Part shown: positions 1 through 39,892 of the stretch, piece by piece
Position numbering within the stretch: position 1 is the stretch's first letter
Layout: each line of letters starts with the position of its first letter
IMG/VR virus record: IMGVR_UViG_3300029787_000123
Coordinates: 1-39,892 of that record
DNA: 39,892 bases
Direction: 5' to 3' (one strand)
Source of the DNA: a virus
The notes under the pieces: model-generated
The model's input: only the letters and a program-made list of their open reading frames with translations
What the model was told of the DNA's origin: nothing
Database searches by the model: none
Made by a program: the position numbers and the translations under genes

Positions 1-79
1 CTTCTGTTAGGTAGTCCCTGACAGTCTTGTTGCAGTCGATACATGACTTGTCATACATTGTCTGTGTAATAGTAATCAT
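1..79 (-). CDS. Early hypothetical protein, 5' part (gene split by the window ends)
   Basis: The first 26 codons of a gene, starting at ATG 79-77. The start overlaps the stop of the upstream 64-residue gene as ATGA (79-76), which supports it. The frame runs off position 1 with one base left over; joining that base to position 39892 continues in frame into the ORF at 39878-39621. The joined protein is 116 residues. This N-terminal part carries a CIDC pair, with a third cysteine just past the junction, possibly a small metal site. I do not recognise the family. It is the last small early gene before RNA polymerase. Confidence 0.7.
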   Translation of the reverse strand, partial: MITITQTMYDKSCIDCNKTVRDYLTE

Positions 80-270
80 TGCCACACTCCATCATTAGTT
101 CTCCACTCCAAGCCTTCATTCTCTAAACCATGCTCAATGCAGTTCCAACAAGTTTCATACTCATAATCCCAATTTGTATCAGCTAATTCGCAGATAGCAT
201 CAGCAGTCTTTTGAGCATAATTGTTTAAGCTAGGCTCATGGTTTAACGGTAGTTCATTCTTGAATATCAT
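76..270 (-). CDS. Hypothetical early protein, 64 aa
   Basis: Small acidic protein with several Trp and Tyr residues and a CWNC pair in the middle (residues about 41-44). The start at 270 is preceded by an AAGGA ribosome site that lies over the end of the upstream gene; only one base separates the two genes. The stop overlaps the next start as ATGA, so translation is probably coupled. No family recognised. Its position among the early genes, between the sigma70 promoter and RNA polymerase, suggests a host-takeover role by analogy with T7 gene 0.x proteins, which is inference only. Confidence 0.7.
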   Translation of the reverse strand: MIFKNELPLNHEPSLNNYAQKTADAICELADTNWDYEYETCWNCIEHGLENEGLEWRTNDGVWQ

Positions 271-271
271 T

Positions 272-547
272 TTAGTATCCTTGTTGTTTTAGGGTTTCTT
301 TTTTGTAGTCTTCTAAAAGCTTTTCAAAGTTCTCAGGTCTAGCTAACGGAATAGGCATCTCCAAGAAATAGTTAGTCATCTTGGCACAGTTCTTCTTGTT
401 GGCTATAGGGTCTTTGGGTTGCCTGAAAAGTTTAGCCATGTATAGGCAATCCTCTTGGTTCTCAAACTTGATACCATGTATCTGAGTGTCATTGACCATG
501 ATGTCAGGCTGAGTGATGAGCCATAGTGTGTAGAATATCTCCTTCAT
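272..547 (-). CDS. Hypothetical early protein, 91 aa
   Basis: Unrecognised soluble protein, with a lysine- and glutamate-rich C-terminus. An AAAGGA ribosome site lies 8 bases before the ATG at 547. The first 44 bases overlap the end of the methyltransferase gene in another frame. An alternative start at Met17 (MVNDTQ) would remove most of the overlap, but the first ATG has the better ribosome site. It is followed at once by the 64-residue gene, in a tightly packed early operon. Confidence 0.65.
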   Translation of the reverse strand: MKEIFYTLWLITQPDIMVNDTQIHGIKFENQEDCLYMAKLFRQPKDPIANKKNCAKMTNYFLEMPIPLARPENFEKLLEDYKKETLKQQGY

Positions 548-1517
548 GTCTAGTTTCCTTTACTGGTTTAGTTGCCTTAGTGGATTGTAGCCCACCAAAA
601 ATATGAGTAAGCACATCAACAGTCCACCCATTACCAATCATCTTCTTACGTTGGGTATTTGAGATTGGTGTACGTTGTAGATGAAGGTGTAAAGCAGAGT
701 CATAAGGGTCAACAATACCAAATTCAGTGTATCCATCTGGTACTGTCTGGACTCTTTCAATCTCCTTGACTGTAAGCTTTCTCCACTCGTCATGTCCTAC
801 TGCTACTTTAGGTTCACGATTACCCCCTTGCATAGTGAGAAGGGTAGGGCACTTACCTAATGGACTGTAGACTGCTTTGGTAGACCTATAACTGTAGTGA
901 GCATACTCCTCTGCCTCTCCTACCTGACACATTCCATCTCTCGACATCTCCTTGTCAGTAATGTTGGTCAACTTACCTTGAGGTTCTACACCTTGCTCAA
1001 GAATATCTATTAGAGAGATTTCTTTGTCTTCAGGAAGTCCATCAAAAGGTATGTTAGTCCAGTATAGTCTGTGTCTACTCTGAGCAGAGACAAGATTACT
1101 GTTGATGGCTATAGGTTCTACTCCAAGATACTCAGTAATAATATCCTCTGACTCTTGGGACATTCTTACATTCTCAAGAAGGAAATACTTAGGCTTACAC
1201 TCCTTCAAGAGCCTGACATACTCAAAGAACAAGAAACTTCTTGGGTCATCAAAGTTAAGTTCTTTACCCCCTTGAGCATAGCTGAATCCCTGACATGGTG
1301 AGCCACCAATTAGAAGGTCTATATCTACATCTCCAAGTTGAAACTTATGAAGATTAGTAACATCTCCAACTGGAACAACATCATTCCAATTATATTGAGA
1401 AACACTTGAAGCATATTTATCAATCTCACAAGCAAAGTAATGGTCTACTTTAATCTTTGCTCTTTCTAAAGCGATACGTCCACAAGACATACCATCAAAT
1501 AAACTAAGTACATTCAT
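504..1517 (-). CDS. DNA (cytosine-5-)-methyltransferase
   Basis: Transfers methyl from S-adenosylmethionine to C5 of cytosine in DNA. The family motifs are in order: the AdoMet-binding FDGMSCGRIAL near residues 7-17, catalytic Pro-Cys-Gln at 74-76 in GGSPCQGFS, ENV at 115-117, QSRHR at 146-150, a variable target-recognition region at about 155-245, and GNGW at 295-298. At 337 residues it is a compact enzyme. No cognate restriction endonuclease is visible beside it, so it is probably an orphan that protects phage DNA from host cleavage. The start ATG at 1517 overlaps the upstream stop by one base. The last residues are encoded over the start of the next gene. An early position fits methylation before replication begins. 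Confidence 0.93.
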   Translation of the reverse strand: MNVLSLFDGMSCGRIALERAKIKVDHYFACEIDKYASSVSQYNWNDVVPVGDVTNLHKFQLGDVDIDLLIGGSPCQGFSYAQGGKELNFDDPRSFLFFEYVRLLKECKPKYFLLENVRMSQESEDIITEYLGVEPIAINSNLVSAQSRHRLYWTNIPFDGLPEDKEISLIDILEQGVEPQGKLTNITDKEMSRDGMCQVGEAEEYAHYSYRSTKAVYSPLGKCPTLLTMQGGNREPKVAVGHDEWRKLTVKEIERVQTVPDGYTEFGIVDPYDSALHLHLQRTPISNTQRKKMIGNGWTVDVLTHIFGGLQSTKATKPVKETRHEGDILHTMAHHSA

Positions 1518-1885
1518 TAGGCTACTTCCTTTCCAAATAATCTCTTTGCTAATTGAGTTTCAAATACAAACTTTTTGTTACTGTTTAAATTCTTTACTAG
1601 GTATGGTCTTTTTCTAGCATTTCTATTAAAGCCAACTAAATTCCATTTATTCCCTTGAAAATCTACAGTCTTGTTTATGTCTATGTTGTCATATACTGCA
1701 AATGTTTTAAGGTCTTTTTGCTCTTTAGTTTCTGCTCCCTTTAAACGTAGATTAAGTTTAAATGTAACTTCATCTTCATTGAATGATGCATTACCTACAG
1801 TTAAATCATAACTGTCTTGGAAACCTTCTAATACTGTTTGTAATTTATCTCTAAGTTCTTTTACTGTTTGTCTATCTAAAGTCAT
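1517..1885 (-). CDS. Hypothetical early protein, 122 aa
   Basis: Soluble protein of mixed alpha and beta character with a helical charged N-terminus and a basic C-terminus (RKRPYLVKN, then a Lys/Phe-rich stretch). It joins both neighbours through one-base TAATG stop-start overlaps (1885-1887 and 1517-1519), so it is clearly part of the early operon. Similar short proteins occur among unknown genes of marine phages, but I cannot name a family. Confidence 0.75.
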   Translation of the reverse strand: MTLDRQTVKELRDKLQTVLEGFQDSYDLTVGNASFNEDEVTFKLNLRLKGAETKEQKDLKTFAVYDNIDINKTVDFQGNKWNLVGFNRNARKRPYLVKNLNSNKKFVFETQLAKRLFGKEVA

Positions 1886-2043
1886 TATTTTTCTCCTTCT
1901 ATATAAAAAGTATAAACAACTATGTCACCTTTTTCATTGTCCTTAGTAAGTACATAGTCAACAGGACAGGTGTGTAACCAATCTTTAAATTTACTGTAAG
2001 CTTCTTCTTTGGTAACTCTCTTAATGTCTTCGTCTTCAATCAT
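1885..2043 (-). CDS. Hypothetical early protein, 52 aa (first gene after the host promoter)
   Basis: Acidic 52-residue protein beginning MIEDEDIKRV. The open frame extends upstream to an ATG at 2091, but that codon lies inside the -10 element of the sigma70 promoter at 2083-2110 and could not be transcribed from it. The ATG at 2043 has GGAG 8 bases upstream, so I place the start there. It is the first gene of the early operon. In T7 this place holds the anti-restriction protein Ocr, which is also small and acidic. That is only a positional analogy, with no sequence likeness seen. Confidence 0.7.
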   Translation of the reverse strand: MIEDEDIKRVTKEEAYSKFKDWLHTCPVDYVLTKDNEKGDIVVYTFYIEGEK

Positions 2044-2082
2044 GTTAAATACTCCACTAAATAAGTTAGAAAATATACTAGC

Positions 2083-2110
2083 ATTATGCATAGAATTAAA
2101 TGCTTGTCAA
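2083..2110 (-). promoter_or_regulatory. Sigma70-type early promoter
   Basis: On the minus strand: TTGACA (2110-2105, perfect -35), a 16-base spacer, then CATAAT (2088-2083, five of six for the -10). It is the best host-type promoter I found in the intergenic regions. It points at the early operon that runs through the methyltransferase to RNA polymerase, as the T7 A promoters do. The expected start is near 2076, leaving a leader of about 30 bases before the GGAG site of the gene starting at 2043. Confidence 0.75.
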
Positions 2111-2147
2111 CATTACTCATAACATTTTATTAAACCCCCTTATTTTA

Positions 2148-2240
2148 TTAGATATTAGCAGTTATTACCATGCCACCTATAATCATAATTATAAACAAAG
2201 TTATAAATATTCTATCTTTTATTTTGTCATCATTTCTCAT
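2148..2240 (-). CDS. Possible 30-aa single-pass membrane peptide
   Basis: Short ORF. A charged start (MRNDDKIKDR) is followed by an almost wholly hydrophobic stretch rich in Ile, Met and Gly, with stop TAA. An AGGGGG run lies about ten bases before the ATG. It sits upstream of the early sigma70 promoter, so it would need another promoter. Short hydrophobic ORFs arise easily in AT-rich DNA, so this is tentative. Confidence 0.3.
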   Translation of the reverse strand: MRNDDKIKDRIFITLFIIMIIGGMVITANI

Positions 2241-2262
2241 TTTAAAGCACCCCCTTTTGTAA

Positions 2263-2306
2263 ACGGAACAAGATTAAACTAACGGAACAAGAACTACGGA
2301 ACAGGA
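2263..2306. repeat. Three short direct repeats (ACGGAACARGA)
   Basis: Plus-strand copies of ACGGAACAAGA at 2263-2273 and 2282-2292, and ACGGAACAGGA at 2296-2306, so spaced by 19 and 14 bases. They are non-coding and sit between the terminator of the post-terminase operon and the early promoter. Spaced direct repeats can be protein-binding sites. T7 also carries arrays of short repeats next to its terminal redundancy. Function unknown. Confidence 0.6.
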
Positions 2307-2370
2307 CGAAACATGACTAGGAATTTTCTGTAAATTCTAGGCAAATTTCAAATATGAATCGTTCACTTTT

Positions 2371-2381
2371 TGAACAGTTCA
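2371..2381. promoter_or_regulatory. Palindromic possible operator TGAACAGTTCA
   Basis: Perfect inverted repeat, TGAAC and GTTCA around one central base, with another GTTCA ten bases to the left. It is shaped like a dimeric repressor site and lies upstream of the early promoter. It does not match the GTTC-N7-GTTC spacing of alphaproteobacterial LexA boxes. No binding protein is identified. Confidence 0.35.
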
Positions 2382-2407
2382 TAAAATAAACTAATTTTAT
2401 AAGACAT

Positions 2408-2440
2408 AAAAAAAGGGCTACACCGAAATGTAACCCTTTT
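2408..2440 (-). terminator. Rho-independent terminator
   Basis: Minus-strand RNA forms a 12-bp stem (arms 2440-2429 and 2422-2411) with a 6-base loop and one U-G wobble, followed by seven U. On the plus strand the same position is a C-A mismatch, so the hairpin is tuned to the minus strand. It lies just after the 28-residue ORF and ends the operon running from 3727. Confidence 0.85.
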
Positions 2441-2443
2441 AAT

Positions 2444-2530
2444 TTATCCTAAAACTAAAGGACTAAAACAAAGCATTATGAAGATTGTAGCTATGCAAAT
2501 AATCCCTAAAATATCTTCTAATTTATCCAT
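2444..2530 (-). CDS. Possible 28-aa membrane peptide
   Basis: Begins MDKLEDILGI and continues as a hydrophobic segment with two cysteines, ending LVLG before TAA. It starts two bases after the stop of the gp88-like gene, has AAGG nine bases upstream, and ends four bases before the terminator. That tight packing argues it is a real final cistron. A single membrane helix is expected; function unknown. Confidence 0.45.
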   Translation of the reverse strand: MDKLEDILGIICIATIFIMLCFSPLVLG

Positions 2531-2531
2531 A

Positions 2532-3134
2532 TTATTTAACCTTTTCTATGATAGTAGTAACTTTGTTTTTAGTGTAACAAAGTAAACAATCTTTGCATTT
2601 AGAATGACAATTAATACTAGGTATCTTTTCAGTTACATTATTAAATGTCTTATCAAAATGTTTAGGTGGTTTCTTTAATGGTCTATCTAATAGACTATTT
2701 GAAAAGATAAGAATTAAGTTTTTAGGTTTCTTGTTATTATCAAAATATCTAAAAATTAAATCTGTTCTTTTAGTCCATAGAGTGAAAGTACAATGTTTAT
2801 TCTTTTTTGTAATGTTCACTAAATTAATTAAATGAGTTTCATTAATTAATTCACCATGGGAACTAAACCTAAAGTAAAGACTGTTTATAGTAGGTAATAA
2901 AGACTGTTGAATAATACTTGAAGAAAGTAATCTAGAATTTTTAGAAAGAACTTTAGTCATATTCTTTCTATATCCAGTTAAGCTTTTCATTGAGTAACAT
3001 TTAGAACAAATAGAGTTCTTAATCTTACTTTGTTTTAAACAATATTCATTAGTAGAAGTATCTGTTGATATACTGTTTATTTCTTCCAGTTTAAAATATC
3101 CTTTTGAGATATGTATAGTTTCTATCGTATTCAT
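2532..3134 (-). CDS. Gp88-like cysteine-rich phage protein
   Basis: A 200-residue protein that resembles the mycobacteriophage L5 gp88 type of unknown function. It has an N-terminal CSKCYSMK (Cys43, Cys46), a central FRFSSHGELINETHLINLV and TLWTKR block (residues about 88-123), and a C-terminal cluster Cys176-x3-Cys180-x2-Cys183-x2-Cys186-Tyr. The clustered cysteines suggest an iron-sulphur or zinc site. The family link rests on my recall of the motif order, not a search. The SD (GAGGG, 8 bases before ATG) lies in the 3' arm of a hairpin, so translation is probably regulated. It is the main gene of the operon between the phage promoter at 4352 and the terminator at 2408. Confidence 0.65.
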   Translation of the reverse strand: MNTIETIHISKGYFKLEEINSISTDTSTNEYCLKQSKIKNSICSKCYSMKSLTGYRKNMTKVLSKNSRLLSSSIIQQSLLPTINSLYFRFSSHGELINETHLINLVNITKKNKHCTFTLWTKRTDLIFRYFDNNKKPKNLILIFSNSLLDRPLKKPPKHFDKTFNNVTEKIPSINCHSKCKDCLLCYTKNKVTTIIEKVK

Positions 3135-3139
3135 TTTAT

Positions 3140-3212
3140 AAACCCTCTTAGAAGTGAAATTTTAGCTTCCTAGAGGATTTAAGAGATAGAGTAGCATTAT
3201 AACCACTCTATC
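3140..3212 (-). promoter_or_regulatory. Structured leader that buries the ribosome site of the gp88-like gene
   Basis: Two adjacent hairpins in the minus-strand RNA. The first pairs 3212-3205 with 3192-3185 (GAUAGAGU with ACUCUAUC, 8 perfect bp). The second pairs 3180-3166 with 3154-3140 (14 of 15 positions, two G-U) and its 3' arm contains the AGAGGG ribosome site. The shared middle segment 3192-3167 can instead pair along its whole length with the upstream leader at 3806-3781, which would free the ribosome site. Confidence 0.6.
3167..3192. repeat. 26-bp inverted repeat, near copy
   Basis: Matches the reverse complement of 3781-3806 at 24 of 26 positions. Both differences become G-U pairs in the minus-strand RNA, so the two copies can form an unbroken 26-bp RNA duplex. 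The copies flank exactly the two genes 3221-3475 and 3479-3727. Confidence 0.85.
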
Positions 3213-3220
3213 TATCTTTA

Positions 3221-3475
3221 TTAGCTTATGTAGTCTCTTACTGGCTTAGTGCCTATTCCTATTGGAAAGCGACATTGAGTTATATAGTAAGACCATGCTA
3301 TATCATAAGCATTATATCCAAACTTGTTTTCAATTTCTTTACATATATCAGTCAAAACAAATCCTTTTAAATCACTTTTGAAAGATTGTTTAACTAGCTT
3401 ATCAAAGTAGTTTTGAACATCTATTTTGAAGATACGTTTATCTTCTTCATAGTTTGGCTTTGGTGTTTTACCCAT
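3221..3475 (-). CDS. Hypothetical protein, 84 aa
   Basis: Charged N-terminus (MGKTPKPNYEEDKRIFK), probably helical, then an aromatic-rich C-terminal half (YDIAWSYYITQCRF). No family or catalytic motif recognised. Only three bases separate it from the stop of the preceding 82-residue gene, so the pair is one translational unit. Both lie between the arms of the 26-bp inverted repeat, so they may be gained, lost or controlled together. Confidence 0.6.
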   Translation of the reverse strand: MGKTPKPNYEEDKRIFKIDVQNYFDKLVKQSFKSDLKGFVLTDICKEIENKFGYNAYDIAWSYYITQCRFPIGIGTKPVRDYIS

Positions 3476-3478
3476 TGT

Positions 3479-3727
3479 CTATACCCTTTCAATAGTAACA
3501 TTTAAGAACTTGTTAAATCTCATTGTAGGCATCCCTATAAACATTGTTCTATTTCCAGAATTACCTAGATAGAAATATTTTGAGTTATAACCCCAATGAA
3601 AAGCTAAACTTTGCTTTCCTCTAGTTATTCCGTAACGCTTAACGGAAGTTCTAGGAAGAAATGTCACTACTCTTCTTGAGATTAAAAGAGAAAGAATTTG
3701 AGTAAATGTAATTTTATTATTAACCAT
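3479..3727 (-). CDS. Hypothetical basic protein, 82 aa
   Basis: Strongly basic protein with many Arg and Lys in residues 18-40 (SRRVVTFLPRTSVKRYGITR), followed by a beta-like aromatic stretch. It may bind nucleic acid, but I recognise no family. An AAGGA site lies nine bases before the ATG at 3727. It is the first sizeable gene after the large terminase and follows a leader several hundred bases long. Confidence 0.6.
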   Translation of the reverse strand: MVNNKITFTQILSLLISRRVVTFLPRTSVKRYGITRGKQSLAFHWGYNSKYFYLGNSGNRTMFIGMPTMRFNKFLNVTIERV

Positions 3728-3780
3728 TGGTTTAAGTTCCTTATATAAAAATACTAGTGAAGCACTAGCAAGACAGATGC

Positions 3781-3806
3781 ACTCTATCTCTTAAACCCTC
3801 TAAGAA
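3781..3806. repeat. 26-bp inverted repeat, distal copy
   Basis: Partner of 3167-3192. In the minus-strand RNA it carries AGAGGGUUUAAGAGAUAGAGU-like sequence that imitates, end to end, the two local partners of the near copy (the SD arm at 3154-3140 and the arm at 3212-3205). It lies about 55 bases upstream of the gene starting at 3727. Confidence 0.85.
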
Positions 3807-3831
3807 ATTAAGCATTATTTCAGCTTAATTT
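3805..3831 (-). other. 9-bp hairpin in leader
   Basis: Perfect arms AAATTAAGC (3805-3813) and GCTTAATTT (3823-3831) around a 9-base loop. In the RNA it directly precedes the distal inverted-repeat arm and shares its last bases. It has only a very short U tract, so it is not a convincing terminator. It may shape the leader. Confidence 0.5.
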
Positions 3832-3948
3832 ATAACCAACAATGTCAAATAGCATAGGTGAGAAAACTAAATAAAGGCTAGGCATAGCAACCCACTTAAA
3901 TAATCTTTTAAGGTATTTTTTAAATAATGTAAAGCAATGAATAAATTA

Positions 3949-3977
3949 TTTATAAAGCATTAGAAAAAAACAGACAA
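3949..3977 (-). promoter_or_regulatory. Candidate sigma70 promoter
   Basis: Minus strand TTGTCT (3977-3972, four of six), a 17-base spacer, TATAAA (3954-3949, five of six). It would start RNA near 3942 and drive the genes at 3727-2444 with a leader over 200 bases long that includes the 26-nt element. AT-rich DNA gives such matches by chance, so this is moderate evidence only. Confidence 0.4.
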
Positions 3978-4030
3978 ACAAGAACACAAACCTAAAAGAA
4001 ATAATCAATAAAACTTCATCAATTATTCTT

Positions 4031-4047
4031 TCCGATACCTTATCGGA
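4031..4047. other. Tight hairpin TCCGATA-loop-TATCGGA
   Basis: Seven perfect base pairs with a 3-base loop, in non-coding DNA. No U tract follows on the minus strand. It could be an RNA processing or stability element, or a DNA recognition site near the genome end. Confidence 0.5.
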
Positions 4048-4210
4048 TGTTACCTAGTTATTTATAAGGATTTGCTATGATAGTAGTGACATTTATAGAG
4101 ACATACCACCACCACCCCATAACGATTTTAGAGGACTAGGGAAGGGCTATGGGGGTATTTGCAGCAGGTGTATCTACGTTAACCCCCTCAGATTTTTTTA
4201 TCAAAACCTT

Positions 4211-4288
4211 TTAATCCATACAATTACATTTATCACTGCACTTACGATTTAATAAAGCACATATAATTCTTTTAAAGTACCTATACAT
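4211..4288 (-). CDS. Possible 25-aa cysteine-rich peptide
   Basis: ORF beginning MYRYFKRIIC and ending in a C-x3-C-x-C cluster before the stop, with GAAGGG nine bases before the ATG. Basic and hydrophobic first half, metal-site-like second half. It lies about 65 bases downstream of the phage promoter at 4352. The ribosome site and residue pattern are suggestive, but the ORF is very short. Confidence 0.3.
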   Translation of the reverse strand: MYRYFKRIICALLNRKCSDKCNCMD

Positions 4289-4351
4289 TTTATCTAACCC
4301 TTCTATAATTACTTATAACTAATATATAATAGAGTGTATATATCTGTTCCC

Positions 4352-4370
4352 TCTAGTATGCACCCTATTA
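4352..4370 (-). promoter_or_regulatory. Phage RNA polymerase promoter, copy 3
   Basis: Minus strand TAATAGGGTGCATACTAGA. It shares TAATAGGGTGCATA and the final AGA with the sites at 28641-28659 and 37087-37105. It lies just downstream of the large-terminase stop and points into the long leader, like T7 promoters near the genome ends. Confidence 0.75.
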
Positions 4371-4374
4371 ATTT

Positions 4375-6033
4375 TTACCTAAGATTCAACCAGTTATCTG
4401 ACTTAGCTTTTCTTCCTACAGCAGATTCCATAAACCTTTCTAACTCTTCATCAAGTAAAGTGTTCTTATGGTCTTGTACTGCATCTTCAATATTTCTATC
4501 CATAGTTTCTACCCAGTAGTTAACTGCTATAGACAGAGCATCAAGTCTGTCATCATGTATTAAGCTACCCTTATCTCTAGTTAATCGAGTTAACTGGTAG
4601 AACAACTTATACTTTAAAGCATTGTCAGTATTATAATCCTCTGTAATGACTTTATCATCCACTACAAGCCTGTGTTGGTTTAGTATAGGCTCTAAGGTAT
4701 CTATAATCCTTCTTTCCTTCTGTACGTTATGTCTGACTTCTTCTATAGACACTGGATGCACTTTACTGAGGACAGGCTTTAGTATCTGAGTAAACATCCC
4801 ATCACCAAAGTTACTTTCTACAATAATCTTGTTGACGTTCTGTCTCTTAGCAACACCTGTTAAAACATCTAAGGACTTCTGTTGATAACCGTCTTGAGTT
4901 CCACCACATTCCGTAAGGTACAACATCCCTTTCATCATTTTGACAACTGCATAAGCTGTCTCGTCCTTTCCTCTTCCTGCAGGGTCGATACTCATAACCG
5001 AACCATCCCATTCTGCAGTCTCCTGACTTATTGTCATTGGATTGCACCAGTAGTCTCCTTTCAACCCTATATTGGGTAATTGTTTACATCCGTCTAACTG
5101 TTCCTTACCAGAAGCCCATTGCACATTGACAGGAGCTTGATTCCATGAGGAACATCCAGACATTACTATAAAGTCGTTAAGCTTTAGAGGGTACTTGTCA
5201 GCATCAGAAAGGCTAACATCAAGCATAAATTGTAAAGCAAACCCACTTCTACCATAAGAAGCCTCTCTTTCTAATAAATCATCTTCATCAAACCTCAAAG
5301 GGTCTGTTGGTTTTCCTTCTAAACCGTCTTTCTCAGCTATTGTAGGGGATAATTTATACCCCATAGCCACCTTTAAACGGTCATCAGGGTATCTTGAAGT
5401 CCATATCCTAGTCTTATAGCCTCTTTCATCTAAGAGGTTGTATATGGACATCTCTGTTTGAGGAGTCCCTAGAAAGACAATCCTTCCATTAGGCTTAATA
5501 ATCGCCTCAAATTCCTTAATAGTCTCTGCTAACTTGTCTCTCATCATCTGTGTCATAGAGTTATTGGCACTCTCTACGTCATCAGCAATGATTAAGTCTG
5601 CTCTTGACCCTGTTAACTGCCCTGTTATCCCTAAACTCTTTACTGAAGGAGCATGAGAGGCTTGTGCAGGAGCAACATCAAAGCTTATCTTAGACATTCT
5701 CTGCCCATCTCTAGGTTTTAGGTGGGCTAACAAAGGCATTTCATGGATTAACCTCAGAGTAAACGTACTGAAGTCATCTGCCCTAGTCTTAGAGGCAGAA
5801 ACAACTAATATATTCTTCTGTGGATTAAGTAGTAACTGGTGACAGACGTAGGCTGAAGTTATCCAACTCTTGCCTACACCCCTGAATGCTTCAATAACAA
5901 CCCTCCTCCCTGTTTCATCCTGTAGGAAGTTAGAGATGTCGTACTGGATTGGGGTAGGGTCAGGGAGGTTAAGGTGTTTCCATGTTATATAAAGAAAGTT
6001 TTTGAAGTCCTTCAGTTTTCCTACAGTCTTCAA
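4375..6033 (-). CDS. 19: Large terminase subunit (T7 gp19-like)
   Basis: Packaging motor that cuts concatemers and pumps DNA into the procapsid. It aligns along its whole length with T7 gp19 as I recall it: Walker A in EAFRGVGKS (48-56), Walker B with Asp151-Asp152, the coupling motif LGTPQTE (188-194), and nuclease acidic residues Asp350 (SIDPAGRGKDETA), Glu406 in ESNFGDGMF, and DDRLD (494-498). Its 552 residues compare with 586 in T7. The start must be TTG at 6033, because a stop lies two codons upstream and no in-frame ATG lies before the conserved N-terminus. That TTG overlaps the upstream TGA (TTGA) and has no clear SD, so it probably depends on translational coupling. Confidence 0.97.
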   Translation of the reverse strand: MKTVGKLKDFKNFLYITWKHLNLPDPTPIQYDISNFLQDETGRRVVIEAFRGVGKSWITSAYVCHQLLLNPQKNILVVSASKTRADDFSTFTLRLIHEMPLLAHLKPRDGQRMSKISFDVAPAQASHAPSVKSLGITGQLTGSRADLIIADDVESANNSMTQMMRDKLAETIKEFEAIIKPNGRIVFLGTPQTEMSIYNLLDERGYKTRIWTSRYPDDRLKVAMGYKLSPTIAEKDGLEGKPTDPLRFDEDDLLEREASYGRSGFALQFMLDVSLSDADKYPLKLNDFIVMSGCSSWNQAPVNVQWASGKEQLDGCKQLPNIGLKGDYWCNPMTISQETAEWDGSVMSIDPAGRGKDETAYAVVKMMKGMLYLTECGGTQDGYQQKSLDVLTGVAKRQNVNKIIVESNFGDGMFTQILKPVLSKVHPVSIEEVRHNVQKERRIIDTLEPILNQHRLVVDDKVITEDYNTDNALKYKLFYQLTRLTRDKGSLIHDDRLDALSIAVNYWVETMDRNIEDAVQDHKNTLLDEELERFMESAVGRKAKSDNWLNLR

Positions 6034-6281
6034 AGAGGACTACTGAAGAACTTCCCCCTGAAAGGAAAGATTTCTCCACTAAAGGGGTCTGAGATTTCGG
6101 TGTTGTACCCTAATGCTTTAAGTTCATCTTTTACCATCTTGTCAGCCTCTTCCCTAGATTGGATAGCTGCTCTCAATGCTGCTGTCTTCTTTTCTCTATA
6201 ATCTTTTTTCTTGGATGTTAGAGTTGTTTCAAGTTCTTTGATTTCTGAAGCTAGTGTTTCTAAATCTTCCATCTCTGTCAT
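6030..6281 (-). CDS. Hypothetical coiled-coil protein between the terminase genes, 83 aa
   Basis: Residues 1-50 are a charged coiled coil (LETLASEIKELETTLTSKKK and onwards). A short tail with KDELKALGYNTEI and a Phe/Pro-rich end follows. There is no membrane segment, so it is not an Rz-type spanin, although T7 has its spanin genes in this place. The stop overlaps the TTG start of the large terminase. It may be an accessory packaging factor, by position only. Confidence 0.6.
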   Translation of the reverse strand: MTEMEDLETLASEIKELETTLTSKKKDYREKKTAALRAAIQSREEADKMVKDELKALGYNTEISDPFSGEIFPFRGKFFSSPL

Positions 6282-6300
6282 TATCTCTTTCTCTCAATAG

Positions 6301-6331
6301 CCCTCAGAGCCATTTTAAAGCCCACTGAGGG
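6301..6331 (-). other. Stem-loop between terminase genes
   Basis: Arms CCCTCAG (6301-6307) and CTGAGGG (6325-6331), 7 bp, in an 85-base gap. No U tract follows on the minus strand, so it is not a terminator. It could be an RNA cleavage site such as the RNase III sites that separate T7 mRNAs. The sequence CTGAGGGGGGTTAA here (6325-6338) recurs inverted at 4179-4191. Confidence 0.4.
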
Positions 6332-6366
6332 GGGTTAAATTGTTTTTAGGTATGTTGCCTACCAAA

Positions 6367-6588
6367 TTAGTTTATCTTGTCTGTAACCTCGTCAAATGGA
6401 AGTTCATCTAAGAGGCTTCCTAGAGCATTTGAGTCTGTTGGTATGGCTACTACATCATTATCTTTTAAGAATTGTCTGATAACATTTAAATCTGCAGACT
6501 TTATTTCAGGGTCACGGAGCTTTTCTAGTAGCACCTGACCTAATTCTTCATGTAGTTGGGTAAATAATATATTTAAATTAACACTCAT
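6367..6588 (-). CDS. 18: Probable small terminase subunit (T7 gp18-like)
   Basis: A 73-residue helical protein. It has LFTQLHEELGQVLLEKLRD, then ADLNVIRQFLKDNDV, a pattern common in small terminase subunits of T7-like marine phages, and an acidic C-terminus. T7 gp18 has 89 residues. It sits upstream of the large terminase with one small gene between. The start ATG overlaps the stop of the preceding 49-residue gene as TAATG. Confidence 0.75.
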   Translation of the reverse strand: MSVNLNILFTQLHEELGQVLLEKLRDPEIKSADLNVIRQFLKDNDVVAIPTDSNALGSLLDELPFDEVTDKIN

Positions 6589-6737
6589 TATCGTTTCCTT
6601 TTAGCTGTTTTAGCTGATTCTCTAAAATTTTTAGCAGACGGAGCACCTTTTGAACCTGCTTTACGCATTTTTTCTCCAGAACCTGCTGCTATTCTTTTTC
6701 GTTTAGCATGAATATTTGCATATAAACCTTTAGGCAT
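6588..6737 (-). CDS. Small very basic phage protein, 49 aa
   Basis: Begins MPKGLYANIHAKRKRIAAGS and continues GEKMRKAGSKGAPSAKNF, ending in AKRKR. Lys and Arg make up about a third of it. I recall nearly identical short basic proteins in many marine phages, usually near lysis or packaging genes, with no known function. Nucleic-acid binding is plausible. The stop overlaps the start of the small terminase by one base (TAATG), and the gene starts four bases after the stop of the 34-residue membrane ORF. Confidence 0.75.
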   Translation of the reverse strand: MPKGLYANIHAKRKRIAAGSGEKMRKAGSKGAPSAKNFRESAKTAKRKR

Positions 6738-6740
6738 TAA

Positions 6741-6845
6741 TTATTCCTTATTTTTAATTCTATATATTAAATTTACACAAGTATTTACGGATACTGCTAC
6801 TAATGTAGACACTGATAAGAAGATGTTTATAAGTTCATAGTCCAT
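6741..6845 (-). CDS. Small single-pass membrane protein, 34 aa
   Basis: MDYELINIFLSVSTLVAVSV followed by NTCVNLIY and a basic tail RIKNKE: one membrane helix with a short acidic N-terminus and positive C-terminus. The start overlaps the stop of the holin-like gene (TGATG at 6847-6843) and the next gene begins four bases on, so it is embedded in a coupled operon. It could modulate the holin or act as a pinholin-like partner, which is inference. Confidence 0.55.
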   Translation of the reverse strand: MDYELINIFLSVSTLVAVSVNTCVNLIYRIKNKE

Positions 6846-7231
6846 CACTTCTTACCTCCAAACATCTTTGTAGCTCCTTTTATTCCAAATGAGGCACTCA
6901 CAATTATTCCTAACGTGTATTTATACCAATCTGGTGTCATAGCAAGGGCTGCAAACCCTCTTTCTACATACTCGACAGTAAAAGGTAAGAAGCACAGCAG
7001 TAATGGAATACTAAATAAAATTGTAAGGTACTCGTCTTTCCATGAGTCTCCAGAATTTTTTACAGCTTCTACGTCCCATTCTATTTCCCCTTTAATTTGT
7101 TGTTCCATTAAAGAGGTTTCTGCCTCAATCTTCATTAACTTTTGTTTAGCTTTAGCCTTTTTAGTATCTATGTAACCTGTAACTGCACTACTAGCTACAC
7201 CTACTAGACTTTGTAAAAGCACATTTATCAT
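6845..7231 (-). CDS. Probable holin (3-TM type)
   Basis: A 128-residue protein with a hydrophobic N-terminus (residues 2-20), a charged coiled stretch rich in Lys, Glu and Gln (23-60), SWKDEY at 63-68, then two strong membrane segments (about 68-88 and 104-122) and a basic tail. The SWKDEY motif followed by two helices matches my recollection of the three-TM holin family first noted in gene-transfer agents. It would open the inner membrane for the amidase encoded at 35493-35912. The ATGA overlap with the upstream 67-residue gene indicates coupling. Confidence 0.7.
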   Translation of the reverse strand: MINVLLQSLVGVASSAVTGYIDTKKAKAKQKLMKIEAETSLMEQQIKGEIEWDVEAVKNSGDSWKDEYLTILFSIPLLLCFLPFTVEYVERGFAALAMTPDWYKYTLGIIVSASFGIKGATKMFGGKK

Positions 7232-7431
7232 ATTTCTTTGCCCTCCTTGCCTTCAACACACTTAAAATCTATTGCTCTCATATGTGGTAAATATTTAGGT
7301 AAATCTTGTTGTAGTTGATAGGCTCTTTTTGCACAATCGTTAAAAGTTTTGTGCAATCCTCTTGTGTCATGTAACTCCATACATTGTGATGGGTTATTTA
7401 AATGACATATTAATACTATTGTTTTAAGCAC
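7228..7431 (-). CDS. Hypothetical cysteine-containing protein, 67 aa (GTG start)
   Basis: Starts with GTG at 7431, set by a GAGGAG site six bases upstream; no ATG is available nearby. Cysteines at residues 9, 17, 33 and 58, with a mildly hydrophobic beginning (MLKTIVLIC), suggest a small disulphide-bonded or exported protein. It overlaps both neighbours. Its place next to the holin suggests a lysis or envelope role, not shown. Confidence 0.6.
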   Translation of the reverse strand: MLKTIVLICHLNNPSQCMELHDTRGLHKTFNDCAKRAYQLQQDLPKYLPHMRAIDFKCVEGKEGKEI

Positions 7432-7882
7432 TAAAATCTCCTCTTACCCACAAAGCCCAAGCAATCATAATTCCAAGACCTAACACCATTACTAATGAAC
7501 CTACTGCTATTTTAATTATTAAGTCTCTTCTTCTTGCTTGTTCTTGTAATTCTTTTTGAATCCTTGCTCTTTCGTTAGCAATTTCTGCCTGTAGTCTTTC
7601 CCACTGCCCCATACCTCCGTATAGGAGAAAGATGCTTCTAAGTTCATCTCTCATTTGTCGCATTTGTTCTTTTTTAAAATGCTTCTCAATGGCTGAGTCC
7701 TCTGCTACAGAGAACCTACTACTCTTTTGTCTGCTTTCTCCGAACTGTAGTTCTGCCTCACCTTTAGCGTACCTTGAAATAGCCCCTGATAAAGACCCTA
7801 AGTCTTTCCCCATTTTTACGGCTTTCATTATAGCACCGTGTCCTGCACTAACTGCAGCAAATGCTGAAATAGGGTCAATCAT
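7424..7882 (-). CDS. Membrane-anchored coiled-coil protein, 152 aa
   Basis: Starts MIDPISAFAAVSAGHGAIMK. A long helical middle part (about 60-120) is rich in Glu, Arg and Gln and likely coiled. One clear membrane helix follows at about 124-145 (LIIKIAVGSLVMVLGLGIMI), with a short tail WALWVRGDFSA. Tail-anchored, with most of the protein on one side of the membrane. Possibly a spanin-like or holin-associated protein of the lysis cluster. No family recognised. Confidence 0.6.
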   Translation of the reverse strand: MIDPISAFAAVSAGHGAIMKAVKMGKDLGSLSGAISRYAKGEAELQFGESRQKSSRFSVAEDSAIEKHFKKEQMRQMRDELRSIFLLYGGMGQWERLQAEIANERARIQKELQEQARRRDLIIKIAVGSLVMVLGLGIMIAWALWVRGDFSA

Positions 7883-7885
7883 TTT

Positions 7886-8218
7886 TTAATACTTTCTATC
7901 TAGTTCTTTCTGAATAAACCTTACTTCTGTTTCCAGAATACTAATTCTTCTTAAAACATCATTCCTATCTCCAATACCTACAGCCATATGATTACCTAAA
8001 GTCTTTACATCAGAGTCAATACTAGTAATATTTGTCGAATTAGCATCAACATCTCTTTTTAAGTTTACTGACTCTTCAATAGCCATCGTGCTACTTAGTT
8101 CTGCAACAGTAGAAGTGAGGTCTTTAATTGTAGAATCAGTCTGTGCTACATACCATACTGCTGCTGAAACTTGTGCTACAAGAGTTATAGCAAGTCCTAT
8201 AGAAAGTTTAACATCCAT
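7886..8218 (-). CDS. Membrane-anchored coiled-coil protein, 110 aa (inner-spanin-like topology)
   Basis: One N-terminal membrane helix (residues 5-25, LSIGLAITLVAQVSAAVWYV) is followed by a Ser/Thr- and Asp-rich coiled-coil segment ending in VLRRISILETEVRFIQKELDRKY. This matches the topology of an inner-membrane spanin such as T7 gp18.5. However, no separate lipoprotein partner is visible and the family is not recognised. Confidence 0.6.
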   Translation of the reverse strand: MDVKLSIGLAITLVAQVSAAVWYVAQTDSTIKDLTSTVAELSSTMAIEESVNLKRDVDANSTNITSIDSDVKTLGNHMAVGIGDRNDVLRRISILETEVRFIQKELDRKY

Positions 8219-8234
8219 TACTTTATCCTTTATA

Positions 8235-8426
8235 TTAAAGTTTCATAAATACTGAGGATGCTAATGCTATTATTACTAAAGTAGACCCCATAATCATGGC
8301 TTCTAATCGCCACAGTCTTTTATTTAATTCTGATAATCTTTGCTCAACCATTTGGTAACGAATAGCACACTCCTTTTCATGGGCTTCAAGTTCCAGTTCA
8401 ACTTTTAATTCTGGCTCTACACTCAT
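8235..8426 (-). CDS. Tail-anchored small protein, 63 aa
   Basis: Glu-rich N-terminal coiled coil (SVEPELKVELELEAHEKECA, then QRLSELNKRLWRLEAM), followed by a C-terminal membrane helix at about 46-61 (GSTLVIIALASSVF). The ATG overlaps the stop of the last fibre-array gene (ATGA). It opens the run of five small membrane or lysis genes that ends with the 34-residue ORF. Confidence 0.6.
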   Translation of the reverse strand: MSVEPELKVELELEAHEKECAIRYQMVEQRLSELNKRLWRLEAMIMGSTLVIIALASSVFMKL

Positions 8427-8947
8427 CCTGCTATTTCCATTGCCATAAGATGCCCACCTGACCCATAACTATCTCTATTTACATATACAGCTTGAGTATT
8501 ATATATAGTTGCCACTTGACATTTATAAGTAATTTGTGAAGTAGTTGATGGGCTATCAATAATTTGTCTAGCAGAGTGCCACATTATTCTATCGTTATCG
8601 CCCTCAAGAAGAATCCCTGCACCATAGTTACCTGTTTCGTCTGAAATAACTGTTGAATCTCTTAATATATTTATATTAGCTCCTCTCCAACTGTTAGCTG
8701 ATAAATCTGGAGCATATACATGATTTGAAGCTAAAATTAATATTTTACTGCTAGTAGAAGATGGTGTTATATTGAGAGTAGAGCCATCTATATCTTGAAA
8801 TGTAGTTGAATTATACGCAGTAGAACTTCCAAACCCTTTAGTGCTACTAGCTCCTGCTGCAAAAACAGTTTGAATTATACTTCCAGTAGGCATTTTAGAT
8901 ACAGGAACAACACCTTGCCCAGTGTAATTTAATTTAGTTAGTGCCAT
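8423..8947 (-). CDS. Fibre-array protein, C1q-like beta-rich domain, 174 aa
   Basis: Beta-rich protein with a short N-terminal MALTKLNYTGQGVVPVSKMP segment, then GSIIQTV, a TTFQDIDGSTLNITPSSTSSKILIL block typical of tail-appendage proteins of marine phages, and a C-terminal domain rich in Asn, Ser and Tyr. Probably a trimeric receptor-contact or decoration protein of the tail. It is the last gene of a run of seven such proteins downstream of the main tail fibre. Good AGGAGG site before ATG 8947. Confidence 0.65.
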   Translation of the reverse strand: MALTKLNYTGQGVVPVSKMPTGSIIQTVFAAGASSTKGFGSSTAYNSTTFQDIDGSTLNITPSSTSSKILILASNHVYAPDLSANSWRGANINILRDSTVISDETGNYGAGILLEGDNDRIMWHSARQIIDSPSTTSQITYKCQVATIYNTQAVYVNRDSYGSGGHLMAMEIAG

Positions 8948-8956
8948 GTGTGCCTC

Positions 8957-9475
8957 CTATGTTGCATGTACCAATATAATGTTAATCTCTGAGTGAGATG
9001 GTTCATTAGAACTAGATACTGTCATTGCCTCCTCAGAAATAAATGTAATGTCTATATAATCCCCACTACCATTAAGTTGAATTATTGTAGTTGGTGCAGG
9101 AAGATTATTGCTTGTCAAATAGTCAGCAGTTAATTGATAACGAGCTTCAAGAACAGCTGACCCATTTTTACGCCAAGTTATTTGTTTTTTAGATACAGAA
9201 TTTCCTGATGACCTTATTGTTCCAGAACATAAGTAATACCCTGCAACGCTTGGAGTATATCTGTGATTAGTACTATCCCAATAACTACCAGTATCTACCA
9301 CAACAGTTTCCCATTCAATTTTTGTGTCCGTATTAGCAGAAATAGATTGGTCTGTGTTGGTAGCAATGGCTTGAAGTATTAAAGATTTAGGTAACACTAA
9401 CCCACTGCTATTGATAGTCATAGCCGTTGTACCGCCAGTGTGGGCTATATTGTCTACTTTTAAAGTACTTGTCAT
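8957..9475 (-). CDS. Fibre-array protein with VDNI..GGTT N-terminal motif, 172 aa
   Basis: Begins MTSTLKVDNIAHTGGTTAMT, then INSSG. The same N-terminal motif opens the next two genes and is a common trimer-cap or attachment segment of phage appendage proteins. The rest is a C1q/TNF-like beta domain (YTPSVAGYYLCSGTIRSSG, then a C-terminal NIILVHAT strand). It probably forms a short trimeric knob. The start overlaps the preceding stop as ATGA. Confidence 0.65.
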   Translation of the reverse strand: MTSTLKVDNIAHTGGTTAMTINSSGLVLPKSLILQAIATNTDQSISANTDTKIEWETVVVDTGSYWDSTNHRYTPSVAGYYLCSGTIRSSGNSVSKKQITWRKNGSAVLEARYQLTADYLTSNNLPAPTTIIQLNGSGDYIDITFISEEAMTVSSSNEPSHSEINIILVHAT

Positions 9476-10038
9476 TGTGATGCTCCCTTACGTTCAAAAA
9501 ATACTCCAGTACGTTGAAAACTATTATTACCATACATTCCATTATCTGTTGCGGCTGAAGCTAAAACAAATTTTACTTTTACATTAGAAGTGTCAGTAAC
9601 ATTTACAAAAATTTCAGAGTATGCTCCTTGAACTGTACTTGTACTATCAGTTATACCTGACGTAGATTCAGCAACTTGACTGTAAGAACTATTATTTAAT
9701 GTAACATAAGTTTGAAACTTACAACCTGTATCATCAGTCGTTAAAATAAATGATGCGTGTGCTCTTACTGAGTAAAGACCTGTTCTTGGAAAACTAAATA
9801 CCCCAGAACTTTCAGTCATTCCAGTGCCTATTTTAGACCAACCTGTTAAACCATTATTACTTGACCAACCTGTAATTGTAGCGCTATTAGTTAAAAAATT
9901 TGCTGTAAGTCTCCAGTTATCTAACTCGTAATTAGTTTCTATAATGTCACCACTGCTGTTAATAGTCATCCCAGTAGTACCACCACTATGTTTTATATTA
10001 TCTACTTGTAAATTTGTTGCTTGTATTATTCCACTCAT
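9472..10038 (-). CDS. Fibre-array protein with VDNI..GGTT N-terminal motif, 188 aa
   Basis: N-terminus LQVDNIKHSGGTTGMTINSS, paralogous to the gene at 8957-9475 over the first 30 residues and divergent afterwards. The C-terminal domain has FSFPRTGLYSVRAHASFIL and ends FQRTGVFFERKG, the strand pattern of C1q-like jelly rolls. GAGGAA precedes the ATG. Same proposed appendage role. Confidence 0.65.
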   Translation of the reverse strand: MSGIIQATNLQVDNIKHSGGTTGMTINSSGDIIETNYELDNWRLTANFLTNSATITGWSSNNGLTGWSKIGTGMTESSGVFSFPRTGLYSVRAHASFILTTDDTGCKFQTYVTLNNSSYSQVAESTSGITDSTSTVQGAYSEIFVNVTDTSNVKVKFVLASAATDNGMYGNNSFQRTGVFFERKGASQ

Positions 10039-10048
10039 AATATTTTCC

Positions 10049-10555
10049 TCATCCTATTAAAAACCCACACGCAAAGGTTTGCCCAACAGTTGATGATGCG
10101 TCTGCAGCACTATTCACATTATGTTGAACACGAAAATCTATATAATCCGTTCCGTTTAAGTATGTTTGAACTGTACCATTACAAGAAACATAAGCGTTAG
10201 CGGCATTACTTTCCATACCTCTATTATCTAAAATACCATTAGAGCCATTTTTAAAAATTCTTGCTAAAACATAATCAGGAGTTGAACTATTAATCGTAAC
10301 CATAAAAGTAATACAATATACTCCTGCAGGAGGAGTAAATCTGTAGGTGCTAGTATCATAATAACTACCTACATTATAATCAACAGTATTTAATTGAAGC
10401 AAAGTATCCGCAGAGTCAGGTATGCTTTGGTTAGCAGAAAGCCTTGCATGAAATCTAGGAGTATTTGGAAATAAAACTTTTCCACCACTATCAATAGTCA
10501 TCGCAGTATTAGCAGAGTCTTTAGCGTTGATTTCGTTTACATGAAGTTTAGACAA
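10049..10555 (-). CDS. Fibre-array protein, C1q-like, 168 aa (TTG start)
   Basis: Starts with TTG at 10555, seven bases after GGGGAG; the frame has no usable ATG before residue 19. The N-terminus LHVNEINAKDSANTAMTIDS is a third version of the VDNI-MTI motif. The body has YRFTPPAGVYCITFMVTINS and a closing ACGFLIG strand, typical of C1q-like domains. It overlaps the 154-residue gene by 8 bases. Confidence 0.65.
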   Translation of the reverse strand: MSKLHVNEINAKDSANTAMTIDSGGKVLFPNTPRFHARLSANQSIPDSADTLLQLNTVDYNVGSYYDTSTYRFTPPAGVYCITFMVTINSSTPDYVLARIFKNGSNGILDNRGMESNAANAYVSCNGTVQTYLNGTDYIDFRVQHNVNSAADASSTVGQTFACGFLIG

Positions 10556-11012
10556 TTGTTAGCTCCCCATTAACTGTTAAGGTAACACTACTATTTATAG
10601 TTATATTACCTGCTACCATTCCTCTTTCTCCTGAAGCTATAGTAGTATTTGTTGTGATTGCAGAACCATTAATCCTTATACCTTCTCTGTAAATAGTGCT
10701 TGATAAGTGTGTACCTGCAACTGAGCCTGTAGTAGGTACAACAGAGTTACCAACTTCTCCTAAACAAAGTACATAATCTATACTGTCTGAGGACGTTAAT
10801 GCTTCTGCAAAAACCAAATTAGAACCAGACACAGTAAACGCATTTACAGGGGACTGGGTGACTCCGTTTAAACTTACTATTAATTGATTTGCAGTTGCAG
10901 GAGTAAACGCTGCACCACCCCTTTGAAGTGCATAAGTAGCTGTTGCACTAGCAGTAAGGGAGTCTAATAATATATACTCTCCTACTGGATTAGTATTTCC
11001 TATATAGGGCAT
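10548..11012 (-). CDS. Fibre-array protein with fibre-adaptor-like N-terminus, 154 aa
   Basis: Residues 1-85 contain LIVSLNGVTQSPVNAFTVSG followed by NLVFAEALTSSDSIDYVL. This strand pattern also occurs at the N-terminus of the main fibre (VVVTLDGVTKTI...IQFGTAPANG) and of the 332-residue protein, so it is probably the same attachment fold. The short C-terminal part is Thr/Ile/Asn-rich and beta-helical in look. AGGGAG lies before the ATG. Confidence 0.6.
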   Translation of the reverse strand: MPYIGNTNPVGEYILLDSLTASATATYALQRGGAAFTPATANQLIVSLNGVTQSPVNAFTVSGSNLVFAEALTSSDSIDYVLCLGEVGNSVVPTTGSVAGTHLSSTIYREGIRINGSAITTNTTIASGERGMVAGNITINSSVTLTVNGELTIV

Positions 11013-11013
11013 T

Positions 11014-11262
11014 TTATACTCCCTTTGCTAAGTGGTCAGTATATGCTTTCTTAACTGCATCTGTATGAAACTGTGTAACCATTGCTTTAACGTCTGCACT
11101 CTCTTTTGAACTATCGCTATTTGGTGATACAGTGTGACGATGAAAACTTCTTGATATTTCTTTACCATCTTCTTCAATAACAGTGGCAGTTCTCACACTA
11201 ATGTGTTTAAATTCTCCTACCACTTCAATTTTATCTTCTTCTGTACGTTTTGTAATTGCCAC
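11014..11262 (-). CDS. Conserved small tail-region protein, 82 aa (GTG start)
   Basis: Starts with GTG at 11262, six bases after AGGAG. It begins MAITKRTEEDKIEVVGEFKH. I recall proteins of this pattern (KIEVVG.FK...VRTAT.IEEDG, then SRSFHRH and a final HTD..K.AY) in many phages with large tail-fibre loci; the function is unknown. Its position inside the appendage array suggests an assembly or structural role. Confidence 0.65.
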   Translation of the reverse strand: MAITKRTEEDKIEVVGEFKHISVRTATVIEEDGKEISRSFHRHTVSPNSDSSKESADVKAMVTQFHTDAVKKAYTDHLAKGV

Positions 11263-11289
11263 TTTATTCTCCTGTTATTAAATGTCCGT

Positions 11290-11307
11290 GCTTAGAATCC
11301 ACTAAGC
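11290..11307 (-). other. Small hairpin in a 49-base gap
   Basis: GCTTAG (11290-11295) and CTAAGC (11302-11307), 6 bp, 6-base loop, between the 172- and 82-residue genes. No U tract. It may be an mRNA processing site or simply chance. Confidence 0.3.
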
Positions 11308-11311
11308 GTAA

Positions 11312-11830
11312 TTAAACTTTATAGCTAAACTGTCCAGTAAGTTCTGCTGTTCCAATACCTGTTATTGAAAGATACTCACGTTGTGTACCTGAACTTGTTT
11401 TAGACCAAATGTAGGCTTGTGCCGAACCTCCGTCTGCCTGTAAACCTATTGTTATTACGCTATCGTCTAAACCATAAAAATATAACATTGCTAAATTAAC
11501 TGTAGGCACATTACTACTAATTGAAAAAGGTAAACCTGCAAGCATTAAATAAGAACCAGAAAATGAGCCTTCAGTACTAACATTAACATTAAAATCGCAG
11601 TGGACTAAATCGCCAATCTTAGTGTATCTTCCTTGCTGAGATGAGTAAGCTGTTCCAGTACCTTCTCCAGACTCTGACTTAATTCTAGGAGTCCATGTAC
11701 CTTCTTCATAATCGTCCATTAAATTAGATGCAGTAGCAGAAGTAACCCCTAAGTGGATACCTTTAGACGTGTTATCAAATACTATGCTTTCTGTAAGAGT
11801 TCCTAAATTTGTTATTTTTGATAATGCCAT
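11312..11830 (-). CDS. Fibre-array protein with DYEEGTWTP motif, 172 aa
   Basis: Begins MALSKITNLGTLTESIVFDN and contains MDDYEEGTWTP at about residues 38-48, a motif common in phage tail-fibre and appendage proteins just before a beta domain. It continues with GRYTKIGDLVHCDFNVNVS. Probably a trimeric appendage. AAGGAA lies before the ATG. Confidence 0.65.
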   Translation of the reverse strand: MALSKITNLGTLTESIVFDNTSKGIHLGVTSATASNLMDDYEEGTWTPRIKSESGEGTGTAYSSQQGRYTKIGDLVHCDFNVNVSTEGSFSGSYLMLAGLPFSISSNVPTVNLAMLYFYGLDDSVITIGLQADGGSAQAYIWSKTSSGTQREYLSITGIGTAELTGQFSYKV

Positions 11831-11842
11831 ATTTATTTTTCC

Positions 11843-12841
11843 TTATACTGGGCTTCGTAAGCCGAAAAGACTCATGTGTGTTCCTGTTTCAGCATCTGCT
11901 ACAGCATCTATTACAAACCCTGTGACATAATCATCTGCCAGATTGGTGTTATATCGTATTAATCCATTTTGAAGTTCATAACCTGTACTATTAGAATATC
12001 CAATCATACTAAATTTAAGAATAGGTCTATAATAAGAACCTTTATCTGTATTTACAGAATTTATAACTGGTGCAGTCATATTGAAAAAATCTATTTCACC
12101 ATGTATTCCTGAACCAGAATTATTCCAATAAGTTGACCAAAATCTACCACTCGTAGCTGATGAACCATAACTAGAACTTGAGTTTCCACCAACAGATTGC
12201 CTCATCATTCCCCAAAAATAATCACTAGAATTTAAAGCAGTAAAAGTTCCTCCTGTACCAGTAGCATACCTTAAAATAAAATCTTCATTAGTATTTGCCC
12301 CAGTTTGTAACCTACCAATAACCAGTTTGTAACAAATATAATTAGTGCTAAAACATTCTTTAAACCTTATTTGACCAGTACCTTCGTTTGCACTTCCACC
12401 TGATGACCATACTTTAGTTTCAATATGTTCCCATCCAATATTAGCTTGTGCTAATTGGGTACTACCTATTGCATTATTAGCAATTTTAGCAGTAGTTATA
12501 TTATTGTTTAAAATCTTAGCAGTAGTTATAGCATCGTCTGCTATCTTGGCAGTTCCAACACTTGCATCAGGAGGTACTACAGTCTGTATAGCTTTTCCTT
12601 GAAAAACGACATAAATTGAGTCCGAACTTGCTACTGCTTCTGAAAAAGTAATTTGGTTAGCTGATACTGTGTAAGCCTTACCAGAACCCCCTTCTTGACG
12701 TACATTATTTACAAATACTTCTATCTCAGACTCTGAACTTACACTATGGCTCAATGTATAAGTTGTAGCCCCTGAACCTGTAATGGTTTGTTTGTCCATT
12801 GAGGTAAAAGAAGTAGTTGTTTGATTACCTACATATCCCAT
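11843..12841 (-). CDS. Tail-fibre-like protein with adaptor N-terminus, 332 aa
   Basis: N-terminal adaptor-like region (TYTLSHSVSSESEIEVFVNN, then ITFSEAVASSDSIYVVF), a Thr/Ala/Ile repeat linker at about 95-135 with four variants of TAKI..N.I, and a C-terminal receptor-like domain rich in Ser, Gly, Asn and Tyr. The repeated linker probably makes a trimeric stalk. The largest member of the array, it may be a second fibre or a distal piece of the main fibre. Confidence 0.7.
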   Translation of the reverse strand: MGYVGNQTTTSFTSMDKQTITGSGATTYTLSHSVSSESEIEVFVNNVRQEGGSGKAYTVSANQITFSEAVASSDSIYVVFQGKAIQTVVPPDASVGTAKIADDAITTAKILNNNITTAKIANNAIGSTQLAQANIGWEHIETKVWSSGGSANEGTGQIRFKECFSTNYICYKLVIGRLQTGANTNEDFILRYATGTGGTFTALNSSDYFWGMMRQSVGGNSSSSYGSSATSGRFWSTYWNNSGSGIHGEIDFFNMTAPVINSVNTDKGSYYRPILKFSMIGYSNSTGYELQNGLIRYNTNLADDYVTGFVIDAVADAETGTHMSLFGLRSPV

Positions 12842-12852
12842 GTATTACCCCT

Positions 12853-13218
12853 TTAAGTAGAAATTGCATCAACTGCAGATACCCAAGCATCTAAACTTGA
12901 AGCAGTATCAGATTTAATCCAAAGTCTGTCACCATCCTGAACAACTAACTTAGCTCCACCATCCATGACTTGTAAAGCACCTCCAGAAGCTATTGGAGCA
13001 TCTTTTAGTAAATAGTATTTGTTGTTATTACTAGGGTCATCATCAGTATCATCATTGTAATCAGTTAAATACACATCCACTTTAATCATGTTGGTTGTAG
13101 TATTAGCTAGATGTATTCCTATAATTGTATCGTAAGAATTAAAATCCGTTCCGTCAGGGGCATCTGCATCTGCAGTGCCTATATTCCTAAGAGCATATCT
13201 TCTAAAATTCTGAGCCAT
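12853..13218 (-). CDS. Conserved fibre-associated protein, 121 aa
   Basis: Begins MAQNFRRYALRNIGTADADA and then DTIIGIHLANTT, a beta-rich acidic protein (DYNDDTDDDPSNNN loop at about 53-66). Short proteins with a QNFRRY start and IIGI..AN strand commonly sit next to fibres in marine phages. Possibly a fibre joint or base protein. AAAGGAA lies before the ATG. Confidence 0.65.
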   Translation of the reverse strand: MAQNFRRYALRNIGTADADAPDGTDFNSYDTIIGIHLANTTTNMIKVDVYLTDYNDDTDDDPSNNNKYYLLKDAPIASGGALQVMDGGAKLVVQDGDRLWIKSDTASSLDAWVSAVDAIST

Positions 13219-13235
13219 AATTTATCTTTCCTTTG

Positions 13236-14579
13236 TTATAACGCTATCGACATAGCAATCGTGAACCCTGCAGTGGGTAAGCCTGTTGTACTAACTGCTG
13301 CAACTTCCCATGCAGAACCATTCCAAACTTTCAAATCTGTACTAGACGAGTTATAGTACAATGCACCTGTCTGAAGGGCATTTCCGTCATTGTCTACGGA
13401 GGGGTCTGAGGACTTTGCACCTAAGTACGAGTCATCTACGGAGTCGGCTGAAGCTGCTGCTTGCTCTGCATAATACTTAGCTGAGTAAACACCTCCAGAG
13501 ACTGCAGTATTAGTAGCGTAACTTCCTCCTCCACCTATAGCCCACTGTTTAGCAGAACCATTACTCTGTCCTGACTGACTACCTATAGCCCATTCTTTAG
13601 CTGAGTATTCAGTACCATCGACTTGGTTAGTCGTATCTGTTGCCCACTCCTTTGCTGAACCAGAACCTGCAGTGTCTGTTACTCCTGTTCCTCCTAAAGC
13701 CCATGCCTTAGAAGAGTAACCTTCACCTGTTTCTACTTCTCCATTTACTTTAACTGCCCAATTCTGTGAAAGGGTTTCAGCAGTTTCAGAAGCAGTCTTA
13801 GCTGTTTCAGAAGCAGTCTTGGCAGTTACTGAAGCATCTCTAGCTGTTTCAGAAGCAGTCTTGGCAGTTTCAGAGGCAGTCTTTGCAGTTACCGAATCAT
13901 TTTTAGCAGTTACTGACGTATCTCTAGCACTTTCTGATGCTGATTGAGCAGTTTCTGAAGCAGTCTTAGCAGTCTCTGAAGCAGTTTTTGCAGTTACTGA
14001 AGCATCTCTAGCTGTTTCTGCTGCGTTTTTAGCATTTGTTGCTGCAGTTGCTGAGTTTCCTGCATTGGTTTCAGATGTTGAAGCAGCAGTTGCACTATTT
14101 GCAGCATTCGTTGCATTAGTTGCCCCAGTGGATATTTGACTATCTACATAAGCCTTTGTAGAAGCATCCTGTGCAGACGTAGGGTCAGCTACATTGGTTA
14201 TTCTTACACTTCCTGCATCGTAGACGTTAGTCAGGGTCTTTGCCAAAGCATCGTTAGCTTTGTCGATAGCTTCTTGAGCCATGTTGAAAGACTGAATACT
14301 GTCCGTATCTAAGTCTGACTCTTTAAAGACAGAACCTGCTTGGTAGTCCACAAGCCTTGTAGTCTGACTTGTACTTCTGGTGAACTGAATAGCTACCCCA
14401 TTAGCAGGAGCAGTACCAAACTGTATCTGACTGCTAGTTGGGAATGTGTAGTGAGTTGTAATTGTTTTTGTAACACCATCTAATGTCACAACTACGTCAT
14501 CAGTGGAACGATAAGTAAACCCTATGGTGTATGTTGTGGTACTATTATTCCCTGTATATTTAGTTAAAGCATATGCCAT
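13236..14579 (-). CDS. 17: Tail fibre (T7 gp17-like N-terminal domain)
   Basis: Residues 1-150 resemble the virion-attachment domain of T7 gp17 (TYTIGFTYRSTDDVVVTLDG, LVDYQAGSVFKESDLDTDSI, then NMAQEAIDKANDAL). Residues 190-273 are twelve consecutive heptads of the type A-K-T-A-S-E-T, a coiled-coil stalk. Residues 288-372 carry five copies of a S-x-K-x-W/Y-A motif. The C-terminal 65 residues include DGNALQTGALYYNSSSTDLKVWNGS-type sequence, a known short fibre-end module. At 447 residues it lacks a large receptor-binding tip, which suggests that the downstream array proteins complete the fibre. Confidence 0.85.
   Translation of the reverse strand: MAYALTKYTGNNSTTTYTIGFTYRSTDDVVVTLDGVTKTITTHYTFPTSSQIQFGTAPANGVAIQFTRSTSQTTRLVDYQAGSVFKESDLDTDSIQSFNMAQEAIDKANDALAKTLTNVYDAGSVRITNVADPTSAQDASTKAYVDSQISTGATNATNAANSATAASTSETNAGNSATAATNAKNAAETARDASVTAKTASETAKTASETAQSASESARDTSVTAKNDSVTAKTASETAKTASETARDASVTAKTASETAKTASETAETLSQNWAVKVNGEVETGEGYSSKAWALGGTGVTDTAGSGSAKEWATDTTNQVDGTEYSAKEWAIGSQSGQSNGSAKQWAIGGGGSYATNTAVSGGVYSAKYYAEQAAASADSVDDSYLGAKSSDPSVDNDGNALQTGALYYNSSSTDLKVWNGSAWEVAAVSTTGLPTAGFTIAMSIAL
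13761..14012 (-). repeat. Twelve tandem 21-bp units in the tail fibre gene
   Basis: 252 bases encoding twelve heptads (A-[KRQE]-x-x-S-x-x), five or more identical as AKTASET. The DNA copies are near-identical in places, which points to expansion and contraction by slippage or recombination and so to variable stalk length. Confidence 0.85.
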
Positions 14580-14594
14580 ATTTATTGTTCCTTG

Positions 14595-17500
14595 TTAATT
14601 ACTAAATGGTATGTTGAATACTTCATTAAGCCCTGCCTTAGACTCACCTTTTCTTTGTTTAGATTGGATAATAGCACTCATTGCTCTCTCTTCTTCAATT
14701 AAACGGATAAAAGCTGATTTTCTGTATATATTAATAATACTTCTTACCTTTAATCCTGCTGTAGAACTTTGTGACTCAGTACCCATAGGTAGTGTTCGTA
14801 GTGGATGAAGGACATCAACTATATCCGACTCATGCACATAGCGTTGCCACCTGTCGTACCATGTTTCTTTACCATCTGATGTCATTTGTAATCTTAAATC
14901 AAATGGGTAGTTAGCCTGTTTGTAAGGAGCAGTAAAGTTTTCGTTATGAGCCTGTGACATTCGATACAAAAACTCTTCTACTTCTAATTCCTTTTTAGGC
15001 ACACCTCTTTGCCTTTCAACTTCCGTAACTCTGTCAAAGTAGTAAAGGGCTGCTCTAGGATTAGACAAAGTTCTTGCTCTACCTAATGCTGTGTATTGTC
15101 TAGGTACAAGTGGGTCATCAGGATTAACTCTGTATCTAATAAACTGCTCTAAAGTAACAGGGTCTGATAAGATAGGATTTTGTTGTATCTGAAACTTATA
15201 ATAAGTATTAGGAATAAGAGTTTGTATTTTTTGTCCTACAAACTTAACCATTTGGTCTGAAGACTCAGGGTCTTGCATATCTTCAAATAATTTAATCATA
15301 GCATCTACACCTGATGCCAAATTAGCATCTTGTATAGATGTTGCTATTGAGCCTACAGATATAGCTATGTATGCTTGAACCTTTTGTATTTCAGTTTCAT
15401 TAACTCGTTCACCTTGTTCTGCTCTGTAAGCTAAAACTTCTGCTCTTTCTAAAGCGTTTACAATAATTTTTACTGGAGTAGAAAAAGGGTCAAAGTTTCT
15501 AAAGTTCCAAGAACTACCATCTCTAAATCTTACATTGTAAGGTTCAAGCTTTCCTGCATTCTCGCCTTGCCTTACCTGTTTGTAATTATCTCCTTTAGAA
15601 CCTGTAATATTACCAGTGGAATATAGAGAGAATATTGAACCTGCAATAGCATAAGACATTAATGCTTCTCCCTGTGCTCTGGCTTGTCTCATTGAACCAT
15701 TACTACCAGATAAGTCTTTCATAAAGTTAGGAGAGATAAGGTTTAACCCTGGAGTTAGCCTTATACCTTCCTCAAAAACTCTTACTGGAGTTCTAAAGAA
15801 CAACTGACCTGCTAAACGCATATAAGGATTTTCTCTTATAAAACTTTCATATCCTTTTGCCATGCTAGAAGCTGTGCCTTTACCTGAGAAGTCTCTCTTA
15901 AAGAGAACGTCCTGAACATAATCTCTACCACCCTTATCAGTAGCTGATTGAAGTAAGTCAGACTTTTTCTCCATCTCTTTGGTTATGTAGTTATCTAACT
16001 TCTTTCCAGATAAACCTCTTGAAATACCGTCTTGCATAATAACATCAACAGCATTTTCTTTTGGTTCATAAGCATCCTTAACTGCCTCTTCTACACGTTC
16101 TTTAATATATTCATCTTCAGTTATTTTTTTACCCTGTACTCCTTTACCTCTTTTCTTCCCATCTTCACCTAGTTTTTTAGAACGTAAAGTTTTACCTTGA
16201 GCTTTTAATTCTGCTACCTGTTCAAAAGCATTGGCAGTAGCCCTACCAACTGCATACCCTCTATAATGGATTTGCTCAAAGAACGCATCAGTAGCTAACA
16301 AAGCTCTAGGAAATACTCTTATAACTCCTCCTAAGTATCTTTTAGGAATAAAGTTTTGGTCTTCAAAGAAACGTGCAGTATCACCTGTAAGCAAAGACCT
16401 TTCATATCTCCAAGCTGCCAAACCTGAACGTATTGCAGTAGGAGCTATAGAAGCCATAGCTGAGTATTCTGATGCCATTATTTTTAATGAAGCCCTATTC
16501 AACCCATTTTGCATTAAGTTGTTTAAGAAGGGCTTGTAAATCATCTTAGCTAGAGAAGGGACAGTGTTAATAATTATTGTGGCAGGAGAGAATACAAAAC
16601 TAATTATAACTTCATTAAGCAGTCTTATAGGAGCATTAACAGTATTCCATATATCTGCTATGTAACCTTTTTCTTTTCTTAACTGTTGGTTCATAAAAGC
16701 TTTTTCAGTCTTCATTAACTCTTGTTTAGCTTTTACATAGGTAGATATATCTCCTCTTTGGTAGGCTGCTTCTGCCTTAACATTGAGTTCCCTTATCTCT
16801 GTTTTTTTATTAAACTCTGCTAATTTACCTTTTACTATATTTTGATATTCTTTTTCTGCTGCCTCTTTAGTTAATCCTTTTTCTTTCATAAGAATTTCAG
16901 GAAGAACACCTCTTAAATCACCTGTGTTTAAACCTTCTTGCATTGCTCTTAATCTTCTACCTACAGAAGTAGAGGAAGCTAAGTAAACATCTTCTATTGG
17001 TTTAGTAAGGTCTTGTAATTCTTCTATTTGTTTTTGAATTTTTTTAGATTGTTTAGTTATTGGCTTTTTTTCATTACCTTTTAATTTTGAAGCTTTAGTA
17101 TCTAATGCCCCTCTAACATCAAGTAAATTAGATATTTTAGCTTTTAGTGCAGTAAGTGTTTGTGAGGTAACAGTTTCTAATGCTTGTGCCTGTCCGTCAG
17201 TAAATTCAGTTTTTCTTAAATAAGCTTCTATCTTATCAGGATTTTTTGACCCTGCTTCAGCCACTAATTTTTTAATAGGGGCAGTAGCTTCAATTAATTC
17301 ATCTAGGCTTTGAACCCCTTCTCTGACCCCTACAACTTTCCCATCTGGTGCTAGGTTTTTGACTGCCCTAACAACATTTTGCATAGCAGAAAGACTTTTT
17401 CCTGCAGGAGTGGAGGCTGTTTTAGTTATACTTTCAATGTCATCTATGTTTTTTATTAATTTTTCTACATCACTTTCATTAACTGTGTCTTTAGTCTTCT

Positions 17501-18293
17501 TAGCTATTTTAGGAGTTATTGACTTAGCTATGGCTGTTACTGCTCCCCCAAATCCAAATCCTAAGACTGAGCCAGTACCTGCCTTTTTAGCAGTCCTCCA
17601 TAAGTCTATCTCTTCTCCAGAGACTGCAGTTTCTACTACCTGACGGTTAATATCATCTGCCCCTACATAGATACCAGTTTCAACACCTGCTATTATTCCA
17701 CCTTTAATAGACTGATTAAGGAGACTTTTAACTCCTTGCTTAGAAGCCTGTTTAGCACCTTGTCCTACAAGTGTTCCTATTCCAAAAGTAGATAAACCTA
17801 CATAGGTAGTGGGGTCTAAAATAACACCCTTGAAGAAACGTGCAGTACCTGCCCAAGATAGTCCTAATTCATCATAGGACTCCATCATGTAGAGAAAAGC
17901 TTCTTTTTGTTCCCCTCTAGCTCCTGAAATTCTTGAAGCATCTAAGGTCATTTTAGGGAGGTTGTAGTTAAACCACCCCATCATTTCTATTCCATAACGA
18001 GCATAGTCCTCATCAGATTCTAAAGGCTTTTCTTCCAGTGCATTTTTACCATTGTTCATTTTGTAAAGAATTTTAGAAGCTTTAACAAAATTAATATCTT
18101 CTATTAAATCTCTATCCTGAAGGGAGTCACCTGTTGGTTGAAAGGTTGCCCCAAACCTAGAAGTGTCTTCTAATTGTTGAGGTTCTCTTGTTGTGCTAAC
18201 AAGGCTTAAATTTCTTTTAATTTGGAAACCACCACCAGAAGAAGAATTATTATCAATAACCCCTAAGTTTCTTTTAATTTTAAACTCAGCCAT
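14595..18293 (-). CDS. 16: Internal virion protein D, ejection protein (T7 gp16-like)
   Basis: A 1232-residue inner-core protein (T7 gp16 has 1318), expected to form the DNA-ejection conduit across the cell envelope. It has Lys-rich helical stretches, a Gly/Ala-rich hydrophobic region near 155-240, and a strongly hydrophobic segment EVIISFVFSPATIIINTVPS in the middle. The N-terminus carries FKIKRNLGVI and FQIKRNLSLV, two copies of an IKRNL motif within the first 32 residues. I see no lytic transglycosylase motif, which T7 gp16 has at its N-terminus. Gene order after gp15 and before the fibre supports the call. The start overlaps the gp15 stop by one base. Confidence 0.88.
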   Translation of the reverse strand: MAEFKIKRNLGVIDNNSSSGGGFQIKRNLSLVSTTREPQQLEDTSRFGATFQPTGDSLQDRDLIEDINFVKASKILYKMNNGKNALEEKPLESDEDYARYGIEMMGWFNYNLPKMTLDASRISGARGEQKEAFLYMMESYDELGLSWAGTARFFKGVILDPTTYVGLSTFGIGTLVGQGAKQASKQGVKSLLNQSIKGGIIAGVETGIYVGADDINRQVVETAVSGEEIDLWRTAKKAGTGSVLGFGFGGAVTAIAKSITPKIAKKTKDTVNESDVEKLIKNIDDIESITKTASTPAGKSLSAMQNVVRAVKNLAPDGKVVGVREGVQSLDELIEATAPIKKLVAEAGSKNPDKIEAYLRKTEFTDGQAQALETVTSQTLTALKAKISNLLDVRGALDTKASKLKGNEKKPITKQSKKIQKQIEELQDLTKPIEDVYLASSTSVGRRLRAMQEGLNTGDLRGVLPEILMKEKGLTKEAAEKEYQNIVKGKLAEFNKKTEIRELNVKAEAAYQRGDISTYVKAKQELMKTEKAFMNQQLRKEKGYIADIWNTVNAPIRLLNEVIISFVFSPATIIINTVPSLAKMIYKPFLNNLMQNGLNRASLKIMASEYSAMASIAPTAIRSGLAAWRYERSLLTGDTARFFEDQNFIPKRYLGGVIRVFPRALLATDAFFEQIHYRGYAVGRATANAFEQVAELKAQGKTLRSKKLGEDGKKRGKGVQGKKITEDEYIKERVEEAVKDAYEPKENAVDVIMQDGISRGLSGKKLDNYITKEMEKKSDLLQSATDKGGRDYVQDVLFKRDFSGKGTASSMAKGYESFIRENPYMRLAGQLFFRTPVRVFEEGIRLTPGLNLISPNFMKDLSGSNGSMRQARAQGEALMSYAIAGSIFSLYSTGNITGSKGDNYKQVRQGENAGKLEPYNVRFRDGSSWNFRNFDPFSTPVKIIVNALERAEVLAYRAEQGERVNETEIQKVQAYIAISVGSIATSIQDANLASGVDAMIKLFEDMQDPESSDQMVKFVGQKIQTLIPNTYYKFQIQQNPILSDPVTLEQFIRYRVNPDDPLVPRQYTALGRARTLSNPRAALYYFDRVTEVERQRGVPKKELEVEEFLYRMSQAHNENFTAPYKQANYPFDLRLQMTSDGKETWYDRWQRYVHESDIVDVLHPLRTLPMGTESQSSTAGLKVRSIINIYRKSAFIRLIEEERAMSAIIQSKQRKGESKAGLNEVFNIPFSN

Positions 18294-20584
18294 TAGTTAT
18301 CACCTTTTTCAGCTTTCCGTCTAAGAACATCCAAGTTGTTCTCTATGAACTGCCTAACCATATGTCTTGTTGCTTTCTCAGTTTTATTGTCCTTCCCTTC
18401 AAACAAACCTAAATAGTCGAAATCTTCATTACCAGTTAAATTCATTCCTTCAAGTACAAGAGGAGCAACTATCTCTTCAATTTTTTGGTAAGTTTCTTCT
18501 CTAAGCTTACCTTTTTCATCAAGACCAACTCCCTTTTTAAGTAGCCATCTATTTTGAGGAGATAACAATATTTCATGTATCGACTTTCTAATAGAATTAT
18601 ATTGGTCATCTGATAAAATGCCGTCAGTATCCTTAAAAATACTAGGCAACCCATCATTAGACTCATCTATTATTTTACGATAATATCCTAGTTGCTCTTC
18701 ATTCGCTTCTCCACCTTCTTCTCCACCTTCCAAAGCCTTTAGTCTGGCTGCTTCTTCTTCAGCTTTGCGTTTCTCTTCTGCTAACCTAGCTTCTTCTGCT
18801 AACCTAGCTTCTTCTGCTAACCTAGCTTCTTCAGAAAGAGCAAGAGCAATTTCTTCTTCAGTAGCTTCTAAGTAGTTTTGAGACTGTGTATAATCCCCAC
18901 CTAAATACTTATAAAATTTACCATCTTCACCTTCAACAATGTTACCTACACTTGGTTGTTCTGGATTTTCTAATTGTAATGAACTTACACTTGCAGCATT
19001 AATAACCTCACTAATATAGTTATATCTTTCTGTAGCTACTTGTAGTGCTCCGTTTTCTAACTGTTCTCTATCCCTTGCAAAACTTAACATATCGTTGTCA
19101 GGATTTTGAAAGTAAGCTTTAAACTTTTTGGCTAAAGTTTCCTGATAAATTCTTTCAACATCCCCTACTGCATTACCTATTAATGTTGACTTTTCTCCAA
19201 AAGTTTTTCCGAGTTGCCTCGCTGCATTTATATCTCCTTTAAGTCTTTCTGTTAAATTGCCTATTGTCTGCATTGACTCAGAACTTCTGGAAAGCTTAAA
19301 AGCAGTCATATAATTATCTACAGACTTAGATAAGGATGCCATATCAGAGGGGTTTAAATCATTTCTATCTTCTATCCAATCTCTAAGTTGTTCTCCAGTA
19401 GGAGACTCTTCAAACCCAAAGAAAGACCAATCTCCCCCCATCATTGCTATAGTTAATTTATCATCATAATTATCAAAATTTACATTACTTTCAGAAGTGG
19501 GTATAAAGTCTGCGTTTAATTTATTTCCATAAAAATCTTTTGCTTCATTTGTGGTTAAATCAGTAACTTTAATATCACCAATTTTTCCTTCAGACCATGC
19601 CTTTAAAATAGATGTCTTTTCACTTCTAATTGTGTTTTTTCTTTCAAACTCTTCCATTTTTATAGCACGGTTAAAATCTGCATCCATCAATCTTAATACT
19701 GTGTTTCGTGCATCAGCAATTCTTACTTTCTCTTTTCCTCCTAGTAAAACTCCCTGAACAGCATTAAGTGCTCCCATATCCCTGTTATCAATCGCATGAG
19801 CAATCACTGCACTGGTAATTACTTCTCTTCTTTTAAAGTTGTCTAAAGAGGAAGTTTCTTTAAATACGGTATCTAGCTCTAATAAAGTTTTAGGAACATC
19901 TAAAGCAGTTGTTGTAGTACCTTCAGGAGAAGTTTGGGTAATCATATTAGCTGTAAAAACATCTCCTACTTTATCATAGAGACTTTCTATCTGAACATTA
20001 GTGTGATAACTTGCAGCCTTTTGTGCCCAAATACTTTCATTCTGGTTTAAGATACCATTCATTCCTGCAACAGCACCTGCTCCAAAGAAACTCCTGTCTC
20101 CTACCTCTGTAGCAAGTTTATCTCTAATTGAGTCTAAAGCAGCCTGTCTGGATGCAGTATCATTAATTAAAGCAGGATTTTTATTTATTATATCTACTTG
20201 TTGCTGTGTCCAATCTTTAGCCCATCGTCTTCCTACTGCCTCAGTAATACTTGCTAAAACTATGGGGGATTTATCAGGGTATATTTCACCTATCTGAGCT
20301 TTACTATATAAACCTAGTTCTCTGTCTTTTAAAAATTCTGCTGCAAAGAAGTCAGACCTTGCTATATCAAGTTTATCTTTTTCTGCCTGTTGTGTAGCTT
20401 GTATTCTATTTACACTTCCACTTAAACTACCTAAAGCATTTCTTAAATTATCTGCCTGTCTTATAGAACTTGTATCTATGTTTGGAGCACCAGAATTTGC
20501 CTGAATAGTATTGAAAGCTTCCTGACTTGTTTTTGTATATTGTCGTAGCTTATCGGCTTGTTGTCTTGAGGGTTTTCTAGCCAT
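18293..20584 (-). CDS. 15: Internal virion protein C (T7 gp15-like)
   Basis: A 763-residue, mostly helical protein (T7 gp15 has 747). Start MARKPSRQQADKLRQYTKTS; Gln- and Ala-rich helices follow. A charged coiled region at about 580-620 is built on EEARLA repeats. It acts with gp14 and gp16 in the inner core and periplasmic tunnel. The call rests on size, helical composition and position between gp14- and gp16-like genes. It starts one base before the preceding gene ends its spacing (20585), so the three core genes form one block. Confidence 0.82.
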   Translation of the reverse strand: MARKPSRQQADKLRQYTKTSQEAFNTIQANSGAPNIDTSSIRQADNLRNALGSLSGSVNRIQATQQAEKDKLDIARSDFFAAEFLKDRELGLYSKAQIGEIYPDKSPIVLASITEAVGRRWAKDWTQQQVDIINKNPALINDTASRQAALDSIRDKLATEVGDRSFFGAGAVAGMNGILNQNESIWAQKAASYHTNVQIESLYDKVGDVFTANMITQTSPEGTTTTALDVPKTLLELDTVFKETSSLDNFKRREVITSAVIAHAIDNRDMGALNAVQGVLLGGKEKVRIADARNTVLRLMDADFNRAIKMEEFERKNTIRSEKTSILKAWSEGKIGDIKVTDLTTNEAKDFYGNKLNADFIPTSESNVNFDNYDDKLTIAMMGGDWSFFGFEESPTGEQLRDWIEDRNDLNPSDMASLSKSVDNYMTAFKLSRSSESMQTIGNLTERLKGDINAARQLGKTFGEKSTLIGNAVGDVERIYQETLAKKFKAYFQNPDNDMLSFARDREQLENGALQVATERYNYISEVINAASVSSLQLENPEQPSVGNIVEGEDGKFYKYLGGDYTQSQNYLEATEEEIALALSEEARLAEEARLAEEARLAEEKRKAEEEAARLKALEGGEEGGEANEEQLGYYRKIIDESNDGLPSIFKDTDGILSDDQYNSIRKSIHEILLSPQNRWLLKKGVGLDEKGKLREETYQKIEEIVAPLVLEGMNLTGNEDFDYLGLFEGKDNKTEKATRHMVRQFIENNLDVLRRKAEKGDN
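18776..18829 (-). repeat. Three perfect 18-bp tandem repeats in the gp15-like gene
   Basis: Three identical units of TTCTGCTAACCTAGCTTC (plus strand) encoding LAEEAR repeats in the coiled region (residues about 586-603), with decayed copies on both sides. Perfect identity at synonymous sites implies recent duplication. Confidence 0.9.
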
Positions 20585-20585
20585 A

Positions 20586-21113
20586 CTAATTCTCCTTTGA
20601 TGGAAACAAAGCTTTTAAATTATCAGGAGTTGCAAAGCTTGAAGCAGCAGATACAAAAGGTGTTAAATAATCAGGAGTAGGCACAGCAGGTATTCCATTA
20701 ATTGCTGAAATCATTTGGTGTATCTGTTGGGTATGTGTGTTTTTAATTCCTTCTATAACATTACCGTAAGTCACTTTATTACGAACATCTATCTTGCCTT
20801 TTTGTCTTTTTATATCGTTTAATACTCCCTGAACTGAGTTACCTCCAACACCTGACTCTCCTGCTTCTACCCTTCGTGCAGACTCAGCTTCCATAGCTTC
20901 TACCTGAGTGTCCATACGAGACTGAACGTAGCTTCTTTCTTGTTCTTCAGCTTTTCTTAAAAGAATTTTAGTGTTAATTTTAAAACTTTCTTTAGCACTA
21001 TCTGTCAGATTTTCTCGTCTTAACTTTGCCATTTTAGCTTCGTTCTCAGTAGCAGATAGCCCTAGCCCTAACTGAGCACCACTAAGGGCTGCAGAAATAA
21101 TTACAGGTAACAT
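20586..21113 (-). CDS. 14: Internal virion protein B (T7 gp14-like)
   Basis: A 175-residue protein (T7 gp14 has 196). A hydrophobic N-terminus (MLPVIISAALSGAQLGLGLS) is followed by a long helical Lys, Glu, Arg and Gln region with ESARRVEAGESGVGGNSVQG near 78-97, a pattern shared by gp14-type proteins. Expected to enter the outer membrane during ejection. It sits directly before the gp15-like gene. Confidence 0.8.
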   Translation of the reverse strand: MLPVIISAALSGAQLGLGLSATENEAKMAKLRRENLTDSAKESFKINTKILLRKAEEQERSYVQSRMDTQVEAMEAESARRVEAGESGVGGNSVQGVLNDIKRQKGKIDVRNKVTYGNVIEGIKNTHTQQIHQMISAINGIPAVPTPDYLTPFVSAASSFATPDNLKALFPSKEN

Positions 21114-21115
21114 AT

Positions 21116-21565
21116 TTAAATCCTTTTCCTAAAAGAAAACGCTTCATCTCCATAGCCTAAATGTTTAAATAAACTTGAAGTACGTTTTGTATTTATGCCA
21201 GTAGAGACACCTATTATTATTTCTTTAACATCAATATCTCTTGCCCATTGCTCATAAGCTTTTATTAATCTTATTCCTGCAATAGAACCTCTTTCTTCTG
21301 GTATTACATAACAAGCTAAGTCAGATGACATTTTATCTGTACCAATCCATTGTTCACTGCTTACACCAAGAAAGAACCCAACTATTATTTTGTTATGTTC
21401 ACAAACTAATGTGCAATATTGGAGAGGATTTGAAATCATAAGTTTAAGAAATTTATTTAACTTTTCTTCATTGTAATTAAAATGTTTATAATAAGACTCT
21501 TGGTGCATTGCGTGTCCTAATTCTATACACTTATCAATGTCACCTTCTGTCATAGAACGTATCAT
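21116..21565 (-). CDS. GNAT-fold acetyltransferase-like protein (gp13 position)
   Basis: A 149-residue protein with the GNAT layout: MIRSMTEGDIDKCIELGHAM at the N-terminus, central strands VCEHNKIIVGFFLGV and DLACYVIPEERGSIAGIRLI (acetyl-CoA-site region), then IIIGVSTGINTKRTSSLFKHLGYGDEAF, the typical end of the fold. T7 gp13, at the same place between gp12 and gp14, also looks GNAT-like in sequence. It may act in virion assembly or modify a virion or host protein. Confidence 0.75.
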   Translation of the reverse strand: MIRSMTEGDIDKCIELGHAMHQESYYKHFNYNEEKLNKFLKLMISNPLQYCTLVCEHNKIIVGFFLGVSSEQWIGTDKMSSDLACYVIPEERGSIAGIRLIKAYEQWARDIDVKEIIIGVSTGINTKRTSSLFKHLGYGDEAFSFRKRI

Positions 21566-21571
21566 TTATAT

Positions 21572-23629
21572 TTATATCCTTCTTGACCTTATGTGGTAGA
21601 ACCCTTCCCACTCAGCATTCTGGAATGCACATGGTAAGTAGCTATCTGAGGTTACAGATATATTCACACGGTCATTTTTTGATTGGACAGGGAAACGAAA
21701 AGTCCCATCAGAAAGAATTACATCTTCAATAGTAGAACTAGCTTGGTTAAGAACCACTCCTGTAAACTCGTATTCGTTGGTGGTTCTGGCTTCTGGAGTA
21801 ACTTGTATTCTGAAGAACCCTGTGTCCTCATAATTTACTCTCATAGTTCTTAGTTGAAGTCTCCCTGACTGAACAGACTGTGTTCCATTCTTTTCCCTAA
21901 CGTGTTGAGTAGAAAACTGATAAGACATGGTGTAAGGTACACCTACAATTACTGAGGCAGAGCTATAGTCACCTGTGGCTGCAATCGTAGAAGTAGTAGG
22001 TCTGGTAGTTGTAATGTCCACACCTTTACGGTTAGACCAACTTCCTGACTTAGCTACAACCATTGTCCCATCATAGACGTAAGGAAGTGTCCAAGTTGTT
22101 ATGTTTGTTCCTGCATTGTATGAGCCTGTTAGAATGTTCTTTCTATCGGCTCTGACGTTAAAAGTAAGTCCTGTGTCATTAGGATATTGTAGCTTTACTT
22201 TTTCTACAAACACCCCATCAGACCTACTTATAACTAAATACAATTCATTTTCTAAAATATTTATATCTAGTATAGATGTCCCTGTAGCAAACTCCCATGT
22301 TGACCAACTTGATTGAAGTTTCTGAGAACCATCAGTAAACCATTTATAGATATAAAGTTTTCCCCTATCTTCAGAAGATAAGCATACAAGAATATCCTCA
22401 TTACTAGAGGTAGCTAACTTAGTTATATTTTTAGGTATATACTTAGGAACGTGTGCAGTCACTTCTAAGGCATCCGTAATAACTGTATCTGACTGAACAT
22501 AGTATTCTCTAACACTAGAAAAATCTCCTTTCCTAGAAACAAAGAATAGGTAGTTTCCTGCCCCTACTGGAGCAACACTTGTATCATTCTCAAATTCTGT
22601 ACTAGGGATAATAGATATAGTCTTAGGTGTTAGTGAGCCTAAGTTCTCAATAGTAAATTGTGTATTATCTGCAAAAAGTGTTAGTGACTCATTAAAAGGT
22701 ATAGCGTGTTTTAGTAAAGATACTTTAGTGTGGGCAACAGATACATCTATAGGAGCTTCATCTAAAAGAGTTGTAACTGTCTTTGGGAAGAACCTTAAAA
22801 AGTCTCCTGCAGCACTCATCACAACATTTTCTTCTGTAATAAATCCTAAACGGTTCTTATAGAAGAACATATTAGATAACTTTTTACCTACATAAGATGG
22901 AAAAGGAGCAGAGATAGAGTCTCCTGCAGTTCTATTTCCCCATGTATTTTGTTGTAGTGTAAAATTAAATGTTCCTGAACTACTAGGCACAATGGAAAAA
23001 GGCATAGTAGTGTAGTCTAGTTTGTATGTTTCTGCAGGTTTTACTGTTTCCTCATAGGTATTAGCACTTAATGCTTTAACATAATATGTATCAAAACTAT
23101 TTGTTTCAGAGCCTATAACTTGATATAGATAACCTGTTGTAGCATTAGTAGGAAGGTCTGCAAATTCTTGATAATTAGTACCTTGTAGTGAACCACTTAC
23201 TACAGCACTATTTGCAGCAACTGTTTTAGTTTTATTAAGTACAAATGTAAAATCAGCAACAGTTAAAAATTGCAGGTCATTTGCAGGGTCATTACAGTAT
23301 AGGTATTGAAGGTTAGTTGCAGAAGCGTTGACAGTAACTGCACTACCACTTAAATCAAAAGCACTAATTGAAGCAGAAGAAGACGTAGCCTGAACAATTA
23401 AAATATGTTGAAACCCTGTTCCTCTGTCTACAACGTGAATTGCAGCGTTACTTACTGCACTATTAATAATCTTTGCTATGTGCTCTGTAGGAGGTCTTTT
23501 AATTAGTCCATCAATAACACTAGATAAAGCATTTACTTGGCTTTCTCCCTGTGTCACCTGCCTAATACTTGAAGGTTGTTGACTTACCCCATTTAATAGG
23601 TTTGGAATACTTGTACTTACGAGTGCCAT
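21572..23629 (-). CDS. 12: Tail tubular protein B (T7 gp12-like nozzle)
   Basis: A 685-residue beta-rich protein. It starts MALVSTSIPNLLNGVSQQPS, the signature opening of T7-like gp12 proteins (IPNL..GVSQQP...R...Q...N..S), and includes DGLIKRPPTEHIA, LGFITEENVVMSAAGDFLRFFPKT and a C-terminal RIQVTPEART region. T7 gp12 has 794 residues. It forms the tail nozzle. It lies between the gp11-like gene (one base apart) and the GNAT gene. Confidence 0.93.
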   Translation of the reverse strand: MALVSTSIPNLLNGVSQQPSSIRQVTQGESQVNALSSVIDGLIKRPPTEHIAKIINSAVSNAAIHVVDRGTGFQHILIVQATSSSASISAFDLSGSAVTVNASATNLQYLYCNDPANDLQFLTVADFTFVLNKTKTVAANSAVVSGSLQGTNYQEFADLPTNATTGYLYQVIGSETNSFDTYYVKALSANTYEETVKPAETYKLDYTTMPFSIVPSSSGTFNFTLQQNTWGNRTAGDSISAPFPSYVGKKLSNMFFYKNRLGFITEENVVMSAAGDFLRFFPKTVTTLLDEAPIDVSVAHTKVSLLKHAIPFNESLTLFADNTQFTIENLGSLTPKTISIIPSTEFENDTSVAPVGAGNYLFFVSRKGDFSSVREYYVQSDTVITDALEVTAHVPKYIPKNITKLATSSNEDILVCLSSEDRGKLYIYKWFTDGSQKLQSSWSTWEFATGTSILDINILENELYLVISRSDGVFVEKVKLQYPNDTGLTFNVRADRKNILTGSYNAGTNITTWTLPYVYDGTMVVAKSGSWSNRKGVDITTTRPTTSTIAATGDYSSASVIVGVPYTMSYQFSTQHVREKNGTQSVQSGRLQLRTMRVNYEDTGFFRIQVTPEARTTNEYEFTGVVLNQASSTIEDVILSDGTFRFPVQSKNDRVNISVTSDSYLPCAFQNAEWEGFYHIRSRRI

Positions 23630-23630
23630 A

Positions 23631-24239
23631 TTAATGCCTCACTGCTCTACGAGGTGCTCCCCTACTTATAATCTTAAAAGCATCATAGTTGTCTGTTAGT
23701 ATGTTGTTGTCTTCGTTTAATTTTTCTGCTCTTTCAAAGGCAACTAATGCTTCTCTTTCATCTACTTCTGTAAATGTTGCTAATCCATCAGAACCCATAA
23801 ATCTACCTTGAAATCTTCTTGCACCTTTTACTGTGATGTAACGTCTAGCGTGTTGGGGTAAATCATTAAAATCTAATAGAAGAACCATGTCTACATAGTA
23901 AGTTCCTGAAAAGGATGTATAACTTCTTTTTTCCCTGTCATACAAACGGTTACCCCTATGTACTATGTCTACGTCTTTACTGCTCCCTACTGTGTCAATC
24001 CTTGCACAATTATTAGGAACAATTATCTCCCCATCTACGTTAGGTGTAATGGGGTAATTAATCTCTGTGTTTGAGTGTAGACCCTGTGACTGTATGTCGA
24101 TTGATGTTTCATTTAAAATTGATTGTGCTAGTGATACATCTACCAGTGAAGGGTCGTTTAAACTTGATACAGGAGATTCACCGATAGCACTCAACATTAT
24201 ATTAACTGCTTCTAACTCTGTAGTAGGTGTTAATGCCAT
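23631..24239 (-). CDS. 11: Tail tubular protein A (T7 gp11-like)
   Basis: A 202-residue gatekeeper/adaptor protein (T7 gp11 has 196). It has ELEAVNIMLSAIGESPVSSL near the N-terminus, followed by LAQSILNETSIDIQSQGLHS, the standard gp11 pattern, and a later RRYITVKGARRFQGRFMGSD. It joins the portal to the nozzle. AAGGAG lies five bases before the ATG. Confidence 0.93.
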   Translation of the reverse strand: MALTPTTELEAVNIMLSAIGESPVSSLNDPSLVDVSLAQSILNETSIDIQSQGLHSNTEINYPITPNVDGEIIVPNNCARIDTVGSSKDVDIVHRGNRLYDREKRSYTSFSGTYYVDMVLLLDFNDLPQHARRYITVKGARRFQGRFMGSDGLATFTEVDEREALVAFERAEKLNEDNNILTDNYDAFKIISRGAPRRAVRH

Positions 24240-24248
24240 GATAACTCC

Positions 24249-24476
24249 TTATCCATTCTGTGACCTATTCGCACTTTTTGATTTAATGCGTAGGTTAGCT
24301 ATACTATTGTTTGAAGGGTTTCCGTCCTTGTGGTGTACGTCTTTACCTTCCACAGCTTCTGAACCCTTTTTCTTCTTTATCAATGCCCTTGCAGCATTCC
24401 TTTTAGCTCTGTTCTTCTTTTGTTTAGGACTACTGTGGTAATTGTCATACTCTTTTCTGTAATTTCTTTCAGACAT
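24249..24476 (-). CDS. Short HNH-type protein, 75 aa
   Basis: Very basic first half (KKNRAKRNAARALIKKKKGS), then DVHHKDGNPSNNSIANLRIK, the core of an HNH nuclease motif with His48-His49 and Asn residues at 56, 57 and 61. It ends at NRSQNG. It lacks the zinc-binding cysteine pairs of larger HNH enzymes. It might be a small nicking or homing nuclease inserted between the capsid terminator and the tail genes, or a packaging-related HNH. AAGGAT lies before the ATG. Confidence 0.7.
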   Translation of the reverse strand: MSERNYRKEYDNYHSSPKQKKNRAKRNAARALIKKKKGSEAVEGKDVHHKDGNPSNNSIANLRIKSKSANRSQNG

Positions 24477-24494
24477 TGTTAATCCTTAAAACGT

Positions 24495-24531
24495 AAAAAA
24501 AAGCGATAACCCAATTAAGAGCTATCGCTTT
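24495..24531 (-). terminator. Rho-independent terminator after the capsid gene
   Basis: Minus-strand arms AAAGCGATA (24531-24523) and TATCGCTTT (24508-24500), 9 perfect bp with a 14-base loop, followed by eight U in all. It begins 10 bases after the capsid stop. T7 has its main terminator at the same place, just after gene 10, which lets capsid mRNA be made in excess of tail mRNA. Confidence 0.9.
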
Positions 24532-24541
24532 AATGTTAAAT

Positions 24542-25495
24542 TTAAGCAGTCTGAATTTGAACTGCAGCTTCTGGACGTAGAACACCATGACCCATAGCGT
24601 ACTTCGCTACCATTAGTGTACCTTGTCTACGGATGTCGTACTCAGACTCCACAGCCAAATCCATAAGCTTAACCGTACCAACAGCAGATGTGTGGGCAAT
24701 AATCGCAGTCGTATTAGAAGCGTTTATTACTTGTGCTCCACCTGCACCACCTGCATCAACACCAGTACCTGTAATATTAGCAGTAGGTAGGTGAGGGGTT
24801 TTGATAAGATTGATACCTGCCAACTGTGGGACTGTACCTTCAGCGATAGAACCTCTTCCTGAGAAGTCTACGTTTACTGCGTTGGTAGCGTTAGCAAGTA
24901 AGTAATATTGTTCAGGCTTCAGGAAGCAGAATCTTCCTTCAGATGGAACATAAGCATCATCAAGAGCTTCGGCAGCATCAAAGATTGAAGCAATCAATGA
25001 GGTCGCAGAGGTGTTTGAGTCAGTATCAGTAATAATAGTACCTGAAGCGTAACCTGAGTCACCTACGTTTGCTGTACCTGCAGCAGCTTGAAGCATTGTT
25101 TGAAGAACGTGCTTATCCATTTGGAAAGCCAGTGCTCTACCCATTTCGGCAGAGTAGACACTTCTCACATCATAATGGTTTTTTGCTTCCATTATGTTTG
25201 CAATGAAGTGGTGTGATATTAGAAGGTCATTAATTGTTATGACTTTCTCGTTGTGGTTTAGGGCAGTTCCTACAATCTCATTACCTGCAGTGTGGTATGA
25301 GGCAGAACTTCTACCCATAACTGGGAACTGTGCCGACTTTCCTGAACTAATGGTTCGCACCATTTGTTTATCAGAAGTCACAGTTGCTTGTTCGAAACTG
25401 GTTAGGACTTCTCCTGCAAATACCTTTAGAAATAGGGCATCAGCCGTACTTGCATTATTGACCTTACCAATATCGGAGATGGTCGCATTCGCCAT
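24542..25495 (-). CDS. 10: Major capsid protein (T7 gp10-like)
   Basis: A 317-residue coat protein of the HK97 fold (T7 gp10A has 345). It has NASTADALFLKVFAGEVLTS at the N-terminus, SGKSAQFPVMGRSSASYHTA near 50-70, EKVITINDLLISHHFIANIM, and a C-terminal YDIRRQGTLMVAKYAMGHGV, all familiar from T7-like capsids. It lies between scaffold and tail genes with its own strong SD (AGGAG) and terminator. Gly, Ala and Thr are abundant. No 10B-type frameshift extension is apparent. Confidence 0.95.
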   Translation of the reverse strand: MANATISDIGKVNNASTADALFLKVFAGEVLTSFEQATVTSDKQMVRTISSGKSAQFPVMGRSSASYHTAGNEIVGTALNHNEKVITINDLLISHHFIANIMEAKNHYDVRSVYSAEMGRALAFQMDKHVLQTMLQAAAGTANVGDSGYASGTIITDTDSNTSATSLIASIFDAAEALDDAYVPSEGRFCFLKPEQYYLLANATNAVNVDFSGRGSIAEGTVPQLAGINLIKTPHLPTANITGTGVDAGGAGGAQVINASNTTAIIAHTSAVGTVKLMDLAVESEYDIRRQGTLMVAKYAMGHGVLRPEAAVQIQTA

Positions 25496-25628
25496 ATAAT
25501 AGTCTCCTGTGTTAAGTTAAAATTAATATTGGTGTCTCCTGTCAACAAACATTACTCGCAAGGGTATTCTCCTCAGAGAGCCTAACTTTACTTTTGTATT
25601 GGAAACGAAAGCATCCTGAGTAGGATGA
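25496..25628 (-). other. Capsid gene leader with a small hairpin
   Basis: A 133-base gap, the longest in the structural block. It contains hairpin CATCCT-GAGT-AGGATG (25612-25627) just after the scaffold stop, a GAGGAG (about 25575) and the capsid SD. A TTGACA (25545-25540) lacks a good -10. No copy of the phage promoter is present. The hairpin may stabilise or process the capsid mRNA. Confidence 0.4.
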
Positions 25629-26378
25629 CTACATTACTGCCTTACTTCTTGAGAGCTTCTTTTGAACTGCATCTCTAAAAGCAGGGTCTTTGTGGTATTC
25701 TGGTTTAGCCATGTCTTTGGTAACCTGTGCCCAACTTTCGTAGGCTTCTACAGATGATGAGGCTCTACCTGTAACAAGGTTAGGTTCTACACCACCATTC
25801 ATTTTGTACCTAGACATTAAACCATCTATGGCAAGACGAGCTTCAGCTTGATTACGAGAAGTTATAGACTTGTTAAAAGCCTCTATCTCACCTTCAGCTA
25901 GATTATCAGATGCCCATTGGGACATTTCTTGATAAGTCTCTTCTCCTCCTGCAAAACCATAAATTTCATTTAAGTATTGATTACCAAGAGAACGCTGTCC
26001 TTCAACATAAGAGTCAACCATTTCTTTAGGTATTCCCTTACTTTCCATTTCTTTATAAGTTTCTTCAGAAAGTGTGTCGTTTTCAGCAAACTCTTTACTT
26101 ATTTTATCAAAGTCCAAACCTGCATTTTCAACTACCTCCCTAGCATTTTCGCTAGATACTTCCTCAGAAGTTTCAGTAGATTCAGTGGCAGGGTCAGAAG
26201 ACTCCTGACGAGACTGAGTAAACTTTTTCTCCAGTTCTGTATATGCTTTGGAAAGGTCTTCACCAGACTTAAACTTTTCTGGAAGCCATTCAGGACGTTC
26301 TTCAGTGGTACTAATATTTTCTTCACTTGGTTTCTCACTTCCTGTAACATTACCTTCCATTTGTACTTGTTCAACCAT
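25629..26378 (-). CDS. 9: Scaffolding / capsid assembly protein (T7 gp9-like)
   Basis: A 249-residue acidic, low-complexity N-terminal half (rich in Glu, Ser and Thr) containing RPEWLPEKFKSGEDLSKAYT at about 28-47, a motif typical of T7-like scaffolds (PEKFK..EDL..AY..LE). The C-terminus is basic (KKLSRSKAVM), expected to contact the coat protein. It sits directly upstream of the capsid gene. Its start lies inside the end of the 54-residue gene (8-base overlap). Confidence 0.9.
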   Translation of the reverse strand: MVEQVQMEGNVTGSEKPSEENISTTEERPEWLPEKFKSGEDLSKAYTELEKKFTQSRQESSDPATESTETSEEVSSENAREVVENAGLDFDKISKEFAENDTLSEETYKEMESKGIPKEMVDSYVEGQRSLGNQYLNEIYGFAGGEETYQEMSQWASDNLAEGEIEAFNKSITSRNQAEARLAIDGLMSRYKMNGGVEPNLVTGRASSSVEAYESWAQVTKDMAKPEYHKDPAFRDAVQKKLSRSKAVM

Positions 26379-26535
26379 TAGCTAATTTACCTTTTTGGAT
26401 TATGTTACCGTTAGCTAGTTGATACTTTTTACCAATCTCAGCCTTTTCTGCACCTTCCCACTTAGGGTATTTAGGTTCGCTTACTTTTTTGGCTTCTTCG
26501 GTTTTTTTGGTTTCGGATATTTTTTTGTCATTCAT
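26371..26535 (-). CDS. Small basic protein between portal and scaffold, 54 aa
   Basis: Begins MNDKKISETKKTEEAKKVSE and continues PKYPKWEGAEKAEIGKKYQL, ending KLANG: Lys- and Glu-rich, probably helical then a short folded end. The ATG overlaps the portal TAA by one base (TAATG) and the stop TGA overlaps the scaffold start by 8 bases, filling exactly the gap between two core genes. That packing makes it a real gene. Possibly a minor virion or assembly protein; no family recognised. Confidence 0.7.
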   Translation of the reverse strand: MNDKKISETKKTEEAKKVSEPKYPKWEGAEKAEIGKKYQLANGNIIQKGKLANG

Positions 26536-28082
26536 TACTGTACCTGTGGTTGTTGTTGATTTCCTTTGACAACTTCTTTCATAACAGCAGGGGCAGCACT
26601 CTGTATTGTTTCTTGCATCATTTGTTGCTGTTGAGCTTCCTGCTGTTGTTGGAGTTCAGCTTGAAGTTGTTCTTCAGTCTTAATTAAACCAATCGTATCA
26701 ATTCCATGTCCTGTAGCTAGTCGTGCTACTAGGTCACCAAAATTAATTCTTTGTATGGTTTCAGGACTTACATTAGCTAGTTGAACTAAATCAATTACAT
26801 ATTCTCGTAGCTTCTGTAAATCGTTACCTCTTCCTAGAGCTTCTACACCTGTAACAATAACTGGTGTAACTGTGCCTTTAGGAAGTTTAGGTATCTTCTG
26901 TCCAGACTGCATTTTGTCCATTAGTATATTTACTAAAGGAAGTTGCAGTTCTTGGGAAAGAATTGAGTACACACCACCAAGGGCAGACTCTAATTCTTGA
27001 GCCATAAATCTTATTTCTTCTGCAGTTACCCTTTCAGCATTCCGTTGGATAGCTGTATTGAGTAAGAAAGCATAAGACAATCTATCTTCTATTCTTGATA
27101 CTGTTTCTAGTACCACCCTCATGTCAGGAAATTTATCAGTCTGTAATACCTTAACATCGTCTGGTTGTCCTAGTATTACGTCACCGTTCTTAGACTGTGC
27201 TAAGTCTCTTCGCTTGACTGAGGCATTAGGACGAACAAGGAATACTAGCTTTGCACTTGCAGCAGCAGCTTCTACTAGGGACTCAGTTAAACCTTCTAAG
27301 GATTTAAGGTCACCTAGATATTCTTCTACAAAAGAACGTCCATAATCTTCGTTATCAAGATGTACCATTCTTAATGCAACAAAAGGAAGTAAGTCATTTT
27401 TGTATCTTCCATCAGAATCAGGGATTAATTCTCCCTCTACTTCTTGGTAAGCATAATAGTAATCTTTATTTTCTTTTTCTATTTTAGTGTAAACTTTTAC
27501 ATCTTTTTCTGACGTATAATCTATACCGTCTATTCCTTCAGGAAGTGTCATAGGAGATACTAACTCTTCTATAATAATTTCTAAGAGTTCTCCTGATGGG
27601 TCACGTTTAACGACATAGCTAGATAAAGGGAAGACCCTTAGTCCCCCTTTCTTTGGAAGGTGTATAAGTACGTTACCACCTATGATAAGGTGTTTAAGTG
27701 CCTCAAAGACATATACTCTTAAAGCCCTGTTCTCAATCTCACCCATAACTTCACGTTCAACTAGGGCAAGTCCTTGTTCTATCTCTGCTCTTAACTCTCC
27801 TTCAGCATCTAATTCAACTTTAGTTTTAGTATCCATTGCTAAACGGAAGAAGGGGGAGTTTGGAGGAAACAATAATAACATTAGTTTTGAAGCTAAGTTA
27901 TTAACCCCTCTAGCCCCTATACTTTGAAAGGGCTGATATAAGTCTGTAGCTGAACTAAAACCTTCAGGAGTAATTAAAGCAGGTAAAGTTAATTCGGAAC
28001 ACTCTCTGGCTCTATCTAAGTATATTTCCCTGTCAGTAGCGAGTTTAGTATATCTCTTGGCACAGGAAATATTTTCTTGCAT
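26535..28082 (-). CDS. 8: Portal protein, head-tail connector (T7 gp8-like)
   Basis: A 515-residue portal (T7 gp8 has 536). Conserved stretches include RARECSELTLPALITPEGFS, QPFQSIGARGVNNLASKLML (with LLFPPNSPFFRL after it) and NGDVILGQPDDVKVLQ, then RVTAEEIRFMAQELESALGG, the classic T7-type portal sequence. The C-terminus is Gln-rich (runs of Gln near 485-515). It forms the dodecameric ring at one capsid vertex. Confidence 0.96.
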   Translation of the reverse strand: MQENISCAKRYTKLATDREIYLDRARECSELTLPALITPEGFSSATDLYQPFQSIGARGVNNLASKLMLLLFPPNSPFFRLAMDTKTKVELDAEGELRAEIEQGLALVEREVMGEIENRALRVYVFEALKHLIIGGNVLIHLPKKGGLRVFPLSSYVVKRDPSGELLEIIIEELVSPMTLPEGIDGIDYTSEKDVKVYTKIEKENKDYYYAYQEVEGELIPDSDGRYKNDLLPFVALRMVHLDNEDYGRSFVEEYLGDLKSLEGLTESLVEAAAASAKLVFLVRPNASVKRRDLAQSKNGDVILGQPDDVKVLQTDKFPDMRVVLETVSRIEDRLSYAFLLNTAIQRNAERVTAEEIRFMAQELESALGGVYSILSQELQLPLVNILMDKMQSGQKIPKLPKGTVTPVIVTGVEALGRGNDLQKLREYVIDLVQLANVSPETIQRINFGDLVARLATGHGIDTIGLIKTEEQLQAELQQQQEAQQQQMMQETIQSAAPAVMKEVVKGNQQQPQVQ

Positions 28083-28096
28083 ATTTTAAATCCCTA

Positions 28097-28423
28097 CTAT
28101 GTTGCTATATTAACACCAGTTTGAGCATTCATGCCTCCTACTGATGTCATACCTTTAGGAGATTGTCTTGCAATTTTAAGCATATCCATCCCCTTTTTAC
28201 CTTTTTGGTATTTGTTAGCTATTAATAAAGGTGTTTCAGGGCTTTCCATAGCCTTCATTTTTTCTTCAAAAGTTTTCTTTTCAGTTGCTGCTGCTTGTTT
28301 AGTTTCTGTTATAGATTTTGTATAAGCATCTTGTGCTTTTGAAGCACTGTCATCAGCAAACTTTTTACTAACTGCTGCAGTTGTAACTGTAGCTATGATA
28401 GCTGCTGTTATTGGGTCACACAT
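28097..28423 (-). CDS. Small virion-associated protein before the portal, 108 aa
   Basis: Begins MCDPITAAIIATVTTAAVSK. An MCDP start followed by a hydrophobic Ala/Thr segment and a charged helix is common for short proteins just upstream of T7-like portals. T7 has small virion proteins (gp6.7, gp7.3) in this region. The C-terminal part is Gly-, Met- and Lys-rich. Probably a minor tail or ejection component. GAGGA lies 4 bases before the ATG. Confidence 0.65.
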   Translation of the reverse strand: MCDPITAAIIATVTTAAVSKKFADDSASKAQDAYTKSITETKQAAATEKKTFEEKMKAMESPETPLLIANKYQKGKKGMDMLKIARQSPKGMTSVGGMNAQTGVNIAT

Positions 28424-28630
28424 CTATTCCTCCATGTTATTAGGGTCTTCCGTCCTACGCTTCAGTTCTAATAACCAAGTAACAACAGACCTTTGACCTG
28501 CTCTGAACCATACTTCCCTGTTAGTCCACTCTAAATTAGCAGATTGTTCAGGAAAAATATCGTCTAGTATATTTATTAATTGAACTACGTCAGTAGGTAA
28601 ACTTAGATATTCTACATTCTCGTTTGACAT
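28424..28630 (-). CDS. Hypothetical protein, 68 aa (first gene after the late promoter)
   Basis: Acidic small protein (LSLPTDVVQLINILDDIFPE, then RSVVTWLLELKRRTED). Proteins with LPT.VV.LI..LD..FP and a final (L)LLELK segment recur upstream of portals in related phages; the role is unknown. It starts within about 20 bases of the phage promoter at 28641-28659 with GAGGA as ribosome site, so the late transcript has almost no leader. Confidence 0.65.
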   Translation of the reverse strand: MSNENVEYLSLPTDVVQLINILDDIFPEQSANLEWTNREVWFRAGQRSVVTWLLELKRRTEDPNNMEE

Positions 28631-28640
28631 TTTTTAGTCC

Positions 28641-28659
28641 TCTTATATGCACCCTATTA
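28641..28659 (-). promoter_or_regulatory. Phage RNA polymerase promoter, copy 2 (structural genes)
   Basis: Minus strand TAATAGGGTGCATATAAGA. It overlaps the last codon (TAA) of the ribonucleotide reductase gene and lies just before the first virion-block gene. It matches the sites at 4352 and 37087 at all but the two variable positions. It would drive the late block as T7 class III promoters do. Confidence 0.8.
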
Positions 28660-30339
28660 CTCACAACTCTTCTGTCCAGTATCAGGATTTATAAAACAAG
28701 CTTCTGCTTTTAGGGTGTCTTCTTTTACTTCGTTTAAAATACCATATCTTTTTCCATCTGCACGGAAGGTAGTAATTCCTTTGCATCCTGTTTTCCAAGC
28801 ATCATAGTAAAGGGTTTTAAATTCATCGTAAGTTACATCAGAACCTACGTTACAAGTTTTAGAGACTGCACTATCTATGTACTTAGAAGTTAGAGATAAG
28901 ACTGACAAATGTTCTTTGGCAGAGATTTCATTTGCAGTCCTACCAATCACTCCTTTTGTATAGGCATAATCCTCCACCCTCTGTACCTGATGACCGTCAA
29001 ACTGTTGTATGGTTCTGTCGTAATAAAGAGAAAAGGGAGGTTCAATCCCTGAAGAAACATTGTCTGCAGTCAGGGAGATTGTCCCTGTAGGTGCAATAGA
29101 AGTTAGATGGGAATTTCTAATACCTTGTTCTTGTATTTTAATCTTTACCCAATCACTTAAAGTAGAAACAAAGTCTCCCTGCAGATATTGGTACTCATCA
29201 TAGAGAGGGAAAGAACCTTTCTCAGATGCCAAATCAGAGGAGGCAGCATAGGAATAGTCTCTAAGGGTTTTTAAAACTTCCTCAGTAAATTCCATAAACT
29301 CTGGAGAAGCATAAGGTTTCCCACACATCTCTGCAGCATTTGCCAAGCCTGTTATACCTAGCCCCATTCTCCTTTTGTTTTTGGCTTCCTGCTCTTGCTC
29401 TGGAAGTGGGTATATAGTTCTGTCAATGACATTATCCATAGCCCTGACAACGGTATAGATGTCACCAGTAAATCTTCCATAATCAAACTTATCTCCTGTA
29501 ACATACTTAGGTAGGTTAAACGAGCCTAAGAGACACGCACCAAAGGGAGGAAGGGGTTGTTCACCACAGGGATTGGTAGCCTCTATAGTTTCACAGTAGT
29601 AGAGGTTATTCTTCTTGTTGATGGTGTCAATGAATAGAACTCCAGGTTCTGCCCAATCCCATGTGCTCCTCATAATCATATCCCAAAGAGCAACAGGGTC
29701 TACCTCCTTGTAAGCCTTCCCCTCATACTTTAAAGGGAAAGGAATTTTCTTTTCTAGGCATTCCATAAACTCATCAGTCACCCCAACAGAGATGTTAAAA
29801 CCTGTGAGAGATGTACCATTATTTTTAGTAGTGATAAACTGCTCAATGTCTGGATGGTCTATCCTTAAAACCCCCATCTGTGCCCCTCTCCTGTGTCCAG
29901 AGGAGGCTATGGTTTGGCAGATAGCATCATAGATGTTCATAAATGACACTGCCCCTGAAGCTCTACTGTCTAGGGATTTAATACGGTCACCTCTAGGTCT
30001 TAATTTACTAAAGTCGTATCCTATCCCTCCACCTCTTCTCATGGTTTCTGCAGCTTGGGTAGCCCTCTTCATAATAGAGTCCATAGAGTCTTCTATCTGA
30101 CCAGAAACAAAACAGTTATAAGCAGTAGTTTGCCTTGCTGCCCCCATAGCATTCTGGACTCGTCCTGCAGGAAGAAACCTCATCCACCTTAAAGCATCTT
30201 TAAATTCTTCAAAGTGCGTTGGGGTATCTTTTAAAGCTCCTGCAATTCTCACTATTTTGCTATAGAAGTCTTCACCTGTCTGTCTGTATTTTTGTGCATC
30301 TATCTCTTCAGATATAGGTAAAGTCATACCATAGTTCAT
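28657..30339 (-). CDS. nrdJ: Ribonucleotide reductase, class II (B12-dependent) type
   Basis: Converts ribonucleotides to deoxyribonucleotides for phage DNA synthesis. It has FLPAGRVQNAMGAARQTTAYNC (Cys76 in YNCF), RRGGGIGYDFSKLRP (101-115), NPCGEQPLPP with the predicted radical Cys258 and Glu260, and the partner Cys269 in GACLLGS. C-terminal Cys548 and Cys559 can pass electrons to the active site. The GGGIGYDFS and SSGHRRGAQMGVL motifs and the absence of an NrdB-like gene indicate the adenosylcobalamin class. At 560 residues it is short. The start has AGGAG at 8 bases and overlaps the upstream stop as ATGA. Confidence 0.92.
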   Translation of the reverse strand: MNYGMTLPISEEIDAQKYRQTGEDFYSKIVRIAGALKDTPTHFEEFKDALRWMRFLPAGRVQNAMGAARQTTAYNCFVSGQIEDSMDSIMKRATQAAETMRRGGGIGYDFSKLRPRGDRIKSLDSRASGAVSFMNIYDAICQTIASSGHRRGAQMGVLRIDHPDIEQFITTKNNGTSLTGFNISVGVTDEFMECLEKKIPFPLKYEGKAYKEVDPVALWDMIMRSTWDWAEPGVLFIDTINKKNNLYYCETIEATNPCGEQPLPPFGACLLGSFNLPKYVTGDKFDYGRFTGDIYTVVRAMDNVIDRTIYPLPEQEQEAKNKRRMGLGITGLANAAEMCGKPYASPEFMEFTEEVLKTLRDYSYAASSDLASEKGSFPLYDEYQYLQGDFVSTLSDWVKIKIQEQGIRNSHLTSIAPTGTISLTADNVSSGIEPPFSLYYDRTIQQFDGHQVQRVEDYAYTKGVIGRTANEISAKEHLSVLSLTSKYIDSAVSKTCNVGSDVTYDEFKTLYYDAWKTGCKGITTFRADGKRYGILNEVKEDTLKAEACFINPDTGQKSCE

Positions 30340-30572
30340 AGGGAGTTCTCCTGTTCATACTTAATTAAAAAATCTAGGTACTGTCTTGCTTTCTTTAAGT
30401 CAGCTATACCGTTCTTGTCTCGCCATCTCATTATATACTTCACTACATTACCTTCACAAAAATCTAACTGGTTCTGCATAATAAAAGTGATGGGTTCTAT
30501 CTTCCATTTGTTGTAATGTTGAGGGTCAATCCCATCTACATAATCTGCTAACTCATCTTCTTTAATACTCAT
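30336..30572 (-). CDS. DUF3310 protein (T7 gp1.7-related domain), 78 aa
   Basis: It has PQHYNKWKIEPITFIMQNQL, then DFCEGNVVKYIMRWRDKNGI and DLKKARQYLDFLIKY, the hallmark of the DUF3310 domain found in T7 gp1.7, a nucleotide kinase. This is a stand-alone domain. A longer frame starts at 30584, but I choose ATG 30572: it overlaps the exonuclease stop as ATGA and has GGAG six bases upstream. Between exonuclease and ribonucleotide reductase, a nucleotide-metabolism role fits. Confidence 0.85.
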   Translation of the reverse strand: MSIKEDELADYVDGIDPQHYNKWKIEPITFIMQNQLDFCEGNVVKYIMRWRDKNGIADLKKARQYLDFLIKYEQENSL

Positions 30573-31294
30573 TTCGGACTCCATAATATTGGCTTCTTCT
30601 TCTTATCATCCCAATCACTAAATCGTAGTATTCTTGCTAGTCTTGCTTGAGTGATTGCATCTTCTTTTGTGTAACCTGCTTTTAAGTAAGCTTTAAGAAC
30701 TGCATCCCATGTAGGAGTCTTTAATATTTCTAAAGCTCTCTTATGTCCGACACCTTTAAGTCCACCATAACCATCAGTAGTATCTCCTACTAATGTCTGG
30801 TAAAGATGGTTGTAGTCTGCTTGGTCTTTTTTAATAATAAGTAACTCACCATTCCTCCATAATAATCCTGGGATAGTTAATAAATCCTTATCTTCAGATA
30901 CAACAATATTGTTTTCACCTACTAGGTTAGATGTGCTAAGTATTCCTAGTACATCATCAGCTTCTAAGCCTTTCCATTCAGCACTGTTGTAGTTACTCAT
31001 TAACCATTCTTTAATTGGCTTATAACAAACAGGCTTACGCTTTGATTTTCGGTTGTATTTATAATTAGGGTAGATGGTTTTTCTAAAGTTATCCTTGTGA
31101 CTAAAACAAAATACTAAGTCATCAACACCTGTCATCTCTTTGAGAGATTCAAGGTAATTTAGGATTAACTCTTTGGCTTCTTTAACGTCAGCCCATAAAG
31201 ACCATACGTCATCACCCCAATCTACTTCATGCTCAACTGTTACTGAGTATTGGTAGACCAGTATGTCAGCATCAATTAGTAGCTTCTGTGGCAT
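30569..31294 (-). CDS. 6: 5'-3' exonuclease (T7 gp6-like, FEN/PIN type)
   Basis: A 241-residue FEN-like nuclease (T7 gp6 has 300). LLIDADILVYQYS opens the fold (Asp7 and Asp9 region). YNRKSKRKP is the basic patch. GLEADDVLGIL and VSEDKDLLTIPGLLW hold the acidic metal ligands, and GDTTDGYGGLKGVGHKRA is the helix-hairpin-helix-like DNA motif. It removes RNA primers and degrades host DNA. GGAGGA lies four bases before the ATG. Confidence 0.92.
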   Translation of the reverse strand: MPQKLLIDADILVYQYSVTVEHEVDWGDDVWSLWADVKEAKELILNYLESLKEMTGVDDLVFCFSHKDNFRKTIYPNYKYNRKSKRKPVCYKPIKEWLMSNYNSAEWKGLEADDVLGILSTSNLVGENNIVVSEDKDLLTIPGLLWRNGELLIIKKDQADYNHLYQTLVGDTTDGYGGLKGVGHKRALEILKTPTWDAVLKAYLKAGYTKEDAITQARLARILRFSDWDDKKKKPILWSPK

Positions 31295-31811
31295 TAGTTC
31301 CTCCAGTGGATAGTTGTTTATATAATTTTAGAGTGTCAGTTGAGAACAACTTAGACAGATTAACTAGGTACATCTTAGATGCGTAGTTGTCTCCACCATT
31401 CACAACTCTATGCTTGTCCAGTTTACTTACAATTTTCTTTAAGTTCTTTGTAGAGAAAACTAGGGTACAGTAAACATCATCATCTACTGCTAAGTTATGA
31501 AACCAATAGTCTGCTTCAGTGGCATTAATCCCTGAAGGTTTTCCATAGCTTTCAAATTCTATTGCGATGTTTCCTGTCTTAGTCCACATCCCTCGTTCAG
31601 TCTTCACTTCAATCTTCTTGTCCTGAAGCATCTCTGCAATCCTATCTTCATGCAACTGACCGTAAGCTAAATCTAAATCAAACTTCTTCCTATTCTTCTT
31701 AGTGGGTTTCAGCCCAGTTTCTTCCGATTGTGTACTCTCCAGTGAGTTCACATCGTATTCTGAAGAAATCTCCTGCCCTACCGATACTTTTAACTGCGAG
31801 TTCTCCGACAT
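31272..31811 (-). CDS. Putative PD-(D/E)XK-like nuclease, 179 aa
   Basis: The core runs LAYGQLHEDRIAEMLQDKKI, then EVKTERGMWTKTGNIAIEFE, KPSGINATEADYWFHN and YCTLVF. An early Glu, an E-x-K pair in IEVKTE and a GN.aiE strand resemble PD-(D/E)XK enzymes such as resolvases, but I cannot assign a family with certainty. The N-terminal 38 residues are Ser- and Glu-rich and are encoded over the last 113 bases of DNA polymerase. It lies between the polymerase and exonuclease, so a recombination or repair function is likely. Confidence 0.65.
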   Translation of the reverse strand: MSENSQLKVSVGQEISSEYDVNSLESTQSEETGLKPTKKNRKKFDLDLAYGQLHEDRIAEMLQDKKIEVKTERGMWTKTGNIAIEFESYGKPSGINATEADYWFHNLAVDDDVYCTLVFSTKNLKKIVSKLDKHRVVNGGDNYASKMYLVNLSKLFSTDTLKLYKQLSTGGTNATEATN

Positions 31812-33468
31812 CCTTTGCCATACCTTCCTTTACTTCTAGTTGAATTTCATCATGCACCCAAGCTACTAGGGAACAATGCTCATGTAGATTGGTTTCATGT
31901 AAAGCTTTGTCAAACTCTCTTATCCATTGCTTACATATCAACGCACCTGCTGATTGAAGAAGGGTATTCAAGGCTGCATATTCTGCCCTGACCCTCACTC
32001 TTCTTCCATCAAGTCCAATCAAATGTCCTTTCTTTGATGCTTCTTGGACTCTCTTAATTAAGGTATCTAAAGCAGGGAGGGATTTTAGAAATCTCTTTTT
32101 TAAGATTGCCCCTTCCTTTGCACCTTTGCCAATAATACTACCTATCTTATCTACACCTGCTCCGTAGAGAAAACCGTAGATAAATGTCTTAGCCTGAGAA
32201 CGACTTGGGAGGTCTGCAGCTTTCTGATTTGCACTATGGACATCACCATTCACAACTGTTTCTGCATACGTTCCTCCGTCATATCTAGCCATGTAGTGTG
32301 CTAGACATCTCAACTCCAGACCAGATACATCAACCCCTACAAGTTTGTTTCCTTCTGAGACTGTAAAAAGTTCTCTACATTCTTTTCCGTAGGGAACTCC
32401 AACTGCAGGTACTTGTGCCACATTAGGAAAGGAATGAGTAGCTCTGCCAGTAACAGCACCATTAGTATTAACACTTCCATGTATACGTCCCTTTTTTTCT
32501 ACCTTTAACCAAGCTTGGTTGCCATCTCCTAGCTGACCAAGACGTTTAATCAAGGTATAGTATTCCACCAAGAGTTTAGCTTCAGGGTAGTCCAACTTAC
32601 TGAGGACTGCCTCATCCACCTTTGGCTTACCATCGTTAGTAAAGTTTTCTGGTTTCCACCCTCTAATAGTTTCTAGTCTGTTTGCAACATGGTCACGACT
32701 AGCAGGGTTAAATTCAATTAACTTCACCTTGAAGGTAGGAACATCTTTCTTATACCCAAACTTCTTGGAGTTTACTTTAGGAGTGAACGGAGTCTTGACT
32801 TCCCAATCTGGAAAGACTGCTCTGAGTTCTCCTTCAAGCTCCAGTTTTCTTGCTGAAAGCTTCGCATATAATTGACCTGCACTCTTTTTGTCAAAGGCAA
32901 ATCCATTAACTTCCTGTTGGTATATAATTTGGGCAAGGTCATGCTCCAACTCCATAGCTTGTTCAGAGTATTTCTTGGCAACAACTTTCTGCCAAAGAGT
33001 GTTAGTAACTTCACAATCCTGAAAGCAATACTTCATCATCTCATCAGAGTATTCCTCCCAACCTGCATCATAGTCATCCTTGTAGTTTCCTATTCGGTAA
33101 CCCCATGCTTTGAGACTGTGTGAGCCTATGAGCTTGGTAGGAAAATCTTTAATTTTACCCTTCTTTATATCCAAGAAATCACGTTGTTTGATGTCTGCAT
33201 TTATTAAACGAGAGCAAACAAGTGTATCTCTTATCAATCCTTTAGGTTCAAACTTCCCCAACTTCTGTAAGACAGGGATGTCATACTTAATGATGTTGTG
33301 ACCAACAATCAGTTCAGCTTCCTCAAGTTTAGGTACTCCTTCAGACCAGATACCATTACCTGTGTATCCAGTTATCTCTCCAGTATCTATATTCTTGAGG
33401 ACTAAACAGTGAACGGTGGTCACCTCATCCATAAGTCCATTGGTTTCTATGTCGAAGACATATCGCAT
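31699..33468 (-). CDS. 5: DNA polymerase, family A (T7 gp5-like)
   Basis: Replicative polymerase with 3'-5' proofreading. Exonuclease residues: Asp6 and Glu8 (FDIETNG), Asp63, Asp151. Polymerase motifs: A with Asp380 (GVDVSGLELRCLAHYMAR), B with Lys427 and Tyr431 (QAKTFIYGFLYGAG), C with His539-Asp540-Glu541. It follows T7 gp5 closely but has 589 residues against 704. The thumb insertion that binds host thioredoxin in T7 is almost absent: only about 25 residues lie between PDWEVKT (220-226) and FNPASRDH (253-260). Another T7 insertion before GLDGR (486-490) is also missing. It overlaps both neighbours. Confidence 0.97.
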   Translation of the reverse strand: MRYVFDIETNGLMDEVTTVHCLVLKNIDTGEITGYTGNGIWSEGVPKLEEAELIVGHNIIKYDIPVLQKLGKFEPKGLIRDTLVCSRLINADIKQRDFLDIKKGKIKDFPTKLIGSHSLKAWGYRIGNYKDDYDAGWEEYSDEMMKYCFQDCEVTNTLWQKVVAKKYSEQAMELEHDLAQIIYQQEVNGFAFDKKSAGQLYAKLSARKLELEGELRAVFPDWEVKTPFTPKVNSKKFGYKKDVPTFKVKLIEFNPASRDHVANRLETIRGWKPENFTNDGKPKVDEAVLSKLDYPEAKLLVEYYTLIKRLGQLGDGNQAWLKVEKKGRIHGSVNTNGAVTGRATHSFPNVAQVPAVGVPYGKECRELFTVSEGNKLVGVDVSGLELRCLAHYMARYDGGTYAETVVNGDVHSANQKAADLPSRSQAKTFIYGFLYGAGVDKIGSIIGKGAKEGAILKKRFLKSLPALDTLIKRVQEASKKGHLIGLDGRRVRVRAEYAALNTLLQSAGALICKQWIREFDKALHETNLHEHCSLVAWVHDEIQLEVKEGMAKDVGELAVKSIGRAGDFFRIRCELTGEYTIGRNWAETH

Positions 33469-33875
33469 ACTAAATCCGTTAAATCTGGTTTCTGATAATT
33501 CTTACCCTTCATCACTTTTCCTTTGTCATCTTTGACAGGCTTGCCCTTTACTAACTTACTCATGTTAGAGGCATGAACACGATTAAAGGCAGGTTCTATG
33601 GCTAATCCAAAAGTTACTGCAAAGCCTGAGAGGACATACTGAAGGTCACAAAGTTCTTTAAGGATTTGTGTCTTAGTAACAAAAGAAACTGAACCTTTGT
33701 TAGTGCATTCCTCTATAGCAATCCGAACTTCATCTTCCACTTCCTTAAACTCTTCCTTCAGTAGTGCCATTCGCAACCTTAGAAGGTCTGCTGAATAGTC
33801 AACATTGATGTCCTGTCCCATAGCTCTTTGAAACTCACACACCTTGTCTTCGTTTGTCTTGTACTTCATATGCAT
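33447..33875 (-). CDS. MazG / PRA-PH-like nucleotide pyrophosphohydrolase
   Basis: A 142-residue all-alpha NTP-PPase-like protein. EExxE at 41-45 (LLKEEFKEVEDEV) and ExxD at 74-77 (ILKELCDLQYVLSG) are the metal-binding motifs. The tail NRVHASNMSKLVKGKPVKDD with GKNYQKPDL is typical of phage and bacterial phosphoribosyl-ATP pyrophosphohydrolase-like members. It may hydrolyse unwanted nucleotides or alarmones during DNA synthesis. The start overlaps the helicase stop (TAATG); a second ATG two codons on is also possible. Confidence 0.85.
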   Translation of the reverse strand: MHMKYKTNEDKVCEFQRAMGQDINVDYSADLLRLRMALLKEEFKEVEDEVRIAIEECTNKGSVSFVTKTQILKELCDLQYVLSGFAVTFGLAIEPAFNRVHASNMSKLVKGKPVKDDKGKVMKGKNYQKPDLTDLVCDMSST

Positions 33876-35509
33876 TAAAACTCCTCTACTTTCTCTTCAT
33901 TGAAATCTGGATTACACTCATGCAAACGTCCTGTGAGTGGATTGTAATTAACATGACAACACACACCTGTCTCACCACTAAATCTATTCTTTAGTATTCT
34001 AACCTGTGTCTTGTTGGCATCCTCTCCTTGTTGGTTTCTCTCTAAGCCAATCACCATGTCACTTAATTGTGCGATAGCATGACTTCCTCTAAGCTGAGAA
34101 AGGGAAGTGACTGCTCCCTCCTCATGTCCTTTATTACCTTCAGGACGTTTGAGGTGAGATACTAATATCAACCCTACACCTGTCTCCTGAACAAGAGTTC
34201 TAAGCATGGTCATGGCATTATCTATTAGTCTTCTTTCGTCACCATCCCCAAGACCAGAAACCACAATAGAGATATGGTCAAGAATAATCCAAGAACACTC
34301 TTCTCCTTGGGCGAGATAACGTATTCTGCTAAGAAGGTTTTCGATAGAAGTGCTGCCATAAGAATCGTAGAAAAATACCCTACCCATGCCGATGCAGCTA
34401 TTATAAGCATCCAGTAACGCAGACTCTTCCACAGAAACACTACCAAGATGTAAAGGTCTATCCATATGTAGTCCCATAAGTCCAAGAGCAGTCCTCTTAA
34501 CTGTCTCTTCCAACATGATAAATCCAACTCTCTCTCCTTGCTTGATTAGGTTAAAACCAATCTCACGAACAAAGGCAGATTTACCTATGCCTGAACCTGC
34601 AGTAATCGTTGTAAGCTCTGACTTCCTCAGACCATGAGTCTTCTCGTTAAGTCCCACATAAGGATAATCAACACTGTGAACTAACTCCTGATTTGAGATG
34701 GTATGCCAAAGGTCTTCACCATTAACAATGCCATCTGGACGGTAGGTCTTAGCTTCCCATATCGAACTTATAAGTTCTGATATTCTTCCTTGCTGAACCA
34801 TCTCATTAGCATCTTTGAGAGGTAGTCTAGCAATCTTTGCTTTACCAGTGCTCAATACAGAAGCACAGGATTGGGCTGCTTTTTGACCTGCATCATCCAT
34901 GTCGAACATGAGTACAACAGTTTCAAACTTCTCCAACCACTCCAGAGATTTCTGGATGTCTCGCTTTGCTCCTTGTGCTCCGTTCCTTACCGACACACAA
35001 GCCCATTTATTTTGTTGAGCCATGCTGACAGAGAGACAATCTATCTCACCCTCAGTGACCACTACCATCTTTCCACCATCTCTCCATAACCACTCACCAT
35101 AGAGTCCTGTAGGCTCTCCTATCCATTGGAAAGTCTTATCAGGCATCCTAATTTTTTGGGCTAAAACTTTTTGGTTATGATAGTAGTTTGCTATATGGCA
35201 CTTCTTTCCATTGTGTTCGCCAATTCGGTAATCAAACTTCTGGCAGGTTTCCAAGTTGATACCTCTTTTCGCCAAAAGTTTGACTTCCCCTTTCTTGAAT
35301 ACAGTTTCTTGCTCTTTACCACCTTTTGACGGTACTGAGTCAAACTTCTCGCCATTGGGTTGCGTACTTTCCATTCCTTCTTCTTTCTCATAATAACCAC
35401 ATCCAAAACAAAAACCGTGTCCATCAGAGTACCTTCCAAGATTATCTCTTGAACCACACTTAGGACACGGTTCGTGACGGACACAAACAGAATCACTTTC
35501 TGCTTGCAT
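33875..35509 (-). CDS. 4: DNA primase-helicase (T7 gp4-like)
   Basis: A bifunctional 544-residue protein (T7 gp4A has 566). Zinc finger Cys15, Cys18, Cys34, Cys37. TOPRIM primase core with Glu153 (VVVTEGEIDCLS) and MFDMDDAG (201-208). RecA-like helicase with Walker A AGSGIGKS (304-311), Walker B WIILDHISIV and a LSQLRGSHAIAQLSDMVIGL arginine/Q-loop region. The acidic end EEKVEEF with terminal Phe resembles the T7 tail that contacts polymerase. The start is fixed by AGGAG six bases upstream and overlaps the amidase stop by 17 bases. Confidence 0.97.
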   Translation of the reverse strand: MQAESDSVCVRHEPCPKCGSRDNLGRYSDGHGFCFGCGYYEKEEGMESTQPNGEKFDSVPSKGGKEQETVFKKGEVKLLAKRGINLETCQKFDYRIGEHNGKKCHIANYYHNQKVLAQKIRMPDKTFQWIGEPTGLYGEWLWRDGGKMVVVTEGEIDCLSVSMAQQNKWACVSVRNGAQGAKRDIQKSLEWLEKFETVVLMFDMDDAGQKAAQSCASVLSTGKAKIARLPLKDANEMVQQGRISELISSIWEAKTYRPDGIVNGEDLWHTISNQELVHSVDYPYVGLNEKTHGLRKSELTTITAGSGIGKSAFVREIGFNLIKQGERVGFIMLEETVKRTALGLMGLHMDRPLHLGSVSVEESALLDAYNSCIGMGRVFFYDSYGSTSIENLLSRIRYLAQGEECSWIILDHISIVVSGLGDGDERRLIDNAMTMLRTLVQETGVGLILVSHLKRPEGNKGHEEGAVTSLSQLRGSHAIAQLSDMVIGLERNQQGEDANKTQVRILKNRFSGETGVCCHVNYNPLTGRLHECNPDFNEEKVEEF

Positions 35510-35912
35510 TCCATTCTCCTACGTTAAATGAAGGACACGCTTTTGATGAAACATCATTGTGTCCAATTACTTCAAGACCAGAATATTTTTCTTCAAGCAT
35601 ATCGACAGTAGTTTCTAATGTAATCCACTGCTCGTCTGTAAAGTTGTCTTCAGGTTTCATGTTTTCATCAACTCCACCAACCATACAAATTCCTACTGAG
35701 TTTGCATTGTTGCCTTTAGCATGAGCACCAACATCTTCAATGTCTCTGCCATCCTCAAGTTGACCATTTCTCCTGATGACGTAGTGATAACCAATCTTTA
35801 GCCATCCCTTTTCTCTATGCCATCTGTCTATATCTGATGCACCTATATCCATAGTTGGCTTAGTTGCCGAACAATGAATAATTATCTTTTCTGTTCTATT
35901 TCTTTTTGCCAT
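35493..35912 (-). CDS. 3.5: N-acetylmuramoyl-L-alanine amidase (T7 lysozyme, gp3.5-like)
   Basis: A zinc amidase that cuts the peptide cross-bridge of murein. In T7 it also binds and damps RNA polymerase. Zn ligands His13, His118 and Cys126, with Tyr42 and Lys124, match T7 His17, His122, Cys130, Tyr46 and Lys128 with a constant offset of four. 139 residues against 151 in T7. The frame is open further upstream, but the family begins at ATG 35912, which overlaps the endonuclease stop by 17 bases. There is no signal peptide, so it needs the holin. Confidence 0.96.
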   Translation of the reverse strand: MAKRNRTEKIIIHCSATKPTMDIGASDIDRWHREKGWLKIGYHYVIRRNGQLEDGRDIEDVGAHAKGNNANSVGICMVGGVDENMKPEDNFTDEQWITLETTVDMLEEKYSGLEVIGHNDVSSKACPSFNVGEWNASRK

Positions 35913-36330
35913 TAAATAATTTTTTGACTGCCTCCATCTGTTTGGGTTTGGGTTGTTCATAAATCCAGTTGGTAGGGATGCTTTTATCTGCATAGTTAAA
36001 TCCAAATCTTTCACACCACATTCCATAAGTTGTACTGGATTTCTTGCCAATCTTTGTTCTCGAATTACTGAAAACAAATCTTATGTCTAAGTGTGGGTTT
36101 TGTTCCTTAATAAGCTTATGTTTTGACCTGTCACTACTCAGGAACTGTCCTTTAGTTTCTACAATCACACCATTAGGTAAAACAAAGTCTGGTTTGTATT
36201 TACTTGGTGGCTTCCTGTATATAACCCAACCTGAAGGTTCGTATGAAAACTTAACTCCAAGTTGGGTTAACTCGTTTGCAACTTTTACTTCAAGACCACT
36301 TCGATACTCTCTCTTAGAAGTCTTCTTCAT
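35896..36330 (-). CDS. 3: Endonuclease I, Holliday junction resolvase (T7 gp3-like)
   Basis: A 144-residue enzyme (T7 gp3 has 149). It resolves branched DNA and breaks host DNA. Catalytic residues Glu14 (RSGLEVKV), Asp48 (YKPDFVLPNG), Glu58 and Lys60 (VIVETKG) correspond to T7 Glu20, Asp55, Glu65 and Lys67. The frame is open upstream to 36420, but ATG 36330 gives the family start MKKTSKREYRSGLE and overlaps the SSB stop by 17 bases. Confidence 0.95.
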   Translation of the reverse strand: MKKTSKREYRSGLEVKVANELTQLGVKFSYEPSGWVIYRKPPSKYKPDFVLPNGVIVETKGQFLSSDRSKHKLIKEQNPHLDIRFVFSNSRTKIGKKSSTTYGMWCERFGFNYADKSIPTNWIYEQPKPKQMEAVKKLFNGKKK

Positions 36331-36922
36331 TGTCGCTAAATTCAGTAGCAGTAGGAGCTTCATCCGTAGCCTCATAACCTGACGTAGATTCAAAGCCATA
36401 AGATGTTGCGTTAGAAGCATCAGCTTTAATTAGGTCAATGATTTGTACTGCTTTTAATCTGAGAGACACACCTGCTCCTACTGCAGAAACAAAGTAAGGA
36501 ATTAAGTCAGCAGAAACACGGAGGATTGACCCTCCCCAAATGCTTTCCACTTCTTGTAGGTAGTTACCTTTAGCATCAAATAGTTTTGGCTTCATGGTAA
36601 CTGTCCTACCATCCTTAGTAGTTAGTTGTGCCTTGTTCTTAAACTTAAAAACACAACGTCCAGTTAAGTTTCCGTTTTCGTCAGTTTCTTCTTCGTAAGG
36701 TAACTGAGCCTCTCTTAATTTTTTACCTTGAGGAGCAAGTGCTCTAGCTTTTTCTAAAGCTTCCTCAATCTTACTAATAATAGGTGTAGCATCATCTTTT
36801 TCTAAAGAGAGGTTCACCTTGTATTCACCTTGTGGGTTGAACTTTGTGTTAGGCTCTGTCAAGTAAGGAAATATTGCTCTACCTGACGGAGTAACGATAT
36901 TTATAAAATCTCTATTCGCCAT
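36314..36922 (-). CDS. 2.5: ssDNA-binding protein (T7 gp2.5-like)
   Basis: A 202-residue OB-fold protein (T7 gp2.5 has 232). It has TPSGRAIFPYLTEPNTKFNP, then GEYKVNLSLEKDD, a KPKLFDAKG strand and ILRVSADLIPYFVSAVGAGV. It ends in the acidic tail TEFSDNEEDF with terminal Phe, as in T7, which contacts polymerase and helicase. It is the first large gene after the replication-block promoter. Confidence 0.93.
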   Translation of the reverse strand: MANRDFINIVTPSGRAIFPYLTEPNTKFNPQGEYKVNLSLEKDDATPIISKIEEALEKARALAPQGKKLREAQLPYEEETDENGNLTGRCVFKFKNKAQLTTKDGRTVTMKPKLFDAKGNYLQEVESIWGGSILRVSADLIPYFVSAVGAGVSLRLKAVQIIDLIKADASNATSYGFESTSGYEATDEAPTATEFSDNEEDF

Positions 36923-37043
36923 TAAAATGGTTCTCCGTATTTTCTGTTTCTATTATAAACCCATAGGTTTCAACTGCTTGAACTTGAATATCCAAAGGAA
37001 CTTGAATATCCAACTCTTCATAAATAGTTATTAATTCTTCCAT
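36912..37043 (-). CDS. Small acidic protein, 43 aa
   Basis: MEELITIYEELDIQVPLDIQ followed by VQAVETYGFI, ending ENHFNGE. Strong SD (AGGAG seven bases upstream) just downstream of the phage promoter and its 5' hairpin. The stop lies 11 bases inside the SSB gene. A repeated LDIQV reflects an 18-bp tandem duplication. In T7 the region between RNA polymerase and gp2.5 holds small inhibitors such as Gp2; no sequence likeness seen, but the place and acidity make a host-polymerase inhibitor worth testing. Confidence 0.65.
   Translation of the reverse strand: MEELITIYEELDIQVPLDIQVQAVETYGFIIETENTENHFNGE
36981..37013 (-). repeat. 18-bp tandem duplication
   Basis: AACTTGAATATCCAA occurs at 36981-36995 and 36999-37013, period 18, inside the 43-residue gene, encoding LDIQVPLDIQV. 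Perfect 15-base identity indicates a recent event. Confidence 0.9.
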
Positions 37044-37063
37044 AGTTTTCTCCTATAGGGTTT

Positions 37064-37089
37064 AGACCAACAGAACCTTCTGTCAGTCT
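37064..37089 (-). promoter_or_regulatory. 5' hairpin at the start of the replication-block mRNA
   Basis: Minus-strand AGACTGACAGAA (37089-37078) pairs with TTCTGTTGGTCT (37075-37064): 12 positions, all paired when two adjacent U-G/G-U wobbles are counted, loop of about 2-4 bases. On the plus strand the two wobbles are mismatches. It begins at the promoter's 3' end, so the transcript would start with this hairpin, as T7 mRNAs often end in protective 5' stems. Confidence 0.65.
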
Positions 37090-37105
37090 AATATGCACCC
37101 TATTA
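37087..37105 (-). promoter_or_regulatory. Phage RNA polymerase promoter, copy 1 (replication genes)
   Basis: Minus strand TAATAGGGTGCATATTAGA, between the RNA polymerase stop and the 43-residue gene. It shares the 14-base core and AGA end with the two other copies. It corresponds to T7 class II promoters just downstream of gene 1. Confidence 0.8.
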
Positions 37106-37138
37106 ATTTGTTAGTGGAAACAATGCCTTAGTGGATTG

Positions 37139-39556
37139 TTAAGCGAAAAAGAAATGGCTCTCTTCTACCACCTCTATATCCAAGTCACCCTTTCTAGGTG
37201 TCTCAGCTAAGTCTTTATGTTTGTGTTCAGGTAGTATGTCCATGAGGTCAGTTTTAAAGTCCTCTAAAACATCACACTGTTTATACATTTCTACAAAAGC
37301 TTTCCGTAAACACCACCATAACTGACCTGCATCAGAAGCATGAGTACCATAACTGTCGTGTACCATAGCAAAGTTATGAATATCACACTGTTGAGCTACG
37401 TTAATCGTAATCATCATATGACTAGCATCAATGCTATGAACAAAGTTAGGGCTTATTCCGTTTGCCTGTCTGTTTTTGTCAATCTTACCTGTCTCTTTAT
37501 AAATCATAGGCTGAAAGATAGACCCTAAGAGTTTGGTCTTAATACGGTAAGGTTTAGTAGCCTTGTAAGCCTGTAGTACAGGGAAGTTAACAGGAGTGTC
37601 CCAACGTATAGGTAATCCCTCCGAACTAGCCACCCTAGATGCCCTTTGTAACCATGCCATAGCATCAGTTGCAGCATGAACTACTTCAGCTATAGAGTCC
37701 CATATAACTTTGGCAAGAAAGATGGAAGCCTTGAAAGCATCCTCTCCAAAAGGATGGAGGTTACCCTTCTCTCTCTGCTCTACTAAGTAATCCATAACAA
37801 AGTCAGAGAAAGAGTATTGCTTTCCACCATAAGGCAACACCATACAAGGACGTTTAGTACATCCTCTGGCAACACCAAACTCTAGCCATAGTTTTGCAAA
37901 GTGGTTATCCATAGTTTTAAGTTTATCAGTCACCTTGTCAGCTACTTTCTGGTAGATGTCTTGAGGTTCATCCATAGGAATAAGATTAACTTCCTTACCT
38001 GTAGTAGAGCTTCTCAACATGGCTGCAAAATGCTGAAGACCATTACAAGAACCATCTGCTGCAATAGGTAAGTGGGAAACAAAACCTTCCCCCTCTTCTA
38101 TCCATCCTTGCCACTCCTTACAGAATGCTAGGAACTGGAAGGGAGAGTCAGCTTCCTTTGCCCACCATAGGTCAGACAGAGGGTCTTTGGCACATGATAG
38201 TATTCTGTCTGTGTTCTCCTCAACCCAACCTACCCTCTCTTCTAAGGACACCTTATCAAAGCCAAAGGTGTTAGCTCCCTGAATAGCTAGGTAACCTGCA
38301 CTCTCTGAGTCGATAGGTTTGCCTATAGAGAACTTCAACAAAGCTTTAGCAAAGTCAGTCCCTTGAGGATTGAGGTAATTAGGCACTGCATAGATACGTC
38401 CTCTGAAGTCGAGTTGGTACACCATGTAGAGGGCTTCCTCATCCTTGAACTTATCAGCTATCTGGATGGTCTTCCGTAACAAGAGCCTTTTGGAGTCCAA
38501 GCGATTGTTCTCCGTATGGATAATTACTGCTTCCCTTTTCCACTGTGTCCTAGCTTCTTTGTTGGTGGCTATGTCCAATGGCTTGGAGGGAATAGGATAA
38601 TTTTCTGAGGGAGGTAAAGTAGGTAGTTCTATACCTGTATCCCAAATATCCTTGAGCACTCCTAAGATAAACTGATTAACCTTGAAGCCTGTCTTCTGCA
38701 TGGCATTTACTGCTCCATAGACTTGGGGCATATCGAAATGCTTTAACTCAGATAGGTAGTTGTGGTTGTCAGTCTTCACTAAGGTAATAGGACGGATATT
38801 GTGCGTGTGATACCCACCCTCATAAGGTGAAGTCCAATCTTTAGGCTCTGCTATGCAAGGGTAAAACTCAGGCTTCATAATCTCCTTGAAAGCATTAAGG
38901 TCTTTGATTGCTTTCATGGTTTCATCTGAAGGCAACAGGAGTCTCCTTTTCTTGCCATCCTTCATCATTATCTTATGAGTCAGGAGTCCTGTATGCTGAA
39001 TGGTCAAATCTATGAGAGCATTGCCAACAAGAAGTCTGTCTCTCTGTGTCCAAGACTGCCACTCGTTACCATCTCTCCTAGAAGCTTCGATAAGTTTCCT
39101 TCTCTTGTAGGAATAGGACGAACTTCTGGACTCCAAGTCCTTCATCACGACACTCAAAAGGTACGGATTGTTCTCCTCAAAGGTTCGTATCCTTATCTCG
39201 TCCTCTAAAGCCATGCCTAGAGCTATAGAACTGGACGTATAAGCCCTTTGTCTGGTGATTTGGTTCAACACTACCCTCAAAGTTATAACGGCAGTTACAG
39301 AGGGTTCTAAGGAGGATACAAGGACTGCACCTGTTGCAGACTTTCCTGCTCTACCTTCCATACAATCCTTGACATATCCCTCAATAGCGTTTTGGAGAGC
39401 TTCTAAGGTGGCAGTCATCAGGTACTGACCATATGAAGTGGTACTCTCCTGTCCTCTCTCTGCCTTTTTAAAATTATTTTTGTGGTATCTTGTGACACCA
39501 CTCTCACGCATCTCTTTTTCTAACAAGACTTGTCTATTGCTCGTTTCATAGGTCAT
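37139..39556 (-). CDS. 1: Single-subunit DNA-dependent RNA polymerase (T7 gp1-like)
   Basis: Transcribes the middle and late phage genes. 805 residues (T7 has 883). Catalytic residues fit T7: Asp501 in ADGSCNGLQHFAAMLR (T7 Asp537), Lys568 and Tyr576 in TKRPCMVLPYGGK (T7 Lys631, Tyr639), Asp734 in VHDSYGTHA (T7 Asp812). It ends SHFFFA, like the FAFA foot of T7. The N-terminal domain has the T7-like motif TRYHKNNFKKAERG and is shorter. AAGGAG precedes the ATG at 39556. It should recognise the 19-bp sites at 4352, 28641 and 37087. It is transcribed with the early genes from 2083-2110 through the circular junction. Confidence 0.97.
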   Translation of the reverse strand: MTYETSNRQVLLEKEMRESGVTRYHKNNFKKAERGQESTTSYGQYLMTATLEALQNAIEGYVKDCMEGRAGKSATGAVLVSSLEPSVTAVITLRVVLNQITRQRAYTSSSIALGMALEDEIRIRTFEENNPYLLSVVMKDLESRSSSYSYKRRKLIEASRRDGNEWQSWTQRDRLLVGNALIDLTIQHTGLLTHKIMMKDGKKRRLLLPSDETMKAIKDLNAFKEIMKPEFYPCIAEPKDWTSPYEGGYHTHNIRPITLVKTDNHNYLSELKHFDMPQVYGAVNAMQKTGFKVNQFILGVLKDIWDTGIELPTLPPSENYPIPSKPLDIATNKEARTQWKREAVIIHTENNRLDSKRLLLRKTIQIADKFKDEEALYMVYQLDFRGRIYAVPNYLNPQGTDFAKALLKFSIGKPIDSESAGYLAIQGANTFGFDKVSLEERVGWVEENTDRILSCAKDPLSDLWWAKEADSPFQFLAFCKEWQGWIEEGEGFVSHLPIAADGSCNGLQHFAAMLRSSTTGKEVNLIPMDEPQDIYQKVADKVTDKLKTMDNHFAKLWLEFGVARGCTKRPCMVLPYGGKQYSFSDFVMDYLVEQREKGNLHPFGEDAFKASIFLAKVIWDSIAEVVHAATDAMAWLQRASRVASSEGLPIRWDTPVNFPVLQAYKATKPYRIKTKLLGSIFQPMIYKETGKIDKNRQANGISPNFVHSIDASHMMITINVAQQCDIHNFAMVHDSYGTHASDAGQLWWCLRKAFVEMYKQCDVLEDFKTDLMDILPEHKHKDLAETPRKGDLDIEVVEESHFFFA

Positions 39557-39620
39557 ATATATCTACTCCTTGTTGATTGGCTTTTAACATAGCCAGATTG
39601 GTTTTAAAAAGAAACAAGAA

Positions 39621-39892
39621 TTAATTTTTTCTGTCAATAATGACTTTAATAGGAGAGTCAAACCCCTCAAACTCTAGGTGTAACGTATCGCCCACCTTGA
39701 CGTACTTCTTCCAATTCTTGAAGGAAACACGAGGGTCTTTTCTCTTTTTCGTATAGAACACCTTTATGATAGTATCTCCTACAAACTTATGGATTGGTTT
39801 GAGGTATTGGTACTCATCATCTGGAACATAGAACTCTCCATTGTACGAGGACTCCACCACAAATGGATTAGTAAACATATCAGAACCACATA
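39621..39892 (-). CDS. Early hypothetical protein, 3' part (gene split by the window ends)
   Basis: Continues in frame from the 26 codons at 79-1. The visible part has MFTNPFVVESSYNGEFYVPD, a Lys-rich middle (FYTKKRKDPRVSFKNWKKYV) and DTLHLEFEGFDSPIKVIID, suggesting a small beta-barrel-like fold. An internal ATG at 39878 exists but lacks a clear SD, and the fused reading has the better start. It lies 64 bases before RNA polymerase. No family recognised. Confidence 0.7.
   Translation of the reverse strand, partial: CGSDMFTNPFVVESSYNGEFYVPDDEYQYLKPIHKFVGDTIIKVFYTKKRKDPRVSFKNWKKYVKVGDTLHLEFEGFDSPIKVIIDRKN

Follow-up and report, generated by a model that had tools for sequence, protein, structure and literature searches.

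Complementary distant leaders accompany the GP88 gene of T7-like pelagiphages and may govern access to its ribosome site

Long-range pairing within bacterial and phage mRNAs is known from few cases, mostly concerning toxins and plasmid replication genes. In plasmids of the IncI-alpha and IncB groups, a long-range pseudoknot coupled to translation of repY activates repZ, and the early region of phage T7 carries the RNase III processing sites R0.3 to R1.3. In the hok and AapA/IsoA mRNAs, metastable local hairpins precede a 5′–3′ long-distance interaction (PMC6733600). In Staphylococcus aureus, pairing between the 5′-UTR and the 3′-UTR of icaR hides the ribosome site and creates an RNase III substrate (PMC3868564); the T7 site R1.1 is discussed in PMC6121014.

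Here we describe a predicted long-range pairing which is a conserved trait of a phage group infecting SAR11, among the commonest bacteria of the sea, and which links neighbouring genes, in most members as a chain. In the virus record analysed, a segment in the leader of a small gene, orf1 (A; Table 1), is complementary to a segment in the leader of gp88 (B), the two leaders lying about 600 nt apart; B can also pair locally with two further segments, D and C. As with long-range cis pairing of mRNAs in general, there is complementarity beyond chance and there are compensatory changes. We found no earlier description of the element in the open-access literature on pelagiphage early-gene inverted repeats or RNA structure, and no Rfam covariance model matched it; a sub-threshold chance miRNA hit, at four loci, lies outside the element.

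The element shares features with each of the known systems. As in repZ, a distant complementary segment is predicted to relieve structure hiding a downstream ribosome site, although the repZ pseudoknot is short, spans a much shorter distance and is driven by translation of a leader peptide, whereas the pelagiphage duplexes comprise 20–31 pairs over 300–1050 nt. The likeness to hok and AapA lies in the metastable local hairpins that hide a Shine–Dalgarno sequence, with which the prediction for our sequence agrees (unpaired probability 0.01; covarying D–B hairpin). In hok and AapA, however, the long-distance pairing masks the site and renders the mRNA inert until 3′ trimming activates it, whereas the pelagiphage pairing is mostly predicted to unmask; the former also involve a toxin gene and an antisense RNA, whilst GP88, orf1 and orf2 match no toxin family in Pfam and the pelagiphage pairing joins leaders of different genes of one putative operon. 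With icaR the element shares a pairing that spans a gene to join two untranslated regions of the same mRNA near a ribosome site, forming a possible RNase III substrate. The UCCCC of the icaR 3′-UTR, however, covers the ribosome site and represses, whereas the pelagiphage arm lies upstream of the site and is predicted to expose it; unlike in icaR, the pairing covaries and forms a chain of two duplexes. Finally, double-stranded RNA elements between the early genes of a T7-like phage recall T7 itself, but the T7 sites are local hairpins, whereas in pelagiphages the two strands come from separate leaders, and related pelagiphages that have no GP88 do not carry the duplexes.

The sequence analysed, hereafter the window, is the whole 39,892-nt virus record IMGVR_UViG_3300029787_000123, which, judged from its sequence, is a T7-like podovirus. 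The closest named relatives of its terminase are an uncultured marine phage and Pelagibacter phages, at about 67% identity; megablast of positions 2400-4600 against named phages gave no match. The orf1–orf2–gp88 module lies on the minus strand directly behind the terminase gene, and in pelagiphages the GP88 module sits between the terminase gene and the MarR, integrase and RNA polymerase genes. Homologues of orf1 (54–55% identity) and orf2 (28–36%) occur in the same six contigs. A tblastn search with orf1 gave no match, nor did a search for it in bacterial and archaeal genomes, and a wider orf1 alignment held only the seven contigs already known; with Bylgja GP88 as query, none were found among viral contigs. 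The AlphaFold model of the window GP88 is confident (pLDDT 93.6) and has no significant match in the PDB, i.e. no solved relative, and the structure prediction for orf1 has a pLDDT of 41. Six cysteines (C32, C46, C176, C180, C183 and C186) are invariant in the GP88 proteins of the window (2532-3134) and its relatives.

Table 1. Coordinates of genes and RNA segments in the window, and of capsid-gene complementarities in three other pelagiphage loci.
Feature	Record	Positions	Strand	Remarks
Terminase large subunit	window	4375-6033		T7-type
RNA polymerase	window	37139-39556		T7 kind; assigned by reading its sequence
orf1	window	3479-3727	minus	82 aa; first gene between A and B; no Pfam match
orf2	window	3221-3475	minus	84 aa; second gene between A and B; no Pfam match
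gp88	window	2532-3134	minus	200 aa; Pfam GP88 (PF17338), E 2.2e-6, passes curated cut-off
A	window	3781-3806	minus	TTCTTAGAGGGTTTAAGAGATAGAGT; upstream arm, orf1 leader
B	window	3167-3192	minus	ACTCTATCTCTTAAATCCTCTAGGAA; downstream arm, gp88 leader; 5′ half also pairs with D, 3′ half with C
C	window	3139-3154	minus	pairs with 3166-3181 (3′ part of B); holds gp88 ribosome site AGAGGG, 3143-3148
D	window	3202-3213	minus	5′ arm of local hairpin with 3184-3195 (5′ part of B); local fold
E	window	3771-3777	minus	local partner of 3′ half of A (3783-3789), 7 pairs; local fold, window and relatives
F	window	3752-3770	minus	hairpin then U run, terminator-like; between A and orf1
G3	window	3729-3736	minus	CTTAAACC; one base ahead of orf1 start codon
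Capsid complementarity	L203	2717-2745 with 3665-3693
Capsid complementarity	L204	13486-13510 with 14426-14450
Capsid complementarity	L205	20699-20723 with 21642-21666

On the minus-strand sequence, A and B pair without mismatch over 26 uninterrupted positions, two of which are G-U, just as the preliminary description had reported. Among the repeats listed for the window, 3162-3192/3781-3811 extends over 31 nt at 87% complementarity, other long pairs being mostly at 70–79%. When the whole window was scanned for duplexes with arms 60–6000 nt apart, A–B ranked first with a score of 60.0 (runner-up 44.5), whereas the top score of 60 dinucleotide shuffles averaged 41.2 and never exceeded 47.5. The energy of the duplex between the two leaders is 5.9 standard deviations below that of shuffles.

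A search with orf1 yielded six further distinct contigs carrying orf1, orf2 and gp88 in the same order (L089 duplicates L088, and the fragment L001 retains just the gp88 leader). The A–B duplex is found in the same places in all six, with 21–23 pairs. In an alignment of its 20-pair core, every cell is a standard pair, eight pairs are changed on both sides and two on one side only, a result reached by none of 500 shuffles; slid registers give no two-sided change. One core pair is A-U in L085 and L088, G-U in L084 and L086/L087, and G-C in L090 and the window. Of the eight two-sided changes, seven distinguish the window from the other contigs and so lie on one long branch, the segments having been registered by hand; nonetheless, matching changes in both arms at all those sites are very unlikely to have arisen by chance. 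In the D–B hairpin, where 98.9% of cells pair, three base pairs carry two-sided changes, the covariation sitting in the upper part, outside the pairing with A. The pairing of B with the ribosome site, B–C, is kept in 93.7% of cells with only one-sided compatible changes. The preliminary description had looked to conservation and covariation as its own test: all three pairings are kept in relatives, A–B and D–B with compensatory changes. A chance origin of A–B was considered, and is ruled out by the shuffle scores, the duplex energy and the covariation statistics.

In named pelagiphages, too, the terminase gene is followed by between one and three small genes, some 100 nt and then GP88. A duplex of the A–B type, in the same place and of other sequence, is present in every GP88-bearing T7-like pelagiphage that we examined, namely Bylgja, HTVC120P, HTVC134P, HTVC309P, the fosmid phages S42-C7 and S46-C10, and 14 IMG/VR loci. 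In Bylgja and S42-C7 it extends over about 31 positions of the same two leaders and is unrelated in sequence to that of the window; more generally, lengths are 20–26 pairs in the window's lineage and 22–31 positions elsewhere. A search with S42-C7 GP88 gave 68 loci, 51 of which were tested for the duplex; it was found in 15, comprising L135 (which is S42-C7) and fourteen others up to L151 and L155, with no significant duplex at the other GP88 loci tested. The duplex is absent from HTVC115P, HTVC024P, Greip and HMO-2011, phages of other types in which GP88 is present, and from HTVC031P; the GP88 relatives L004 and L106 (by reading) and Greip L131 (by scan) have no such arms. HTVC019P, HTVC022P, HTVC201P and HTVC121P are temperate and have the same region, in which no GP88 was found, and show no duplex, only weak U/G-rich matches. 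From this pattern of presence and absence it follows that, among T7-like pelagiphages, the element accompanies GP88. What the sequences show directly is that the leaders are complementary, that this complementarity is conserved through two-sided changes, and that it is confined to one phage group.

A second duplex first surfaced in a downstream stretch taken as a control. There, a second part of the gp88 leader is complementary to A2, a segment in a leader some 1.05 kb further downstream, past gp88 and a small gene. It is present in all but one of the examined set, the exception being L155, the sequence of which ends too early; HTVC120P, HTVC134P, HTVC309P and S46-C10 each have both duplexes. 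In Bylgja and S42-C7 the two are the strongest long-range duplexes of the genome, and in HTVC134P the second ranks first genome-wide. Comparison of Bylgja with HTVC134P reveals five two-sided changes in the first duplex, four in the second and no one-sided change, with the internal U-U kept. An internal U-U mismatch always accompanies A–B in the Bylgja, S42-C7 and L146 types, and is absent from the window's lineage.

The departures from Watson–Crick pairing bear on whether the element works as RNA. In distinct A–B duplexes, which are not independent events, we counted 18 G-U, 21 U-U, six bulges, five others and a single A-C. Such an excess of G-U and U-U over A-C is expected under selection on the transcript strand; neither DNA-level selection nor repair acting between the repeats would favour G-U over A-C or keep U-U in diverged arms. 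On the basis of these departures, the kept U-U and the kept orientation of the genes, we take A–B to be an RNA element, with high confidence.

Local alternatives to A–B were obtained from folds restricted to 150 nt. The 5′ part of B pairs with D through 12 pairs (3213-3202 with 3195-3184), where eight had been described, and its 3′ part pairs with C through 15 (3181-3166 with 3154-3139), taking in AGAGGG. The resemblance of A to C and D joined end to end, already remarked on, holds and arises because C and D both pair with B. B itself ends 18 nt ahead of AGAGGG (3148-3143), and the long-range arm does not cover the Shine–Dalgarno sequence. The preliminary description made no mention of the local partners that A has in its own leader, at 3777-3771 and 3736-3729; the latter, CTTAAACC, is complementary to GGTTTAAG (3790-3797) within A. 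In relatives, the local fold pairs the 5′ part of A with a segment covering the orf1 start codon, and the predicted G3–A pairing near the orf1 start is suggestive. By reading, both arms of the hairpin at the F position vary among relatives.

Folding of the window gave AGAGGG a predicted unpaired probability of 0.69 with A available, which fell to 0.01 when A was masked or when pairing was confined to local partners. The proposal that one fold closes the gp88 ribosome site and the other opens it thus agrees with the prediction for the window, and likewise for most relatives, but not for all. Across 21 sequences, the gp88 region from −20 to +3 is more open by a mean of 0.15 with long-range pairs (Wilcoxon p 3e-5, uncorrected for relatedness); its opening change is in the top 10% of RNA windows in the seven sequences checked and in the top 3% in five of them. 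In the L084–L090 contigs the Shine–Dalgarno hexamer itself shows no opening. Folding with and without A, the effect of which is clear in the window, changed nothing when A alone was masked in five relatives belonging to the Bylgja, S42-C7 and L146 types, so that a coupling of gp88 to the state of the first leader, as originally suggested, is not established. In S42-C7 and HTVC134P it is the downstream partner that does the predicted opening, in Bylgja either partner suffices, in L145 opening is nearly independent of both arms, and in L147 the ribosome site is predicted to be more closed with the long-range pairs. The predicted change in accessibility at orf1 is inconsistent, and a symmetrical opening of both ribosome sites by A–B, which was considered, is not borne out there.

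Our functional statements all derive from predicted folds such as these. The mRNA probably folds across the gene block as a whole, thereby controlling translation or RNA cutting; for the window, the single reading we favour most is a translational switch at the gp88 ribosome site, which we regard as evenly poised. The gp88 leader would fold on itself through the D–B and B–C hairpins, burying its ribosome site, and its pairing over some 600 nt with the orf1 leader (A–B, 20–26 pairs) would free that site; with A–B predicted to be more stable than the local hairpins, transcription of both leaders would allow the RNA to refold and render the gp88 site accessible. We infer that the RNA acts in cis, chiefly by refolding and less by being cut, and that GP88 synthesis is raised after the block has been transcribed, which would mark the GP88 family as one whose synthesis is under elaborate control. 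Against a switch, 20–31 pairs exceed what one needs and suit RNase III, and translation of orf1 and orf2 would place ribosomes in the way of pairing between the flanking arms.

In the group of Bylgja, HTVC134P and S42-C7, the gp88 leader would have two partners, upstream A and downstream A2, with each gene block closed by its own long-range stem; in two of the five relatives tested it is A2 whose pairing is predicted to release the ribosome site. We tentatively suggest a daisy chain, in which successive leaders of the early operon carry partly overlapping arms for the previous and the next leader, such that a stem of its own would close each block and, as the following leader is transcribed, a ribosome site would pass from closed to open. 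If true, DNA phages would have a new architecture of RNA control, one linked in T7-like pelagiphages to the GP88 module. Bylgja, HTVC120P, HTVC134P and HTVC309P are cultured carriers, making the pairing directly testable.

The most serious rival to the gp88 switch is RNA processing, a credible reading that we hold to be the less probable. Stems around 16S and 23S rRNA serve as closing stems in RNA processing, and the long duplexes might similarly be RNase III substrates, or closing stems separating early polycistronic gene blocks, with opening of the ribosome site as a by-product. The 20–31 pairs provide about two helical turns, the Bylgja, S42-C7 and L146 types have an internal U-U mismatch, two adjacent stems enclose two adjacent gene blocks, and opening of the ribosome site is predicted non-uniformly. 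An alphaproteobacterial RNase III requires longer double-stranded RNA than the E. coli enzyme (PMC6121014), and the module lies in a region which in the related HTVC022P (RNA polymerase, MarR, integrase), itself without the duplex, is expressed early (PMC12753301). However, HTVC019P, 022P, 201P and 121P have the same early region, no GP88 and no duplex, which argues against a processing device common to these phages generally, and pure processing leaves unexplained why, in the window's lineage, B keeps its pairing with D, which covaries, and with C. Host RNase III may also cut the long duplex that would form on refolding, and the switch and RNase III processing may both hold.

Small RNAs activate rpoS by pairing, and on that model the orf1 leader would end at F, giving a short RNA whose segment A would activate gp88 by pairing with the B of other transcripts. 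In the window, F followed by ATTTTTATATA is terminator-like and A would lie exposed on its 5′ side, but in relatives F is AU-rich with a short U-run, and the second partner of the Bylgja group lies downstream, behind gp88, unlike a small RNA gene; we consider a trans-acting leader improbable. Inversion or insertion of a gene cassette bounded by A and B as a 26-bp inverted repeat, the DNA-level alternative of the preliminary description, is highly unlikely: the arms do flank one to three small genes, varying in number among relatives, but the enclosed genes run in the transcript direction in all records, the first is homologous throughout each group whilst later ones come and go, the arms diverge between lineages yet stay complementary, U-U mismatches included, with departures that are G-U in the sense strand rather than A-C, and the overlap of two repeats in the gp88 leader is awkward for cassettes. 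No inverted or empty copy of the segment was seen among 22 sequences.

With regard to the transcription of the module, a terminator-like hairpin lies behind gp88 in the window (2440-2411, minus strand), and another lies about 180 nt before orf1, ahead of its leader, in L084–L090. On this basis the orf1–gp88 module may be a separate transcription unit; a sigma-70-like promoter candidate upstream of A was unconvincing. The motif AATTAATAGGGTGCATA occurs on the minus strand of the window at 4373-4357, 28662-28646 and 37108-37092, one copy having two differences; one copy directly follows the terminase gene and another the RNA polymerase gene. Three copies were reached in no shuffle, and we regard them as candidate promoters for the phage RNA polymerase.

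Other repeats were also observed. In HMO-2011 (L213), a Puniceispirillum phage, TAGTCCGCTGTCGGACTTA at 59-77 has inverted copies at 1261-1277 and 1924-1942, among the first genes. Three pelagiphages have a further long-range complementarity, in which the capsid-gene leader is complementary to the 3′ part of the coding sequence of that gene (Table 1). Within the window, the open reading frame 13236-14579 contains a 21-bp repeat, eleven-fold, at 13734-14079.
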